Of a DNA stretch of 64,000 nucleotides, positions 1 to 64,000 are shown in pieces. The stretch's first letter is position 1, and each line of letters starts with the position of its first letter. Below the pieces are notes generated by a model. That model did no database searches and was not told where the DNA came from. It was given only the letters and a program-made list of their open reading frames with translations. This DNA comes from Proteromonas lacertae (lineage: Eukaryota > Sar > Bigyra > Opalinata > Proteromonadidae): positions 1 through 64,000 of the forward strand of contig NGBS01000889.1 of the NCBI GenBank assembly GCA_002245135.1, given 5' to 3'. The translations under genes were made by a program, and so were the position numbers.

Positions 1-1571
1 TTTAAATAACATATACTTCCATCCTCTTTATGAATTTCTCTCCAATTTTTAACACCCATTCTTCAATTCTTTCACTTTCTTTCACTTTCTCTACAATCTT
101 TTTCCTTTCTATTTCAGCTAAGGCAGTTTTCTGTGCTTGTTCTAATAAGAATTTATTCTCTTTTCTCTCTCTTTATTTGTTCTCTTTTTCAACTGTTCGT
201 TTAATTCAGCTTCCCATTTTATTCTTTCAGCTTCAGCTTTTCTGCTTCTCATATACTTTTGCTTTTGTTCTTCATCTTTTTTTGCCTTTCTTAATATTCT
301 CGCTTCTCTTCTACATATTCCTCTGTAACATTTCTGAATCTTTCAAAGCAGATGATATTCTTAATTCTTTACCTCTTTTTCATGTTTTAATTTCTATTGG
401 CATAAAATAAATTTTATAAAATATACTAATTTCTTAAAGTTCTTCTTTGCTACATGTCTTCTCCAAATTGATTGGAATTTTACAGCTGCATTTATTCTAA
501 TCCATATAATCATCTTCAGTTTTCATCTTAATTCCAAAAGTATATATCTGGCGAATATCAGCTCTATGTAGTGTATGAACATCTGTTTTAGGAAATTGAA
601 ATATCTTAAGTGGGCAATTCTTACTTCTAAATGTTTTGCCATTCCAATTTGTCTCTTATAATGATCAAGAACCATTTTCATACCTTTCAAACCTCTTAAA
701 TCCATTTTAGCATAGTACTTTCTATAAAATCTTTGTATTAACTTTGCAGATTTTGTTCTTTCAAGTTGTCCAGTTTTCATTAGTTGAGTAATATGTCTAT
801 CTCTTACCATTCTGAAGAAACTTTCTATTTTTACTGCTGATTTATAAGCTCGAACCCTCTCATCTTCTCTCTTTCTTGACTTTCGAATCTTGCATTCTTT
901 ATTGCATGTCTAGCTTCATGACATCTCCAACAACATTGTATTATTATTGCTTTTTAGATTGATATCTTATTACAACTATCTTTTCATTATATTTTCTTCT
1001 TCACATACATTCTAATCATTGATTGTATCTTTATTGCTGCTCTATCAGGTTTTAGACATCTATTCATTTGTATAAAATCATATAAATATTTTATACATTT
1101 TTAAGTCGCTTTTGTCTTTCCAATCTTTGTCTTTCTAATTCAGCTAATCTCTTCTTTTCTGCATCCATATTGTCTAATACTTCTCTCCTCTTTTGGAATC
1201 TCTTTCTTAAATGAATCTTATCAACAAAATGTCTACAGAATGTTTGAATTATCTCATAGCATTGTTTTAACTTCTTTGAATACATTTTAGCCAACTTCCT
1301 ATTATTTAATATATTAATAAATTCAAAATATACATTCTAATAACTGATTGAATCTTTGTTGATAGTTTATTCTTCAGATTCATCAATTTTATTGCTTTAA
1401 CTCTTCTTTTAGCTAAGAATCCTCTGGCTATTGTATTGATTATTGTTGCTTTTTCATTCTGTATTCGAACTATTCTTTGTCTTTCCTTTTCATTTATCTG
1501 TTGTCTTACAGTTACACGATCTTTCAACTCTCTTCTCAACAGATAATTATGATAGTGTCTTTGAATCTATT

Positions 1572-1603
<32 letters not shown>

Positions 1604-3128
1604 GCAACAGCAGCTTTATTCTTATATAATTTCTTATTCAATAGTTTTCTGTATATTTTTCTTCCTTTATGACCTCTATATACTCTCTGTATTATTTCAC
1701 ATGCTTCTAATCTCTTCTGTTTTCTTTCTGCTATTCTTCTTAATCTTTCTTTATATTTCTTTTGTCTTATATATCCTCTCCAGATCGATTGAATTCTTAT
1801 AGCACATTTTCTCTGTAAGATTCGTTTTTCTTCAGCAATCTTCTTCTTCTCCAACATCCATTCTTTATGTGTTTTAGCTATTCTTCTTCCTAATACTCCA
1901 CGATATAATCTTTGAATCATTGTAGCATTCTTATCTAAAATTGATCTAAATACTTTCCTACTATTCACTCGACAAGCAACAAATTCAAATAACAATGCTT
2001 TGGTTATATTCTTTCTTTTATCTCTTTTTGCTACATTATTATCAATCTTTAAGAAATTTACATATTTCACTGCTAAATGTTTTCTAACCATACATTGAAT
2101 CTTTATAGCTGCATTTCGTCTTATCCATTTCTTCTTTCTTATATTCTGTTTTACAAATCTATCAAAACCAGCATATAATCTACATTTTAATGCAATATCT
2201 TCTAAGTTATATAATGCAAATGTAATTAATCTTTTCTTCTTTTCAGCTGCATAATACATCTCTTCATGCAGTTTTATATCACTTACAACCTTTTTCCACT
2301 GATTCATCGATTTTTGGAATAATCTGTAATATACTCTTATCCATACATTAAATATTGCTGCTGCTGCTCTATATTGTGTAACATTGTTATTCTTATGATC
2401 TTCAAGGAATGATAAAGGCAAAAAATCAAATGACTGTTTACACATAGCATCTATTCTTTTTGATAATGCTCTTTCTTCATTATATACTCTATTTATTCGA
2501 TCTACATCAGTTTTAATTTTTTTAACTTTCTTTGTTGAATTTATGTCTGGTAATTTGGTCAAACTACTTATACTCTTTGATTTCATCTTCTTTTTACTCT
2601 TACATTTAGTTTCACTTGATACTGTTGCGTATGATACAGTCTTAGCTTTTTGATTTGGTGGTGAATTTGATCTGGTTAAATCTTGACTTGTTATTAGTAA
2701 ATCTCTTACATTTAATGATTTATAAGTTGAAACACGTGTTGATTGTTTCTTTTTCTAGTATAGCAATAGAAATATATGTTATTACTTTCTTTCTTTTCTG
2801 TTCTAATTCAAATTCTTGAGCTGTTTTTATTTTTTCATCTGTACTATTCCATGGTGATGTATTCCAACTGTCTTTTGTGTGAGCTATTCAATAAATGAAA
2901 CTGAAATACGAAATTTCATGTGAAATATGGAATAAGTATCAAGAGGTTCTTCTGGAGTAGTTCCAGAATCATCTATATCTGACACATATATCTTTTCTTG
3001 TCTCAACGGGGATGATGTTCTGGTGCTTGGTGAAACAGTTTCTAAATATTATATTCACAAATCTTACCTGATGGCTGATTTGAATAACGATTAGATTTCC
3101 TATAGATAATAACTAATGACAAATACAT
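1..3128 (-). CDS. IQ-motif-rich protein, 3' end beyond the window
   Basis: The predicted protein is basic and has at least eight IQ-like helices, for example IQRLYRGVLGRR, IRIQSIWRGYIRQKK, IIQRVYRGHKGRK, INTIARGFLAKRR and FQSIWRRHVAKK. IQ motifs normally bind calmodulin or myosin light chains, so a cytoskeletal or axonemal scaffold is likely; that is inference. The start at 3128 is taken from splicing four short exons (introns mirrored from 10731-10756, 10889-10914 and 11013-11043). Further introns lie at 1567-1602 and 1299-1333. Downstream of about 1080 the frame breaks at several places (near 1000, 930 and 870) although IQ-like peptides continue in shifting frames to the window edge. Those breaks may be sequence errors or decay. 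The gene is partial. Confidence 0.75.
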
Positions 3129-3331
3129 ATTGAATTAACGGCAAATACGTTTAGAATTCAGTAAATATAAGACTTATTATTATATAATGTTCTATTATTC
3201 TTGACAAATTATAATTTTATAAACCTCAAAAAAAAGAATTTAATATTCAAAACGTATATTCAAGATCTGATCTTATTGCATTTATTATAAAAATATTCTC
3301 ATTTACATTAAATACTGTACATCATGTAGAT

Positions 3332-3736
3332 CTAGACAAATTTATCAGGTAATAGATTGTAACGGTCTATTCTATCTAACTCCATTCTAGTTCTACTATG
3401 CAGATAAGTTGGTCTATCCCATGTGGCAAAAACATCTTCTGGTGATACATTCTCATCAATTCCATCAATACCAAACTCTTCTTTGATGAAACCTGGATTA
3501 GCAATTCTTGAAGAACTCTCGTTGACGTATATGAATGAGAAATAATCTTTAAGAGCTGCCCTGTACTCCTTGATGTTCTGATAATAATAAATAAACAATA
3601 TACAGCATCTGGTGATCGTAGTTCAGGCAATACTAAATCTGAATAGTCATCTTCGTCCTTATATCTACAATAAATCACACTAGTGTAAATACTTCTTTGG
3701 AGAATCAGTTTTCTTTGGCTTATCGTCGTTTTCCAT
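3332..3736 (-). CDS. Uncharacterised 116-residue acidic protein, left copy
   Basis: Three exons mirror the right-arm copy (introns of 28 and 26 nt) and join to a 117-codon frame ending in TAG. The protein starts MENDDKPKKTDSPKK, is charged and has no membrane segment or signal peptide. I do not recognise the family. It sits between the ERp29-like and IQ genes in both arms. Its upstream region has two E2F-like sites, suggesting cell-cycle-dependent expression. Confidence 0.75.
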
Positions 3737-3742
3737 GATTGC

Positions 3743-3814
3743 GGCGCGAATAGAAGTGAAAAATGATTAGAATGAATGAGGATTTGATTATCCAATAAAA
3801 TATTTGGCGGGAAA
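3743..3814 (-). promoter_or_regulatory. E2F-like promoter sites, left copy
   Basis: Reading on the minus strand, TTTCCCGCCAAA (3803-3814) and TTCGCGCC (3743-3750) lie just upstream of the start codon at 3736. Both match the known E2F/DP consensus (TTTSSCGC) and stand out in an A+T-rich intergenic region. The spacing is the same as in the right arm. Confidence 0.5.
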
Positions 3815-3925
3815 ATCTTAATCTTCATCATCTCAAATAGTTTTTAAGGGGGTAAACCCATAAATTCCTCTACAATATTGATATAAAAACATAATAGTAA
3901 AACAATATAGAGTTATTACAGCTAA

Positions 3926-4605
3926 TTAAAAGGTTGATTTATCAAAATTTTCTATTATGTTAAGCTTCCATGTTGCAATTGCCATATCTCTTGCAATTCT
4001 CTTGTTGGCTTTAAGAATTTTCTCTAGTCTCTCCATCTCATAAATTACGTAGTCATCTCCTTTTTCTATGATTTTCTTTGCACATCTTATGTAATACTTT
4101 GCATATTCCAATCTAGAAAATATTTTAAAATAAACAAAAATATACTTCTGACTGTCTTTTAAACCATTTGCATATTTTTCCATCTTGGCAAGTGCTTTAC
4201 TCTTGTTCTCATAGAATAATCTTGCAAGATCATTCATCTCTATACGGATATAGATTTATATTTATAAATACCAGAAATACTTCCTTCAATTTGATCATCT
4301 GCGATTGTAGTAAACCAATGCATCATTACATCATATGTATATTCACCACCATAAGGTTGTCCTTCTCTACTACCTCTATGAATCATCACTACTTTGATTT
4401 GTTCATCATCAATTTCATATTTCTCAATTAAATTCTCTGGTAATTCCACTCCTTCAGGTACACTGTCCATATCTGGATATTCGCCCAGTCCTGATGCTTC
4501 ATGCATCTTTATTTTGTACATTCTTATCTAAAAAATACAAAAATCAAATTCATACTCTTTTATGAAGCATTGGCTCTTCCATTACTGTTTCAGCTAATTC
4601 TTTCC
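3926..4605 (-). pseudogene. ERp29-like gene, 5'-truncated left copy
   Basis: This arm carries the exons for the degenerate thioredoxin region and the C-terminal all-helical D domain seen in the right copy (9114-9872). It begins exactly at the inverted-repeat boundary at 4605. Immediately beyond that base the sequence belongs to IFT80, so no start codon, signal peptide or N-terminal exon is present. It is therefore probably non-functional unless it is expressed as a fusion. Introns of about 28-34 nt are conserved with the right copy. Confidence 0.7.
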
Positions 4606-5718
4606 AGGTATAATTAAACTACAACTGTATCTCAAATCAAATGAATGAGGAGAAGTCCAATTACCACATTCATATATAAAACATTGAGTTGATGTTGCTA
4701 CAACTAAATGATCATAACTCATTGCCATTTCCACTATTCTATCACGATATTCCAATTCTTCTTTACTACCATTATTACTATCAATTATTTGAATTGTTCT
4801 ACTATTTGTTTCTTCTACTGTTAAGGATTTCCATTGTAATTTTCTTCCAATTGCATATGCTACAAGCATTGAACCTGTACCACAAGCACAACCTAATACA
4901 GTACCATCTGTACTCCAGCACATATCAAAGGGAGATCCATCTTCTATTGCTTGTCTTGCACTACAGAATCCATTATGTTCACATAATCTCAATGAACCAA
5001 AACAACCAACTACAAATTGATCACCTGATGGTTTCCAAGATACTGATGTGATTACATTGTCTACTAAAGAACTTTGATATAATAATCGACCATATGGATC
5101 CCATATCTTATATCTACAATCTTCACCACCTGAGATTATTAGATTATTTACTGAATTCCAGTCAACTTTCATTATTACACCATCATGAGCTTTCCAACGT
5201 AATTGTCTAGCTGCATTTTGTAAACCTTTGATTAATAAATCTTTTCCTGAAGCAATAACCATTTGATCTCCATCTCCACCCCAAGAGAAGGAATATACTG
5301 AATTGGGTAATTGTGCTATTACTGCTCTTGCCATACCTGTTTTTGACCATGCTTTTACTTGACCATCTTCACCACAAGACACAATTGCTCCTCCATCCAT
5401 ACTCCACTTTACATTAATAACAGCTCCACGATGTGCATCTACTTTCTTTTCCTCTCTACCACTTTTGTTTACTATTCTGTAAGTACCATCAGTACAACCG
5501 ACTAAAAATATGTCTGAAGAGCTAGCTCCATGTGTTGGATACCAATCAATTGATGTGATACAACTATCTAAACTACAAACTGATCCTAAATTTTGACCAT
5601 CAATATCCCAACGATATATTGTTTGATCATCAGAACCTGTGTAATATTCATTTGATGGGCTGAAACAGATTGCTGTTGCCATATCTGTATGGCATCTCTT
5701 ACCTTTTCTAACATTCAT
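4594..5718 (-). CDS. IFT80: Intraflagellar transport protein 80, C-terminally truncated
   Basis: A 374-codon reading frame closely follows the N-terminal WD40 propeller of IFT80, a subunit of the IFT-B complex that carries cargo in cilia and flagella. Recognisable segments include GEDGQVKAWSKTGM, WKAHDGVIMKVDWNS, GGEDCRYKIWDPYGR and the region ending FDLRYSCSLI. Family members are about 750-780 residues, so roughly half is missing. The homology ends at 4606, the left boundary of the inverted repeat; the last few residues and the stop come from repeat sequence. The second propeller and the C-terminal helices are not in the window. The ATG at 5718 matches the family N-terminus loosely. It is either a rearranged, broken gene or a misassembly. 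Confidence 0.88.
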   Translation of the reverse strand: MNVRKGKRCHTDMATAICFSPSNEYYTGSDDQTIYRWDIDGQNLGSVCSLDSCITSIDWYPTHGASSSDIFLVGCTDGTYRIVNKSGREEKKVDAHRGAVINVKWSMDGGAIVSCGEDGQVKAWSKTGMARAVIAQLPNSVYSFSWGGDGDQMVIASGKDLLIKGLQNAARQLRWKAHDGVIMKVDWNSVNNLIISGGEDCRYKIWDPYGRLLYQSSLVDNVITSVSWKPSGDQFVVGCFGSLRLCEHNGFCSARQAIEDGSPFDMCWSTDGTVLGCACGTGSMLVAYAIGRKLQWKSLTVEETNSRTIQIIDSNNGSKEELEYRDRIVEMAMSYDHLVVATSTQCFIYECGNWTSPHSFDLRYSCSLIIPGKN

Positions 5719-5984
5719 TATTACTTTTAAAAAATCAAAATAGATTAGGCTTAAACAAATAAGAATGAATATAAAAATAAGCCTCGAGCGTTTTTTGAAT
5801 TTTGAATTTTAAAGCTGTTTTTCTCTTCTTGGAAACCACATTGATCCGTGTTTTATATTTTTATGGACAATATAAGATGAAACAGAGGTATAATTGAGTA
5901 AAAATTAGTAGAATAAGAAGAAATGTGAGATAGTACAACTACTACCCAAAAAATGTTATTAAGCGATAGAAGCAGTTATTATAA

Positions 5985-7351
5985 TTAAATTTCACTAAAA
6001 ATGTTGATGTTATGGTTTGGATGTGACATTTTCATTCCTTGTACTAACTCCAACTTGTTTATTATTCCATTATTACGATTAATCCATAATTTATCAAGTA
6101 ATGGACAACTACATAAAGAAGTTTTCATGAATGCTGACACATTATCTGTAATTTTGTTTTCTTGAAGATTTAGAGTTAATAGATTGGGTATACAGTAACA
6201 ATTCTCACAAAATATTTCAACGTCATCGTCTTCTAAATCACATTCTAGAAAAATATAGGTTATATGTAGTATAATACTTCTCAAATCAAGATACATAAGA
6301 TTTGAAATGTTTGAAAGACTGGCGCTTAAATATTTAATACCTCCAGATAAGTTATTATTGCTTAATCCTAACATTTTCAATTCGAATTGATTCTTTCTTA
6401 TTTTTATTATTGGTTATTGTGACTATTACTACTTCAGGTATTTTACTCCATTTTATTTCTAATGATGAAATTTTCTCTTTTTCATTATAACAGATTCTTA
6501 ATTTTGTATTTCTGTTGATTATATTTTGTTCTAAATCATTTATACAACTCAATTCTTCGTTTGTTTCACTTTGATAATGTAATTCATAATCTGATTTTCC
6601 TATTAATGTCTCTGAAGGTATTGCTGAGATTTCTAATTCATTTAATAAGGAATAATCTTTGAAAATCTTTAATAAATCCAATAAATGGTTAATTATTGGT
6701 TTTAACAACTTTGGATCACAATTCAGATTGTCGATTATTGTTTGAAAACTTCTATAAACAATAAATTGATGTAAATATAGAAAATATACATCAAACAAAG
6801 TTGATGAACTGGGAAATTCTGTGAATCAGGAATATGAATATATCTAAAAGCATCATTTTCATCCTATTATATTATTAATACATTTAATACATTCATATTC
6901 TTAGAATAGCATTTAGCTGCACTACATCTCAACAAAAAACCTAATTCCTCTTTACTAATCGTTGATATATCATCATCCTATTATAAATTAAATAGACAAT
7001 ATTACGTATATACTTCATATAGAGTATTTCTAACTGCATTACAATAATTGTGGTAGAAATCGATTGTACTATCCAAATCAAGTTGATACGATTTTATATT
7101 CTCTATCTCTTCATAAACTTTCACAGTGGGATGACATATTATGCTCTCTATAATTGAAGTTGAATTACTGCCGTTCAATATCTATATGCAGATTACTCAT
7201 ATTAAAAATATACTTCATGTTTCAATTCCGTGGATTCTACATATTCTTTCCATCCACAACCATATTTACAGGGAGCTCCACATTTTCTACATAAATCTCC
7301 TCCACTATGCAGATATGGTAATAAATTAAGCACAAATGTGCTTTTCTCCAT
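5985..7351 (-). CDS. Leucine-rich-repeat protein with N-terminal Cys cluster
   Basis: The start at 7351 gives an N-terminus with a possible zinc-binding cluster (CRKCGAPCKYGC). After several short introns the C-terminal part has leucine-rich repeats, e.g. LKMLGLSNNNLSGG, LMYLDLR, LLTLNLQENKITD and LDKLWINRNN. The middle has no recognised domain. Exons are readable on the minus strand with introns near 7140-7205, 6977-7015, 6862-6900 and 6750-6790. Around 6390 the frame moves by +1 without a clear intron, so either an unusual splice or a one-base error lies there. LRRs suggest a protein-binding role; the specific function is unknown. Confidence 0.6.
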
Positions 7352-7501
7352 TTATTATATTCGAATCTAAAAAATAAAAGCACAATCTACGATTGTACCG
7401 ATTGTTCTGTTTACAATTTTTGGTTAATTAGAATTATAATATAAATTAAGCCTCAGATTTTTATATTGAAGGTCTAAATATTTTTTGATTGATTATTATA
7501 A

Positions 7502-7511
7502 GTTTGGCTTG
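7502..7511 (-). promoter_or_regulatory. CAAGCCRAR-type promoter element
   Basis: CAAGCCAAAC on the minus strand lies 30 bp upstream of the membrane-protein start at 7541, in the spacer shared with the divergent LRR gene. The same or nearly the same sequence occurs in three other start-proximal spacers at 14981, 49202 and 62156. Confidence 0.35.
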
Positions 7512-7540
7512 TAAGGTTATTATTATTATTGATTTCCATC

Positions 7541-8964
7541 ATGATCGCTGTATTACTTTCATTTATTGCTATTTATTCATTTGTACCACTTATGTGTGTG
7601 GTATTTGGATATGGTGTAGAGGTTTTATACAATCAAACATCAATTCAATTTATGCTAATGTTTGAAACAAGATTCGATATTGTCAATCAAGTTAATGTCT
7701 TCTTGTTAAATACAAATGTTATCACAAAATCAGATTATATTCTATTAATGTCAATCTTTGCTGTACCCCTCTTTATTATGGTAATTCATGTTATATCATA
7801 TACAGTTATATCATCAATCTACAACAGAAGATTAAATTTCAACAAAGATAAAGTAATTGGAATTATTTTTATTGATTTATTACAATTTTATCATACTATG
7901 TTATATCAATCAGTTAAGTACATTACTAACTCTAACAATAACCATCCTACTTATATTTGTATTATATCAGGTTTAATATCAATATTATTGGTTATTCTAT
8001 TCCCAATCATGTTATTTTTATTTTTATATAAAAACAAAGAAAAAATAAAACTCATCCAGTATGTAAAAATTTCTGGCTATTCTATTTTAACATATCCTAA
8101 AGAATATAAATCTTTTATGGAGAAGTACAACATATTCTTTTCAATTTCATCAATGAAGTGTTGGTATTGGAAAGTGTATATTTCTATTTATCTTATATAT
8201 ATAATATGAATAGATTAGAAATTACAGCGTTTAACTGTTTTATAATAATCAATCAATTCATTAATGATATAAACATTAAATATGGTTTATTCCTTTTATT
8301 ATTTATAATATTCATCACAATGTCAAATCTTAAACTTTCTTACTATGACATTAGAAGAAGAGAATTACTTCAAAATATATATAAATTCAATAGAAATTAT
8401 TTCTACATATTAACAGATTGCAAAACTGCTCATAAAGACATTGAAGAAACTGATAGAATCATAAAGTGGATGAAAAGACAAAGAGATTTTAAGTTTGAAT
8501 TAGATTATACAGTATATATTTATATATATATATATTCTTTCATAGATATTATTTAATATTCTTATATGCTTGATATCTGCTTTAATATATTCAACATCAT
8601 TAAATCATCTCTTATATTACCAATATAATAAGTATTTCAAAATAATTGTATATTTCTACTTGTTGTTACATTCTAAATAGTCAATGGTGTTTATAACATC
8701 AATTATTATTCTTTTAATGATTTATATACTAATTCAAATATTTGGATTCTATAAAAAGTATAGAGAAAAGATGAATGAAAAAGAGACATTGATTCAATTT
8801 ATGAAGACAGTCAATCCATATACAATAAGTATGGAAGATGAATATGAGGTATATAATTAAACTTAATTATTAATTCTTAATAGAGAGTCGTAATTAAACT
8901 AAGAGTTATTAAGGCCCAAAATGAAGAAAGTAAAAGAAGAAAAAGAGATGTTGAAATTGTTTAA
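7541..8964 (+). CDS. Multipass membrane protein of unknown family
   Basis: Five exons (introns 8176-8213, 8512-8545, 8648-8680 and 8849-8883) join to 428 codons with every phase consistent. The protein has about seven or eight hydrophobic segments, starting with a signal-anchor-like N-terminus (MIAVLLSFIAIYSF), and a short charged cytosolic tail ending RDVEIV. An upstream in-frame TTG exists, but the ATG at 7541 is the natural start. I cannot match it to a receptor, channel or transporter family. Introns fall near membrane-segment ends. It faces away from the LRR gene across a 189-bp spacer. Confidence 0.72.
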
Positions 8965-9113
8965 TCCTACACTTATAACCACTACTTCTTATAAATATTT
9001 ATTTGGGAGCTAATATTCATAATAATACAAAAATATATTTTATATTTAAAAAAAAGAATTAAGTAAATTATTACTTTCAAAGTTAAATCATACAACCCTC
9101 AATTACTTTGTTA

Positions 9114-9872
9114 ATGGAGTTCATTTTGCTGCTGTTATTGTCAAACTTTTGCAGTTATGTATATTAATTATATTTTTAAATTGTATTTAGTTGGAAAGAA
9201 TTAGCTGAAACAGTAATGGAAGAGCCAATGCTTCATAAAAGAGTATGAATTTGATTTTTGTATTTTTTAGATAAGAATGTACAAAATAAAGATGCATGAA
9301 GCATCAGGACTGGGCGAATATCCAGATATGGACAGTGTACCTGAAGGAGTGGAATTACCAGAGAATTTAATTGAGAAATATGAAATTGATGATGAACAAA
9401 TCAAAGTAGTGATGATTCATAGAGGTAGTAGAGAAGGACAACCTTATGGTGGTGAATATACATATGATGTAATGATGCATTGGTTTACTACAATCGCAGA
9501 TGATCAAATTGAAGGAAGTATTTCTGGTATTTATAAATATAAATCTATATCCGTATAGAGATGAATGATCTTGCAAGATTATTCTATGAGAACAAGAGTA
9601 AAGCACTTGCCAAGATGGAAAAATATGCAAATGGTTTAAAAGACAGTCAGAAGTATATTTTTGTTTATTTTAAAATATTTTCTAGATTGGAATATGCAAA
9701 GTATTACATAAGATGTGCAAAGAAAATCATAGAAAAAGGAGATGACTACGTAATTTATGAGATGGAGAGACTAGAGAAAATTCTTAAAGCCAACAAGAGA
9801 ATTGCAAGAGATATGGCAATTGCAACATGGAAGCTTAACATAATAGAAAATTTTGATAAATCAACCTTTTAA
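9114..9872 (+). CDS. ERp29/PDI-D-like endoplasmic reticulum protein, right copy
   Basis: The C-terminal part is a clear ERp29/PDI D domain: MNDLARLFYENKSKAL, then YAKYYIRCAKKIIEKG and YEMERLEKIL. Before it lies a thioredoxin-like segment without a CxxC motif (IKVVMIHRGSREGQPYGG), as in ERp29, a non-redox ER secretory chaperone. Introns near 9247-9274, 9525-9556 and 9652-9685 restore the frame. A candidate start at 9114 encodes MEFILLLLLSNFCS, a good signal peptide. However, the intron after it does not join in frame to the next exon at 9193, and the first 35 or so residues of the thioredoxin domain appear to be missing. Position 9193 is the repeat boundary, so this copy may also be damaged. 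Confidence 0.7.
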
Positions 9873-9983
9873 TTAGCTGTAATAACTCTATATTGTTTTA
9901 CTATTATGTTTTTATATCAATATTGTAGAGGAATTTATGGGTTTACCCCCTTAAAAACTATTTGAGATGATGAAGATTAAGAT

Positions 9984-10055
9984 TTTCCCGCCAAATATTT
10001 TATTGGATAATCAAATCCTCATTCATTCTAATCATTTTTCACTTCTATTCGCGCC
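9984..10055 (+). promoter_or_regulatory. E2F-like promoter sites, right copy
   Basis: TTTCCCGCCAAA at 9984-9995 is a perfect match to the palindromic E2F/DP site, and TTCGCGCC at 10048-10055 is a second close match 7 bp before the ATG. G+C runs of this kind are rare in the spacers here. They suggest S-phase control of the 116-residue protein. Confidence 0.5.
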
Positions 10056-10061
10056 GCAATC

Positions 10062-10466
10062 ATGGAAAACGACGATAAGCCAAAGAAAACTGATTCTCCA
10101 AAGAAGTATTTACACTAGTGTGATTTATTGTAGATATAAGGACGAAGATGACTATTCAGATTTAGTATTGCCTGAACTACGATCACCAGATGCTGTATAT
10201 TGTTTATTTATTATTATCAGAACATCAAGGAGTACAGGGCAGCTCTTAAAGATTATTTCTCATTCATATACGTCAACGAGAGTTCTTCAAGAATTGCTAA
10301 TCCAGGTTTCATCAAAGAAGAGTTTGGTATTGATGGAATTGATGAGAATGTATCACCAGAAGATGTTTTTGCCACATGGGATAGACCAACTTATCTGCAT
10401 AGTAGAACTAGAATGGAGTTAGATAGAATAGACCGTTACAATCTATTACCTGATAAATTTGTCTAG
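10062..10466 (+). CDS. Uncharacterised 116-residue acidic protein, right copy
   Basis: Exons 10062-10105, 10134-10194 and 10221-10466 join to exactly 117 codons including TAG. The protein is hydrophilic, starts with a Lys/Asp-rich tail and ends YNLLPDKFV. The segment FATWDRPTYLHSRTR is distinctive but I recognise no family. It is identical to the left-arm copy as far as I can see. The nearby E2F-like sites suggest a cell-cycle role, which is inference only. Confidence 0.78.
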
Positions 10467-10669
10467 ATCTACATGATGTACAGTATTTAATGTAAATGAG
10501 AATATTTTTATAATAAATGCAATAAGATCAGATCTTGAATATACGTTTTGAATATTAAATTCTTTTTTTTGAGGTTTATAAAATTATAATTTGTCAAGAA
10601 TAATAGAACATTATATAATAATAAGTCTTATATTTACTGAATTCTAAACGTATTTGCCGTTAATTCAAT

Positions 10670-12196
10670 ATGTATTTGTCATTAGTTATTATCTATAGGA
10701 AATCTAATCGTTATTCAAATCAGCCATCAGGTAAGATTTGTGAATATAATATTTAGAAACTGTTTCACCAAGCACCAGAACATCATCCCCGTTGAGACAA
10801 GAAAAGATATATGTGTCAGATATAGATGATTCTGGAACTACTCCAGAAGAACCTCTTGATACTTATTCCATATTTCACATGAAATTTCGTATTTCAGTTT
10901 CATTTATTGAATAGCTCACACAAAAGACAGTTGGAATACATCACCATGGAATAGTACAGATGAAAAAATAAAAACAGCTCAAGAATTTGAATTAGAACAG
11001 AAAAGAAAGAAAGTAATAACATATATTTCTATTGCTATACTAGAAAAAGAAACAATCAACACGTGTTTCAACTTATAAATCATTAAATGTAAGAGATTTA
11101 CTAATAACAAGTCAAGATTTAACCAGATCAAATTCACCACCAAATCAAAAAGCTAAGACTGTATCATACGCAACAGTATCAAGTGAAACTAAATGTAAGA
11201 GTAAAAAGAAGATGAAATCAAAGAGTATAAGTAGTTTGACCAAATTACCAGACATAAATTCAACAAAGAAAGTTAAAAAAATTAAAACTGATGTAGATCG
11301 AATAAATAGAGTATATAATGAAGAAAGAGCATTATCAAAAAGAATAGATGCTATGTGTAAACAGTCATTTGATTTTTTGCCTTTATCATTCCTTGAAGAT
11401 CATAAGAATAACAATGTTACACAATATAGAGCAGCAGCAGCAATATTTAATGTATGGATAAGAGTATATTACAGATTATTCCAAAAATCGATGAATCAGT
11501 GGAAAAAGGTTGTAAGTGATATAAAACTGCATGAAGAGATGTATTATGCAGCTGAAAAGAAGAAAAGATTAATTACATTTGCATTATATAACTTAGAAGA
11601 TATTGCATTAAAATGTAGATTATATGCTGGTTTTGATAGATTTGTAAAACAGAATATAAGAAAGAAGAAATGGATAAGACGAAATGCAGCTATAAAGATT
11701 CAATGTATGGTTAGAAAACATTTAGCAGTGAAATATGTAAATTTCTTAAAGATTGATAATAATGTAGCAAAAAGAGATAAAAGAAAGAATATAACCAAAG
11801 CATTGTTATTTGAATTTGTTGCTTGTCGAGTGAATAGTAGGAAAGTATTTAGATCAATTTTAGATAAGAATGCTACAATGATTCAAAGATTATATCGTGG
11901 AGTATTAGGAAGAAGAATAGCTAAAACACATAAAGAATGGATGTTGGAGAAGAAGAAGATTGCTGAAGAAAAACGAATCTTACAGAGAAAATGTGCTATA
12001 AGAATTCAATCGATCTGGAGAGGATATATAAGACAAAAGAAATATAAAGAAAGATTAAGAAGAATAGCAGAAAGAAAACAGAAGAGATTAGAAGCATGTG
12101 AAATAATACAGAGAGTATATAGAGGTCATAAAGGAAGAAAAATATAAAGAAAACTATTGAATAAGAAATTATATAAGAATAAAGCTGCTGTTACTG

Positions 12197-12229
<33 letters not shown>

Positions 12230-12320
12230 TCAAAGACACTATCATAATTATCTGTTGAGAAGAGAGTTGAAAGATCGTGTAACTGTAAGACAACAGATAA
12301 ATGAAAAGGAAAGACAAAGA
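10670..12320 (+). pseudogene. IQ-motif protein, right copy with premature stop and lost 3' end
   Basis: Exons 10670-10730, 10757-10888, 10915-11012 and 11044-12147 join to 464 residues. Compared with the left copy, a TAC tyrosine codon has become TAA at 12145-12147, ending the protein inside the third clear IQ motif (GHKGRKI-stop). The next intron (12196-12227) is still recognisable but 4 nt shorter. The copy is then cut off at the repeat end at 12320, so the remaining IQ motifs are absent. A truncated protein could still be made from the intact 5' part. Confidence 0.8.
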
Positions 12321-12401
12321 TTCAGTTACTTATTGAAGTGTATATTTTAATTGATATATTATTAAACAGAAGTAAAAGAAACATAATTATAATAATGTTA
12401 T

Positions 12402-14929
12402 TTAATTATTTCCTTTAGCTTCTTCTTTCTCTTTTGCCCATTCTCTTAACAATTTATGATATTCTTCACATATGTTTGGCATATCTCTTTCTAGTTCTTC
12501 CAATTCTCTTCTTTTAGCATATTTATAGATATTCGGTAAGCATAAAATATCTAAGACAAACTATACATAAAATATATATAAATAACAGATTATACCAATA
12601 TTTGGCAAATAATCAAAATATTCTTCCAAATAAACTATCTTCATCTGGTTTAGTTTTTCTTCTTTGCCTTCTTCTGTTGTACTTTCTTCATTATAGTCAG
12701 TACTAGTTTCAAACTCATCTGGATCATATCCTGGTGGTAATGTTGGTGAAACTGTAGTAGGAGCTTCTGTTGTAGGTAAAACAGTTGTTGGAGTTTCTGT
12801 TGTAGGTGAAACAGTTGTTGGAGTTTCTGTTGTAGGTGAAACTGTTGTTGGAGTTTCTGTTGTAGGTGAAACTGTAGTTGGAGTTTCTGTTGTAGGTGAA
12901 ACTGTAGTAGGAGCTTCTGTTGTAGGTGAAACTGTAGTAGGAGTTTCTGTTGTAGGTGAAACAGTTGTTGGAGTTTCTGTTGTAGGTGAAACAGTTGTTG
13001 GAGTTTCTGTTGTAGGTGAAACTGTAGTAGGAGCTTCTGTTGTAGGTAAAACAGTTGTTGGAGTTTCTGTTGTAGGTGAAACTGTAGTTGGAGTTTCTGT
13101 TGTAGGTGAAACAGTTGTTGGAGCTTCTGTTGTAGGTGAAACTGTAGTAGGAGTTTCTGTTGTAGGTGAAACAGTTGTTGGAGTTTCTGTTGTAGGTAAA
13201 ACAGTTGTTGGAGTTTCTGTTGTAGGTGAAACTGTAGTAGGAGCTTCTGTTGTAGGTGAAACTGTAGTAGGAGCTTCTGTTGTAGGTGAAACAGTTGTTG
13301 GAGTTTCTGTTGTAGGTAAAACAGTTGTTGGAGTTTCTGTTGTAGGTGAAACTGTAGTAGGAGCTTCTGTTGTAGGTGAAACTGTAGTAGGAGTTTCTGT
13401 TGTAGGTGAAACAGTTGTTGGAGTTTCTGTTGTAGGTGAAACAGTTGTTGGAGTTTCTGTTGTAGGTGAAACTGTAGTAGGAGCTTCTGTTGTAGGTGAA
13501 ACTGTAGTAGGAGCTTCTGTTGTAGGTAAAACAGTTGTTGGAGTTTCTGTTGTAGGTGAAACTGTTGTTGGAGTTTCTGTTGTAGGTGAAACTGTAGTAG
13601 GAGCTTCTGTTGTAGGTAAACTGTTGTTGTAGTTTCTGTTGTAGGTGAAACTGTAGTTGGAACTTCTGTTGTTGGCTTAATTGTTGTTGGTATTAGTGAT
13701 ATATTTTCATAATGTTGATATTTATCAATGTGGCATATATCTCCTTTAACTGCTTTATATCCTTGAGGAACCTAAATAATATTATTATAGTTGTAATATA
13801 CTTTTAGAGGATTTGTCATTCCATTATAAGGACAATAATAATGATCATCATCACAAGGCAACATATCAACTTCATCTGTAGGACAGTAGTGACCTTTAGG
13901 ACAATCTTCACAAAACATTGTTCCAACATTCTTTTGCCATTGTCCATCTGGGCATCTTCCATCACAATATTTATGTTCATAACCATAAATTTTTGATTGA
14001 TTTGATTTCACCAACTCTGGACACAACTTTGCTTTACCATATGAACAATAAGAGTTTATTTTGAAAGGTAAAGAAGTTGTACTATTTTTTATACCAGCTA
14101 CATTAATACATTCTTTCACACATTCATATTCTTTTGCTTCTAAGACAGTTGTTCCATTGCAATATAATATTATCTTTGAGTCACAATTTGCTATTATATA
14201 AAAAATAAATGTATACTAATGAAGTCGCACTTTGAACAATCAGCTCCTATATATTGCTCACATAATATTCCATATGTTGGCTTTTCTGTGCATGTATTTA
14301 TTACATCATAAAATAGACCTTCATCATTACTTATAGCCTTTTCACATTCTTCTACCTTTTTCGGGACACTTGATCCTTCTGGGCAATAATGACTACTGAA
14401 ATTACATGGTAATTTATTTTTTTCATCTATTAAATAATATGTAACCATATACTTTCAGAACAATAATATCCTTCTTCACATTTTACGCATTTACGTTTTT
14501 CAACATTAAACTCTTCACCTTTTGGACAATGTTGGTTTCCACATAATTCATCGCTATACACATTTTCTTTAGGGATGTAAAGGCTGGGGCAATGATATCT
14601 GTATCCATATTTACAGTAGTATGCATATTGACAAGGAATAGATTGATGAGCGTTGACATAACTTTCGTTATAACAAAATGGTAAATAGTTTGGAATTGAC
14701 TACATAATTAATATTATTGAAAATATACTATAATTATTTCTTCTGTTGTAAATCCAGGGCAGTAGTAAACTCCTTCGGATGTGCATTGAGCTAGTTTAAT
14801 GTTAATTAGAAATATTAATACGATCTTCGCAAAGCAAACAACCTTTAGCTGTATGTCTTTCCCAACAGCACACTCATACCTTACACACAAGCAACAACAC
14901 AATAAAAAAGCTAAAACAATGAATTTCAT
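12402..14929 (-). CDS. Secreted Cys-rich protein with mucin-like Thr/Pro repeat tail
   Basis: The start at 14929 gives a signal peptide (MKFIVLAFLLCCCL). Several short exons then encode Cys-rich segments such as CKYGYRYHCP, CEEGYYCSE and CEDCPKGHYCP, resembling the ephrin-receptor-like GCC2/GCC3 repeats of protist surface proteins. The second half is a long run of TTVSPTTETP-type repeats, a likely O-glycosylated stalk. After an intron of about 43 nt the C-terminus is a charged helix ending EEAKGNN, without a membrane segment. At about 13621 one base is missing relative to the repeat pattern, which puts the Cys-rich part and the repeats in different frames. It converges on the right inverted-repeat arm. 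Extracellular matrix or coat function is inferred. Confidence 0.68.
12751..13670. repeat. Tandem array of about 31 30-bp coding repeats
   Basis: Units of 30 bp (10 codons on the minus strand, TTVSPTTE followed by TP or AP) run head to tail. Three positions vary between units: ACAGTTGTT or ACTGTAGTA, GAGTTT or GAGCTT, and GGTGAA or GGTAAA. Blocks of several variants recur, which indicates past multi-unit duplication. Confidence 0.95.
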
Positions 14930-14980
14930 TGTAATGAAATTTGATAATCTAAACGAATTTAATTGGTTGATATTTCTTCT

Positions 14981-14990
14981 CAAGCCGAAC
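14981..14990 (+). promoter_or_regulatory. CAAGCCRAR-type promoter element
   Basis: CAAGCCGAAC lies between the divergent genes starting at 14929 (minus) and about 15032 (plus), 52 and 42 bp from their starts. It is one of four such elements in start-proximal spacers. Confidence 0.35.
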
Positions 14991-15031
14991 CTATAAAAAA
15001 TAGACATTTCATATAAAGACACTGTATTTGA

Positions 15032-15980
15032 ATGTCTTTTAGTTTTGTATTTTTGTATTAATGTGTATTAATATGTATTATTATATTTTTCTATTTATCA
15101 CACATAGCATCGTCATATGCTTTTTTTGAATATTCAAGAGAAGATGCTTTAGAAAAAGGATATGGTCAGAAGAGTATTTTTGTTTGTTTATTTTAGTAAT
15201 TCGACCACCTTGGGCTGGAGGTAGATGTGTGTCTGCTCCACTTTTAAAAGTATTAAAAAATATATATGCAATATAGAATCAAATGTATTATTCAACAAAA
15301 GGCAATTCTTGGACAAATAAATATTTAACTCCAATTAATAGAAGAAAAGATCAGTTTGGTTATCGTCCTGATCTGGATGAATGTATGTCGATATTATATT
15401 TTATATAAATAGTTGCTAAAACAATGTATGAGAAAAAGAAAGAAGAAGAAGAAGTATAGTAGTTTTATTCTATACGTCTGTAATAGGAAAGAAAGGCTAT
15501 GGAGATGGATCGATTGAAAAGTTTCAGACAAGCTCAATTGGATTTAATGAAAGAAAGAAGAGAAGGTCATGATGCAATAGATGTATAATAATTATTATTA
15601 TTATTTATAGTATTCTCGTGGTGGTGGTGGTGTTACAATAACACGAGATGAAAGACATCGAAAGAAATATATAGTAAAAGATAATTTATATTATCATGGA
15701 AGATGGAATAAATGGACAAATTTATCACATATACCTGAGAATAGAATCCCTTTGTTATGTAGACCATATATAATAGAGAAAGATGAAGAAGCAGCTCGAA
15801 CAATTGATAATAAAAGGCAAGAAGAAGTAGAATATGAATATGCAAGACAAGATTATTTAGGATATTTAGCTGAAGAAGATAAAGCTCATTTAGATCATCA
15901 AAGAGCAGTAAGACAATCATTTGAAGATAGTTTATATGGTCCTAATAGATGTAAATCACATCAACCAAAGTATAATATTA

Positions 15981-16015
<35 letters not shown>

Positions 16016-16878
16016 GATGTTATACAGCAAGTGAAAGAACTGAAGCATTAGCTCAACCAAAGAATAAAATATATGATCCAAATGGTCCAGAAACAGCTGA
16101 TTATACTGGTTTAATAACTACATCAACAGCAGCTCCTCAGATATATCAATCATTACATCGTCCTTATAAAGAAACAAATACAAAATATTCGTTAGATGAT
16201 TGGATAGAAAGATCAAAAAGATCATCATCAACATCCTCCTCATCTAATAAGAAGAAGATGACATTAAGTGAACATAGTAGTGATATTCCATATAGTTTAC
16301 CTGATAATGAAGAATATTCTGATGATGATATTCCTCCATTTAATGAGTTATTAAATGATAATAATAGTAATGAAGAACAACAACAACAACAACAACAACA
16401 TGAAGATTATAATGATGATGAAAATGTAAGATATATATCACCAGATACAGAAGTAATTCCAACCAAAGTAGGTACAATGTTTGTGAATAGATCTGAATAT
16501 CCCGAGCCAAAGAGTGTAATATCTCCTGATTTAGCTGATAATGTATATCATAGTGTAAGTGAAACATCCTTAGAAAGAAATGATAGAATAGAAGGAATGA
16601 ATCATATTGATGATTTATATAAACATTCAGCACCTCCAATAGATAAAGGAGATGAAGTGAAGAATAGAAATCCCAAACCAATTCAAGAATATACTTCCCC
16701 AAGAGATTCTCCGAGATTGAATAAAACAAATAACAACAAAATTAGAAAACCATCATTTATTAGCAACTATTGGGAATATGTTGATAATGAGACAAAGAAG
16801 AAGGAAGATAAGAAGAAGAAAGAAGAACATTTACTTCCAATATTACAGAAATCTTATCCTCAAGGGCAGTTAATATAA
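15032..16878 (+). CDS. Uncharacterised low-complexity protein, many short exons
   Basis: At least seven exons are visible. The best start is ATG at 15032 followed by a 71-nt intron, but this is uncertain. Early exons encode a region rich in aromatic and charged residues (e.g. YSREDALEKGYGQK, RPPWAGGRCVSAP). The middle part is a Lys/Glu coiled-coil-like stretch with SRGGGGVTITRDE. The last exons are acidic and Ser/Asn-rich with a seven-residue Gln run near 16380. One intron (about 15971-16016) is largely an ATA repeat. There is no signal peptide and no recognised domain. The conserved-looking N-terminal part suggests a real family that I cannot name. Confidence 0.6.
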
Positions 16879-17006
16879 ATATAAGTATTATGTATATTGT
16901 TTATCTTGTTTCTTTGATTTCGAGGAAATATAAAAGAGAAAATAATACAATACATGTAAATGACATAAATACATGTAATTGAAATTTTTTAAATCATCTA
17001 TTAAAT

Positions 17007-17969
17007 ATGAACGAATTGGATATAAAATATAACAACTCATATATGGATGATGTAGCATGCTATGAAGAGTCAATGAAAAGAAAGCGGGACATATCTCCAC
17101 AAATGTCGTCTATACTACCACAATATAAATGTAAGCAGTTTTGTACGTCAAATGCATTTACGCAAAAGGCAACATCGTCGAATACAAAACCTGTTTGCAT
17201 TAATGGATCAGTTATGTACTTACGAAAGAATTTGAGGTTATTATTGTTAATAGGTTTTTTTAAAGATGACTTACAAAATAAATTTAACAACTGTGATAGT
17301 ATAAAATTAATTGATAAAAAAGGAAAAGAAAAGAAGAATATACAAGTTGATATTTGTACAAGCACACACGATTTGAATGTGTTGAAAAATTATACATATG
17401 ATTATATATTTTATGCAAAGACTGATTCAGATAGTGAAGTTAAAAAACAGAATTCACAATTGTACAAAACAGTTGAAACAAACTTCAAAAATTACACAAT
17501 ACCTTTAGTATATTGTATATTTTATAATTATAAATAGGTTGAAACAATGTTTAATGATAAGATGGTTGAAATTAAATGTGATAATGATAATATGAAAAAA
17601 ATAACTCGTCATCATGGTTATAATTCTCTTGATTTTAAATATGCCTCTGGACAAGTTTCATCTAAAGATTATGAAGAAAATAATAATATAAAAAAGAAAA
17701 AAACAAATGATAATGAAAAAGAAGATATTTTAGTTTTTGCATTTGTTGGGTCTGATAATCATTTTGATAAAGAATTGATTGATAAATGTTATGATGATTA
17801 TCTATTAAACGAGAAATTAACTTCAAGAGATTTAGAAATATTAAAAGAAATCGAAAACGAGCAAATTGACATTCCTATTAATTATAATGATAGTTATGAA
17901 AGTGAAGATGATAATGATGATGTTTTTAAGGATTTGTCGCCATTGTCAAATGATTTGTTTTATTTTTAA
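17007..17969 (+). CDS. Uncharacterised 310-residue protein
   Basis: Two exons (17007-17507 and 17538-17969) join in phase to 311 codons. The N-terminal half is basic with scattered Cys. The C-terminal half is highly acidic (a run of Glu/Asp near 17895-17935). There are no membrane segments, signal peptide or known motif. The intron starts GTAT and ends TAG. It lies tail-to-tail with the giant receptor gene, 73 bp between stops. Confidence 0.6.
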
Positions 17970-18042
17970 GTTTTATTTAATTTTATTGTTTTTTTCTTAT
18001 ATATTAAAGCAAAACAAGAATATATTAATTATATTATATATA

Positions 18043-21000
18043 TTAATTTGAACTAGCCAATGGATTATTAGATACTAATTTACTAGATTTCTTTATTACA
18101 GCATCATATATTATTCCTTCAATTTCTGGATCTAAAAAGAATCTATCTGATTCAGATATTGTGGCAATTTCTATTGGTAATCTATCCAATATATGAGGAG
18201 TTACTCTGAATCTTCCTTTACTGGCTTGTTTCTTTTGTAGTTTTGACTTTTCACGACTTGTACTTCCACTATGAGATAAAGAACTTGACATCCATGTTGT
18301 TCTTAACTCAAATAAATATATATAAGATATTTTATTTCCAAACAAAATCAATACGATAAAAAATACTCCTACTTCTACACCAATTCCTCTTATTCCCATT
18401 AATGTATCTGGTTCTGAATCCATTAAATAGTTTAATGGAATTAATATCACTCCTAATATCAATATAACTGATATAGTTGATAATAAAGGCATTGATTCGT
18501 TAAACTCGGATGATGCTTTTCTTACACTCCATGCAATTTTAGCACCAAATAAACAAGAGATTGTTATAACTGCGATTTGAATAAATACAAAGGCAATATT
18601 CTCTGTACATTCTTGTAAATAAATATCTTCTAAATATGTTGAATATGTTTCACTGTATGATAATTCTGGTTTTGATCTATCTACACCCCACCATATTGCT
18701 AAATATATTAATTCGATTATTATAAACACGCCTATCATCTTTAAAATCATCCAATTAGACATTTTTACTCTCATTAGCTCTCGGTTATTAAATAATTTAT
18801 GGATTCTCCAAGCTTTACATATTAATATTGATAATAAGAACGTTATGGCTGAAGCTAAAAACCATACTCGAAATGCACATATATACTCTTCACTAGGCTT
18901 CACTACAAATATATCACCAATACAAGCTAATAAAGCTAAGGATAAGAGAGTATAGAATAGAAATATTGGACTAGAACTTTTAATTATTTTTGATTTCTTA
19001 TATTTGAATATTATATACGCAATTAAAATACAGAAGCAACAGATAATTACAGATAAACTAATAATCACATTTCTTATAGTATCACTTAATTCATATGTTG
19101 AAATGATTTTAGTATAAATACAATCAGATGGGTTTAAATATATTGGTATTGCTTCTAATACATTTTCTTTTCCTTGCTTTGGATGAACTTGCATTATACT
19201 ACTTTCTGACAATCTAAATATATATACATTCTTTGATATATGATTGTTATTTAATACTTTCGTTACACCAGATGGAGAATTCAAAGAAATATACTTCAAA
19301 CTTAATTCAATATAATCATTAGAAGGCCATTTAGTTGGTGAATAATCTGATGAATATTCAACAGCTGTTTTCCATAAATATATTGATGTATAACTATTTT
19401 CATATAACTCATTCAGTTCAAATGCATTTTGGAAATATGATGTTGTTAATTTTTGAAATTTGCTAGATTCCCTTACAGATACACCTGAAGAATATGGAGA
19501 TACAACAAAAGAACCTTTTATTAATGTTCGATAATCTGATGCAATATCTGCAGGATCATATTTTAGGAAGAATAAAATCATATTTTTGTATTTTGAACTC
19601 TTCGTGATAAATTGAACGAATTTTTCATTTTCTGAAGCTATAAATAGATTAATTATTGCTATTCTATCATAAGTATCCAATATTTCTTCTATTTTGAAAA
19701 TTACTTCATTTGCTGCTACATCATAAAATGGTGAAAACATTGAATAGCCAATCACATTTATGCCTACTTGTTTAAACCCTGAAGATATTACAAATATTTC
19801 ATTTTCAGTAGAATTTCTTTCAGGTCCAACTATATAAGCTAAATTCAATCCAATTGTTGAAAAATATTGTAATAAAGCTTGAGTTCTTTGGTTTATACTT
19901 AATCCTGTTACTATTAAATTCTTATTAAATGTATAACCATCATCTCTACCTGTAAATATAAACATAGAATCTCGATTCTCTAAGTATCTATTTACTTCTT
20001 TATTACATTCAGCTGTTATACATCCAAAGAATGTATTACTCTTTCCTAATTCAAATATACTTCGAACATTTACAAATCCATTATTTATAGTTATCCAACT
20101 ATGATTAGATTTTAATTCCCTTCCTAATACACCTCCATTTGCATTGATTTCATCAATAATAACATCTTGTAATAAACAATTATACTTCTCAGTTTTACCT
20201 CCTAAATCTGTTTCATGTAAGAATGTCAATACAATTGGATCACTACAGTATTTTGCACCTTTATTTTCATCACTTAAATCACAGGAACAGCCAAAATCAT
20301 CATTATTATATGGATCATATAATTTTGGAATATATAAAGCAGTTGATCCCCAATTTATTTCATTATGTCCATTTTCATCTATTTGAGCACAATATATTCT
20401 TCTCTTCACATAATTATTTGTATGAATTTCAATTTGACCAGATGGAACATCCAAATAATAATGAAAATAATCAGTAAAATCAGATACTTTAATAGAATTA
20501 CTTTTTTGTACTATTGTTTTCCATATTTGCATTGCAGTATAAGCAGATTCAATCTCTCCATTTATTGATATTTCCATACCAATTCTTGTATGAACAATTT
20601 TATTCATTGTTTCAGCCATATATGGAATATCAAGTTTATTATGTTCACTATCAGCTAATTCTTCAAAATATGAATTCAAAGTCATCATTCCATATTTACA
20701 ACTGTTATCTAAAAACTCAATATTCATTGAATTTAATATAACATTTATAAATCTATATTTCGGATATCTAAACTCAGTTTCTTCACAAATTGCCATAAAA
20801 AATTCAGATTGTATTTCATCACTATTAAGAATAGTAATAATATTACCACCATCATTCAAAGCACGATTCATATCTTTCAATACATTTCTTAATGTTGTAT
20901 ATACTTCTGTACCTTTGGATGTTAATTGCATATTTTGCATTTTATTTACGATTCTTTCAGATATATTTGAAGCATAATAATCATTAGTGTGTAATATAAA

Positions 21001-24000
21001 TGCATCAGTTCCTATTTCTAATAATTTTCTGATTGTTGCTTCTGCTAATTGATAAGGCGTTACATGTGTTTGTATCACATGCTTATAACAGTCATTGCCA
21101 TAAGAATTTCCTATATGAAAAAAATAATTTGAACTGTTTGAAAACATTGGACCTAATATTTCTAATGCTTCTGCTGAATCTCCACCAAATACAAACTCTA
21201 TATTGTCATTATCTAACATTTCTTTTGCTTTTTCTTTCAATATTTCATTACTTGATTGACTGTCCAATAATTTATAATCAATATAATATCCTATTAATTT
21301 GTCTGGACTATCATTTATTTCATCCATTGCTGCTAATATAGCATCAAATAGTAAATTACCTTTACTACTTGATTCACCTGTCATTGGTAATATTATTCCT
21401 ATTACTACTGTTGGAACACTTTCACCATCTAAGATATTTGGATCAGAAAAATCACACCTTCTATAAGCAAGTCCTGAATTCTTCAACACTTCTGGCACTT
21501 GAGCATCTCCTGCTTTGTAAGTTATTTCTGTGTATTTATTTTCATCATACACAAACATCAATTTTGGAATTCTTGCTAAATATTGATTATTACTAAAATA
21601 TATTTCTCCTTCTATTGTTTCATATTTAAAACCTCTTAATACATTCTTTACTTTAACTACTGACAAATCTGCTACCAAATCTCCATTTTCATAGGTTATT
21701 GTTTTAGGTAATGTATTAGCAGATTTAGCTAATAACATACCAGATGTTCTTGCTCTTACCATTAAATCAGAAACTACTACTTCTGAATCAATTCTTTGAT
21801 ATATCTCATTCACAAATTTTGTATTTATTTCACTTGGATCATCTTTCCAATAAAATCCAAAATACTCATAATTTGTAAAACTTAATGGCAAGATCTCTTG
21901 TATATTCTTCATTACAATAACATTAGTTGTATAAATATAAAAATTTTCATTCATTGCTGTCATTAATTTATCAAATACTACTGAATGTCCCCAATATAAA
22001 ATGCATTTCATTGACAATCCTCCATCACTTGATAATATATCTAAAACATCATTAATATTAAATTCATCATCTTTACTATAACTTATATAATCATGTGGCA
22101 TATAATGACTATTCATAAATCCAACAGTATACTCTGCGATTATATCATTTTCAGGTGTTATTACAATCAATTTATCATAAAGTCTATTTCTAATTACATT
22201 CAAAGCCGAATCATAATATTCATAATAATTATTAGCAACAAATATATGACTTGCACATTTATCTCTTTCAATTGTATTTAATTGGAATAGTATGCTTTTT
22301 GTTTCGACAACTGGATTTATAATTTCTAAACAATCATCACTTAAGTAACTAAATACAGCTAATGGATTTTTATCTATTATATATTCATAGATTGTAGTTC
22401 TGCATGAATCTATATTAGATCCTTCATCGTAAATATCAGGTTCTATTGTATAACCACCTATTCCACCTTCATCATTTATATTACTAACCATTAATTGAAA
22501 TGCATCAACTAATCCTACAGTTTCTTTGGAAGATGTACCAGTTAAAGATGCTACTAATGCTAATCTTTTCACTGGAACTTTATATTTATCAGCATCCTCT
22601 CTTCCTGAACTAAATGAACAAATATAACTATAGCTATTGTCTAAATTCCAATTCCAGGCTTTAGGTGCTTCTTGATCCAGTTTACTGTAAATTAAATTAC
22701 AATATTGACCATTTGAATCATATTTGATGATAAAAAATGGTGATGTGATATAATGACTATCTGTTAATGTCAATACTCCACTACCTACTTCTAATGTTAA
22801 ACCATAAGAAGCGCTTCTGACTTCATCAATATTAAAACTGCCTGCTTTCTTAGCTGCATATCCATATAGCATTATACTAGCATAAGTTGATTCAAACAAC
22901 CCAGTTGGCATGTTCAAATCTACATAATTCATAACTTTCTTTATATAATTTGTATTTGTATCAGTAACTGCATCATATGTATATCTTACAAGCTTATATA
23001 CATCCTTACGTAATGAAACATCCAAATTATCAAATTCTTCTAACTCTAATAAAGTATCAACTATTCCAATTACACTTGTATCTACTCCTAATCGTGTATA
23101 ATACATCATAAATGTTTTAAATATATCAATCTTTGTAACTGTTGATATTATTATTCCATGTTTCAATTGTTTAGTAATTTCTACTACTGTCTGATATGTA
23201 ATTGGATTTGAATCACTAACTAAAAATGACCCAGCTTTTTCTATCAAACCTTCAGCTTGAGCTTCAATCATTGTATTAACATCAACGGAATAATAAATAT
23301 CTTCAGCTAAGGTGAAATAATAATCATAATCAGTTTGAAGTAGATATTCAACTAATCTTGTAACATATTGATTTGAAACAAGGGATGTATAAAACATATA
23401 TTTATTACATTCTTCTCCTACTGATAATCTAGGATAATATAATAATCTGTTTGTTTCAACTAGTTTAGTTTGGACAATTGATTTACATTGTCCTCTTGTA
23501 CATCCAACAAATGCTACAAGGTCTTTATCATCATCATATTTATCTAATAATGTTTTTAAATACTCTTCATCACTATGATAATCCATAAATTCCATTAGTA
23601 ATATATGACCATTAATTGGTCCTTCATCATACAACTCTCGAAATGCAGTTATTGCTGCTAATATCGCTTTTGAATGAACTTTCTTCATATCACCAGATGT
23701 TGAAAATATAATTCCAATCTTCTTTGATGGTAATAAATATTTCGTATTATTATATTGAAAACTACATCTATATAATGGTTCAGATCTAAATATATTACCA
23801 TAAGGTCTATTTACTAACATTATAGAGGTTTGCCAAATCACTTTCGTTTGTAATTTACCATTATCATCCAAATACCATTGTTTATAAGATAATACATTAT
23901 CCATATTATTATTCTCATGAAATGTAAATTCACCCAATGCAGTGTTGGTTGGATATAAATAAAGATTTCTTCGAAATTCTTCATAATTGATCGATTTACA

Positions 24001-27000
24001 TTTACTTGCTATATTTATAAAGATTTGAGTCATTGCAAATCCTCTTGCTGCTATTATATTTGTTAATCCAACAAATGTAAACAGTTGGTTAAAATAGTCT
24101 TGTACAGTCACTAAAGCATCATTATTATCATCTTCAATAAATGAATCCCAATAATAATGTCCAGCTACATCATTACCTAGTAAACTCACAGCTACATTAT
24201 TCATATTTATATTGAATGAATAAAACAATGGTGGTAATAAACCATGAGCAGTCATTGCAGGTATTAAATTATACTTTGCATCTCCTTCTAGCATATTAAT
24301 CAAAATAGCACCTTGTGGAGATAATCTTTTTATTGTTTGAGTTACATCAGATACATCAGTTTTACTTAAAGGAAAACGATAAACTGCTTTAAATGATCTT
24401 CCTAAATATGCATAATCATCAATAAGATGTTGAGAGAAATATGCAGAATATGTTGTATCTGTATAAAACAAATATTGATCAAATGATGATAAATCCATTA
24501 AGATAGGTATTAATGTATACTATTGAAATAATAAATAAATATATAAATATACAAAACTAGAATATGAAAGACCTGAATAATATCCATTATAATAACATTC
24601 TTCACCTTCATAATCGGTTGGGAAAAAGAATAAAAACTTCAATTCATCAGCTGCTTCCATCACAGCTCTTCTAATTTCTACTGTAAAACCACCAAATATT
24701 ACAAATATATTCTGTTCTTCTACCATTTTAATTACATTCTTTTTGGCTAATTCTGGGTCATCTTCATCATGAATAATCCATAACATCAAATACATACCAT
24801 CAACTCCACCTTCATCATCATTTTGTTTATCAATAACTGTATATATAGCAGAATAATATAATAATGCATCTCTTCTATAGGCTGGATTGTTTGGAAGTAA
24901 TAATCCTATTTTGTAAGATGGTTGTTGCATATTACCATGCATTCCAGTCATCCAATCACATTCAAAATATTTGGCTCTATTCACTTTCATTCTATAACTT
25001 TCTCCTTTCCATACATTTGATACTGTCAATTTATAATCAATAAAGCCATTTTCATTTATAACACCAAAATAAGAAGCATGTAAAAAGTCATTATCCATTG
25101 TGAATTTCAAATTACCCATTGCAGTTTCCATTGTTGTAACATACAATTGGGTTTGAATATCTTTTAAACCAAATGTCTGTGATTCAGTAATTACTTGAAG
25201 AAACCATTTTGTTGAGGCACTTACAACTAAATCTTTTAATTCTATATAATCTTCTTTATCAGCAATATAATCATAAACCTGTCTAAACTGTTTATCTAAA
25301 GGATTGTCTGTTTCAATTATTGAACTATAAACATAATGACCTTTAGCAAATGTACCATTAAAATGGGTATTTGTATTATCAAATAAATATATTGTATAAT
25401 CTTTTGACATATCTTTTGAAGAACTATATTCTTCTAATGAACCAAAGAAATTATAATAATTTCTAAACAGCGATTGTGATTGATCTCCTTCTAATAGTGC
25501 AACTATTGAACAACCATTAGGTAAACTCTTTCTTATTATGCCTAGATAAGAATACAAATCTTCATCATATGTAATTTCATCCACTTCTTGATATAATTTT
25601 ACATCAATACCAAATGCTGTTAAGATATCCTTAATAAAAGTGATCCTATCACTATATAATTTATTAGCAGTATATAAAACGACAATATCTTTGGATGTAT
25701 GATATAATAAATGCAATAATGTTGGATATACTTCTTGTCCTTGTGTAACTGATGCAGATATTATTTCTTGAACACATACATGACCTTCATTAAAACCAGT
25801 ATAAACAAATAATGCATCTAATGACTGAATAATATCTTGAATAATATCTCTCTTTTCAGGATTACATCCACCAATTATCAGATTAAACCCACGATTAAAG
25901 AACCTTATTATTAATGGAGCAGCATCATCTAAAGTTTGAGGACATTGATATAATTCAGTATACTATTTATATAAAAAATTATAATAAAAACTATAATTGT
26001 AATATACAACTGGTGTTCCTTGTATCCCTCCATTAAAATTGATTGTCTCAACATGTTCTTGTACTAACATATAATCCAAAAATCCTGAAGAATCAGTCAA
26101 ATCAAATAAACATGCAATTCCTATAAATACAGTAGATTTCATGGTTAGATTATTTGCCAATGAGAAATCTGCAACATAATACTCTTGGTTGTTTTTCTAT
26201 GTTAAAATTAATAAAAGAATAAAATATAATATATACTAGTTGATTGTATGGTTTAGCATTAATAGGAAATGGAATTTCCATAACAATCTGTAAATCATCT
26301 TCAAGAATTTTGCCAATAAACATATGACTTGATATGTAATTAGATTTATCTATTTTTACATTTTCATGTAAACCTTCATAAGTAAGACTATATATTGCAT
26401 TTCTTAATTCAGTTGAAGATGAATTTGTACTAATAGAAGCTTTTGCATTGCTAATCATATTAATACTATCATAAATGATAACAAATCCTTGATTAACAAT
26501 ATCAAATGATTTACCCTTTGATTTATCCAAGAATGCTTTAAATTCTACATATTTTGGATGTATTTTACATAAAGTATTGTATGAAGTTATTGCATAATGA
26601 CCAGTGTATTCATCACCATAATAATCATCATAATCAAATAACATTAACGGATTTTTCTCTTTATCATATTTATTAGCAGTATAATATTCATGCTACAAAT
26701 GATGGAATATCAGTATCTAATATACAAATAATAGCGATTTGATCATTAGCATTATTATCAATTACATCATCAATTTTAGCAAATGCATCAGCTGGTTTTG
26801 TATCATTATACATTATTGGTTCTACAAGTGGTGGTTTTTTAACAAATTCATACAATAATTTCAAATAATAGATTCTTTGTTCTAACAACATAGTCTTCTT
26901 GCTTGAAACAACAATATATTTCTTGAATTTATACAATATCCAATAGAATGGATATTCTAAATATTGATGAGTGATATGATTGATCTATTTATTATATTGA

Positions 27001-29875
27001 CAATAGATAGATATAAAATATACAAATAATATATTTCTATATGCAACTTCACCATACGCTTTATCCATCACTAATAACAATTTATCCCATTTATCTAAAT
27101 ATGGTGATAATAAATCCTGTTCAGCACTTGAGGAAGTTCCAAAGAAACATAACAAATGTGAATTATCAGCATAACGTGATGCTTTTTCAATTAAATTCTC
27201 AATATTATCATCATAACCTGTTGCTTCGATTATCACATTATATCCATTAATGCCTCCATTTTCATTGATTATATCTGCTGTTAATAATAAGGAATCTAAT
27301 TTCTGCATTCCAGCTTTAGTAGTATGATCAAATAGACTAGCAACAATATAATAATTTTGTAACTGTTTTCCTTTAACACTATCAGTAGACTTCCATGAGC
27401 AAGTATAAGCTTTATTTTTATAAACAGGGGTTGTTCTAACAATTATATCGTCATGAACTACAATAAAACTATCAGTATCATTAAACTGTATCAATCTTAC
27501 AATACCTTCACCATATCCACTAAAATATACGTTATAAGGTCCAGCTGCTGGATCATTAATCTGTAAATTGTATAAATACTCTTTGTAATGAGATGGATCT
27601 ATCGAACCACTCAACTCCATTGTTTGCTTAATTAATTGAAATAAATTATAAAATACTCCAACTTTATTTGTTAGAGGATAAGGTTCATTCAAATTTGATT
27701 CTAATGATTGTTTAAATTGTTTAAGAACTGATGAAGGTTCTGGATATTTATCATAAAAATGAGTTGCAAAAGTAACATTTGCAGCATATTTAATATCCAT
27801 TGATCTAATCATAAGTTCATTCAAATTGAATGATATAACATGAAAATCATTCTCATGTGTAAGGTTATGTCTTTGCAATGCTTGTAAAACTGGTATTTGA
27901 TATAAATCTTCAGCGGTTATTACTATTACACCTCCACTAGATGGAGTAATATTAAATACATCAATAGTAATATTCTGCATAAAATGATCTAAATAATCAT
28001 CATCAGTGGATATAAAATCTCTATAAATTAAATTGGAAGTATCATATCCAAACGCCATTAATCTTTCAATTAATAATTCTCTTGTATAATACCCATATTT
28101 ATACTTACTACCTAAAATCAATACTCTATCAAAACCTAAACTATTAATATATCTTACTGTTGGAATAATATAATTCAAATTAGTTGGTTTTCCCTATTAT
28201 CAATATATAATTATAATAATAATACATATATTACATTCCCTTGACAATCATCTCCTTCTACTGTTCCCATAAAGAAGAAAATGATATTATCATTACTTAT
28301 TTCTTTACTAATTTCCATTCTTTGTTCAGATGAACAAGATAAGAATATTGTATTGATTTGATATTGTTCACTTTTATCATTTATTGCTTCTATTGTTTCA
28401 GTTATATTTTCTGGATTTAACTCTATTATATAAGGCTGTATTGGTATTTTCATTATTCCACTCTATTTATATTAATAATAATAATAATAATAATAATATA
28501 CAGAAACATCATTATAATAATCACACATAAATATCAGAAAACTGGTCAATAATCTTTCTTCTTCATACAAATAACCATTGGTCAATGAATGTACAAAACC
28601 AATAGTAATAGAATTAATATTAACAACTCCAGTTTCAGACTTCAGAAAATTACAAGTCCATTCCTTCTTATCACTAATAATTTGAGATGGTTCAAAGTGT
28701 ATTGTCAATGGTAAAGTATATTTTAATTTCAATTTACCATCATTTTGTATTTCATATATATATTGAGTATGACTAATGTAATTATTACTCACTAACTCTA
28801 TTTCACCTCCTCCATATCCTGTTGGATTGTTATAAACTATGTTGAAAAATGAATCAGTATTTTCTAATGATGATTGAGTCATTGCTTGTGCAATTAATTG
28901 AATATTTCCCATTCTATTCAATAATAATATGCATTATAATATAATAAAATATACATATAAAGAGCTTCATAATCTGATTCAATATTTACTGTAGTTTTAT
29001 AATTATCTATGTATAATTTAGTGTAATTGTTTATCATTGTTTCATCATATCCTCTAAATATTAAATTACCTTCATTATTTGCAACATATAAACCACCTAA
29101 ATCTTTGATTTTCTCAATTGTTAATCCACCTTCTAAATATATTAACTTTGGAACATTTTTATTGTTAGTTTTTAACCCACTTATTTCATCTAATACATAC
29201 TTGATTGTTGTATCATCATCAATTGTTGTGAATATGGCAGCTTTTAAATTTGTATCTGAAATATTCTTTACATAATCTGTGATTTTATTACTCAAATCAT
29301 CATCATCATATAACATATTATAAGCATCTAATCCATAAAATTTACCAGCTGCCTTTAATCTAACAGCATAAAACTCATCTAATCCCTTATATTTATTATT
29401 ACCTAAAAAACCAATAACATCCACTTGATTAGATAATATATACATAACTAAAATAAAATATAATAAATAGATATATACATGAATGTATTTGAGGTATTAT
29501 ACTTGTGCCCATAATAAAGTGTTTTTCACATAAACCGATTGAATAGGTATTTAAACACCACATGTAGGACGAATTATTAACAAGAAATTCACGAGTATAA
29601 TTCAACACATAATTATCACAAAATCCAAATATAAGAGGAGTATTTGCCTTAAATGTGTCTCTGAAGCAAGTCTTAATAGCCTCTTCAGCGTCTGCGTCAG
29701 TAGCTTTATATTTACACTCCAGAACATCTACATCAGCTATTTCTGAAGTCTGATTTTTTAAATACAGATCTATCAGACTATATTTATTATGATCATCTGT
29801 AATTCCATCTCTTCCTAAAAATCCTATATTTATAGAAGCAACTAAAGGCCATATCATAAAATAAATTAAAAACAT
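18043..29875 (-). CDS. Giant class C GPCR with nine tandem Venus-flytrap modules
   Basis: Start at 29875 encodes a signal peptide (MFLIYFMIWPLVAS). About ten exons, the last 2,151 codons long, give roughly 3,800 residues. Nine consecutive periplasmic-binding-protein type 1 modules can be followed, starting near 29840, 28615, 27350, 26150, 24925, 23730, 22580, 21420 and 20245. They resemble the bacterial urea/amide-binding protein UrtA: FFFPTDYEGEECYYNGYYSG, NDVAGHYYWDSF and the EVGSGVLTLTDSHYIT-type ends. Linkers mostly carry an aromatic-x-Cys-x-aromatic motif. One seven-helix class C (GABA-B-like) domain follows (about 19090-18290) with a 100-residue cytosolic tail. Ordinary class C receptors have one such module. 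Introns were checked and restore frame, except for a one-base +1 break near 26691. Two adjacent genes are possible, but no second signal peptide or internal stop-start gap is seen. Confidence 0.85.
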
Positions 29876-29990
29876 CTTTATAACGACATGAAACGCATAA
29901 ATTTTTTATTTTTCTTTTTTCATAAAGAAAACAGACAAAACAAATGCAATAATAAAAAAACAAATTTATTTTCTTCATTTTTTAATTTAG

Positions 29991-31603
29991 TTACTGAATG
30001 AAACAACTGTTTTGATTCTCTGGATTGTGTCTGCCTGATACTGTTACTGGAGCAGCATTAATACCTCTTCTGTTTAATAAACATCTGAACCACATTAATC
30101 TCAATTTAGCAGATTCAATATCTTTTAAATCTTCATCTTTTGACCACATTCTTTCACCTGCAGCTGCTGCTCTTGGCCATACAGTATTGAACCAATCAGA
30201 AACATCTACAGTTTCAGCCCACATGCATACTTCACCACCTAAAATATTTTCTTTGTATTGTCCATCAATACCTTCATCTAATTTATTGTTATAGAATGTT
30301 TCCCATTTAGTATCAAGATAATCTAAATACCACATTCTATAATTAGATAAGATTCCTCTATATCCAGATTCTACAACTTTCTTTAAGTTCTCTTTATTCA
30401 ACCAAATATGAATAATTGTTCTCTTATCTAATTTAGTACCAAAAGCATTCCACACTTCTTCCCAATTCACTGGATTACGATTTTGATTTAAAACTATTTG
30501 ACCAGCTTTGTTTACAATATAATGATAACCTTCTAAATTATTCATTCCATGTTCTTTTAACCAGTTAGCAATTCTTTCAACTTTGCTCCAACAAGCTGTA
30601 TCTACTTCATCACCACCTAAATGGAAGAAATTATCTGGGAATAAACCAGCAGCATGTTTTCTTCCAGTCATTTCACTAAACATACTATCTAAGAATTCAT
30701 AAGTTTCATTCTTTGATAAATCTAATGGATTTGGACAATCTTCAGATGGACATATTTCTGGAATACCTTTACACCAACTAGTACTATGACCAGGAACATC
30801 AAATTCTGGCATTACTCTTACACCTCTCTTTCTAGCATATTCTACTATTTCTTTTACATCAGCTTGTGTGTATTTTTCATATTCAGTATAAGCACCTTTC
30901 CAGAAATTTGGATAGTTCTTGGATTGAATTGGTTGACTTTGATCATCACTGATATGCCAATGTAATACATTGAACTTAGAGAATGTTAATGAATCAATAA
31001 TCTTTCTAATGCTTTTTGTTGATAAATAATGACGAGATGTATCCATTAAAATACCACGATGAGAATAACTTGGAGCATCTTCAATCTTATATGGAGCTTT
31101 TTTGATAAGGTATGTTCTTTCTGAATAATCATAAACAACAATTTGTGATAGTGTCTCTAAACCATGATAAGCACCATAAACAGTTTTTGCTTTAATAGTA
31201 GCAGCATTTCCGTCAGCTGGGATGGTCAATTCGTAAGATTCATCTACACCAATTTGTAATTCAGCATCAAGGTCTTCAACACTGATATCTACTCCAGCTA
31301 AATATACTCCATTCTTTGTTTTTGGAGCTGTATGTGGGAATATTAAATTGTAATATCTATAAAAACATATAACCTAGAATTAAAATACCTTACTACAGCA
31401 TCTGTTAAATCTTGATGGGGAGTGATTATGTTGAATTTAAAACTGTCACGATTCACTAAAATAGTCTTATCACCAGTTGTTAATGATTTAGGTTGTGGCC
31501 AAATATGGACATCAAGCTCGGATGCTGGATATCTTGGATCTTTAAGTTGGCCTGCAAGTGTTGTAGCTAAGAACAATAATGTTAAAGCAAGAGTAGCTTT
31601 CAT
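29991..31603 (-). CDS. Beta-hexosaminidase (GH20), minus-strand paralogue
   Basis: Exons 31389-31603 and 29991-31356 join to 526 residues. A signal peptide (MKATLALTLLFLATTLAG) precedes the GH20 N-terminal alpha/beta domain (VHIWPQPK) and the catalytic TIM barrel. The catalytic Asp-Glu pair is in HLGGDEVDTACW, and HRGILMDTSRHY and LHWHISDDQS are typical of the family. The enzyme removes terminal GlcNAc/GalNAc from glycans in lysosomes or outside the cell. An in-frame ATG lies six codons further upstream; the chosen start gives the better signal peptide. The length is normal for the family. It is head-to-head with a paralogue at 31777. Confidence 0.95.
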
Positions 31604-31776
31604 TTTAGAAAAATGGAACACAATTCAAATGATGTTTAGTTAAAAAACAGTCATTGATAATCAAGAAATTCTAGATGAATAGTTATTTTGAGTATTTGAT
31701 TATCAAAGCCATTTTAATAACTGAACTAAACATATAATAACTTAACATTTCTTTATTGGTGTTCCATTTCTTAAAT
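31604..31776. promoter_or_regulatory. Shared divergent promoter with two TTGATWATCAA palindromes
   Basis: The 173-bp spacer between the two hexosaminidase starts contains TTGATAATCAA (31654-31664) and TTGATTATCAA (31696-31706), two copies of an 11-bp palindrome. A third perfect copy lies 63 bp upstream of the PA14-protein start. These are candidate binding sites for a regulator of secretory genes. Confidence 0.4.
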
Positions 31777-33381
31777 ATGAATAAAGCAATTGTTGCTCTT
31801 TTCTGCATCTTGTCAATTTGCAGTGCTAAGAGTATATAGTTTTCTAATTTATCATTAGATTTAAAATATCCTGCGTCTGATCTTGATGTTCACATTTGGC
31901 CTCAACCAAAACAGATATCAACAGGTGAAACAACATTAGTCGTCGATAAAAACTCATTCAAATTTGAAGCTCTCACTAAGTCAGCTGATTTAGAAAAAGC
32001 TTTCGAAAGATATCAATATATCATATTTGATCATCAAGTTCCAGATGTAAACAGAAGAGCAGCTGTAGTACTCGACAAAATCACCGTAACTGTTGATGAT
32101 CTTAAAGCTGAATTACAATTAGGTTTTGATGAGTCTTACAACTTAACAATCCCAAATGATGGTAGTGCTGGTAGTATTCATGCTAAAACTGTCTATGGTG
32201 CTTACCGTGCTATTGAAACATTCTCACAAATGGTAGTCTATTCCTTCAACGATGAAAAATACATCATTAAAGCTGCTCCATACCATATCTATGATGAACC
32301 AACCTTCAAACATCGAGGTATTTTATTAGATACAGCTCGTCACTTTGAATCAGTTCCAACCATTAAGAAATTCTTAGATGCTATGTCCTATGCTAAATTA
32401 AACGTATTACATTGGCATATTGTTGATGATGAAGCTTGTCCAATTGAATCAGAAGTATATCCAACCTATTTCTATGGTGCTTACACTGAATATGAAAGAT
32501 ACTCAACTTGGGATGTTAAAGAAATAGTAGAATATGCAAGATTAAGAGGTATTAGAGTTATTCCAGAATTTGATGTTCCTGGTCATGCTAGATCATGGTG
32601 TAAAGGTTTACCTGATATTTGTCCATCCACTGAATGTTTAACTCCATTAGATGTATCAAAGAATGAAACATTTGAATTCTTACAAAAGTTCTTCGGTGAA
32701 TTTACAGGTGGTGTAAGACGTTCTGGTTTATTCCCAGATGATTTCTTCCATTTAGGTGGTGATGAAGTAGATACAGGATGTTGGAGCAAAGTTGAAAGAA
32801 TTGCTAACTGGATTAAACAACAAGGTTGGAGTAATGATGATGCTTATCATTATTTCGTTAATAAAGCTGCTAATATTGTAATGGATCAAGGTAGAAATCC
32901 AGTAAATTGGGATGATGTATGGGAAACATTTGGTACTAAATTAGATAAGAGAACAGTCATTCAAGTATGGTTAAATCATAAGAATGTTGGTGCTGTTGCT
33001 AATAATGGTTATAAAGTGATTGTAAGTAACAACGATGTATGGTATTTAGATCATGAAGCTACAACATGGGAATCTGTTTATCAAAATGATTTATATCAAG
33101 GTGTTAATAAAGAAAACTACCAAAATGTATTAGGTGGTGAAGTTGCTATGTGGAGTGAAAGAATTGATATTTCTGATTTATTCAGCACTGTTTGGCCAAG
33201 AACTGCTGCTGCTGCTGAAAGAATGTGGTCAAAACCAGAAGATTTAACTAACATTGACTCTGCAAAGAATAGATTATTATGGTTCAGATGTTTATTAGAT
33301 AGAAGAGAGATTAATGCTGCTCCAGTTGAAAAAGGTGGAAGACCAGCACCACCAGAACCAGGTAGTTGTTTCGCTCAATAA
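31777..33381 (+). CDS. Beta-hexosaminidase (GH20), plus-strand paralogue
   Basis: Exons 31777-31831 and 31859-33381 (27-nt intron) give 525 residues. It has a signal peptide (MNKAIVALFCILSICSA), the N-terminal GH20 domain (VHIWPQPKQ) and the barrel with HRGILLDTARHF, LHWHIVDDEA and the catalytic pair in HLGGDEVDTGCW. The paralogue at 29991 has the same domains and its own intron further downstream, so intron positions have changed since duplication. Both should be lysosomal or secreted exo-hexosaminidases; a division of labour between GlcNAc and GalNAc substrates is possible but not visible here. Confidence 0.95.
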
Positions 33382-33499
33382 ATAACTAATTTGTTTTTAT
33401 ATTATTTTCATTCTTTTTGTTGTAGAAAACAAATAAAAAATATGATGGTTTATCGAAAATATTTTGCATAACCCAGATATTTGAATTTGAAAATTAAAA

Positions 33500-36417
33500 A
33501 TGTCTGTACATGAAGAATTAGATGTTTCTCAAACTGAAACTAGTTTCGATGAAAGTTCTTCATTATCATCAATAGATACACCATCAAGACCGCTCTCTAC
33601 TTTTTCAAATGATCCACAAAAAGAGAATGGACTTGAAGATCGAGATAAACAATTCAAAAAATCAATAAACAAGCTAAATAAAATATATAAAACTACAGAA
33701 TTCTCTGTTGGCAAGATGCTTGATGTATTTATTGCTATTTAGTGTTATAATGTTAGGCACTTAAAAGATCAGAAAGAGAGAAAATATCTTTAGAGAAGAA
33801 TCATGAATATCATCAGAAAATATTAGAATCAGTTGAAAAACTCAATACTAACTTAGTAAATAATCTTACTAAACCAATAGAAAAGACTCAAATAATGCAT
33901 GTATCACAACCATATGAAGAAACAAAGAAGAAACATTCAAATGCTGATTATACTTATGAATCTGCAACTCAAACAACACCAGAGAAAAATAATACAATAA
34001 CTCAAACATCTTCAATATCCTCAGCATCTATATCAAGTAAAAAATCATCTCCAGCACAGTCAGTAAAATCTGCTGACGTAAATACTACACCTCCTTTGAT
34101 GTTAGATAATAAGGCTAATAATTCTGATCCTTATTATCATATTATATCACCAAATCCATTAACTAAGAGCCAATTACTAACAGTTCCTGTAAATAATATA
34201 AATAATAATAATCAACAATTAAAACAACAACAACAACAACAACAACAACAATTGTCAAATCAAGAACAATATTCACAGCCTTTACCACTACAACAACAAC
34301 ATTTATCACAATCACAACAACAACAACAACAACAACAGCCATCAATGCAACAGCAAATGGATAATTCAATACCTCAGCCAATATTAAACCAAACACCACC
34401 ACCACCACAAACATCTCCTATATATTCACAACCACATCTACCTCAATCACAACCTCAATATATATCACCTAATCAACAACAACAACAACAACAACCATTA
34501 TATCCACCAAATTATTACTATTATAATCCTTCACCACCTCCACCATCATTATATAATAATAATAATCATTCTAATACTCCTTTATATGATAATGATAATC
34601 TTCAATTCTCTAGTATTCCACCTAATTCACAGCACTTCATATCATCCAATCAAAAATCACAATCAAATCCAATTAATAACAATAACAACAATAAGCAATA
34701 TAGAACTCCATCTCCAATACCAATATATCCTAATAATATAGTTTCTAATGCTAATACACCACCATCAATAGAATCTCCAATACAGCAACCACAACAATCA
34801 CAATCACAATCACAACAGAATATTGAAGAAGTAATGGAATCATTATTGCAATCACTTAAAGGAAATAAACTATCAACACAACAATATTCATATAAACGAT
34901 ATAATACTAGCAACAGTGGTAATAATGATAGTAGGAAAAGCAGTAGCCATAGTAGTAATAACAATAGTGACAATGATGAGAACAATATAAACATCAATAA
35001 TACTACAGATAGTCATCATTATTATAATAAACCTCAATTAGAAAAGAGTATAAGTAGTTCATTTGATAATATATACAAAACAAAACTAACTGAATTTAAA
35101 CAGACATTAGATAATGAAAAGAATACTGCATTGGATGAAATACTTAATGAAATACACAACCTACCATTAGCACCTTATAAACCATCAGATAATAATAGCA
35201 ATAATGATAATACACAAGATACTCATAAAGATTCTACACTACAGGAAATATTAAAAAAGAAAAAAAAAGAAGAACAACAACAAGATGTTATAAGTAATAA
35301 TAAACAAAAAGAGATATTATTAAAAAATAAAGAAAAAATAATTAAAGAAATATATGAAGAAAATGAAAAAGACTTTGATAATATGTATCATAGTATATCA
35401 TCTCAACTATTAGATGGAATTGATAGAAATATTGATAAAGTGAGGGAAGAAATGAAATCAACACATTTATATAATATAGAAAAACTAACACGAGAATTGG
35501 TAAAAGAAAAAGAAATAAAATGTAAAGAAGAAAAAGAAAAATTAGAAAAATATTATGAAATGGAATTAAACAAACATTTAAGTGAAATAGAAAAATCATA
35601 TGATAAAGAAATAAATGATAGTTTAGAGCAAATAAGGAAGAAATATGAATGTGATTTAGCAAGAGAAGAAGGTAAAATAAGAGATGAAATAAAGCAGAAA
35701 CAATTAAAAGTAGAAGCAAATCTAAGAGAAGAATTAGAATGTAATTATGTAAATGATAGAAGAAATATAATAATGAGAATTGAAAAAGAATCACAGAACG
35801 AACTATGGGAATTAAGAGAAGAATTAAAAAGGAAATATGATTTAGAATATGAAGAAGAGAAAGATAAAATCAACAAAGAAAATATAACTATAATAAATCA
35901 AGAAAAAATGAAATATGAAGAAGAAATATCATTGAAGTTAAGAAGTGAGAAAGAAAGGCTATTAATTGAAAGAGAGAATATATTAAATGAATACAAAGAA
36001 AGTTTATCAATAGAATTGGATAATGAAATCAATAAAATGATTGAAGAAGAAAAGAATAATGAAATTGAATATAAAAACCAAATAAATATAACATTCAATA
36101 AACATCGAAGTGAAATAATGAAATATTTAAAGAGCATTCAAAACATTCAAGTGGATAATGAAAATGAAAATGAAAACATTGAGAATCGCTATAAAGAAAT
36201 GAAAGTAGAAGATATAATAGAGATTATAAAACAAATGACAATAAATTATCATAAATTAGAGAATAAATATTTAATGCTAGTAGATAAATTAGGTAAGATT
36301 ACTAAAGAGAAATTATTGAATTGCAAACTGAACTTAAAGAATTGTGAGAGTTGTAAGAGATTAACAATATTGAATAAACATTTAATAGAGAAAATTAATA
36401 CATATGAGAAATCATAA
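33500..36417 (+). CDS. Poly-Q coiled-coil protein
   Basis: Exons 33500-33724 and 33757-36417 give 961 residues. A Ser-rich N-terminus is followed by a Gln/Asn/Pro-rich disordered region (about 34200-35000) with several runs of 8-9 Gln. The C-terminal half (about 35040-36300) is an almost continuous Glu/Lys/Leu coiled coil. It ends with a small Cys motif (CKLNLKNCESCKRL). No enzyme domain is seen. A cytoskeletal, centrosomal or scaffold role fits the architecture but is not proven. Confidence 0.78.
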
Positions 36418-36551
36418 TATTTAATTAAATTATTTGTTAGTAACTGTTGCTTAAAAAAGAAATAAAATTAAAAAATGCAAAATAAATTATCAAACTAAGT
36501 TTGTCAGTTTTTTTATTCGTTTTTAAAGTTTTAGAGGGATTAAAGCAATAA

Positions 36552-39500
36552 ATGGATGATAGTCCTGATAAAACTATAACACAGAATCTATACATAAAAG
36601 AAGTATGAAATTATTATCGATTATACTGTTAATAGAAACAATGTCGTGAACAGTTTAAATATTTGAAAAAGAGACTTGAAAATATGAGAAAAGAATATGT
36701 TTACTTAAAAGATGAACCAATAGTTGTACGTGCAATTCAAAGAGCAGTTCATACGTTCAAAGTAGTTAGAGAAACTAGAGGATATGAATTTATTGAATTA
36801 GTGCATCAATTTAATAAAGAATTAGATACTTTATCAACATTAGTATCACAGGTTTTACATGAAAGAGAATTAAAAGCAGAAGTTAATAGATTAGAAGCTT
36901 TTGAAGCTCGTAGATTTGACGGAATAATTAATGCGATGAGATACAAAAGACCACAGTACATAGCTCTTCCTACACCTTCACAAACACAAACATTGCCTCG
37001 TGTATCAAAATCAGCACCAACTGCTTCATATCCACCACCTTCTATAAATCATGTATTAACTCAATCACCATTTATGGGTAGTTTCGTTGATGCAGTTAAT
37101 TCAGCATTTGTAACTACATTAGATAGTGAAACATCTCCAGTACCATCATCACCAGATGTAATGCAACAAAATATATCATCCCCAAGAGGTGAAGAGAATA
37201 AAGAACCAAATCATATGAATTTAACTCAACAATTAGATATATCAACTGCAGAAATACTTCCAGAGAAAGAGAAAGGTCCAGAAGAAAAAATAGACAAAGA
37301 AAAAATACAAAAATACAATGAAGAATTAAACCAGAAATTAGAATCAGATATTCATGACTATCATGAACAAATAATCATAATGAAAAATGAAATACAAAAT
37401 GAAAGAGAAGAAGAAGCTGCCTATCTACGAGCTCAAGAAGAAAAGAGAATATTCTCATTATCCAAATGGACTGATTTTACTAGAGGGATGTTGAGAATAT
37501 TGAGAAAAATGAAATTTGATGAAGCAACTTATAAGATTAAGATAGAAAATGCAGTAGAAAATTGCCTTAAAAAGCAATTAAGAGCTAGAGAAAAACGTGA
37601 TTTATTTATACAATCAATAATTAATGACATTATTGAGAAAGTAGGAAATGAATGTGCGAGAAGAGAAATGTTTCAAATGGAGAAGAATGAAATATATGAA
37701 AATAGTAAATATGAACCATTACAACAGAGATATATTGTATTATATATATTTTTATATATATATTTATATATTCAAATAGATATCTGATATAAGGAATAAT
37801 CATTTAAATAATCCAATATCTGAGAATACAAGATGGATTGGCATATTATGTTGTGGTTGTTGTGTTGAAGATCCTGTAGAATATTCAAGATTAATAATAG
37901 CTATGATTAAACAACAGGAAAATGAAGCAAATTATAATAATAACAATAACAATAATATGTATATATTTATTATATTCATATTTATATAGTCAATTGAAGT
38001 TTAATATATTTCATGTTCATTATGATGATTTGCCTACAAGAGCTGAATCTTATTTATATCATACATTTATATTAAGTTGTAGTCCTTTAGTTGAAATGGA
38101 AGGTTATTGGATTAAAGATTTAAAAGACTTTATTAATTATCAACTTAAATTAAACCATAGTATTATTAGTTTAGGAATGACAAGTTGTTTATTGAAATAT
38201 ATATTAGAAGATAGAGAATATGATAATACAACTCAGAGATTATATGGTCCAGTTGGTGTATCTTATCATTCTGATTATTTAAATCCAAGAATTGATTATA
38301 CTGAGTTAGATACTAGTATATTGAATGATGTATATATATATTTAAATTTGTTATTATTATTATTATATATTTATAGTATGTTATTCTACATTGTTCAAGT
38401 ATTGTATTAGAACCAGATGATTCTGTAGCAATTGATAAACAATCAAGAACATTACATTCTAGTGGATATAGAGTAGGAAATAATATAATATCCTTATATT
38501 CATCACCAGAATTATTACCAATTACATTTGAAGCATTTTGTACAGAGTTAATGAATAGAAAAATGATGGATCCAAGTGAATATTCAGTAATAAAAATGAG
38601 AATAAATAATATATCTTATAAAAAGTTAGTGGAACATAAGAATATAGTTTGTAGAGATATTTATGATTGGATTATTGGATTTGAAGCGAATTATGAACTA
38701 CTATCATTTGGACCATTATTACCACAGATATTTTCAATTAAAGGAAGTAGATCTCTTGTTCAATGTACAGAAGATGCAATTAAAGAAGCAATTGAACAGT
38801 TATGTGATACAATAATTATACCATTAGTATTCACTAAAGATGCTAATCCAATTAACTTGTGGAATTATCAATTGAAAGAAATAACAGATGTTTCTGAAAT
38901 TACTGAGTTATGTCAAATATATGTAGAAAAGGGAGATGGAGATGTTGTATATTTAATCATTTATTATTATTGTTATATAGTTATATCCATCACATCTATT
39001 TTCGACAGAACAATTGAAGTTAATGAGATTAGCACTTCCATATATCCCAAGAAAGACTATTTATAGATTACTTACATTGAAAGAAACTGTAGAATCAATA
39101 GAAAGATTATCTGAAGAATATGCTAAAGATACTTCCTCTATATGTTTGATATTAGATTATTTAGGTGATAATCCAATATCATTAGTTGTTTCACAAATTA
39201 AGAATGATTTATATAAATGCAATAAACAAGTAATATTACAGACAAAACATAGATATATATTGGAATATATTCACAAGTATATATTTTTCTTTATAATATA
39301 TTATTATATAATAGAGAATGTCCAAATTGGTTATTATTTTATGATATATCTGAGATTGATATTAAATCAGTAGAATTATTGCCATTCTTTAGTGATGTTA
39401 CTTCATTTGCTGATGGTGTGTATATGAATAAACATCAAATATTTGTTGAACCACATGATATTGAATTTGCTGATAGATTAATCAATACAATTAATAGTTT

Positions 39501-40546
39501 TGCCTTGTATTATGGTTGTGGTGATTTTATTAGTAATGTAAAATGTGTTAGTTTATGTATTTGTTTTTATTTTATTATTTTATTTAGATTATGATGATTC
39601 TCCAATGAAAGAATATAGTGCTTATTGTAGATATAATCCTGATTTTGTAGTATCTTATTATCCAAGACACGCATTTAGTGCAAGAAAGCAATGGATTGAA
39701 AGTCATGGAGATGAAAGTCTATTTGAAGTACCAATGAAAAACTTGTTAGAATTCTCATTAAAACAGTCAATAGCTAAAGTCAACTCAAACCCTTTTATTA
39801 AAATTGTAAATCCTGATTTTAAAGATGAACCGCAATCTCCATCCTTAGATAAGACTAAGAAAAAGAAGAAGAAATTTGATCATGTTGGTAAGTATATTAC
39901 AGTAAAAGAGATAAAAACACCTACATTTTTAAACAGTGAAACTTTAAGAAAGAATTCTATCGAAGTTCATAGGGATGCTGATTTCTTCTATGAATTGAAT
40001 GTATATATATTTTTTAATATTTTAATTATAATAGCATAATTTAAGTCTTTATCAAAAGAACAAATCCAAAAAACCTTATAGAAGAATCAAATCTGTTTCT
40101 CCATCTGTTTTATATGATTCTGTTAGTCCGTATTATTACTATATTATTATTATTATTGTAATAGTCAGTCTACTAATTCACCATCAAATCCAGTATCACT
40201 TTCACAAAGTCCAGCATTTGAAATGAAGAATACTAGACCTTTAAGTAGAACAACAGCATCTAGTGAAGATAGAGATGTAGATAGATGTAAATCTGATGCT
40301 GAAGTACTATATCATTGTCCTTCTATTGTGTCTCAGATATATAGTAATATAAACAATACACAGTTAGCATTAAATAAATTAACTCTTCATGGAAGGTCAA
40401 AAAGTACCACACCTTATCAAAATCCAGTTACAACTTTACCTAAACTTACTAAACATGATGATTCGAATAATTTCTCAATAAAAACGAAATATAGCAGAAC
40501 AACAGATTTTCAAACAGAAGGTGAATATAACCCATGGATACAGTAA
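36552..40546 (+). CDS. Large uncharacterised protein, about ten exons
   Basis: A chain of exons from ATG at 36552 to the stop at 40546 can be joined through introns of 32-51 nt, giving roughly 1,200 residues. The first third has coiled-coil segments and a Pro/Ser-rich linker. The middle third looks globular and conserved (e.g. RWIGILCCGCCVEDPVEYS, YGPVGVSYHSDYLNP, FGPLLPQIFSIKGSRS). The last part is basic with Ser/Thr-rich tails. I recognise no domain. No signal peptide or membrane span is present, so it is probably cytosolic. It is an orphan worth a structure-based search. Confidence 0.65.
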
Positions 40547-40659
40547 TTTTAATAAAGTTATTTATTTATTTATGTTGTATGTGTGATGAAAAGAAAGAAA
40601 ATAATTCAAATTAGTTTGATTCTGTTCAAGCTTTTTTCGTTTTTTTATTTATTCATCAT

Positions 40660-43600
40660 ATGGAAACAATAACAAAAGAAGAGTTGTTAAGAATATCCCC
40701 TGAAGATATAGATCTTCGATTGTCATCATATATATTAGGTCCAGTTGATAATCCAACCAATTTATCTACTGTTGATTTACTAAAGCAAGTTTTAATACTT
40801 TCAAAGTTGAACAATGTTGAAGATACTACATCTACTCCATTACTTACCTATTCTACAGTAGCTGAACAAGTAATGACTTCTATACCTTCTTTAACAGAAT
40901 TGTGTGAAACTGGAGATGGTTTTTTTCAACTTCCAGATTTACCACTTCCTGTTACTGGATTTGCAACTCATTCTGAAGTGAGTGAAGTAAGATCAGAGTA
41001 TTTTATATTCTGTATTAATATTATTAATAGAATTTCAGTTCCACCGAGTATATTTGATCATTTTAAAGAAGTTAGTGAAATATTAAAATCATTACTTGGT
41101 GATGTTATAAATTTATTATCATTTTCATACCTAGAATCAGGCAATGTAGAAAATGACTTTAATCTTGATTATGAAGTATCAATAAAAATACCAATGGAAG
41201 TTAATGACATGTATTTTGGTAAATTATCACAGATGTTGCCTACATTTAGTATTGATCAAATAATAGAAGTATTAAATCATTTGAAAGTAGAGAAATATTC
41301 ATTATTAGGAGTTTACAATAAACAAGAAGCATTAGAATTATATAGAAGGTGTGAAAAATATCATATTAATCTTATCATAGTTCCAAAATTCATTATTCCA
41401 ATTTTAGACAAAATAATACATATAATTAAGTATTTGTTCGAATGTATTGAAACTAATTCAGAATTAGCACTTGGTTTTACATTTTCAGAAGATTTATTTA
41501 AACAGTTCATTCGTTCTGTTAATTATTATCCTCCTTTCGTATGTAATGCACTTATTAAATATGTTTCACATTTTGTTCCAAATTATATAACAATTCTAAT
41601 GGATTTTATAAAAGAAGATGATTTTATTGAATATTACAAGAATAATAATATATTACATTCACTATATTGTGCTCTATTCAGTAATACAGAGTGTTTAAAT
41701 GAAATATTTACTGATAATATGATCTACACATTTCTATTTACTAAAGTGTATGATTTAGTACTTAATGAAGAATATAAAACAAAAGAAAGTCTATATGATT
41801 GGAGTATTATTAGTCTATCCTGTGATAATATAATTTATTATATCTTATTACTATCAGATAATAAACCAACAGATGTGAAGTTTCATACAATGTCATTATT
41901 AAAGACTATATTCACTATACTCTTAGACTTTGATAAATTAGTAATAAAACCATTTGAATCATATAATAGACGTTTAGATATTGAATATGATGTAGTAAAG
42001 AGAATAACTGATATAATGGGGAAATTCGCATCTCAATTTGCATTGAAAACTGAAACATACTACAGTAATCAAAATCTATTACAATATATTGAGTATTATG
42101 AAGAGTATATAAAACTAATTAGTGAATATATCCATAATGAAGAAGTTACTTTATATCCATTCTCTATCATGAGGACATTCATGACAGTGATTTTATATCA
42201 GAATTTTATATATCATAAACTACCAGCTGATACATTATTTAATAGGAATAATTGTGATGAATATATGTTAATATATATGAATCCTATCATTAGGTATTGT
42301 AAAGAAAACAATTTATTGTTATTTGAAACAGTTTATAACCCATATATTAATTCATTAAACTATAAAACTGATATTTTGATGTTGCAACTATTATCAAACT
42401 TTTATAGTCCTCATATCTATTTAAAGAATATTTATACAAAACTGAATATTGAAGAATCAACGTTATTAGATTATAGTATAGACAATCTATTAAAAAGGTT
42501 GAAAATATTAATTACTCTCTTTACAGTTCCATTGAAGGAGTATAACGAAGAGGAGATAATAGAAAATGATATTGGAAATTACATATTGATTCATAAACAT
42601 ATGTTAAATGAAAAATTAGATGAAGATAATATGAATGATTTCTTTTATAGATACATCTTATCTCATTATTATGTATTACATTCAAATAGTAATTATGAAA
42701 CAATAACCAGAATTTATACAAGAATAAAAGAAGAAAATAATTTAATAAAATATTATAATCCTTTCAACAATGATGTTCCATTTTCTCAACATGAATCTAT
42801 GTTATTATTGTTCAATTATTATCCAGTATTTCATCATAATGACAATGAGAATAACGAAAATATTGTTGTTGAATTTCAGATGTTAAGTCATGTTGTTGAA
42901 TTACCATTGTGTTATGATATAGTGTTGTATTTGTTTTCTAATTATTATGATAATGAAAATAACTATCTGATATATATTTTATTGAAGATGTTGAATATAT
43001 TATTGTTTAATCCGTTTATTTATACGGATTTCTTAGCTCAGTGTATGATTGGTATTAATAATAATCCTTCAATATATGAGTATTTGTCAATCACAACGAA
43101 TAATAATCCATATTTATCAGAATGTATAAAAGAAATACAACAAAAATTGATTGAAGAATATACAAATCTAAGACACCATAATAATGAAGATTATAAGGAT
43201 TTAATAATAACAAAGAAAGATTTATCAAATACCTGTAAATCATGCAATGCTTTAACAGTAGAAAGATATTGTGATAAATGTAAATGTTGTTATTGTATAA
43301 AATGTAGTGATAGAATTCATAGTCTAATTGAAAACTTTAGTCATTTTCCAAGACCATTATGTTATTGTGGTAAATGTAATTCAGAAGGTAAAATGACATT
43401 AGCTGAATTATTATGTATTGACTGTGAGATATTTTACTGTAAATCTTGTAGTGAAATTGTTCATACATCTTTAGATTCAAGAGATCATCGATTTAACTGT
43501 TTATATACAATAACAAGTAAGACATATAGAATGAAAGGAAATAGTAAATCTGAATTTAACCCAACAAGTAATGAGAAATTGTTATTATCAAATTACACTC

Positions 43601-44468
43601 CTTATCATATGGTAATATTGACATATTATCACAGTACAATATTAGGAAAATTGTTTAATATTCGATTTAAAGCGAATGATATAAAAGAATATACATTGTA
43701 TGTAATAAGTAGTAATAATCCTTTATTTGCCTCCTATTATTATATTCAAAGTTCTTTACCATATCAAACACATATAATTAGATATTATACTCATTTTGAG
43801 TCTCCAATTTCTTCTCAATTTGAATCTTGGTATAATATAAATAATGAAGATACTTATCACTATTTAATATTTGATTTTATTCCAATGGTATATATATATA
43901 TTATTTGAATATTATTATGATTATTAAATAGACATTAAATCAATATATACAAATTCATAATCCACTAACTCGAAAAGAAATCATTACAATTTTATCTCAA
44001 ATATCTAAAGCTGTAATGTTTTTATTCAATCGTCATGTGATTTATAGAAATCTATGTTTTGATACAATAATATTAGATGATGGAGTATGGAAAATATCTG
44101 ATTTATGTTATTCAATAATAACGAATGATAAATATGAATTCAAAGAAAAATATGTTCAAGGAATAATGTATACATTACCTCCTGAAATATTATTAAATGT
44201 TGATGATAAATATGAAGAAGTGACTAATAATTACACATTAACTCCACCATTTTCATTAGGAATAATATGTTACCAACTAATGTTTGGTTGTTTGCCATAT
44301 CCAAATTATCCATTAAAGTTGGAGATGAGAGAACAAAATCCTGAAAGTGAAGAGATGAAGGAATTATATAGTGTAGTGTGTAAAATGCTAAGTGCAAGTC
44401 CAGAGAATCGAATGAGTTTCAATGATTTCTTTTTATACATAAATAGTGAATTTGATAAGATTAATTGA
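40660..44468 (+). CDS. Double B-box protein with C-terminal pseudokinase domain
   Basis: Exons 40660-43887 and 43932-44468 give 1,254 residues ending in TGA. The first 850 residues are helical with no known domain. Two B-box-like zinc fingers follow (CKSCNALTVERYCDKC and CYCGKCNSEGKM through CIDCEIFYCKSC, about 43230-43500). The last 300 residues fit a protein kinase fold: YLIFDF hinge, catalytic loop VIYRNLCFDTIIL, KISDLC in place of DFG, PPEIL, and LGIICYQLMFGCLPYP. No glycine-rich loop is visible. The HRD Asp is Asn, the catalytic-loop Asn is Thr and the DFG Gly is Cys, so the domain should be inactive. A signalling scaffold is inferred. Confidence 0.72.
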
Positions 44469-44579
44469 ATAATTTTATGATAAATTTGTATGATAGTGTT
44501 TTGTTATGTTATAAAGTAATTATTGATATTATACAAGCTCGATTATTATTTTGACATAAAAAAAACGTTTTGCTTTTAA

Positions 44580-44784
44580 TCTGAATTGAAAACATTAATA
44601 AAGAGATTAAGATTTTATAAACCATTAAGTATAATAAATCTATTAGGAAATGAATTAGCTGAAAGAGAATTAAGAAATCAGAATTAAAATCATTCTTAAA
44701 AACAATTTCAACAATAGGAAAAATAGAATTAGGTGGAATTACTGAAGAATTATTAAAAGAATTTTGGGATTATATTTTTAATTA
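44580..44784 (+). pseudogene. Decayed coding fragment between convergent genes
   Basis: The 355-bp spacer between the pseudokinase and ISWI stops contains a coding-like stretch: LIKRLRFYKPLSIINLLGNE and, one frame later, ISTIGKIELGGITEELL then a stop at about 44784. It has no start codon and a frame break, so it looks like the 3' remnant of a lost gene. The parent family is not recognised. The rest of the spacer holds nothing I can identify. Confidence 0.35.
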
Positions 44785-44823
44785 AAAAATCAATGAATAA
44801 ATGTTATAAAAGCATTAACAAAT

Positions 44824-47800
44824 TTAACAACTTTTTAATTTTGTATTTCTCTCATTATTATTATTATTATCTTCTTCTTCTCTTACTCTCTTTCTACTTC
44901 GAGGAGTGCTTATTTCATTCTCTTTTTCAATTAATCTAATCAAAGTCTCGCATCTTTTCTGTAACTCTAATGCTGTTCTGGATTTTATATACCAATCAAA
45001 TCTAAATCTATCAGATTTCATTACTTCATGTTTTAAAGAATCCCAATGACCAATTCCCACTTGAGCTAACATACATAATAAAAATCGATCATTATCTTCA
45101 GTATAATATTTACCTTTTTGACTTCCATATGGTATATTTAAAGTGCCAAGAGGATCAGGATTACGAGATATACGACTTAATAAAATACTTTCAGTTTTAG
45201 CCTTTCTTTCAATTCTTTGTTCGCCTTTCTCAATTCGATCCATCAGTTTCTTATAATCATTTATTTGTTTATATTTATTTTGAAAAGCAGTATAATATTT
45301 TTCTACTTCTTCTTCACTCTTTCCTGTTTCTTTAGCTATTTCACTTATTATTTTTACATTCTTTCTACCAATTTTTTCTAATGTATTTATAAATTTTTTA
45401 AAATCATTTCTAGACCAATTACCAAATCCTTCTTTCAATAATCTTTCTTTTTCTTCAAACTCATCAACTGTTAAACCGTTTATTGTTCCATCATCTACCT
45501 CTGCTTCTAATTCATGTTTCATTTTCCATTCATCTTCTTTATCAAATAATTCATTCAATCTTTTTTCATCATAAAATTGAAAATCAAACATTTGAAAACC
45601 TCTTCTTTTCTCTTTAATTTCTTTTTCATTATTTCTTGATGGAACAGTTTCACCATAGATATTCTTTCTTTCTCTTTGAGGTAAATTAATAAATGAACCA
45701 CCTTTATAATCCTTACCATCAAATGAATATAATGAAAACTGATCTTTGGAATCTAAACTGAAGTTCTGTAAATTATGAGACATTGATTTTTGTATTTTTT
45801 CATTAAAATCTTTAGTTTTATTTTCACCATATGCTAATATTGCATCAATATCTTCATCAGTAACAGTCGAACCTTTCGAATTAAATATCAAATCAGCACC
45901 AAATGTAATCATCGTGTTTAATTCATCTTTTGATAATTTCTTATTCTGTTCAGCCAATCGTCCTTGTTGAATAACCACTGCATCTAAATATAACTTTCTT
46001 TCTGCTCTTTCTACAATCTTTTCTTCTACTGTTCCTTCACAGATGAATCTAAACACACGAACTTGTTTCTTTTGACCTATACGATGACATCTATCTTGAG
46101 CTTGAAGATCAGCTTGAGGATTCCAATCTGAATCAAACAAAATAACAACATCAGCAGTAGCTAGATTAATACCTAAACCACCAGCTCTTGTAGATAATAA
46201 AAACATAAATACTTCACTATTTTCACTATTAAATCGATCAATCTGTGAATCTCTATCTTCACCTTTCGTTTGTCCATCAATTCTACAATATTGATATCCT
46301 TTATATCTTAAGAAATCCTCCAATATATCCAACATACGTGTCATTTGAGAGAATAATAAAACTCTACTTCCTTGCTCTTTTAGTTTTTGTAATAATTTAT
46401 TTAATATTATCATCTTACCACTACTTTCCCATAAATGAGGTCCATCAATATATGGTGGCCCAGGTTCTGCACCTTCAAATAAATATGGATGATTACATAC
46501 TTTACGTAACTGCATTAATACATTTAACAATTGAACTCTACTAGCACCACCTAATTGATTCAAAGCAGTTGCATCTTTTAATAAGACATTCTTATACCAT
46601 ACTTTCTGTAATTCTGTTAAACCAATGTATAATTTAGTCTCTACTTTGGGAGGCAAATCGTGAGCTACATCTGATTTTAAACGACGTAATAAAAATGGTC
46701 TTAATATCTATATAAAAATATTAATAATATTAAAATATAATACAGTATGTAATTTCTTTACAAAATCATCTTTTACACCACTTGAAAATATTTCATCAAA
46801 ATCATCAGAATTGCTAAACACATCAGGCAATAGGAAGTTCAATAATGCCCATAATTCATGCAAATTATTCTGTAAAGGAGTACCAGTAATTAACAATCTA
46901 AAATAACTTCTAAATATTCGAACATTCTTTGACAAAGTTGATTCTTCATTCTTAATACGATGTGCCTCATCAATACATATATAAAACCAACTGACTCTGG
47001 ATAATGCGTTCTTCTCGATATTCGCTATTTCATAAGAAGTGATCAATATATCAAAATCACGAGTTTGTATTTTATCTCTAATTATTATATTTCTTTCATT
47101 TTGATCACCATGGAAACGTACTACTCTGAAATTAGGCACCCATGTCTTTATTTCCTTCTCCCAATTACCTAATGTTGATTTTGGTGCAATAATTAAATGA
47201 GGTCCATCTATACCACGATACTCTTTCAAGAATCCAAACATTGATAATGTTTCTAATGTCTTACCTAGACCCATCTCATCAGCTAATATTCCATTTATTC
47301 CTGATTCATATAATGAGATTAACCAATTAAGAGCTTCTAATTGATATGGTTTCATTTGACCATTTTTAATACATGTTGGCTATTATATATAATATAGAAA
47401 CATATATACTTGTGATGTCAACCTTGTAAAACCCCTATCATCAGTTGATGTAGTTAATAGTTGCTTATCTTCTTCTTCTTCTGTCATTCTTCCTGCTCTT
47501 TGTCTGCCTTGACTCTTCTTTTCCGTTGTAGCAGCTTTACTATTGATTGTTCTTACTCCTTGCATATATAATGAGTATACTTCAGATTGTTGGGTAAGAT
47601 ATATCAATCTACGTCTTTTCTTTTCTTCAATATCTATATATAACAAAATATAAACATATTATTCATACCACTACTTATTTCAATGTCTGAAGGTAGATCA
47701 TTGGAAGCAGCTTGAATTTCTTTCAATAATTTTATCTGTTCTTCTTTAATTCGTTGAAGACGTTTTTCTTCTTCAATGGCAGCTCTTTTCCTCTACAAAT

Positions 47801-48001
47801 AAGAAATCTACTGAAATACTTCACCAGTTAGCTGTGGCGATCCAGGAAGTCCATCATTGTGACTGTTATCTTGGTTTTTCTTCTGATTCAAAGCAGAATT
47901 TGGAACCTAACAAAAAATATTAATAATTTAAGAAATACATATTGCTCAGATGGATCATGATAATCATCATCATCATTGTCAGAGTTTTGCATAGTTGGCA
48001 T
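44824..48001 (-). CDS. ISWI: ISWI-type chromatin-remodelling ATPase
   Basis: From ATG at 48001, about six exons encode an acidic N-terminus, the SNF2 helicase core and the ISWI C-terminal module. The core shows DEMGLGKT (Walker A), IDEAHRIKN (DEAH box), [39 protein letters not shown] and [11 protein letters not shown]. After it come the HAND-like region, SANT ([14 protein letters not shown]) and SLIDE ([28 protein letters not shown]) domains. ISWI enzymes slide and space nucleosomes using ATP. The length (about 1,000 residues) is normal. One join near 46708-46743 was verified to restore the family signature. A nuclear location is expected. Confidence 0.95.
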
Positions 48002-48140
48002 ATTACTTCGTAATGAATAGAACTCAAACACAAAAAAGGAATTAAATGACTCAAACGAAATCCAAGCCTGTTAAATCAAATTCACATAAAAAAACACAAA
48101 AATTAATACAATATATATAAAATATATACATACAATAAAA

Positions 48141-49122
48141 TTAGTTTAATAAAGCAGAAAGTCTCGAAGGTGTAGAAGGATTTGTAGTTGATATTTTCAT
48201 CGACACTGTAGTTGATGTCTGTATATCCTGGTCCTTAAATTCTGTGTAAGAAGAATAAAAGTATAACGAATAACATCCCCAACATACTTCAAACAATACA
48301 ATCTGTTCATTTCCATCAGGATCTCGCTTAATATCTTCCATTTTCTTACATCTACATGTCTTACACATCGCTTTATGACATACATCACATTCAACTCTCT
48401 CTTTATCATTCTTTATAATAATGTTGCAAATTGGACATCTTACACAATTTGCTGTCTTTGGTTCAGTTATTCTTCTTTGTCTTAGCAGTTTATAATAATC
48501 ATTACATATTTTCACTGACAAACTAATCTTATGTTTGGGATAAGCTTGTTTATCTAACTCATTATATTCTTTTATCTTTTCTTCTATTTCTAATTCCTCT
48601 TCTCTGATTTTATTCTTTAAATCTCTTATCCATTTTTCACTAGTTGCTATTTCTTTTATTTGTTCTTTGTAATTATCTTCCGCTTCTTCTTGTTCATTGA
48701 CAAAGTCTTGAGATCTTCCTTCTTTCACATATCCTTTATATCTTTCTATCACTTCTTCTATTGCATGTGCTTCTTGGTTAAGTCTATCTAATTCTTCTTC
48801 GAATTTAGTATTATCTACTGGATTAATTTGATATTCCGGCTAATTAGTGTATTACATAAAATATTTATACTAGATTTATTACTTTTATAAAGTTTGATAT
48901 TAGAAATTCAGGATGTGAATCTCCTAAATATATCTGTGAAGTATTTAATATAAAATATAGTCTTTGAAGAAATTTTTCTCTCTGCTTTGTTGTGCATATT
49001 TTCTTTGCTACTTGAAATAATTTTTCAATCTCTAATCTCCAAGTTTGACGACTCATCACAATGGGAAGTTCTTTGGGGAATAAAGGTTTTTTTGACTTTC
49101 CTCCTATACATTTATAATTCAT
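48141..49122 (-). CDS. Coiled-coil protein with C-terminal FYVE/rabphilin-like zinc finger
   Basis: Start at 49122; one intron near 48841-48883. The central part is an Glu/Lys coiled coil. The C-terminal part carries Cys pairs spaced as in FYVE-related fingers: CVRCPICNIIIK, ECDVCHKAMCKTCRC and VCWGCY. The basic RxHHCRxCG core that binds phosphatidylinositol 3-phosphate in true FYVE domains is absent, so membrane targeting is doubtful; a Rab-effector-like finger is more likely. It is head-to-head with the GalNAc-transferase-like gene across a 100-bp spacer. Confidence 0.65.
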
Positions 49123-49201
49123 TCATATCATACTTGGTATTTGATAAGCCATAGTTCTCTACCAACGTCTATCAAATAAAATCTAAATTGAAAAAACAAA
49201 T

Positions 49202-49211
49202 CAAGCCGAGT
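49202..49211 (+). promoter_or_regulatory. CAAGCCRAR-type promoter element
   Basis: CAAGCCGAGT lies 12 bp before the ATG at 49223 and about 80 bp from the divergent start at 49122, matching the element at 14981. Confidence 0.35.
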
Positions 49212-49222
49212 TTTCATTTAAA

Positions 49223-50557
49223 ATGTGTAGAGGTAGATATTTTCTTGTATTCTGCTGTTTTTAAGTGTATATAGTTTTGCTGCATATGTATGGGAATGCT
49301 AATAATGGCTTCTATTACAATGATATTAATCCCTACTCAAATTGATGGTTCAAGGTTAAGAAAGGAATATTCTAATATCACATCGCAGATAGTTCCCCCT
49401 GATCCAGTAGTCAGAAAGCTTTGTATACTCCATATTTTTAATAATTTAGTTCCAAATCTAACACTTAATAAATTTACCATTGTATTAGTTGATTATAACG
49501 AAGCATTGCTAGGGAAAACATATCTTTGAATTTAGAATAAAATATGAAGTAGTAATTCTTAATAATGTAATATTCTTTCTCTTTTGGCTAATTCTACAGA
49601 TTTATTAGGAGAAATTCTAATAATAGATGATGGTTCTAATCCTCCAGTGAAATATGATCATCACATGGTAAGAATAGTCAGAAATCCTACTAGACAAGGT
49701 TTAATATATGCTAGAAATCAAGGTGGTAATGAGGCAAGATGTGAATTTATCGGTATAATGGATGCACATATTAAAGTGGCTTATGGATGGTTAAATGAAC
49801 CATATTTATTAATGAAAAAAGTATAATATGAATAATTATGTATTATTTTTTATAGAATTATAAAACAGTAGTTAATCCAATAGTGTTTAGTCTACAACAT
49901 GATAAATTCGAATTCTTCCCAGCACGTAAAGGTATTGGTAGTTCAGCAGGGTTTCTATGGTCATTTACACACATATGGGGAGGTGGTAAAAAAGGAAGTA
50001 TAGAAGCAGCAGCAACAATGGGTGAATTTTTCATTACGAAAAGATGGTGGACAGAAATCGAAGGAATGGATGAAGGAATGAAACAATGGGGTGGTGAGAA
50101 TATCGATATATCATTAAGAACATGGTTATGTGGTGGGCAAATATTAGTAGCAAAGACAAGCTATTTAGCACATGCATTTAGGACAAGATTTCCATATCCT
50201 GTAGATGGTAATTTAGTATTAAGAAATGCTGCTAGATCTGCTGAAGTATGGCTAGGTGACAAATATATTAGTAAGTTTTATGATGCAAGAAGAAGAAGGA
50301 GAGGTACAATAAATGTTGGTGATATATCTAGTATGAATTGTTTTTTTTCTTCATATTTTTATTTTTGTTTAATAGAACCATTAGCATTGAAGAAGAAGCT
50401 GAAATGCCATGATTTCGATTGGTATGTAGAGAAATTTAAAGGCATTTCTCCATGTGAATCAGGTATTTATTATTTTTTTTAATGAATAATAGGTGATCCT
50501 AGTTGTGGAAAAGTATATGCAGTTAGTGTAAATGAAATTGATCGAAAATTTTATTAA
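49223..50557 (+). CDS. Polypeptide N-acetylgalactosaminyltransferase-like (GT27), frame broken
   Basis: The pieces follow the GT-A fold of mucin-type O-glycosylation initiators: FTIVLVDYNEALL, EILIIDDGSNPP, RNPTRQGLIYARNQGG, IGIMDAHIKVAYGWL, IGSSAGFLWSF and the WGGENIDISLRTWLCGG motif. The Asp-x-His metal motif is kept as DAH. The first exon (intron 49247-49274) gives a hydrophobic N-terminus, as in Golgi type II proteins. No ricin-type lectin domain follows. Between YNEALL (about 49510) and ILSLLANSTDLLGE (about 49570) I find no GT-AG intron that restores frame, only stops. This could be a non-canonical splice, an assembly error or a dead gene. Later exons join normally. Confidence 0.75.
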
Positions 50558-50663
50558 CACTTATTTATAATTTAATGATTTTTGTGTATTTTGTTATTGA
50601 GTTAGAAATTTTTAATATTTTTCAATCAAACAAGTTCGAACCCATTTGAGATATTTTTTTGAA

Positions 50664-51272
50664 ATGGGTTGTTGTGGATCTAAACCTAAAATCCCATTTT
50701 TGGAGTTAGATCAAAAGATAAAAAAGATAACTTCAACAGATTATTCAACAGAAGAGAAAATGTCTCAATTGCTACAACTACTAGAAACATATTTATTAGA
50801 AAGATGTAAAGACTTTCTTGTATCTAGATGTCAACAAGAGGATCAAAATGACACAGGTTTAATCAAATATACTTCTCTAGAAAAACTAGTACAACGAGTG
50901 TTTATCTTCCCAACATCATTCTATGATGAATCGCTTAAACCACCAATAACTGAATCAGAAGTAAACTATTATCAATTCTTAAGGTATTTATCAGTAAATC
51001 CTTTGTTTGCTGAAGAACAAAATGTTCCACCACACTGTGAATGTAAATATTTATGTCTTCAACTAGGAAATCCATTATTATATGCAGATTTTATAATGTC
51101 ATTAACAATTGAAGTAGAAAAAGAGGATGACGAAAGAAGCCCAATTCGAATAGGTGAAATGGAAATACCAGTGACTCATTTGGAGAGATTAATAATATCT
51201 CAAATACCAGTCATTGCAAAAACCACAGATTATGATTATTTATGGTCAGATATACAAAAAGAAGTATTTTAA
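50664..51272 (+). CDS. Predicted N-myristoylated 202-residue protein
   Basis: The start MGCCGSKPKIPF is a classic myristoylation site with adjacent Cys residues for palmitoylation, so the protein is probably membrane-anchored on the cytosolic side. An in-frame ATG six codons upstream would hide this signal. The body is a single exon, mixed helical, with a CECKYLCLQLGNPLLYADF segment. No family is recognised. It ends 69 bp before the stop of the convergent HAD phosphatase gene. Confidence 0.65.
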   Translation: MGCCGSKPKIPFLELDQKIKKITSTDYSTEEKMSQLLQLLETYLLERCKDFLVSRCQQEDQNDTGLIKYTSLEKLVQRVFIFPTSFYDESLKPPITESEVNYYQFLRYLSVNPLFAEEQNVPPHCECKYLCLQLGNPLLYADFIMSLTIEVEKEDDERSPIRIGEMEIPVTHLERLIISQIPVIAKTTDYDYLWSDIQKEVF

Positions 51273-51340
51273 AAATCTAATTAAAAATAATAATAAAATA
51301 ATATTTCATTTATTCTCTGTTTATATTATTTGTTTGTTGA

Positions 51341-52324
51341 TTATATTTTACCATCTAAATCTCCTGTTGCATTTATATAATATGTTGGATATATTGTGTT
51401 ATTTTCATCATAAACACTATTCAGCGATGGAGTAATTCCACTTAACACCAGCAAAGTATCTATATCATTATTATTTCCAAACAAAATATCTGTCTTTAGT
51501 GAATCTCCTATCATTAATGTCCTTTTCTTATTTATATTAGGTCTTAACTCTTCGATACATTTATAAACAGCTGAAGATGGTTTACCTGTTAATATATCTG
51601 GTTTTCTATTTGATACACAAGTCAAAAAATCAATTGTTGGTTCTATTGGATTAATAGAATAATATATTATACGATTTGCAGGAAATAAAAACATGTTAGA
51701 TTCATAATAAGTCACATCACTTTCACAACTAACAAATAAACAGTCTTTATTCTCTAGATATTTCATAGCTTTTGTCAATTTAGTAAAATTATTGTATTTA
51801 TCAAAACCAACTACAACAGCATCTACTTTTCCATCTAAGTCAATATTATCAATTGAAAAATCATATTTTTTATTATCTTCTAAACCATATGCATCTATTC
51901 CCATTGATGTCATTCCGTCTATTAATCCTTGTTGTCCTATCACATATACTGTTTTACAACTTGTAAAACTCTTCAAATATTTTGCTGCAACATATCCAGA
52001 ACTATAAACAGATATTCGTTGATTTATATGATACGGTATCATCTGATCTACAGTGGAATCAATTCCATAGGTTTTTAATTTTGATACATACATTTCTCTA
52101 CTACTTGAAGAATTATTAGACTAAATATAATTCATTATTATTCAATGAATTAATACGACATAAAAAATATCTTTCTTCAATTGCTTAAGACGATTTATTA
52201 CTTTAACTGACAAAGGCATTGGACTTGAACCATAATAAATGACACCATCACAGTCAAACAGTATAGTATCATAATTACCTATTAAATCTGGTGTAAATAA
52301 TGGTATTTTAATATCACTATTCAT
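51341..52324 (-). CDS. HAD phosphatase (PGP/4-nitrophenylphosphatase type), copy 1
   Basis: Three short introns interrupt a protein of about 295 residues. HAD motifs are complete: LFDCDGVIYYG (nucleophile Asp), YVSNNSSS (motif II), LTGKPSS (Lys) and MIGDSLKTDI (Mg binding). The C2 cap and GFDKYNNFTKL match phosphoglycolate or pyridoxal-phosphate phosphatases. Substrate cannot be assigned. A paralogue at 61152 shares the splice after QMIP. The intron near 51652 (PAN|QP) is not in the paralogue, which has one earlier instead. Confidence 0.88.
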
Positions 52325-52421
52325 AATTATTGATTGATATTCTGAGAATAAAGAGAATTACACAAATTGACATTACATATGTAATTGACCAAAAAGAGAG
52401 GTAATTTTGTTTTTTCATAAT

Positions 52422-53687
52422 ATGAATGATAGCAGCAACGAAGTGAGAAGATCTGTAAGGAAATCAATGAGTGGAGATAAATTACCAAATGAAGAGGTAA
52501 TGAATAGTACCGAAGTATTATCAGGAGCAAATTATAGTACAGCAGTGAATTCGTATGAATAGGTTATATATTGAATAGAAAACTGGATGGTAGTGTGTTT
52601 ATTAATGCTGCAAATAGAAAATTTGGGTATGAACAACTATCTCTTTAATTTTAGAATAAATGGGTGGAGTGATCATATCGTCGAAATAAAGGAAGATTGC
52701 TGTGAACAATTAGCAGGTCACCATTATCAAAGTATTTGTCACAGTGTAATTAGATTAACATTATTAACTGGAATAAGCCATGAAGAGTTAGGCTTTGGTT
52801 GTTGTACTCATTCAAAGAGAGAAATTGCATTAGAGAGAGCGATGAAAAGTGCAATAATTGATGGTAGAAATAGATGTTTAGAAATATTTCTACAAAATTC
52901 TAATAATATAAACAGTAATAACAATAACACAAAAATATATAATAAAACTAATTATGTCAATAATAATAATAATAATAATTTAAAGAGTGAAACATATTCT
53001 ATAAAAACTAATACCATAACCCCCAAAACAGATAGTAATCAATCCATTACAAGTTTTATCAAAAATCCTTATGACATATCTCATATTATATCATCAAGAA
53101 ATAATTCACCATTATTACAAGATAAACAACAACAACAACAACCTATAAAGCAATATAATAATAATAATAATATCAATCATTCTATTGATTCATTACGAAC
53201 TACTCCAAATAGTCAGGAAATAAGAAAATCAGTGAGAAAATCTATTACCAATGTTACAACTACAAACACAACAACAACAACAACAACAGCTGATAATAAT
53301 AATAATAAACCAATTTATATGACTCCACCTCAACCTATCAGAACAACCATAAATACAGCTGAAAATAGTATAAAGAAAGATAATCAAGAAGAAGAAATGA
53401 ATAATGGTGATAATAATAATGAAAATGATAATCCCATTGTTATATCACAGACTGTACCTACTGCTTATCCAGTTATTCAAAAAACTTATTATCAGAAATC
53501 ACCAATACCAACTAAGAAACCTCCTTCTCCACCATCTTCACCAAATCACAAGAATCCAATGAAAAGATCCACAATATACCCCATTCCTATAAGTAATAAA
53601 CGATTAAGTTTAGGTGATAATAAAAATGATGATAAGGAAGATGATTTAGATAAGTATTTAAGTGAATTAGGTTCACAAACATTTTAA
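52422..53687 (+). CDS. RAD52: Rad52-family DNA repair protein
   Basis: Exons 52422-52552, 52579-52626 and 52655-53687 join to 403 residues. Residues about 40-150 match the Rad52 single-strand-annealing domain: DGSVFINAANRKFGINGW, then CHSVIRLTLLTGISHEELG and ERAMKSAIIDGRNRCLEIF. This domain forms rings that bind single-stranded DNA and anneal it in double-strand-break repair. The remaining 250 residues are disordered, rich in Asn, Gln and Thr, with no obvious Rad51-binding motif. The start is the first in-frame ATG. A nuclear location is expected. Confidence 0.85.
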
Positions 53688-53804
53688 TAGCTATTAATTT
53701 TAATATAATCTTTTTATGAATTTTTACATACTAATAAACATTTTTCATATATATGAAGATATAATTGAATGATTTGAAAAGCATTATACTAATAACCCAT
53801 TTAT

Positions 53805-56800
53805 TCACTTTCCAGCTGCTAATCCTTTCTCTTCTTTTGGAGCTGCAGCTGTGGCTTTCTCTGGAGCTGATTCACTATTCTCTCCATTCTTCTCTCTAGC
53901 TTCCATTGCAGCTTTAGCTGCTTGTGCTTGAGCTGTTCTCATTCCTCTTCTAGTAGCTCTCTTCTTGGCAGAACTAGCACGAGCATATACACAGAATCCA
54001 ATCAATAATAAGAAGATTACACCAGCTATTGAAGCAACTACTATAACTGCTGTTGAGGTTTTCTTACTCACTATTTCTTCGGCTGAACAATTATCTTCTA
54101 AAGTCTCCCAATGAGGATTCATACCAGCTGTACATCTTCTTGTCATTGTTCTTGTTGATCCTGTACATTGAATTGTTACTGTTTTACCTTGTTCAGTTGC
54201 TGGCCATGAACCATCAGTCATACATCTAACTGTATCTACACGAATGTGAATATTTCCATATAATTCATCAGAAACTGGATTTTTAACTGTTACTCTGAAT
54301 GTGGTTAAAGCCATTTCTGCTTTGGGAATTCCTGTTATTTCACCAGTTGATGTATTGAATTTCAATCCTGGAACTGTTGTTTCAAGAGATGGAGTTATTG
54401 CATATTCTAATTCAGCACCATATACACTAAATGTTGGAACTAATCCAGCCACATCAAAATCTTTAAATACTGTTGAGGTTTTATTACTAATAACAAAATC
54501 TTTAATCATCTTTAATGAACAAACAAGTGAAAATACTGGTTCTGGTCCCCATGATGGACTTCCACCTAAATCATTACACATTCTATTCTGTTTACCACTA
54601 TAACCTTCTGGACATTCTCTTAAACATTCACTTCCAGCTACTGTTGCAGCCCATTTACCATCTGGAGCACATAACTTGTTGTTACAAGCATCAAATGTTA
54701 CTTCCATCAATTCTAAACCTTTTTCATTTGGATTTGGATCTGAATCACATGCTGCTAAACCTGGAATACCAATTGTAGTAACATTAATTAATACACCATC
54801 AAAAGAGTCTGACATACCATAAATATAAAATTCTCTTGTTAATTTACGACTGTCCTGCCAATTACTATCATCATCTGGATTATAACTATCTCTCCATATA
54901 ATTTGATCTTGCGAATCTAATAATTTCCATGTTTTACCACCATCAGTTGTTGCATATAAATCCCATGAAAATGGATCTCTTCTATTACCTGTATCTCCAC
55001 TTGTTAAAGTATATTTGTTGAAGAATTCTAGATTGTCCATTTGGCCACATGAATGTTAACTCAACACCACTACAACCACTTCTTACATAACCTTTTGTAT
55101 TTTTATTACCATCAACCCAATTATTCAATGGTGAATCTCTATATACATAATCTGGACCATAATTGTTTGATACATCCATTCCTCTTACAGTTCTTCTACT
55201 ACAATCAGCAACTATATAATTGAAGAAAGCAGCAAATGGATTGATATTTACACTATTTCTGTGTTTATGAACTTCTGCAGCAATATAATTCACACCATTT
55301 TGTAATATATCAGCTGAAGCACCAGTTTTTCTTAACACTTATATTACTTCCTGTGTATATTTCTGTGGCATAAGTATTAGCTTGTTGATTTGCTGGAACA
55401 TTTCTTCTGTAGAATTCTTTGTTGTTTAAGTAAGCAACAATACCAGCATCATATTTAAAACCAGCTTCAAAAGCAGCTATCTTTCTAATATCAAAATCAT
55501 CAGGAATTGTGAATGTTGTTCTGTAATAAGTTGTATAAACTCTATCACCTCTATCTGGATAACTTCCTGGAATATAAGATTCCCATTCACCTGGTTTGAA
55601 GTTATTATACCAATTTCTATTATTAGTTGTTGGACTATATTCCCAAGCTGAATTTGGTGGACTTAAATAAGCAACATTGAATACTTGAGTTTTTTCCTCA
55701 TTACCATTATATATTGTATCACCATCAGCTAAAGAAATAGTCAAAGCATTTGAATCCCATCCTCCACTAAGACTTAAAGTGTAATTATCTGGATACATAC
55801 AGAATGATCTTTTTGTTGTTGTATATGGATAAATACCAAAATCCCAATTTATAATATAATCTTGTTTATCTTCTGGTGGTTCTAATCCTCTGAAAAAGTA
55901 ACCATAAGCATACCAACCAGCACCACTAGATCCTGTTGAACTAGCAGCAATTTGAGCAGGGAATGATCCTTCTGGACATGGTTCTGTTTTGATTGTTAAT
56001 TGAGTTGTTCCTGATCCTGCTTTATTTGTACATGTTACTGTAAATGTTAAACCATCTGGATTGTTATACATTGAATTACCAGTGATTGTTCCTGTTTTAT
56101 TATCAAATACTAATAAATCAGGAAGATTAACTGGATTAATTGAACAGTAATCAGCACCATAACTAATAATTGGTGATATAACAGCACCAATACCTCTTTG
56201 AATAGTATAAGCACCACCATCACCATCTGGATATTCGATTTGAGGTGATGAAGAAGAACCAATATTAACTGAAAATTGAACTACAACATTATCTGGAGAA
56301 TCAACTCCTTTCACTTTATCATTTAAAGTATATTTACCATATCTATAGATACTCTTTCCTTCACCATAAACCCAATATTCACCTGGAACTGAATATTTAT
56401 TTGGACCTACTGTAACTTGATAAAGTCCATCATCAACACATCCGTATTTATCAAATGTACCAAATGCTGTTCCTGATCTGTCCATTATGACAGCTCCATC
56501 AAATGTTGATAATTTCATTGTTTGATGAATAGCATTTCCGAGATTTGCACCACCAGTAAATACCATTCTCACAAACGATTTTCCTGATTCACATGCATCA
56601 ATTTGAATTGGTATTAATGCTTGAGTAATACCACCATCAGATTGACCAAAGATTGTTATGGTTCCTGAAGCTGATTCTAATGGAATTCCACTTATTGCAC
56701 CTGTGGCTGAATCTACACTTAAACCAAGTGGTAATCCACCTTCTACATAATAATTTACACCTTCAGGAGCAGTTGTTGGAGCTACTGCATCTATTGATAA

Positions 56801-59003
56801 TCCAATTGTACCAGCTACTGTTTTACCAGTATAATCAATTGGAATTGGAGCTACATATTTTACTACTTCAATTTCTACTGTCGCTGTTAATACACTTGTT
56901 CTATCAGTTGAAGTGGCTGTTACTGTATATTTTGTTCTGTAAGATGAATCAACTGTTGGTGTTCCTGAGATTACACCAGTTCTTGAATCACATCTTAAAC
57001 CGGATGGCAATGATGGATAAATACTGAATGATTGATATATCTTTTTTGACATAAAGATAATTGGTCTATTTGCTTCAAGTTGAATTTGAGACATGTAAAT
57101 AGCAACTGCAGTTTCATAAGATAATGATGATGATGGTAAGTAATAATAATAATCAGAAGGAATATAATTCTTTTCCATCATATCTGCACCTCCTGACCAC
57201 CATAACTGTACTTGCTTCAATGAATTTGTATATGATTTTAAATATGTAAACTCAATTGCTCTTGGACCTTCACTTGTTGTTAATGAAGCTTGACCTGATC
57301 TTGTATTTGTTAAACATTGACCTTGAGTTGTAAATTGTTTCACATCTTGAGAATTTTGAGCAGTCCACATAACACGTGCAGAATCCATAACATCTGCACC
57401 ATAAATATAAGTACCAGATCTTGGGAAATTGATATAACCTTCATAAACTACTTTCAAATTTGTTCCATACTTTGCAATTAAACCTTCAAATGATTTACTT
57501 GATTTGTCTCTATTGATTGAAGCAATTACATGTTTTGCTATTAATGTTTCACCTTCACAACTGTCAACATAGCATGACGTTCTCTTACATGAATAATAAC
57601 TTGCCATTATACCTGGCTGTAAAATATCTGTTGAAATTGTAACAATTGTAATATAAATATCAGTAGTTGTTGTTGAAACACCATTCTTAGCAGTAATCTT
57701 ATATTTTGTAGATGTTTTTTCTATTGATGGATTACCTGTAATTCTACCATTAGCAAATACTAAACCAGTTGGTAAAGCTGGTTCAATATACCATTCAGTT
57801 GGACTTCCTTCAAAACTTGGTTGAATATTAACAGCAGTATAAATTCTAATAATATAATCACTTGATAAATAAGTTAAGAATTGAACTGGTTGTTGAGGAC
57901 CAGATATAAATTCACCACCTAACACTTCATAATACATAATACCAGCTGAGAATATCTTCCATTCAACATAATATTGAGTTGCACCTGTATTTTCATAATG
58001 TAATGAAGTAAATGCATGATCACCTTCAGTCATTGGAATTCTAACAACAACACCAGTTGTATAACCAATATGAGCAACTGGATGAGTGAAATTATTATCT
58101 AAAAATACCCATACACAATCATCAACTTTGAATCTGAATGAGTAAGTACCTGTTACAGGAGCATGAATAATACCATCATATCTAGTGAAATATCTTTCTT
58201 GAGGAAAAGCAGCTGGACAATTTCCATAACAATAATGATCTAATTCAGTGAAATAATAAGTGGTAATTGGATTCATATTTCCATTTTCAAAATCATATAA
58301 GTATGGATCATAAGTTTCAACACAACTTCCTCCTTCTTTTGGATCAGCATAACCATTTGGAGAAATTCTAGCCATTATACCAGGTGGTAATTTTGTATTA
58401 GCAACTACAATTATATTCACAGATACTGGTAATGAACCAGCAGTGTTTTTAGCTGTTACAACAATGGTAATAGCATTTGTAGCTGCAGTTGGAGTTCCAC
58501 TAATTGCACCAGTCACTGGATCTAAAGTCATTCCTGCTGGAATGTTGTTTGTTTGTTTTTCGAATGAAGTAGCTTCTGGATCACATTTAGGACCTTGAAT
58601 AATTGTATAAGTCTTCAATGGAATTTGAATTCTATCAGTAACACCATAGGTACAAGATTGAATTGCTGCAGTAACAGACATAGAGATTGTTGTTGTGGAT
58701 GTATCACCTGTAGGTCCTGTAAAGGTAATGATAAATGTAGTCTTGGGTAAAGCAGATGTTGGAGCACCTTTAATTGAACCATCACTTCCTAAATACAGAC
58801 CAGTTGGTAAAGCTGGATCAGATCCTGCATTTATCGGTATTGGTAAGCAAGATGGAATGATTTCTACCTCTTGATTTACAACATATGAGAAATCTGTGTT
58901 CCCATTGTTGTAAGTACACCTTGGGCCTTGTGCATAACCTATAAAAGTGATAACAAGCTAATATACAAGCAACAAATAAGAAGAATAGAACTATTGAGCT
59001 CAT
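53805..59003 (-). CDS. Large surface protein with Ig-like, PA14 and discoidin-like domains
   Basis: A signal peptide (MSSIVLFFLFVAC) is followed, after a 28-nt intron, by about seven putative-Ig (He_PIG) repeats with the signature PxGLxxxxxTGxIxGTP, for example MTLDPVTGAISGTPT. Two PA14-like domains are interleaved (about 58370-57930 and 57610-57190; the first includes TGTYSFRFKVDDCVWVF). A galactose-binding-like region, a discoidin-like segment (YTLTSGDTGNRRDPFSWDLY) and two sushi-like modules (CAPDGKWAATVAGSEC, CMTDGSWPATEQGKTV) precede one membrane helix (VIVVASIAGVIFLLLIGF) and an Ala/Lys-rich tail. It should be a type I adhesion or sugar-binding protein of about 1,700 residues. Two one-base +1 breaks (near 55325 and 55025) interrupt the frame. 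Confidence 0.85.
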
Positions 59004-59065
59004 ATTTCTATAAAGATCTTAGATTTTTTGTAAGATCCAATTAAATATCAGTATAACAGTATTCA

Positions 59066-59076
59066 TTGATTATCAA
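59066..59076. promoter_or_regulatory. TTGATTATCAA palindrome upstream of the PA14 protein
   Basis: The 11-bp palindrome lies 63 bp upstream of the start codon at 59003 and is identical to the one at 31696-31706 in the hexosaminidase promoter. Confidence 0.4.
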
Positions 59077-59130
59077 AACAAAATGACTTTTCATCACCGA
59101 ACATATAAAAATCTTCAGAATCATAGTATG

Positions 59131-59501
59131 CTGTTCTTGAAAGTTATTTCGAATCAATACATCACTATACAAAGTTACTACAGTATGATTCGCCTCTGAA
59201 GCATACTTTTATGAATCTATTCAAAATGAGGAGTATCTATATTAACATATTAGTAAAGCTAAATACATCTATTGTATTAATCCTTCATACATTCCTACTT
59301 ATCACTATTAACTCTCAATCTTTAATAAAACTTTTTCAGAGCAAGATAATTCTTCTGATCTTCTTCATTATTATCATGAAGAGTGTTTAATTCTAGCATA
59401 AAAAGGATAGAATGTTCAATATTTCTTATAAATTGATAAAAGAGTATCTATTATATAGCCATAGTGACTTATACATAGAAGTATTTTTCATATATTTATT
59501 A
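59131..59501. repeat. 371-bp direct repeat, copy 1
   Basis: This sequence reads identically at 60684-61054 in the same orientation (offset 1553, no gaps found by eye). It has no open reading frame. It sits upstream of the PA14 protein gene. A short, imperfect similarity (TAAAGCAAC) continues a few bases past the end. Confidence 0.95.
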
Positions 59502-59652
59502 AAGAAGTAATAAAGCAACTACAAGATAATACATTTATTGAATGTATTTTTTGTGTATTTTTTGTATTATTTCTAAAATATGTATTTACCTTTAATTAAA
59601 TATGTTAAATAATATAAATCAAATAATAGAGATAATAATTCAATAAAATCAT

Positions 59653-60480
59653 CTATTTTATCCACCAACCATATCTAAATATTTCTTTCAAATATTCTCC
59701 TTTAATTTTTGATGATACTTTAATTGTTTTTATTTCACCATCTCTTATCTTTTCACTTTTTATTTCTTCTATCTGTGTAAATAATGGCTGATCTCTTCTT
59801 AAATTTTTATTTATAACTTCTGGCTGCTCATTAACAGCTAATAACCCATCACATTCATAACAAGAATAATAGAGACTTCTTATATCATCTTTATATACTT
59901 CTTTTATTCAACACATATTCTAAATACAAACTTTGGTGAATAGTATCCATCTATATGATAAACAAGAACATATTTATATCCTTTTTTCTTATTCCATTAC
60001 CAATCTCCATTTTTATATTTGGCAACAAATTCTTCACTCAATCTCTCTATTTTGTCTTTTTATTTACTAATAATAATAAATTTCCCTTATTCGGGCATTC
60101 ATAATATAAGCATTTAACTTCTGGATAATCAGGCTTATCAACATAGCTTATAAATACATATTATTTGTGTATTCCACCATTCTTTTAATTAGATATTCCA
60201 TAAATTCGTTACTTTTATAATTAAATAGTTCTCTTTTCGTGTATATAAAATAAAATATACATCACAATTCAGCAGATATATAATTTATGTCATTTTTGAT
60301 TAATTTATATACATCTGTGCAATTTTTTACTTTTAATTAATTATTCTCTATTTTGTGGATTTAAGCATCCATAAATTACTATAGCATTGTGAATCTGTTT
60401 CAATCCATTTGTTAGATCTTTCATTAAACTCAGTATATCCTAAACATATTATATTAACACTGCCATATACATTCATTGAT
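59653..60480 (-). pseudogene. Decayed gene between the direct repeats
   Basis: Coding-like stretches on the minus strand lie in different frames and are split by stops: YYSCYECDGLLAVNEQPEVI near 59830-59890 running to a TAG at 59653, GYKYVLVYHIDGYYSPKFVF near 59920-59980, and VYGSVNIICLGYTEFNERSN near 60410-60470. No start or continuous frame exists. The family is not recognised. Apart from these remnants the 59.5-60.7 kb interval shows nothing I can name. Confidence 0.45.
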
Positions 60481-60683
60481 ATATCATCTGTCTTTCACAT
60501 CTTTTCATACAAATTATTTTCAGCACTTTCATAATTCTTGTTTAACATTTTATCTTTGTATTGTATAATCGGATTAATTAAATTGTTGAAAATGAGTATA
60601 ATCGGTTCTTTTATGCATCAAATCATGATTTTGTAATTATTACAATGAAGCCACCACATAACTCACATATTATTTTTACCATA

Positions 60684-61054
60684 CTGTTCTTGAAAGTTAT
60701 TTCGAATCAATACATCACTATACAAAGTTACTACAGTATGATTCGCCTCTGAAGCATACTTTTATGAATCTATTCAAAATGAGGAGTATCTATATTAACA
60801 TATTAGTAAAGCTAAATACATCTATTGTATTAATCCTTCATACATTCCTACTTATCACTATTAACTCTCAATCTTTAATAAAACTTTTTCAGAGCAAGAT
60901 AATTCTTCTGATCTTCTTCATTATTATCATGAAGAGTGTTTAATTCTAGCATAAAAAGGATAGAATGTTCAATATTTCTTATAAATTGATAAAAGAGTAT
61001 CTATTATATAGCCATAGTGACTTATACATAGAAGTATTTTTCATATATTTATTA
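60684..61054. repeat. 371-bp direct repeat, copy 2
   Basis: Identical to 59131-59501. It ends 98 bp before the stop codon of the second HAD phosphatase. Together the copies bracket 1.18 kb of decayed coding sequence. Confidence 0.95.
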
Positions 61055-61151
61055 TAGTAAAGCAACAATAGAATTAATTTCAAAATAATGTTGAATAAAA
61101 AACAAAACAAAAGAAACAAATAATTTATTTATTAATTATTAAAATCAACAT

Positions 61152-62116
61152 TTAAAATTTACCATCTATATCTCCTAGATTATTTAAGTAATACGTTGGA
61201 TAAATATCATTATTTGAAGTATATACTTCATCTAAACTACTCACTTGACCACTTAATACTAATAAAGTATCAATTCCATTTTTATTTCCAAATAATATAT
61301 CAGTTGATAAAGTATCACCAATCATTATACTTCTTCTTTCATCTAATTTCGGTCGAAGAGATTTTATACATTCAAATACTAACTCAGATGGTTTACCTGT
61401 TAATACATCTGCTTTTCTAGATGTTGACACTTCTAAAAACTCTATATTTGGTTCACCAGCTGGATATTGATAAGAATTAGCTTCTATATACTTTATATCT
61501 CTAATAAATAGAATTATTAAATTATACTTTTCACAAGCTATAAATTTACATTTTGGATTTTGTAAATATACTGTTGCCTTAGCTAATTTAGTGAAATTTA
61601 ACACTGTATCAAAGCCACAAACAACTGCATCTACTTCAGAGTTTATATCTATATCATTTACACTGAAATCATAATTATGATTATCTTCTAAACCATGTAC
61701 TTCTATTCCAACTTCTTTTATTTCATCACATAATCCTTCTTCTCCTATCATATATACACTTTTTATATTTCCTAATCTCTTTAAATATTCAGCAGCTACA
61801 AAACTCGATCTACAGGAATAAATATAACAAAATACATACGGTATCATTTGTGATTTATCAGCATCTATTCCATATCTTTTCAAACGATCTACATATCCTT
61901 GTCGGCTTAAAGAATTATTGTTTGACTATACTATAACAATAAAAATAATACAATAAAGAACACATCCTTTCCTGATTGTTTTAATGTATTTACTACATTT
62001 ATAGCTGATTTAATAGGATTATCACCATAATACAATACACCATCACAATCAAATAGAAATGTATCGTATTTATCAATCAATTGTGGAGTAAATATATCAA
62101 TTTTATAATCATTCAT
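61152..62116 (-). CDS. HAD phosphatase (PGP/4-nitrophenylphosphatase type), copy 2
   Basis: Paralogue of the gene at 51341, with about 290 residues after removal of three introns. Motifs are LFDCDGVLYYG, SNNSLSRQG, LTGKPSELVF and MIGDTLSTDI, so the catalytic residues are intact. The intron after QMIP is shared with copy 1. The intron after CEK is not, so intron positions have drifted. The most likely activity is removal of phosphate from phosphoglycolate, pyridoxal phosphate or a similar small metabolite. It is divergent from the AGC kinase across an 79-bp spacer. Confidence 0.88.
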
Positions 62117-62155
62117 TTCGTATTTTCAACACAAAACAAAAATGAAAAAACAAGT

Positions 62156-62165
62156 CAAGCCAAAC
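62156..62165 (+). promoter_or_regulatory. CAAGCCRAR-type promoter element
   Basis: CAAGCCAAAC lies midway between the divergent starts at 62116 and 62196 and is identical to the element at 7502-7511. Confidence 0.35.
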
Positions 62166-62195
62166 TATTTATTTTTATTTTTTAACTTAATTCTA

Positions 62196-63476
62196 ATGTT
62201 TAAGAAACTATGTAGCTTTATAAAGAAGAAAGATAAAAAGAAAGAAAAGAAAGAAAAAGAAAATAATGAAGAGATTCCTCAAGAAGACTCTGTAGTATGA
62301 TTATGTCGTTTTCTTTAAATAGGTTGAAGAAAATGTTGAAATGAATGACAAACCAGAAGATTTTGAAGGAGATGATCTTCCTGGAACTACTTACAAAGGA
62401 AAGAAACTTTGTTTAGATGATTTCGCTTTATTAAAGACAATTGGTAAAGGATCTTTTGGTAAAGTATATGAAGTGAAGATGAAAGATACAGGACAAATTT
62501 ATGCTATGAAAGTATTAAGTAAAGAGAGTGTAATTGCGTATTTATTGCTATAATTGATATATAATAAAAAATAGTCGTAAACAATATGAGCACACATTAG
62601 CTGAAAGAAGAATATTAGAAGCTGCAGCTCATCCATTCTTAGTGAAGTATAAAATGAAAATTGTATTAATATTAATTGAATAGTTTGAGATTTGCTTTTC
62701 AATCTCGTACAAAGTTATATATGGTATTAGATTTCTTTAATGGAGGTGAATTATATACTTACTTAACAAAAGGAAAGTTTTCCGAAGAACGAGCCAGATT
62801 CTATTCTGCAGAAATCGCATTAGGTTTACATCATTTACATAGTAGTGATATAATTTATCGAGATTTAAAACCTGAGAATTTATTATTAGACAGAGATGGT
62901 CACATTCGTATAACTGATTTTGGTTTAAGTAAAGAAGGTGTAGAAGGTGATACAGTTCGATCAATTTGTGGAACTCCTGAATATTTAGCACCTGAAGTGT
63001 TAAGAAAACAACCATATGGTAAAGGTGTAGATTGGTGGAGTTTAGGTACTTTAATATATGAGATGATAAGTGGTTTACCTCCATTCTATGATAAAAACCG
63101 TCAGAGAATGTACAAGAAGATATTAGAAGCTGAATTAGTCCAACCATCTTGTATGAGTGATGCTGCATTTGGAATAATTAAGAAATTTTTAGATCGAAAT
63201 CCAACAACAAGACTTGGTGTGAATGGATTTGATGAGATAAAGAAAGATCCATTCTTTAAAGGTATTGATTGGGATCGATTATTAAGAAAAGAGATTGAAC
63301 CTCCATTTAAACCAACTGTTAAAAGTGAAGATGATGTATCAAATGTTGATCCTGTATTTGTAGATGAATTGCCAACAGTAACTCCAACCCCAGCTGATGT
63401 AGCTTTGACTGATCCTGATGCATTTAATGGTTTTACTTATAAACCAGATACAATGGGTGAATCTTCTGCAAAATAA
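62196..63476 (+). CDS. AGC-family Ser/Thr kinase (PKB/S6K/SGK-like)
   Basis: Exons 62196-62291, 62323-62537, 62575-62646 and 62684-63476 join to 391 residues. A Lys/Glu-rich N-terminus ([12 protein letters not shown]) replaces any PH domain. The catalytic core is complete: [41 protein letters not shown] and the activation loop [12 protein letters not shown]. The C-terminal tail has a turn-motif-like TPTP and a hydrophobic motif FNGFTY, so activation by a PDK1-like kinase and TORC2-like input is expected from the family. The substrate is unknown. The lack of a PH domain points to S6K/SGK-like rather than canonical Akt. Confidence 0.93.
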
Positions 63477-63642
63477 CGTAGTTGTTTTTAGATTTCTATT
63501 CGTCAGATGTAAATATTAAGGTTAATTGAGAAGAATTAATGAGTGTCATTATTAAGAGTATTATTATTATTATGTTTTATGTTTTATATATTTTTATTAT
63601 CAACGCAAAATAAAATATTACACTTATACAAAGAATTAATAA

Positions 63643-64000
63643 CTATTTTTCTGTTGGTTCTGTTGGCTGTTGTGGTGGTTCAACATTATTTTCATCATAA
63701 TCTTCAGCAGATCCTTTTTCTTCAAACAATTTTATCATTTGTTCTACAAATTCAGGATCTATTGATGGAGTTTGATTTTTACGAGGCATATATGATCTAA
63801 TTTCATCAAAATCTAAAGGAAGATAAGCTTTAACCTGCAAAACTTGAACTTGGGCTGGATAAGGACAATCTTGCAAATCGTTGGTAGTCCATGCAGAATT
63901 GTCAATTGCCATAGCTGGTTCACTTATAGCTTCAAATATTCCAAACAGTTTACGTGATGTATAGTTATACAAGAAAAGTTTTGTGAAATTTGGTTTCTAT
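63643..64000 (-). CDS. DCD-domain protein, 5' end beyond the window
   Basis: The visible C-terminal part reads FTKLFLYNYTSRKLFGIFEA, then AMAIDNSAW and PYPAQVQVLQVKAYLPL, the pattern of the DCD (development and cell death) domain, best known from plant stress proteins. After it comes an acidic, Pro-rich tail ending PTEPTEK. The start and N-terminal domains lie to the right of the window. It converges with the AGC kinase gene. Function is not assigned. Confidence 0.8.

Follow-up and report, generated by a model that had tools for sequence, protein, structure and literature searches.

The GABA-B receptor, a heterodimer of GABBR1 and GABBR2, binds GABA and activates Gi/o, and the bacterial proteins UrtA, which binds urea for ABC importers, and AmiC are single soluble proteins. 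In the literature excerpts consulted, metazoan class C receptors place one ligand-binding domain (ANF or Cache) ahead of the seven-helix membrane domain (7TM), and GABA-B itself has one Venus-flytrap module (VFT) of the ANF type (excerpts of PMC12716839). Fungi and gut fungi hold large expansions of class C receptors with bacterial-type binding domains, although these are mostly of other types than the one described here and sit on N-termini of up to 1667 and 1600 residues (excerpts of PMC3251606 and PMC5168858, respectively). The class C receptors of diatoms, which are stramenopiles, lie near GABA-B and in some cases contain a PBP domain, but their N-termini span 40-730 aa (PMC3727952, in part). 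Dictyostelid Grl proteins are class C receptors of a microbial eukaryote with bacterial-type N-terminal domains as well, but the domain is ANF or BMP-type, or none is recognised, and the excerpt of PMC10445921 makes no mention of a tandem array. Within the literature searched, as far as the excerpts of these sources extend, we found no class C receptor with tandem VFTs; PMC3251606, with N-termini of ≤1667 residues, might include a smaller multi-module one.

In the window (the whole stretch of DNA analysed, 64,000 nucleotides), the minus strand from 29875 to 18043 reads as a hydrophobic N-terminus followed by nine adjoining VFT modules and one class C 7TM. The predicted layout is one of up to nine modules per 7TM, against one in ordinary class C receptors, and there are many such genes in the genome. 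UrtA, for the modules that were searched, and GABBR2, for the membrane part, are among the nearest solved structures. We consider it fairly probable that the locus belongs to a large family of class C GABA-B-like G-protein-coupled chemoreceptors, each with nine tandem UrtA-type VFTs on one 7TM and working by the mechanism proposed below, in a probable Blastocystis-related stramenopile. The nine modules, the hydrophobic N-terminus, the single 7TM, the module order common to paralogues and relatives, and the G-alpha genes are the parts of this account that are borne out at the level of sequence.

The membrane domain

The 7tm_3 domain (18331-19089, minus strand) scores 124.6 bits, against a curated cut-off of 33.5, and a hydropathy scan places seven membrane segments at the C-terminal end (from eight windows, of which two overlap), followed by a cytoplasmic tail and the stop codon (18043-18330). 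The nearest solved 7TM is that of GABBR2 (1.1e-12), with which the domain shares a loop-1 IK.SSP, a K.WR where TM3 ends and, in TM6, N-E-S aligned with N-D-S; inner-end residues of TM3 (Lys and Arg) and of TM6 (acidic) are given as marks of class C (PMC3727952, in part). By alignment only, the Cys at the top of TM3 and the Cys in extracellular loop 2 each fall on a GABBR2 Cys. The PK motif of TM7, described as conserved in class C in the excerpt of PMC3727952, is absent, being replaced by NK (FGNKIS) in the window and by SK in P0002; the paralogue C283 has PK, and by eye none of the three has lost the Lys. The assignment to class C does not depend on this motif. As in GABA-B, the membrane-proximal module runs into the 7TM with no cysteine-rich domain at the junction. 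Pfam scans of the window protein gave no NCD3G match, nor did a search of the genome, a weak negative since its controls also gave no match.

Judged by these similarities, the protein is GABA-B-like, as the initial annotation had proposed for its membrane part. We nevertheless set it outside the GABA-B receptor subfamily, because it is predicted to carry nine modules, of the UrtA type, where GABA-B has one VFT per 7TM. For G-alpha, the same genome gave 12 matches, seven of them over the cut-off and five of those seven above 240 bits, two scoring identically.

Nine modules, their reading frame and the break in module 3

To score the modules we used a family profile built from 84 modules of paralogues and relatives, from which the window modules were excluded but whose members had been picked with a window-derived profile; 198-200 shuffled versions of each module reached at most 8.2 bits. 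Module 1 (28646-29875, including the N-terminus; exons 29875-29479, 29447-28955 and part of 28913-28502) is very divergent, with 13% identity to UrtA (one row), and is recognised solely by this profile (68 bits, shuffles ≤8.0), no Pfam model being reached by it alone. Module 2 (27387-28645) scores 147 bits and 72.2 bits to Peripla_BP_5; module 3 (26167-27386) matches as two halves flanking a frame break (82 and 61 bits); and module 4 (24946-26166; 217 bits) aligns with P0003 at 27% identity over 382 aa. Module 5 (23752-24945; 245 bits) has the most UrtA-like motifs of the cleft region, UrtA matches covering its first part, and module 6 (22597-23751; 291 bits) matches Peripla_BP_5 with 124.9 bits and, in the PDB, 8tg1 (4.5e-18) and UrtA 8hic (8.2e-16). 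Module 7 (21436-22596) scores 206 bits and 52.2 bits to Peripla_BP_6. Module 8 (20266-21435; 278 bits) aligns with UrtA 7s6f (4.4e-23) over residues 9-389 of 390, indicating full-length homology, and the membrane-proximal module 9 (19135-20265; 237 bits) matches UrtA 8hic at 7.9e-12. The PDB searches drew on modules beyond the first three.

Modules 6 and 8 align with UrtA over nearly the full length, and a Cys-containing terminal block in seven of the nine modules resembles, by eye, the CDW end of UrtA, but mean identity to UrtA by position is 13-23%. UrtA-like motif blocks are best kept in module 5 and partly in modules 6 and 8. Taken together, the profile and Pfam matches identify the modules as predicted extracellular type I PBP/VFT domains N-terminal to the 7TM. 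The claim of nine VFT modules ahead of one GABA-B-like membrane domain is upheld, with family-profile scores far above those of shuffles. The ectodomain comprises some 3,470 residues, in which the hydropathy scan finds one N-terminal segment, a putative signal peptide at the start codon (29831-29875), and none elsewhere, in agreement with the single signal peptide that had been annotated.

The limits of the gene, 18043-29875, also stand: on the minus strand the start codon lies at 29875 and the stop codon at 18043-18045. From 24519 to 18046 there is one uninterrupted frame of 2158 aa, in which Pfam recognises five Peripla_BP_5 stretches (318.3 bits) and the one 7tm_3 domain. The exons 5' of 24519 carry the remaining modules and are joined in frame by eight GTAT...TAG introns of 31-45 nt: intron 1 (29448-29478, 31 nt, GTATAT..TTTAG), intron 2 (28914-28954, 41 nt, GTATAT..AATAG), intron 3 (28463-28501, 39 nt, GTATAT..AATAG), intron 4 (28194-28225, 32 nt, GTATTA..AATAG), intron 5 (26985-27023, 39 nt, GTATAT..AATAG), intron 6 (26197-26236, 40 nt, GTATAT..CATAG), intron 7 (25963-26007, 45 nt, GTATAT..AATAG) and intron 8 (24520-24552, 33 nt, GTATAT..AATAG). 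A promoter and terminator scan of 29800-30200, built for bacteria, gave nothing above chance, and an Rfam scan of the window returned zero matches.

The exception is a break in module 3 at 26689-26692, where one frame ends and the next continues. The two flanks align to neighbouring segments of the position-3 profile (8-213 with 110 bits, 215-380 with 73 bits), and no GTAT..TAG intron bridges the site. If the looser splicing criteria applied to the paralogues are allowed, a path free of stops runs through an atypical 73-nt intron (26765-26693, GTAATT..TGTAG), and a 40-nt GT..AG stretch at the break is a further candidate seen by eye; both would excise residues that align to paralogues as coding. 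By arithmetic, the path through the 73-nt intron gives a chain of 3,819 residues, and otherwise the assembly reads as 1001 + 2843 residues. The stretch with the break was found once in the assembly. The break may reflect damage to this allele, an error in the sequence or an intron of atypical form, and a true break appears likelier than an intron.

It is accordingly quite conceivable, if somewhat short of an even chance, that the family layout is real while the window copy, as a pseudogene or through a sequence or assembly error, yields no full receptor. Coding similarity on either side of the break and stops in some of the other 7tm_3 matches of the genome favour such a reading; against it, the rest of the ~11.8 kb is unbroken once the usual introns are removed, and we weighted it down because the stop-free path opens if the 73-nt intron is accepted. 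The single chain of ~3,800 residues that the initial annotation had envisaged is thus likely for the family but unsettled for the window copy.

The family and its module positions

Across the genome we obtained 132 matches to 7tm_3, a figure that contains duplicates and split matches and is not a gene count. Among the 112 scored Peripla_BP_5 matches (the strongest of 683 candidates), 106 are followed on their own strand by a 7tm_3 match no more than 12 kb downstream, the intervals clustering near 0.1, 1.25, 2.4, 3.6 and 4.7-5.3 kb, in steps of ~1.2 kb; the 7tm_3 match is on the wrong side for two of the 112 and on the other strand for none. Long open frames were the main criterion by which we picked the 13 paralogous loci that we followed, so that these do not sample the family at random. 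Two paralogues, L013 and L011, each unite eight Peripla_BP_5 stretches with 7tm_3 in one open frame (3181 and 3223 aa). When seven paralogous loci were read over 14 kb, five gave models with nine module matches and 3732-3917 aa, the first module being incomplete in that of C713; these models are stop-free by construction, and their splice sites are formal guesses. C283 has eight recognised modules and ~390 unmatched residues, and C1043 gave no model. The paralogue models likewise begin with a hydrophobic N-terminus, but their starts had been selected with a hydrophobicity filter. At position 3, the frames of C116 and C830 show apparent unspliced in-frame introns.

That the locus is a set of adjacent single-module genes, or of open frames strung together by chance, could be argued from the exons upstream of 24519, which fall in different frames. 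However, the single frames of the paralogues join eight module stretches to a 7TM, and module order is preserved in three relatives and in the tree described below; the source label of P0001-P0003, lgn, we take to be Logan, and the host may be closely related to them. The single frames exclude separate genes for the family, and we give the artefact reading almost no credence overall. The nine-module layout is a family trait and no fusion of neighbouring genes.

To compare modules by position, we built a tree with 76 modules drawn from 12 genes, in which positions 1 and 2 are represented by one row each and which leaves aside C283, C1043, C396, C624, C244 and window module 3. Every position from 3 to 9 forms one clade across genes, and the position labels require 8 changes on the tree, against a mean of 51.6 after shuffling (none of 200 shuffles as low). 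Within a gene, the modules are on average 15.2% identical and at most 19.7% (158 pairs, eight genes). Since same-position modules form one clade and within-gene identity is ~15%, the array arose once, with each position separately constrained, which in turn favours several distinct sites over avidity. An avidity receptor, whose repeated modules share one ligand and so raise apparent affinity, would fit the single fold family to which the profile assigns all modules, but the low identity within genes and the motif blocks, which differ among positions and are kept within each (e.g., GRDDG at module 9), make it very improbable. Of the functions initially suggested, the integration of several ligands thus seems the better fit, in view of positions conserved between genes, and avidity the poorer one.

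Conservation is also uneven along the array. Position 9 is the best conserved of positions 3-9, averaging an identity of 0.435 between genes as against 0.257-0.360 at positions 3-8, the outer positions being more divergent, though not strictly stepwise (0.257 at position 3). This greater divergence is also compatible with a stalk or a variable surface: the outer modules might be former binding domains in a long, diversifying arm that serves reach, adhesion or shielding, with module 9 alone sensing. The many divergent paralogues, and the few UrtA motif blocks retained by module 1 (one row) and by module 7 (a TG apart), agree with such an arm; yet a separate clade with its own motif blocks at every position from 3 to 9 exceeds what a spacer would be expected to need, module 5 retains UrtA-like blocks and module 8 resembles UrtA over its full length, and we consider this reading rather unlikely.

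Proposed mechanism and host lineage

Under the favoured reading as a chemoreceptor, module 9 would correspond to the one VFT that a GABA-B subunit has and would, on closing, move the 7TM. Modules 1-8 would form a long outer arm in which different modules may bind different small molecules, with urea, amides or small amino compounds as candidate ligands from the kinship with UrtA and AmiC. Opening and closing of the outer modules could be relayed down the chain or could alter the pairing of arms between receptors, and a single G-protein output would then report a combination of ligands. It is tempting to speculate further that there are nine specialised flytraps, each devoted to a ligand class of its own and each conserved separately from a time preceding the expansion of the family, set in series on one G-protein switch so that one polypeptide reads a mixture and the genome holds a large repertoire of such readers; we offer this stronger version tentatively, as more doubtful than not. 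Four observations count against the favoured account: the window copy has no read-through with usual introns, module 1 is divergent, the outer positions diverge more than module 9, and TM7 has NK for PK. A nine-module family would show that flytrap-7TM coupling tolerates a long array in series, or makes use of one, and would offer a natural system for studying how several binding events combine within one receptor chain.

The host is probably a stramenopile near Blastocystis. The ISWI protein of the window groups with Blastocystis (97/95) in a tree of 23 that rests on one gene, carries a long-branch warning and has no row known as fungal; the label INCI we read as Incisomonas. The named proteins among the 120 ISWI matches listed (of 7245) are from stramenopiles and plants. 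A fungal host was considered and set aside, there being no fungal name among these matches and the ISWI grouping being with Blastocystis. Two minor observations had suggested a fungus: a nearby PA14 protein has a sub-threshold GLEYA match, and one search with the 7TM returned a chytrid as its only match. The family also points to chemosensory genes having expanded greatly in what is probably a lineage related to this gut protist, Blastocystis.

Anatomy of the receptor gene

The minus strand of the window from 29875 to 18043 reads as one gene, which encodes a hydrophobic N-terminus and a run of nine Venus-flytrap (VFT) modules, followed by a class C seven-helix domain (7TM) and a short tail. 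The modules have ~385-396 residues each and are joined almost without linkers. Its last frame (24519-18046) is open over 2158 residues and by itself holds five stretches matching Peripla_BP_5, a Pfam model for such binding modules, and one matching 7tm_3, the model for the class C seven-helix domain. Upstream of this frame lie eight introns of 31-45 bases, all of the form GTAT...TAG, whose exons join in phase. We then scored the modules against a family profile built from 84 modules of paralogues and relatives, with the window modules excluded, and all nine stood well above shuffles (198-200 each). The weakest whole module was module 1 (68 bits), for which a Pfam search of that module alone returned no match. 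Frames, introns and profile scores bear out the nine VFT modules and single 7TM of the initial annotation. Very short introns, mostly GTAT..TAG, are also found in the chosen paralogue models (28-72 bases).

Within module 3, near 26690, one frame stops and coding similarity resumes in another. Both halves match the position-3 profile and adjoin (8-213 and 215-380), and the assembly search found one copy of this stretch. No intron of the usual GTAT...TAG form bridges the break; under the laxer splice rule applied to the paralogues it is passable via an atypical 73-nt intron (26765-26693), which would take out residues that align as coding. Either a sequence error, damage to the allele or an unusual intron may account for this break.

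Because of its 7TM, for which the nearest solved structure is GABA-B2, the predicted protein is a class C receptor, but one far from those described. No receptor with tandem VFT modules was seen in the class C literature examined (PMC5168858, PMC3251606, PMC12716839, PMC10445921, PMC12842992, PMC3727952), and the longest N-termini reported there have 1667 (PMC3251606) and 1600 (PMC5168858) residues.

The receptor family in the genome

Searching the genome (50 Mb, 1181 contigs) with 7tm_3 gave 132 matches, 123 of them above cut-off (matches, not a gene count), and 36 of these 123 sit in open frames that are 2000 aa or longer. Seven paralogous loci, picked mostly by long frames, were read over 14 kb into models that are stop-free by construction. 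Five, on contigs C830, C356, C116, C624 and C713, gave 3732-3917 aa with nine module matches (the first incomplete in C713); the C283 model has 3758 aa and eight module matches, with space for a ninth, and no model was obtained for C1043. Two frames that are open without any splicing, one of 3181 and one of 3223 aa, each carry eight Peripla_BP_5 stretches and a 7TM. A genome-wide count does not depend on how these loci were picked: of 112 Peripla_BP_5 matches that were scored, out of 683 candidates, 106 have a same-strand 7tm_3 match downstream within 12 kb, at distances that cluster in steps of ~1.2 kb; 7tm_3 lay on the wrong side for two of the 112 and on the other strand for none. Among the scored matches, Peripla_BP_5 therefore occurs nearly only in the receptor layout.

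We also observed a more divergent set of long receptors with weaker modules at loci L009-L010 (C283), L017-L018 (C624, with nine matches), L021-L022 (C1043) and L028 (C396), possibly a second receptor subfamily. The window's own contig (C248 in assembly G000) carries a second receptor array at 113509-120112 (-) and, at 136105-140668 (+), modules, some of them with identical scores, that lack a 7tm_3 match within 12 kb; identical scores are also seen for some pieces in C165. The contig pairs C134/C1000 and C432/C291 show near-identical or identical match scores, which suggests that the assembly contains repeats or haplotypes that were not collapsed.

Module order, resemblance and possible function

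Three related proteins from another sequence source, P0001, P0002 and P0003 (49%, 40% and 28% identity), match the modules of the window gene one to one and in the same order from module 4 or 5 through 9, and two of the three include the 7TM. In a 76-module tree covering 12 genes, positions 3 to 9, counted from the N-terminus, each form one clade (support at least 99/93), and the position labels change eight times, the minimum possible (shuffled mean, 51.6). Mean identity is 15.2% between modules within one gene (158 pairs, eight genes) and 26-44% between modules sharing a position in different genes. The array, or at least its part from position 3 onward, was thus assembled a single time, before the compared genes split, and has kept its order since. 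Conservation peaks beside the membrane, at 0.435 for position 9 versus 0.257 for position 3, and the trend from one to the other has small reversals.

When modules 4 to 9 are compared with solved structures, similarity to UrtA urea-binding proteins spans almost the whole of modules 6 and 8 and is also seen in module 9 and in a part of module 5. The nearest solved structure for modules 6 and 7 is 8tg1, a related binding protein, followed by the amide sensor AmiC. The motif blocks of the UrtA cleft region vary from one position to another and show partial conservation at any given position, module 5 having the most UrtA-like ones. That each position is constrained separately and has its own motifs speaks against avidity, one of the roles first proposed for the nine modules, in which repeated modules would serve one ligand; it also speaks, less firmly, against a bare stalk, in which the outer modules would be a mere arm. 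Beyond the demonstrated anatomy, family and conservation of the receptor, module 9 may act as a GABA-B-type switch, which the outer modules would bias by binding different small molecules. G-alpha genes are present in the same genome.

Host lineage and neighbouring genes

In a one-gene tree of stramenopile, plant and unnamed sequences, which included no row known to be fungal, the window's ISWI protein groups with Blastocystis (97/95), and the named proteins in the best 120 of 7245 matches include no fungal ISWI relatives. The best reading is that the host is probably a stramenopile near Blastocystis.

Beside the receptor gene, a GH20 beta-hexosaminidase ORF (29994-31298, minus strand) stands head to head with another (32230-33381, plus strand). 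One protein at 55310-58681 (minus strand) combines four He_PIG stretches, a partial PA14 and a sub-threshold GLEYA match. This layout is associated with fungal adhesins, and the adhesin-like protein occurs here in a probable stramenopile. Two ORFs on opposite strands, 1567-2586 (minus) and 11212-12147 (plus), both have an IQ-motif match at residues 259-279 and are perhaps an inverted duplication.
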